From: Bacteroidales bacterium
Lineage (GTDB): Bacteria; Bacteroidota; Bacteroidia; Bacteroidales; UBA7960
Length of the DNA stretch: 8,024 bases
Direction: 5' to 3'
NCBI GenBank assembly: GCA_007132865.1
Contig: SLNU01000191.1
Coordinates: 1 to 8,024 of the forward strand
Position numbers and translations under genes: made by a program. The notes under the pieces are model-generated. The model had not been told where the DNA came from, did not search any database, and saw only the letters and a list, made by a program, of their open reading frames with translations. Of this stretch, positions 1-8,024 are shown piece after piece (the first letter of the stretch is position 1; every line of letters starts with the position of its first letter).

Positions 1-28
1 CAGGTTTATTATTTTTCTTTCGTTCCAT
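1..28 (-). CDS. Possible 5' end of the next head/neck gene (partial, tentative)
   Basis: An ATG on the minus strand at 28-26 opens a frame that reads MERKKNNKP and then leaves the window. A gene is expected here, because head operons usually continue past the major capsid gene into head-completion genes. Nothing else supports it: there is no Shine-Dalgarno sequence upstream, only an AT-rich stretch. An in-frame GTG 33 bases further upstream is also possible but has no ribosome binding site either. The true start may lie outside the window. Confidence 0.3.
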
Positions 29-54
29 TTTATTATATTTTAAATTAATAATAA

Positions 55-75
55 AAATCACATGATTAGTGATTT
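55..75 (-). terminator. Weak hairpin followed by T-run after the major capsid gene
   Basis: Read on the minus strand, AAATCAC and GTGATTT form a perfect 7-bp stem around a 7-base loop, and the sequence then continues TTTTATTATT. It starts 5 bases after the TAA stop of the capsid gene. The stem has only two G-C pairs, so it would be a weak or partial intrinsic terminator, or an RNA 3'-end stabiliser. It could also be chance in AT-rich DNA. Confidence 0.35.
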
Positions 76-80
76 ATTAA

Positions 81-1184
81 TTATGCAGTCGCCGCATGTA
101 CGATACCGCATCTGCCGTTCTGATCACTACGAATTTGAGGCACTTGAATCGTGATCACTTTGAATTTGTTGACCATTCCACCTTCAGTTGTCCAGTGAAT
201 GTTCTGAATTCCAAACCCACGAACTAAGCGAACAACATCAGAAGTCATCTGCACCAACAAGCAATTATCATCAGCTAATGTATCAACGACTTTGATGCCC
301 TGAATCCCTCCGATCTTCATGATCCTTTCACGGATCGTAGTTCCAGGTGTAGTAGCATCATAATCTTTATCAAGAACTGTTTCATACTTCGTTGGGATGT
401 AGATCATCCACGGCCCATAATGAAAGTTGTTGATGCTTTCTTGTTTCCAAGACAAAACATCAGCAACAATATTCGCACCGGTTTTTGTAGAATCATCCCA
501 AGCAGTTGTCAAAACAACCTGATTGCGATCACCGAAATTCACATAACTTTTGATTGTTCCTCCGCCAAAGCTGTAATCAGTATCAGTGAAAAGCATATTT
601 TCAAGATACTCAGCGACTCTTCGAGCGGCACGTTCCGCAGATGTTGTATCTAACGGATTACCAAGACTACGCGATGCCTCAAGCACACGCAGATTGATCT
701 CATAATCAACGTGAATTATCGGGATGGGCAAATACACAGACTTGAACACAGGACGATCTCCTTGAGTGCGTGTAACAGCATCCATCGAAAGATCAGCCTC
801 CATCGCATCCCCAACAGTGTGATGTTCAAGCACTGTTGTTCCCATCGCATTCCCAAGATTATATGTAAGACCTTTATCGATCAAATCTTGAACACCGCCT
901 AAACGGTACTCAGCAATCGGCAAAATAGCCTCATCAAGTGCGAGCCATTCTTCACGACGAAGAACACCAGAATATGCGTTCGCATGTAAATTGATGGGTA
1001 CTTCACGATAACTTGATTCAAGTTTAGGATCTCCCTTCGTATATACAGTGGCGTACACGTTTCCGTCATCACCAAAATAAGGACGCATTAGCCCAACATT
1101 CAAACCGCCAGAACCATATACCCTTCCAGCAACCTCACCCTGCGCTTGTCCTTTTCCTAAAAAATCAACATTTATTTCAGCCAT
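81..1184 (-). CDS. Major capsid protein, HK97/encapsulin-like fold
   Basis: This 367-aa protein is the main building block of the phage head shell. The segment at residues 152-200, starting LPIPIIHVDYEINLR, with ASR at 170-172, NPLDT at 176-180 and a following helix ending ENMLF, is typical of encapsulin-like major capsid proteins (the DUF6260 type, from recall of the family). The N-terminal part at 75-106, LRREEW...GGVQDLIDKGL, also fits that family. No separate N-terminal scaffold domain is present, as expected since a scaffold is encoded two genes upstream. The start is fixed by an AAAGGAGG site 8 bases before the ATG. The gene follows the decoration protein gene by 27 bases and ends in TAA. 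The order protease, decoration, capsid supports the call independently of similarity. Confidence 0.93.
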   Translation of the reverse strand: MAEINVDFLGKGQAQGEVAGRVYGSGGLNVGLMRPYFGDDGNVYATVYTKGDPKLESSYREVPINLHANAYSGVLRREEWLALDEAILPIAEYRLGGVQDLIDKGLTYNLGNAMGTTVLEHHTVGDAMEADLSMDAVTRTQGDRPVFKSVYLPIPIIHVDYEINLRVLEASRSLGNPLDTTSAERAARRVAEYLENMLFTDTDYSFGGGTIKSYVNFGDRNQVVLTTAWDDSTKTGANIVADVLSWKQESINNFHYGPWMIYIPTKYETVLDKDYDATTPGTTIRERIMKIGGIQGIKVVDTLADDNCLLVQMTSDVVRLVRGFGIQNIHWTTEGGMVNKFKVITIQVPQIRSDQNGRCGIVHAATA

Positions 1185-1192
1185 AATTATAT

Positions 1193-1200
1193 CCTCCTTT
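1193..1200 (-). promoter_or_regulatory. Strong ribosome binding site of the major capsid gene
   Basis: AAAGGAGG lies 8 bases before the ATG at 1184 and fits the anti-Shine-Dalgarno sequence perfectly. The capsid protein is made in hundreds of copies per particle. The portal and minor head genes further upstream in the same operon lack such a site. Confidence 0.85.
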
Positions 1201-1211
1201 CTTTTTTAAGT

Positions 1212-1694
1212 TTAGATTATGCGAATTTTGATTCGACCTCCTTCATATGCATCCGCAGATTCTTCATATCCATCAGCCGTACTGTGTGAAAAATCAACAG
1301 CTTCGAGAGCGATGCCGACAACATTCTGCCGATCAACCCAGGACATAGCGCTTTCTTCATCAAAAACTTTCAAAGCACCATTACCCGCAGATGCCAATAA
1401 CGAACCTATCACAGCATTCTCGCCATGATCAAGTATCGCATATACTTCCTCACCACGCACCGCGACCCAACACTGAACCGGATCATTCTCTTCAAAAGCC
1501 TGTTCAATTGTTCTTCCACGAAGTTCATCCTCAAGTGCAAACATAGGAAGAACCGTGCCTGCATCAGATGCGTGTTTTTGTACCTTCCCAGCCGAATTCA
1601 ATTCGATGAGATGTCCAGGACTTAATGCCGCTGCCGCTTGGTACTCAACATTAATATCCACGTACTTTTTTAACTTAATTGTGTTTTTAGCCAT
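1212..1694 (-). CDS. Capsid decoration (cement) protein
   Basis: This 160-aa protein probably binds the outside of the expanded head and stabilises it. The pattern ALSPGHLIELNSAGKVQKH at residues 23-41, then LPMFALEDEL at 49-58, DPVQCWV at 71-77, GEEVYAIL at 81-88 and a terminal IKIRII strand matches small beta-rich phage head decoration proteins that sit between the protease/scaffold and the major capsid gene. The family resemblance is recalled, not searched. The start is set by AAAGGAGGT 8 bases upstream; this site overlaps the last codons of the protease-scaffold gene, whose TAA lies in the spacer, leaving a 5-base gap between the genes. No signal peptide or membrane segment is visible. 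An alternative would be a minor capsid accessory protein without a cement role. Confidence 0.85.
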   Translation of the reverse strand: MAKNTIKLKKYVDINVEYQAAAALSPGHLIELNSAGKVQKHASDAGTVLPMFALEDELRGRTIEQAFEENDPVQCWVAVRGEEVYAILDHGENAVIGSLLASAGNGALKVFDEESAMSWVDRQNVVGIALEAVDFSHSTADGYEESADAYEGGRIKIRII

Positions 1695-1699
1695 CGTTT

Positions 1700-2230
1700 T
1701 TACCTCCTTTCATTTTTGTTATTTTCTTCATTTTTATTTACCCGAAACCCCGGGGGCATTAATTTTCCACCTGACTTTGAAACTTTTTCAGTTGGCGTGA
1801 TTTCACCATTAACGGAATAATCTACCGGTGCTTTCACACTTTTCGCAACATCTTCAAGCAGATCAAAATCAAGGTTGCGCAATTTCTCTTCAGTCCAAAT
1901 TTCTTTGGCATGTGTGAGAATGTGTTTGATCAGATTTGATTTTTTATCGTTATAAAGTTTCTTCATAACTTTCATCATCTCTTGATCTTCAGGAGAAGCC
2001 TCAGCCAGCAATTCTTCATATGTTTTCATTTTTTCTGGCTCTTCTTTATTTACTTCTACAGCTTTCTCAACTTCTTTCTCTTCTTCGACTTCTCGTGGAA
2101 ACATTTTATCAAGTTGCGATTCCTCAAGAGTCAAAAGATACTCGCGATCTTCTTCTGCCCAATGTGTCGCTTTGTTAGCGATCAACTGAACAACTTTTTC
2201 AAGACAGCAAGGACTCTTTTTTTCTTCCAT
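1700..2230 (-). CDS. Nested in-frame scaffold protein (internal start of the protease gene)
   Basis: An ATG inside the protease-scaffold frame is preceded by AAAAGGAGG with a 5-base spacer, one of the best ribosome binding sites in the window, and would give a 176-aa protein. Its sequence begins MEEKKSPCCLEKVVQLIANK, continues with ATHWAEEDREYL, and is then strongly charged (EVEEEKEVEKAVEVNKEEPEK) before ending in a conserved-looking MPPGF near the C-terminus. The starting CC..KV..LI motif is one I recall from scaffold regions of related phages. The arrangement parallels lambda C/Nu3, where the scaffold is made separately from the 3' end of the protease gene. The product should fill the prohead interior and then be degraded. 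Independent expression is inferred from the ribosome binding site alone. Confidence 0.72.
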   Translation of the reverse strand: MEEKKSPCCLEKVVQLIANKATHWAEEDREYLLTLEESQLDKMFPREVEEEKEVEKAVEVNKEEPEKMKTYEELLAEASPEDQEMMKVMKKLYNDKKSNLIKHILTHAKEIWTEEKLRNLDFDLLEDVAKSVKAPVDYSVNGEITPTEKVSKSGGKLMPPGFRVNKNEENNKNERR

Positions 2231-3205
2231 TTTATCCTCCTTTTCTTTTTCGTTAGTATTAGCATTATTAACAACAGACTGTTCAGGTTTCCCTTTACGG
2301 CGAAACATATTAACCTGAACATAGTTTACTTCTCTTCGAACTTTGACAGGATCGCCAGAGAATTCAACTTTACTATCTACACTCTCGATATAGGATTGAC
2401 GATACATCGAGGTTTCATTATTCTCACGAACTCGAACTCGATAAACAAAAAAATCATCATATACTTCTTCAAGAAAATGATAACGATTTTCATTATCTAA
2501 CGAATCAAGTTTTCCTTGAATCTGCGACATCAATTCTTGATATCCTTGTTCATTAGCCATGATTGGAACGTACCCCTGTCGAGCGAGTTCCTTCATGACA
2601 TTAACAGCATCTGTATTCATCTCATTTGCATTCAGTTTTAAAATTTGTAATTTATTTACCCGTACACCGCAACCATCCTGCCACGAACACGCACCTCGCT
2701 CACCGGGCAAAAGTGCTAAATGATCAGGGCGATGATTACGAGCAACCGCTATATAATGTTCACCGTTATACTCACCTGCGATAGGCTCGTCCTCGGTGAA
2801 CACTCCAACACTCACCTCAAGTTGTCGTCCCTGCCTTATATACGACAAAGCTGTAGGTGAGATCGCAAGAAGTTTCTGTTCATCCAACCACGCTTCCGCT
2901 TTTAATTTTCGATCGCTCATATGTGCATTGAAAATCTGACCAACGGATCTTTCCAACTGAGCAGGACTGTTTGCTGAAACATAACGTCCGTTCTCTTGTG
3001 GATGTCCAATCGTAACCGGATGTCCATTCCATGTGTGTGCCATTCTGCCTAAATCTTCTGATGTATGCAGTAATGGCCCTGCACTTCCGCTGTGAACACC
3101 TTCTACCATCATAACAACCGGAACGACCAAATATTTCTTACCTTGGTAAGTCCTCGTCTGTATCTGATAATCAGCGGTAGTTGTTGAATGTGTTTGAATT
3201 TCCAT
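1700..3205 (-). CDS. Prohead protease fused to scaffold (DUF2213-type)
   Basis: This protein of about 501 aa combines a head maturation protease with the capsid scaffold. Residues 1 to about 180 match DUF2213-type phage proteases: NGHP (His62) and a second GHP (His68), EVSVGV with candidate nucleophile Ser132, and NHRPDHLALLPGERG (His158, His162). These recall the His/Ser dyad of S78-like prohead proteases, but the catalytic assignment is inference. A middle region at about 193-308 includes EEVYDDFFVYRVR and DPVKVRREVNYV and is seen in other phage protease-scaffold proteins. Residues 326-501 are Lys/Glu-rich and mostly helical, as expected of a scaffold. I chose the ATG at 3205, two bases after the upstream TGA. 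A TTG at 3211 overlaps that TGA and would add two residues. Neither has a good ribosome binding site, so coupling is likely. Confidence 0.86.
   Translation of the reverse strand: MEIQTHSTTTADYQIQTRTYQGKKYLVVPVVMMVEGVHSGSAGPLLHTSEDLGRMAHTWNGHPVTIGHPQENGRYVSANSPAQLERSVGQIFNAHMSDRKLKAEAWLDEQKLLAISPTALSYIRQGRQLEVSVGVFTEDEPIAGEYNGEHYIAVARNHRPDHLALLPGERGACSWQDGCGVRVNKLQILKLNANEMNTDAVNVMKELARQGYVPIMANEQGYQELMSQIQGKLDSLDNENRYHFLEEVYDDFFVYRVRVRENNETSMYRQSYIESVDSKVEFSGDPVKVRREVNYVQVNMFRRKGKPEQSVVNNANTNEKEKEDKMEEKKSPCCLEKVVQLIANKATHWAEEDREYLLTLEESQLDKMFPREVEEEKEVEKAVEVNKEEPEKMKTYEELLAEASPEDQEMMKVMKKLYNDKKSNLIKHILTHAKEIWTEEKLRNLDFDLLEDVAKSVKAPVDYSVNGEITPTEKVSKSGGKLMPPGFRVNKNEENNKNERR
1703..1710 (-). promoter_or_regulatory. 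Strong ribosome binding site of the decoration protein gene
   Basis: AAAGGAGG lies 8 bases before the ATG at 1694. It sits within the last codons of the protease-scaffold gene, and the TAA stop of that gene (1702-1700) falls in the spacer. A ribosome ending upstream therefore stops almost on top of this start. Confidence 0.85.
2236..2244 (-). promoter_or_regulatory. Internal ribosome binding site for the nested scaffold
   Basis: AAAAGGAGG lies 5 bases before the in-frame ATG at 2230. The surrounding codons read EKEKEDK, so Lys/Glu codons could produce an AGGAGG-like run by chance. However, the match is complete, the spacing is right, and the break falls exactly between the protease half and the scaffold half. 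Confidence 0.72.
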
Positions 3206-3207
3206 TT

Positions 3208-3387
3208 TCAATCTTTTATCGGTTCATATGTATAATTACCTGTTTGTTCTTCATGAATCTTTGAATGATCATCATCACCGAACAAAATCTCATCAGGAAC
3301 ATCTTGATTAGGGAATGCAGGACAACGCAGCGTTTCTTGATCAAAATGTTTACAAGTAAAGCAAATTGGTTTCAAATGTAAAGTCAT
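3208..3387 (-). CDS. Small Cys-containing phage protein, 59 aa
   Basis: The frame encodes a 59-residue protein that begins MTLHLKPICFTCKHFD and ends EPIKD. It has CxxC (Cys9, Cys12), His14 and Cys22, followed by PAFP and PDEILFG. Small proteins with this CxxC...C-AFP...P-EIL pattern commonly sit beside MuF genes in phage head modules; I recall the pattern, but their function is not known to me. The cysteines could bind zinc. The ATG overlaps the MuF stop codon as ATGA, and the TGA stop overlaps or abuts the protease start, so the gene fills exactly the gap between two real genes. There is no Shine-Dalgarno site, which suggests translational coupling. It is unlikely to be chance because both junctions are of operon type and the codons are normal. 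Confidence 0.78.
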   Translation of the reverse strand: MTLHLKPICFTCKHFDQETLRCPAFPNQDVPDEILFGDDDHSKIHEEQTGNYTYEPIKD

Positions 3388-5249
3388 AATTGAATTTTTA
3401 AGATTTTAAGAATTTGATTTTTCCATGTGTAGAAAGAACTGATTCCTTTCGTGCCATGTACAAAATTAACATAATATTCATTCATCATATCTTCAGCGAC
3501 TTCTGTGGCAAGTCCACGGGGTGTTGAAGATGTTAGATATTCAGCCCACGCTTCCGCAATCATTTCATGTTTCAAATGAACGGTGCGACCACCGGCAGTT
3601 GCACCATATTTACTTAAACGATCAGTAACGTGTTGAACACCTTTTGCATGTTCTCGATTAAAAACCATCATAAAATTACGTGTATTCTGAAAACCCAACA
3701 AAGCATCTACTTCATGTCCAAGTTCATGTGACATTATGAAACGAAAATCATCAGCACCCCTGGCCCACCATCCTGATCGATGATTATTCGCAACAATGCT
3801 GTTCATTGTATTAACATTACCACCGTAAACAGGATTCACATACACACCCGCATATTTATCAGGATTCCACACACCAGCACCTGACATTGATTGTGTTCCT
3901 CGTTTTGGCAAACTAAAAGCTACGACATCTTTTCCTACTCTTGGAACTTGATTATTCGCAAACTGCATTGCTTGTTTTTTTGCGTATTCAACTCCCATCA
4001 ATTGTTCGATTTTTTTATAACGATCTGATTTTTGATAATACAAATAAGCATCATTTTTCAGTGCTTTAATCATTGCTGAGGAACTCCCATAACCATTCAT
4101 TTTCACTTCGGGCATTATTTGTTTCATTTGAAACATCGTTTGATTCATTTGATTCGCAATATCTAAATCAAGTTTATCAAAATCAACAAAATCAACATCA
4201 AGATTCTTTTTCGCCCACTCGGCCGCCTCTTTGCGATTTTTAGCAGGATGAAACTCCGCTGTTTCAGGTATCTCCTCAATCGTATCTTCTTCCTGCAATA
4301 TATCTTCATCTTCTTCTGCGACAGGAATTGAAATACAACGGCAATTTGGATGAACCGGTATTAAATTCTCAATTTCCTCAAGTGTGTAAATGCGTCCTTG
4401 CAAAGATGCACATTTTTCACATACATCTAAATCATCAGTCGTTACGAACTCCGCTTTTACTTTTACTCCTGCTACTGCCCAATTACGATACTCTTGAACC
4501 ATGCCTTGATGGTGTGCGCGAATTACTTCTGTTCTTGCAATCATTTGTGCACGTCTACGGGCTGGAATGAATCTCCCTAATGTGTCTGTAATGCCAAGGT
4601 CACCTGATCGCGTACCTGTGATTACAGCATTCATTTTCCGTGCTAATAACTGTGGCCCGTCACCATTCATAATACCTGCTGAAAGTGTGCGACTAATTTG
4701 TGTACTCATCGTAGCAGTGACACCTTTCAACTCCTCAAATACGCGTGTGTACAAAACACCAACACGATCAATATGAAATGGTGTACTCATCGAGGCAGAT
4801 ATACCGCCTGTGCGGTCTAAACTTGGAACAGCAAGTCCGGCTCGTTTCATCTCATATCGTGAACGAATCACACCTCGTTTGTAGCTATCCTCAACATAGA
4901 GATTCGTCCATGGTTCTTCAATAGCTACACCTATTTGAGGTCGTTGCGAGAGTGTTAATAATTCACGATCCGTTAAATCTTCTAACCATTTCATAAAAGA
5001 ATCAACTTTATCTTGTGATCGTGGAAAATCAAACGCACGACGTGCCAACATTACTTGCGGATCTTTTAAACCAAATACATCTAAATCAACTATCGCTTTT
5101 TTAATCTCACTGTTCAATTTATTAAATCGCTTGTTCATCTGAGAAACAAAGGCATTACGAAGCATAGTCGTACGAGTAGGATCATACCTATTTACACGTT
5201 GTGTTACTAACCGTGCTGATTTATAATTCATACGTTTAAATGCTTTCAT
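3384..5249 (-). CDS. MuF-like minor head protein with C-terminal metallopeptidase-like domain
   Basis: This 621-aa protein has two parts. Residues 1 to about 310 form a Mu gpF-like minor head protein: WTNLYVEDSYKRG (114-126), FEELKGVT (171-178), ARTEVIRAHH (238-247), and the putative zinc-binding set Cys277-x2-Cys280 with HPNCRC (His300, Cys303, Cys305). Such proteins bind near the portal and help head assembly. An acidic linker follows (EEDEDILQEEDTIEEIPE, about 312-329). Residues from about 333 to 621 form a second domain with MSHELGHEVD (His508, Glu509, His512) and HEMIAEAWAEY, where Glu562 or Glu566 could be the third zinc ligand of a gluzincin-type metallopeptidase. C-terminal enzyme or toxin domains on MuF proteins are known from temperate phages; this one may act on host or capsid proteins. 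The ATG overlaps the portal stop as ATGA. Start at Met7 is less likely. Confidence 0.93.
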   Translation of the reverse strand: MKAFKRMNYKSARLVTQRVNRYDPTRTTMLRNAFVSQMNKRFNKLNSEIKKAIVDLDVFGLKDPQVMLARRAFDFPRSQDKVDSFMKWLEDLTDRELLTLSQRPQIGVAIEEPWTNLYVEDSYKRGVIRSRYEMKRAGLAVPSLDRTGGISASMSTPFHIDRVGVLYTRVFEELKGVTATMSTQISRTLSAGIMNGDGPQLLARKMNAVITGTRSGDLGITDTLGRFIPARRRAQMIARTEVIRAHHQGMVQEYRNWAVAGVKVKAEFVTTDDLDVCEKCASLQGRIYTLEEIENLIPVHPNCRCISIPVAEEDEDILQEEDTIEEIPETAEFHPAKNRKEAAEWAKKNLDVDFVDFDKLDLDIANQMNQTMFQMKQIMPEVKMNGYGSSSAMIKALKNDAYLYYQKSDRYKKIEQLMGVEYAKKQAMQFANNQVPRVGKDVVAFSLPKRGTQSMSGAGVWNPDKYAGVYVNPVYGGNVNTMNSIVANNHRSGWWARGADDFRFIMSHELGHEVDALLGFQNTRNFMMVFNREHAKGVQHVTDRLSKYGATAGGRTVHLKHEMIAEAWAEYLTSSTPRGLATEVAEDMMNEYYVNFVHGTKGISSFYTWKNQILKILKIQL

Positions 5250-6631
5250 TCTTCTTGATCTTCTTGTTCTTCTTCTTGCTGTTGTGCAATGCGCTCAATC
5301 ATTGATTCATCTTTTATCAATGCATCTCGCATCTCTTCAATTAAATCTATTTCATCTTGCGATAAACCAAGGAAAAGTTCATAAAATGCCGCAGGCGGAA
5401 TAACATATTCAGCATTTGGATTTGTTAAATACTCACGTAATGCTTGTGCTCGTGTCTTGCCTACTTCAGCTTTATCTTTATCACTGACAGAAAATAAATC
5501 TTGCCATAATACAGAGAATGTTTCATCAGGTGCTACAATGATTGATAACTCAACACACTTATTAATAAATGGACGAATGATTCCTTGTTCTGCGAATTCT
5601 TCTCGACGCTGTTGTATGAAAGTGTTCCAATGCTCGGTGTCTTGAGATGATGCTAATTCACCACGTTCAGAACCCGTCAACACACGTTTCGGAATTCCTG
5701 TTTCTGCGCTAATCATCATTATTTGAACATCGACATGATTACTTGGATCTTCGATTTGCGATTGCAATGCTTTTAATTCTACACCTTCAGCAGTGATTAA
5801 TCGGCGCAGTGCGTGTTCATACTCCTCCCACTGCTCCTCTAACCGCTCTCGTTCTTGAACACCTAAAGAAAAATTCTCCGTATCAACGACACCTTGATAA
5901 CCTGGTCGTGCTCCTTTCCAAAACATTTCAGCAGAACCACCGATTAACTTTTCAAGATCAATTAAACGATTATAAACGACTTCAAGTCTTGGTGTTCCTA
6001 AAATTTCACTATCAAGCTGTCCATCTACGACATGCATCAATCGTGAATGATGAACAAAAACCGGAGTAACTTTTGTACTATCGCCACCATTTAGCGTTAG
6101 TTTAATAACATATAATTCAGGTTGTCCGTATCTCTCATCTCGTGGATCTTCAACAAAAGAATGAATTTCTACGAGATCCTCACCAAACGGACGAACATAC
6201 AATAATTCAGAACTTTTAATAACAGGTCGTCGTAAGTCCTCTAATTGTGATGCATCATTGAGGCCGAAAAACAGCACACCGAATCTTCCAAGACCAACAA
6301 GTTTATCAAGGCGGATAAATTTAGTTCGTAATTTTAATCGCTTCTCAAGTTCTTTCCATTGTTTCTCAAACTGTGTTTCTTTATCATCATCTGATTCAAT
6401 GAGTATCAGGGGGCCTCTCCAGCAGTCCTTAATCGGACGATCAATAATAGCTTTAGCCATATCTTGACGTTTATACTGTTGCCAATAATCAGCATACCCT
6501 AATTCTCGTTTATAACCATAAAGTTTATATAGATCACGATCGCCTGAATATTGCATTCCCAACATTGACGCTAATCGCATCCGTGTGATTAATTCACTGT
6601 TTACTTGTGGTGTGTTGTTTTGTTTTTTCAT
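5246..6631 (-). CDS. Phage portal protein (DUF1073 type)
   Basis: The 461-aa product should form the dodecameric ring at one vertex of the head through which DNA is packaged and ejected. Features fitting DUF1073-type portals are DMAKAIIDRPIKDCWRG (57-73), KLVGLGRFGVLFFGL (110-124), VHHSRLMHVVDG (194-204) and AETGIPKRVLTGSERGELAS (309-328), the last being the usual portal signature before the clip and crown region. The C-terminus is helical and ends in an acidic Glu/Gln tail. The DUF1073 family is sometimes labelled 'anti-CBASS Acb1 family' in databases; the length, motifs and place directly before a MuF gene all point to a portal. The start lies 4 bases after the upstream stop without a clear ribosome binding site. 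The stop overlaps the next ATG. Confidence 0.94.
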   Translation of the reverse strand: MKKQNNTPQVNSELITRMRLASMLGMQYSGDRDLYKLYGYKRELGYADYWQQYKRQDMAKAIIDRPIKDCWRGPLILIESDDDKETQFEKQWKELEKRLKLRTKFIRLDKLVGLGRFGVLFFGLNDASQLEDLRRPVIKSSELLYVRPFGEDLVEIHSFVEDPRDERYGQPELYVIKLTLNGGDSTKVTPVFVHHSRLMHVVDGQLDSEILGTPRLEVVYNRLIDLEKLIGGSAEMFWKGARPGYQGVVDTENFSLGVQERERLEEQWEEYEHALRRLITAEGVELKALQSQIEDPSNHVDVQIMMISAETGIPKRVLTGSERGELASSQDTEHWNTFIQQRREEFAEQGIIRPFINKCVELSIIVAPDETFSVLWQDLFSVSDKDKAEVGKTRAQALREYLTNPNAEYVIPPAAFYELFLGLSQDEIDLIEEMRDALIKDESMIERIAQQQEEEQEDQEE

Positions 6632-6635
6632 AACA

Positions 6636-6956
6636 TCAGAATATTGTTAATTTGCTTTCACGATCCGTTAGAGTTCGCATCTCACCTGCTTTTGAAACAA
6701 TGACTTTTACAAAATAATTTCCACGTGATAATAATGTTGATTGTTCTTCTGTCAATTCACCATGATACACTTTATCACTTTGTGTTGATGATAAAGCAAT
6801 AGTAATAACAGGATCATTGTCCGTAATACTTCTTTGCACATGCAACTTTTTCTCCCATTCATCGATATCAGGAATTTCTGTTGTCAACGTCACACGAAAC
6901 TTCCAATTGTCATTTAATGCCAATCTTTTTACTAAGTTGTAATATGTTTGTTCCAT
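6636..6956 (-). CDS. Unknown 106-aa protein between repeat protein and portal
   Basis: I do not recognise this protein with confidence. It has no signal peptide, membrane helix or cysteine. Alternating hydrophobic residues, as in NWKFRVTLTTEIPD (17-30), DPVITIALSS (48-57) and GNYFVKVIVSKAGE (79-92), suggest a small beta-sandwich. The motif pattern 'NWKFRVTL ... LTEEQSTLLSRGNYFVKVIV ... L.I' resembles small beta-sandwich proteins found in phage head or tail modules, often near fibre or baseplate genes. The start is 3 bases after the repeat protein stop, and the stop is 4 bases before the portal start. No ribosome binding site is visible, so translation is probably coupled to the repeat gene. 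A structural accessory role, perhaps in anchoring the repeat protein, is only inference. Confidence 0.75.
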   Translation of the reverse strand: MEQTYYNLVKRLALNDNWKFRVTLTTEIPDIDEWEKKLHVQRSITDNDPVITIALSSTQSDKVYHGELTEEQSTLLSRGNYFVKVIVSKAGEMRTLTDRESKLTIF

Positions 6957-6959
6957 GAT

Positions 6960-8024
6960 TTAATAATTATTAAATGTCATATCTATTATTTCATCATCTT
7001 CTTTACTCATATGCACTGTTTCATCGTCTTGAACGTCTGTGATGTTTACACTTCGTTGCCACTCCTCTGTTTGAACCAAATTACACTCGAAATGCTGTGT
7101 TTCATTACTCAGAGACGATTCAACAGTTAATTTGACAGCAACACTACTACTAAATATCTGTGATGCATTAGAGGCCGTTATTTCCGCTAAAATTTCAGCC
7201 GTCTGGTTAATTGAAAGAACTTGTGTTGCATTTGTAAGATCAATTTGCACATCTCGTTGCTCAACATCTGCATCAGCATTAAATGATTGTGCTGTGTTTG
7301 TGATCTCAGCACTCGTCACAATGTGAACAGCGGTTTCTGCATCAAATTGTTGCGATGTATTAATGATGCCTGATTCTACGCTGATTTCTACAGTTGCTTG
7401 TGAATTAAACGCCTGAACGGTGTTTGATATTGTAGCAGTATTCGTTACTTCAACATTAGTTTCACTCGCAAATGTCTGTTGATCATTACTTAACTCTGTT
7501 TCTATTGTTGACTCTTGAACAGAAGATTCAGCGGCAAATGTCTGTTGTTCATTTGTGATCGTGCTTTCAAGAGATGCTTCTGCTGTAGATTCCGCAGCAA
7601 AGCTTTGATCACTATTCTCTAAATTCGCCATGATTTGCGAACCCTCGAGTAATGAACCATTAAATACCTGCCCTGTATTCGTAAGTGCAGATTGCACACT
7701 GACTTCATTTGTAATAGTGCTTTCAAAAGATTGCACTCCATTCGTAAGTGCAGATTGCACACTGACTTCATTTGTACTTTCAGAAGTGAAAGACTGACCA
7801 GCATTTGTAAGATTTGCAGTTACAGAACTAACAGGTGTTTCTAATAGTGATGCATTAAATAACTGACCAGTGTTTACAAGATTACTTTCAGCACTGACTT
7901 CATTTGTACTTTCAGAAGTGAATGACTGTACTGTATTTGTAAGAGTGCTTTCAACATTGACTTCATTTGTGCTTTCAGAAGTGAATGACTGACCAGTGTT
8001 TACAAGATTACTTTCAGCACTGAC
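6960..8024 (-). CDS. Repeat-rich structural or fibre-like protein (partial, start missing)
   Basis: The frame is open to the right edge, so only the last 354 residues are visible; the GTG at 7760 is not the start, because codons continue in frame to 8024. The protein consists of 15 visible repeats of 21-23 residues, each centred on N-x-x-Q-x-F (14 copies exact, one with Leu) and usually preceded by ES.LT and followed by an ES..EVSV-like strand. Composition is rich in Ser, Thr, Asn, Gln and Glu, with one Cys and almost no aromatic residues except the repeat Phe. Two short beta-strands per repeat suggest a beta-solenoid or fibre. The non-repeat tail, from EEWQRSVNITDV onward, is acidic. Its place in front of the portal suggests a virion protein, such as a head fibre or adhesin, but no enzyme or known domain is recognisable. 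Confidence 0.85.
   Translation of the reverse strand, partial: VSAESNLVNTGQSFTSESTNEVNVESTLTNTVQSFTSESTNEVSAESNLVNTGQLFNASLLETPVSSVTANLTNAGQSFTSESTNEVSVQSALTNGVQSFESTITNEVSVQSALTNTGQVFNGSLLEGSQIMANLENSDQSFAAESTAEASLESTITNEQQTFAAESSVQESTIETELSNDQQTFASETNVEVTNTATISNTVQAFNSQATVEISVESGIINTSQQFDAETAVHIVTSAEITNTAQSFNADADVEQRDVQIDLTNATQVLSINQTAEILAEITASNASQIFSSSVAVKLTVESSLSNETQHFECNLVQTEEWQRSVNITDVQDDETVHMSKEDDEIIDMTFNNY
7677..7776 (-). repeat. Pair of identical 37-base direct repeats, 63 bases apart
   Basis: Positions 7677-7713 and 7740-7776 are identical over 37 bases and are offset by exactly 63 bases, one repeat unit. They encode the same stretch, TNEVSVQSALTN. Such identity in both copies, including silent positions, points to a recent duplication. 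Confidence 0.88.
7862..8024 (-). repeat. Pair of identical 37-base direct repeats, 126 bases apart
   Basis: Positions 7862-7898 and 7988-8024 are identical over at least 37 bases with an offset of 126 bases, two repeat units. They encode VSAESNLVNTGQ. The match runs to the window edge and may be longer. Confidence 0.85.

Follow-up and report, generated by a model that had tools for sequence, protein, structure and literature searches.

The gene for a 621-residue MuF minor head protein, in an 8,024-nt stretch of DNA from a Bacteroidales bacterium (contig SLNU01000191.1; the whole stretch is called the window here), raises two connected questions: what the long region behind the MuF domain does, and whether the 59-aa protein encoded directly after it, here called p59, belongs to the phage head or to that region. 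The genes follow one another in the order portal, MuF, p59, DUF2213/phrog_760, decoration-like and major capsid-like. The portal gene overlaps the start of the MuF gene, and the MuF stop codon overlaps the p59 start codon in an ATGA. The features are as follows.

5246..6631, minus strand: portal protein, directly upstream of the MuF gene (Phage_portal_3, E 7.1e-37)
3384..5249, minus strand: MuF minor head protein with predicted C-terminal metallopeptidase, 621 aa (open reading frame and Phage_Mu_F match)
4332..4700, minus strand: Phage_Mu_F domain, residues 184-306 (PF04233, E 4.9e-14; TIGR01641 of NCBIfam, E 2.8e-12)
4254..4319, minus strand: acidic linker, residues 311-332 (sequence)
3387..4253, minus strand: predicted M34 (ATLF/PPEP)-like metallopeptidase domain, residues 333-621
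3714..3728, minus strand: HELGH, residues 508-512, with predicted zinc ligands H508 and H512 and predicted base E509 (motif and invariance)
3606..3608, minus strand: Y548, predicted catalytic Tyr (invariant column in alignment A3)
3537..3569, minus strand: HEMIAEAWAEY, residues 561-571 (sequence)
3564..3566, minus strand: E562, predicted third zinc ligand, with E566 also invariant (Tyr-Glu spacing, compact homologues)
3208..3387, minus strand: p59, 59-aa CCCH protein, candidate cognate inhibitor or immunity protein (linkage to the peptidase)
1700..3211, minus strand: DUF2213/phrog_760 protein with weak similarity to head maturation proteases
1212..1694, minus strand: head decoration-like protein (phrog_766, E 1.8e-11)
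81..1184, minus strand: major capsid-like protein (DUF6260, E 8.6e-17; phrog_771, E 7.8e-19)

The window also holds, at 6960-7760 on the minus strand, a 266-aa open reading frame of repeated units of about 20 residues, xITNxxQxFxxE-like by eye, for which PHROG gave no match.

A predicted metallopeptidase domain on the MuF protein

The first-pass annotation had described a MuF domain, an acidic linker and a gluzincin-like metallopeptidase domain carrying HELGH and HEMIAEAWAEY, and all of these were found in the 621-aa open reading frame, with the acidic stretch following residue 310. Since shuffling the C-terminal part of the protein 20,000 times produced a HExxH in 1.6% of cases, the motif alone is weak and the relatives decide. 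We gathered relatives of the domain through shared 5-residue words, in two database searches. Homologues without a conserved HExxH were what the annotation had named as evidence against the domain; the motif is present in all 59 collected proteins, the window's included. The invariant columns of alignment A3 (58 rows; P0003, with its intein, omitted and the window's protein entered as its C-terminal domain) include H508, E509, G511, H512, D515, Y548, E562 and E566. Taken together, the shared motif and these columns show that the HExxH of the window's protein is not due to chance. By spacing, Y548 is predicted to be the catalytic Tyr and E562 the third ligand.

The AF2 model of residues 325-621 (mean pLDDT 95.0, pTM 0.91) has its best fold matches in the M34 (ATLF/PPEP) metallopeptidases, at 9-23% identity among the matches listed, and on the basis of fold, conservation and spacing the zinc ligands are predicted to meet. 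In Pfam, the MuF protein of the window matched only PF04233 and, weakly, DUF6251 (E 0.13), with no enzyme family; there was no match to PF07737 (ATLF) above its cut-off and none to the model for the MPTases of polyvalent proteins. PF07737 matches three of the 58 relatives (best E 0.0048), and L271 scores 26.3 bits with it at a cut-off of 27.4. The best hit of a PDB sequence search had an E of 0.066 with the protein and 1.3 with the profile. With the P0007 domain as query, tblastn at E 0.01 matched neither phage (50,697 records) nor plasmid sequences (72,556 records). This reflects a limit of sensitivity and not absence, since the search overlooked Flavobacterium phage lotta8, whose distant domain, one half of a related pair, was later found through p59. 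On the question of a temperate phage or prophage, bacterial genome contigs hold 31 relatives of the domain; the window itself is an 8-kb piece. Fold and catalytic conservation support the assignment of the MuF C-terminus as a predicted M34-like zinc metallopeptidase; the annotation had proposed a gluzincin-like one.

The annotation had also noted that such proteins can carry variable toxin or enzyme domains, and this holds here. MuF parts 43-56% identical to the window's occur with an ADP-ribosyltransferase-like C-terminus (L001, by eye; L011, PARP, E 3.1e-6), with another zincin (L002, ATLF, E 0.0075) or with no C-terminal domain, the MuF part standing alone (L004, L010); L003, with a frame break, was not judged, and L005-L009 have an intein inside MuF. 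The peptidase family is found on very different MuF parts as well. Varied C-termini on one MuF part and the peptidase on varied MuF parts mark the domain as a module. Two different peptidases sit on MuF parts 100% identical to that of P0002, one in L270 and one in L271, and a p59 comes after both. Two further kinds of HExxH domain occur on MuF proteins without p59 (L264-L267, L273, L275), one M78-like (L264, E 0.0035) and the other of the HETGHFLD type. By eye, the inteins in the MuF genes of L005-L009 and P0003 sit at a conserved HPNC[RY]C motif, and that of L005-L009 contains an endonuclease-like insert.

Linkage of p59 to the peptidase domain

The survey covered 111 loci that encode relatives of the domain, 31 in bacterial genomes and 80 on viral contigs (80 of 120 kept), some of them near-identical. 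The loci were found through motif patterns, so their motif conservation is not independent evidence. In the window's own subfamily (21 loci, some near-identical, L056 ending at the stop), p59 lies at the stop codon, within 300 nt after it, in all 20 loci with room, and outside this subfamily a same-strand p59 follows 5 of 90 peptidase genes. A further arrangement accounts for 20 of the 111: p59 lies on the opposite strand, and the distance between its 3′ end and the peptidase stop is roughly -28 to +12 nt. Overall, the slot after the peptidase holds p59 in 45 loci (25 same strand, 20 opposite), a family of about 50 aa (p50) in 31, a family of about 58 aa (p58) in 11 and none of the three in 24, one of which is L056; two small families together in one slot were never seen among the 111 loci.

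Both p50 and p58 occupy the slot of other peptidase subfamilies. The former (..EF..KAKE.GYT.E.I...) comes right after the peptidase stop, for example in L014, L015, L022, L066 and L089, and is a candidate second partner family. The latter (DVYYSLDDALEVAKEFPELEKGVL) starts 31-37 nt before the stop (L071, L080, L081, L083, L087, L102, L108, L122) and is a candidate third.

The reverse scan searched viral contigs with the p59 cysteine pattern only, blind to neighbours, and yielded 109 stretches. In the first 80 of these, 77 hits scored as p59 and formed 51 clusters at 90% identity, 44 of which adjoin an upstream HExxH open reading frame (-25 to +8 nt). Of the seven that remain, L157 breaks off upstream but retains a peptidase-like tail, L148 is a p59-peptidase fusion, and at L147/L180, L150 and L161 the neighbour is a convergent MuF gene of another domain; no peptidase neighbour was found for L205 and L177. 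Over all loci collected, with the other 29 stretches and repeat contigs included, 126 of 160 p59 hits have an adjacent same-strand HExxH frame, 5 lie too near a contig end and 29 lack such a frame despite more than 400 nt upstream. These 29 comprise 19 convergent peptidase loci, 5 convergent with another MuF domain, and L226, L205 (two), L126 and L129 (20 bits, doubtful). A single-protein search for p59 loci yielded one doubtful locus, L123.

Four MuF backbones (the window's, P0006's, lotta8's and P0002's) permitted matched comparisons. On these backbones p59 follows seven of seven M34-like fusions (the window, L002, L235/L061, L262, L263, L270 and L271), whereas the 49 other MuF genes, which fall into 33 clusters at 90%, never have a p59 behind them on the same strand. 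The latter divide into six with other HExxH domains (L264-L267, L273, L275; p59 in none) and 43 without HExxH (same-strand p59 in none; L277 has a convergent one). With the negatives clustered, Fisher's test gives 5e-8, or 4e-7 if L277 is counted as positive. The comparison omits L003, L007 and L009 (frame break, no room, or repeat of L005) and L254, L261, L272 and L282 (cut off); three negatives that were kept, L279, L283 and L284, have 93-344 nt after the stop, within which a p59 with the usual overlap would start.

An empty site is provided by L236, whose short MuF gene lacks HExxH and overlaps the start of the next gene with its stop. Against L236, IMGVR 3300046323_000172, the ends of which are L235 and L061, shows 95.5% identity as far as the end of MuF and 97.3% from the next gene onward; the approximately 1,028 nt between these flanks, absent from L236, encode the peptidase domain and p59. 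Co-divergence gave the same picture. In partial Mantel tests (Spearman) on 73 non-redundant pairs, p59 distances correlate with peptidase distances given MuF (r 0.565, permutation p 0.001), and p59 with MuF given the peptidase gives r -0.006 (p 0.52), a figure weakened by the probable saturation of MuF distances between unrelated backbones. By these sequence comparisons p59 tracks the peptidase domain and not the head module or the MuF part, and the best reading is that peptidase domain and p59 form one swappable cassette.

Five residues of p59 are invariant in 80 rows: C9, C12, C22, A24 and H41. The C-C-C-H set suggests a zinc-knuckle-like fold; the predicted model (pLDDT 87.7, pTM 0.69) has little regular structure, and Foldseek returned no match for it in the PDB. 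The p59 of the window matched no family in Pfam, NCBIfam or PHROG, and three relatives match phrog_33375, a family of unknown function. The one PADLOC match (E 0.036) was discarded. Eight proteins of one family, P0060 and seven database proteins (P0060-P0067; p59 part 75-100% identical), unite both partners in one chain, with p59 N-terminal and HEFGH with Y-x6-E-GYAEAFSFY C-terminal.

The role of p59

We lean, with modest confidence, towards an effector/inhibitor cassette in which an exchangeable M34-like peptidase rides on MuF and p59 is its cognate partner. The MuF part would place the peptidase in or on the capsid, and the enzyme would enter the next host cell together with the DNA and cut a protein of that cell. 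In the producing cell, p59 made from the overlapping gene would bind the peptidase and keep it inactive, so p59 is probably an inhibitor that protects the phage-producing cell. Where it lies on the opposite strand, p59 might be expressed independently of the head genes, which a lysogen would need for its immunity; where the gene is coupled to late head genes, protection of a lysogen is not obvious.

The main rival, to which we give an appreciable but minor chance, is that p59 is a helper that aids folding, head loading or target finding, whether as a chaperone, as an adaptor for packaging or as a subunit delivered along with the peptidase. The gene overlap, the near-constant pairing in the window's subfamily, the co-divergence and the natural fusion fit this equally well. 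For an immunity protein, fusion to the peptidase would be unusual, and the fused p59 suits the role of a built-in regulator or subunit just as well. However, in other peptidase subfamilies different small families take this slot, never more than one per locus among the 111, as immunity proteins would be expected to do, and the 20 loci with p59 against the head-gene direction would uncouple it from assembly.

In the window's subfamily the two genes are inseparable, as expected of an immunity protein: p59 follows the peptidase in 20 of 20 loci, and the empty site lacks both. Across the wider family p59 occupies the slot in 45 of 111 loci, and orphans exist. Among 295 genomes from the order of L040's genome there are nine p59 matches. 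Three adjoin a peptidase gene by script, and a fourth, L291, was assigned likewise through its identity to the p59 of L034, next to which the peptidase frame is short; five of nine (six by script alone) have no peptidase neighbour within 3-kb pieces. Brevibacillus phage Jenst (L126) has a p59-like gene in its replication region. A tandem pair of overlapping p59-like genes lies at L205:8164-8587 with no peptidase adjoining. At six loci (L147, L180, L150, L161, L125, L277), p59 is convergent with a MuF gene whose C-terminal domain is of a non-HExxH kind, E..THNHP..SFSxxD, for which Pfam gave at most DUF4329 (E 0.026, L150) and which is JAB-like by motif only.

The annotation had offered processing of capsid proteins as an alternative to delivery, and in favour of a head maturation protease stands PHROG 595, which bears that label and whose profile spans MuF and such a domain in P0007. 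We rejected this reading as highly improbable. The MuF proteins of all 24 complete P0006-backbone relatives lack HExxH, one of them with 88% identity in the MuF part, and L236, with flanks 95-97% identical, is one of the 24. Moreover, the head module of the window has its own DUF2213 gene with weak similarity to maturation proteases, and the alternative C-termini include ADP-ribosyltransferase-like ones.

Least credible of all is that p59 is an ordinary head-module gene paired with the peptidase only by shared ancestry of gene order: it does sit in the head module here and p59-like orphans exist, but we rejected this on the matched backbones, where a same-strand p59 is missing from 49 of 49 relatives without an M34-like domain, and its correlation with the MuF part vanishes given the peptidase and both genes are missing from L236. 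The annotation, which saw no obvious immunity gene and thought the 59-aa protein a weak candidate of a type found in phage head modules, is reversed on this point, and its interpretation as a whole is partly supported.

Returning to the effector/inhibitor cassette, a broader version is conceivable, though we regard it as doubtful: p59 would be the first member of a class, small zinc-knuckle proteins with a general inhibitory action on phage-delivered metallopeptidases. They would guard producers against the MuF-fused M34-like enzymes and against the second, unrelated E..THNHP..SFSxxD kind, be exchanged as a cassette, sometimes act as a built-in pro-domain and persist in bacteria as orphan immunity genes.

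Comparison with known systems

The domain class is already known; the p59 partner is the new part and the more interesting half. In the titles, abstracts and passages that our comparison covers, we found no description of this pair and no MuF-fused protease to which an immunity partner has been assigned. With the cassette of enzyme and partner defined, and a near-identical relative that lacks it, the benefit of head-protein enzyme domains becomes directly testable. If p59 does inhibit the enzyme, it would add a compact inhibitor to those known for metallopeptidases and could serve as a marker when such effectors are sought.

Among the C-terminal toxin domains in the passages of Zhang et al. 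2012 (PMC3482391) are HExxH peptidases, one of them lethal-factor-like and listed with the immunity family Imm-SuFu; the table rows concerned list other delivery systems, unlike the MuF fusion here. The M34 (ATLF/PPEP) enzymes share the fold, the HExxH and the order of Tyr and Glu with our domain, and differ in the low identity (9-23% among the matches listed), the unmatched Pfam ATLF profile and the fusion to a phage head protein. Imm-SuFu is, by its name, not known to be a small CCCH protein.

The zincin-like MPTases of polyvalent proteins are described in passages of Iyer et al. 2017 (PMC5512222) as phage-delivered with predicted host or self targets. One clade has an Asp three residues past HExxH, like D515 here, whereas the conserved strand 2 His of that clade has no counterpart among the A3 invariant columns. 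A phage-derived metzincin of Listeria and its TIMP-like partner (PMC8235301) share with our locus a phage-related metalloprotease gene that adjoins the gene of an inhibitor-like protein; there, the protease is secreted, the partner is a lipoprotein and the protease is reported to cleave it.

Precedents come from MuF toxins with adjacent immunity proteins, namely Bxa with Bsi/BAH (PMC11699363) and Apk2 (PMC12226406). As proposed for the pair in the window, they combine a toxin fused to MuF with small immunity proteins encoded next to it, one of which is reported to work through direct binding. Bxa is an ADP-ribosyltransferase and Apk2 a (p)ppApp synthetase, both bench-tested, whereas our pair is a predicted protease and its partner known from sequence. 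As a group, MuF polymorphic toxins are recognized by an N-terminal MuF domain, a portal gene upstream, a variable C-terminus and a small open reading frame downstream, all of which the window has. Jamet et al. 2017 (PMC5576092) report a small frame after 89.4% of 191 toxin-bearing muf genes and after 25.5% of 952 short ones, and a metallopeptidase domain in 20% of the 191 putative toxins. In the passages of that paper the partner family for the metallopeptidase type goes unnamed; in our case, empty-site, matched-backbone and co-divergence tests link a single homologous partner to the domain.
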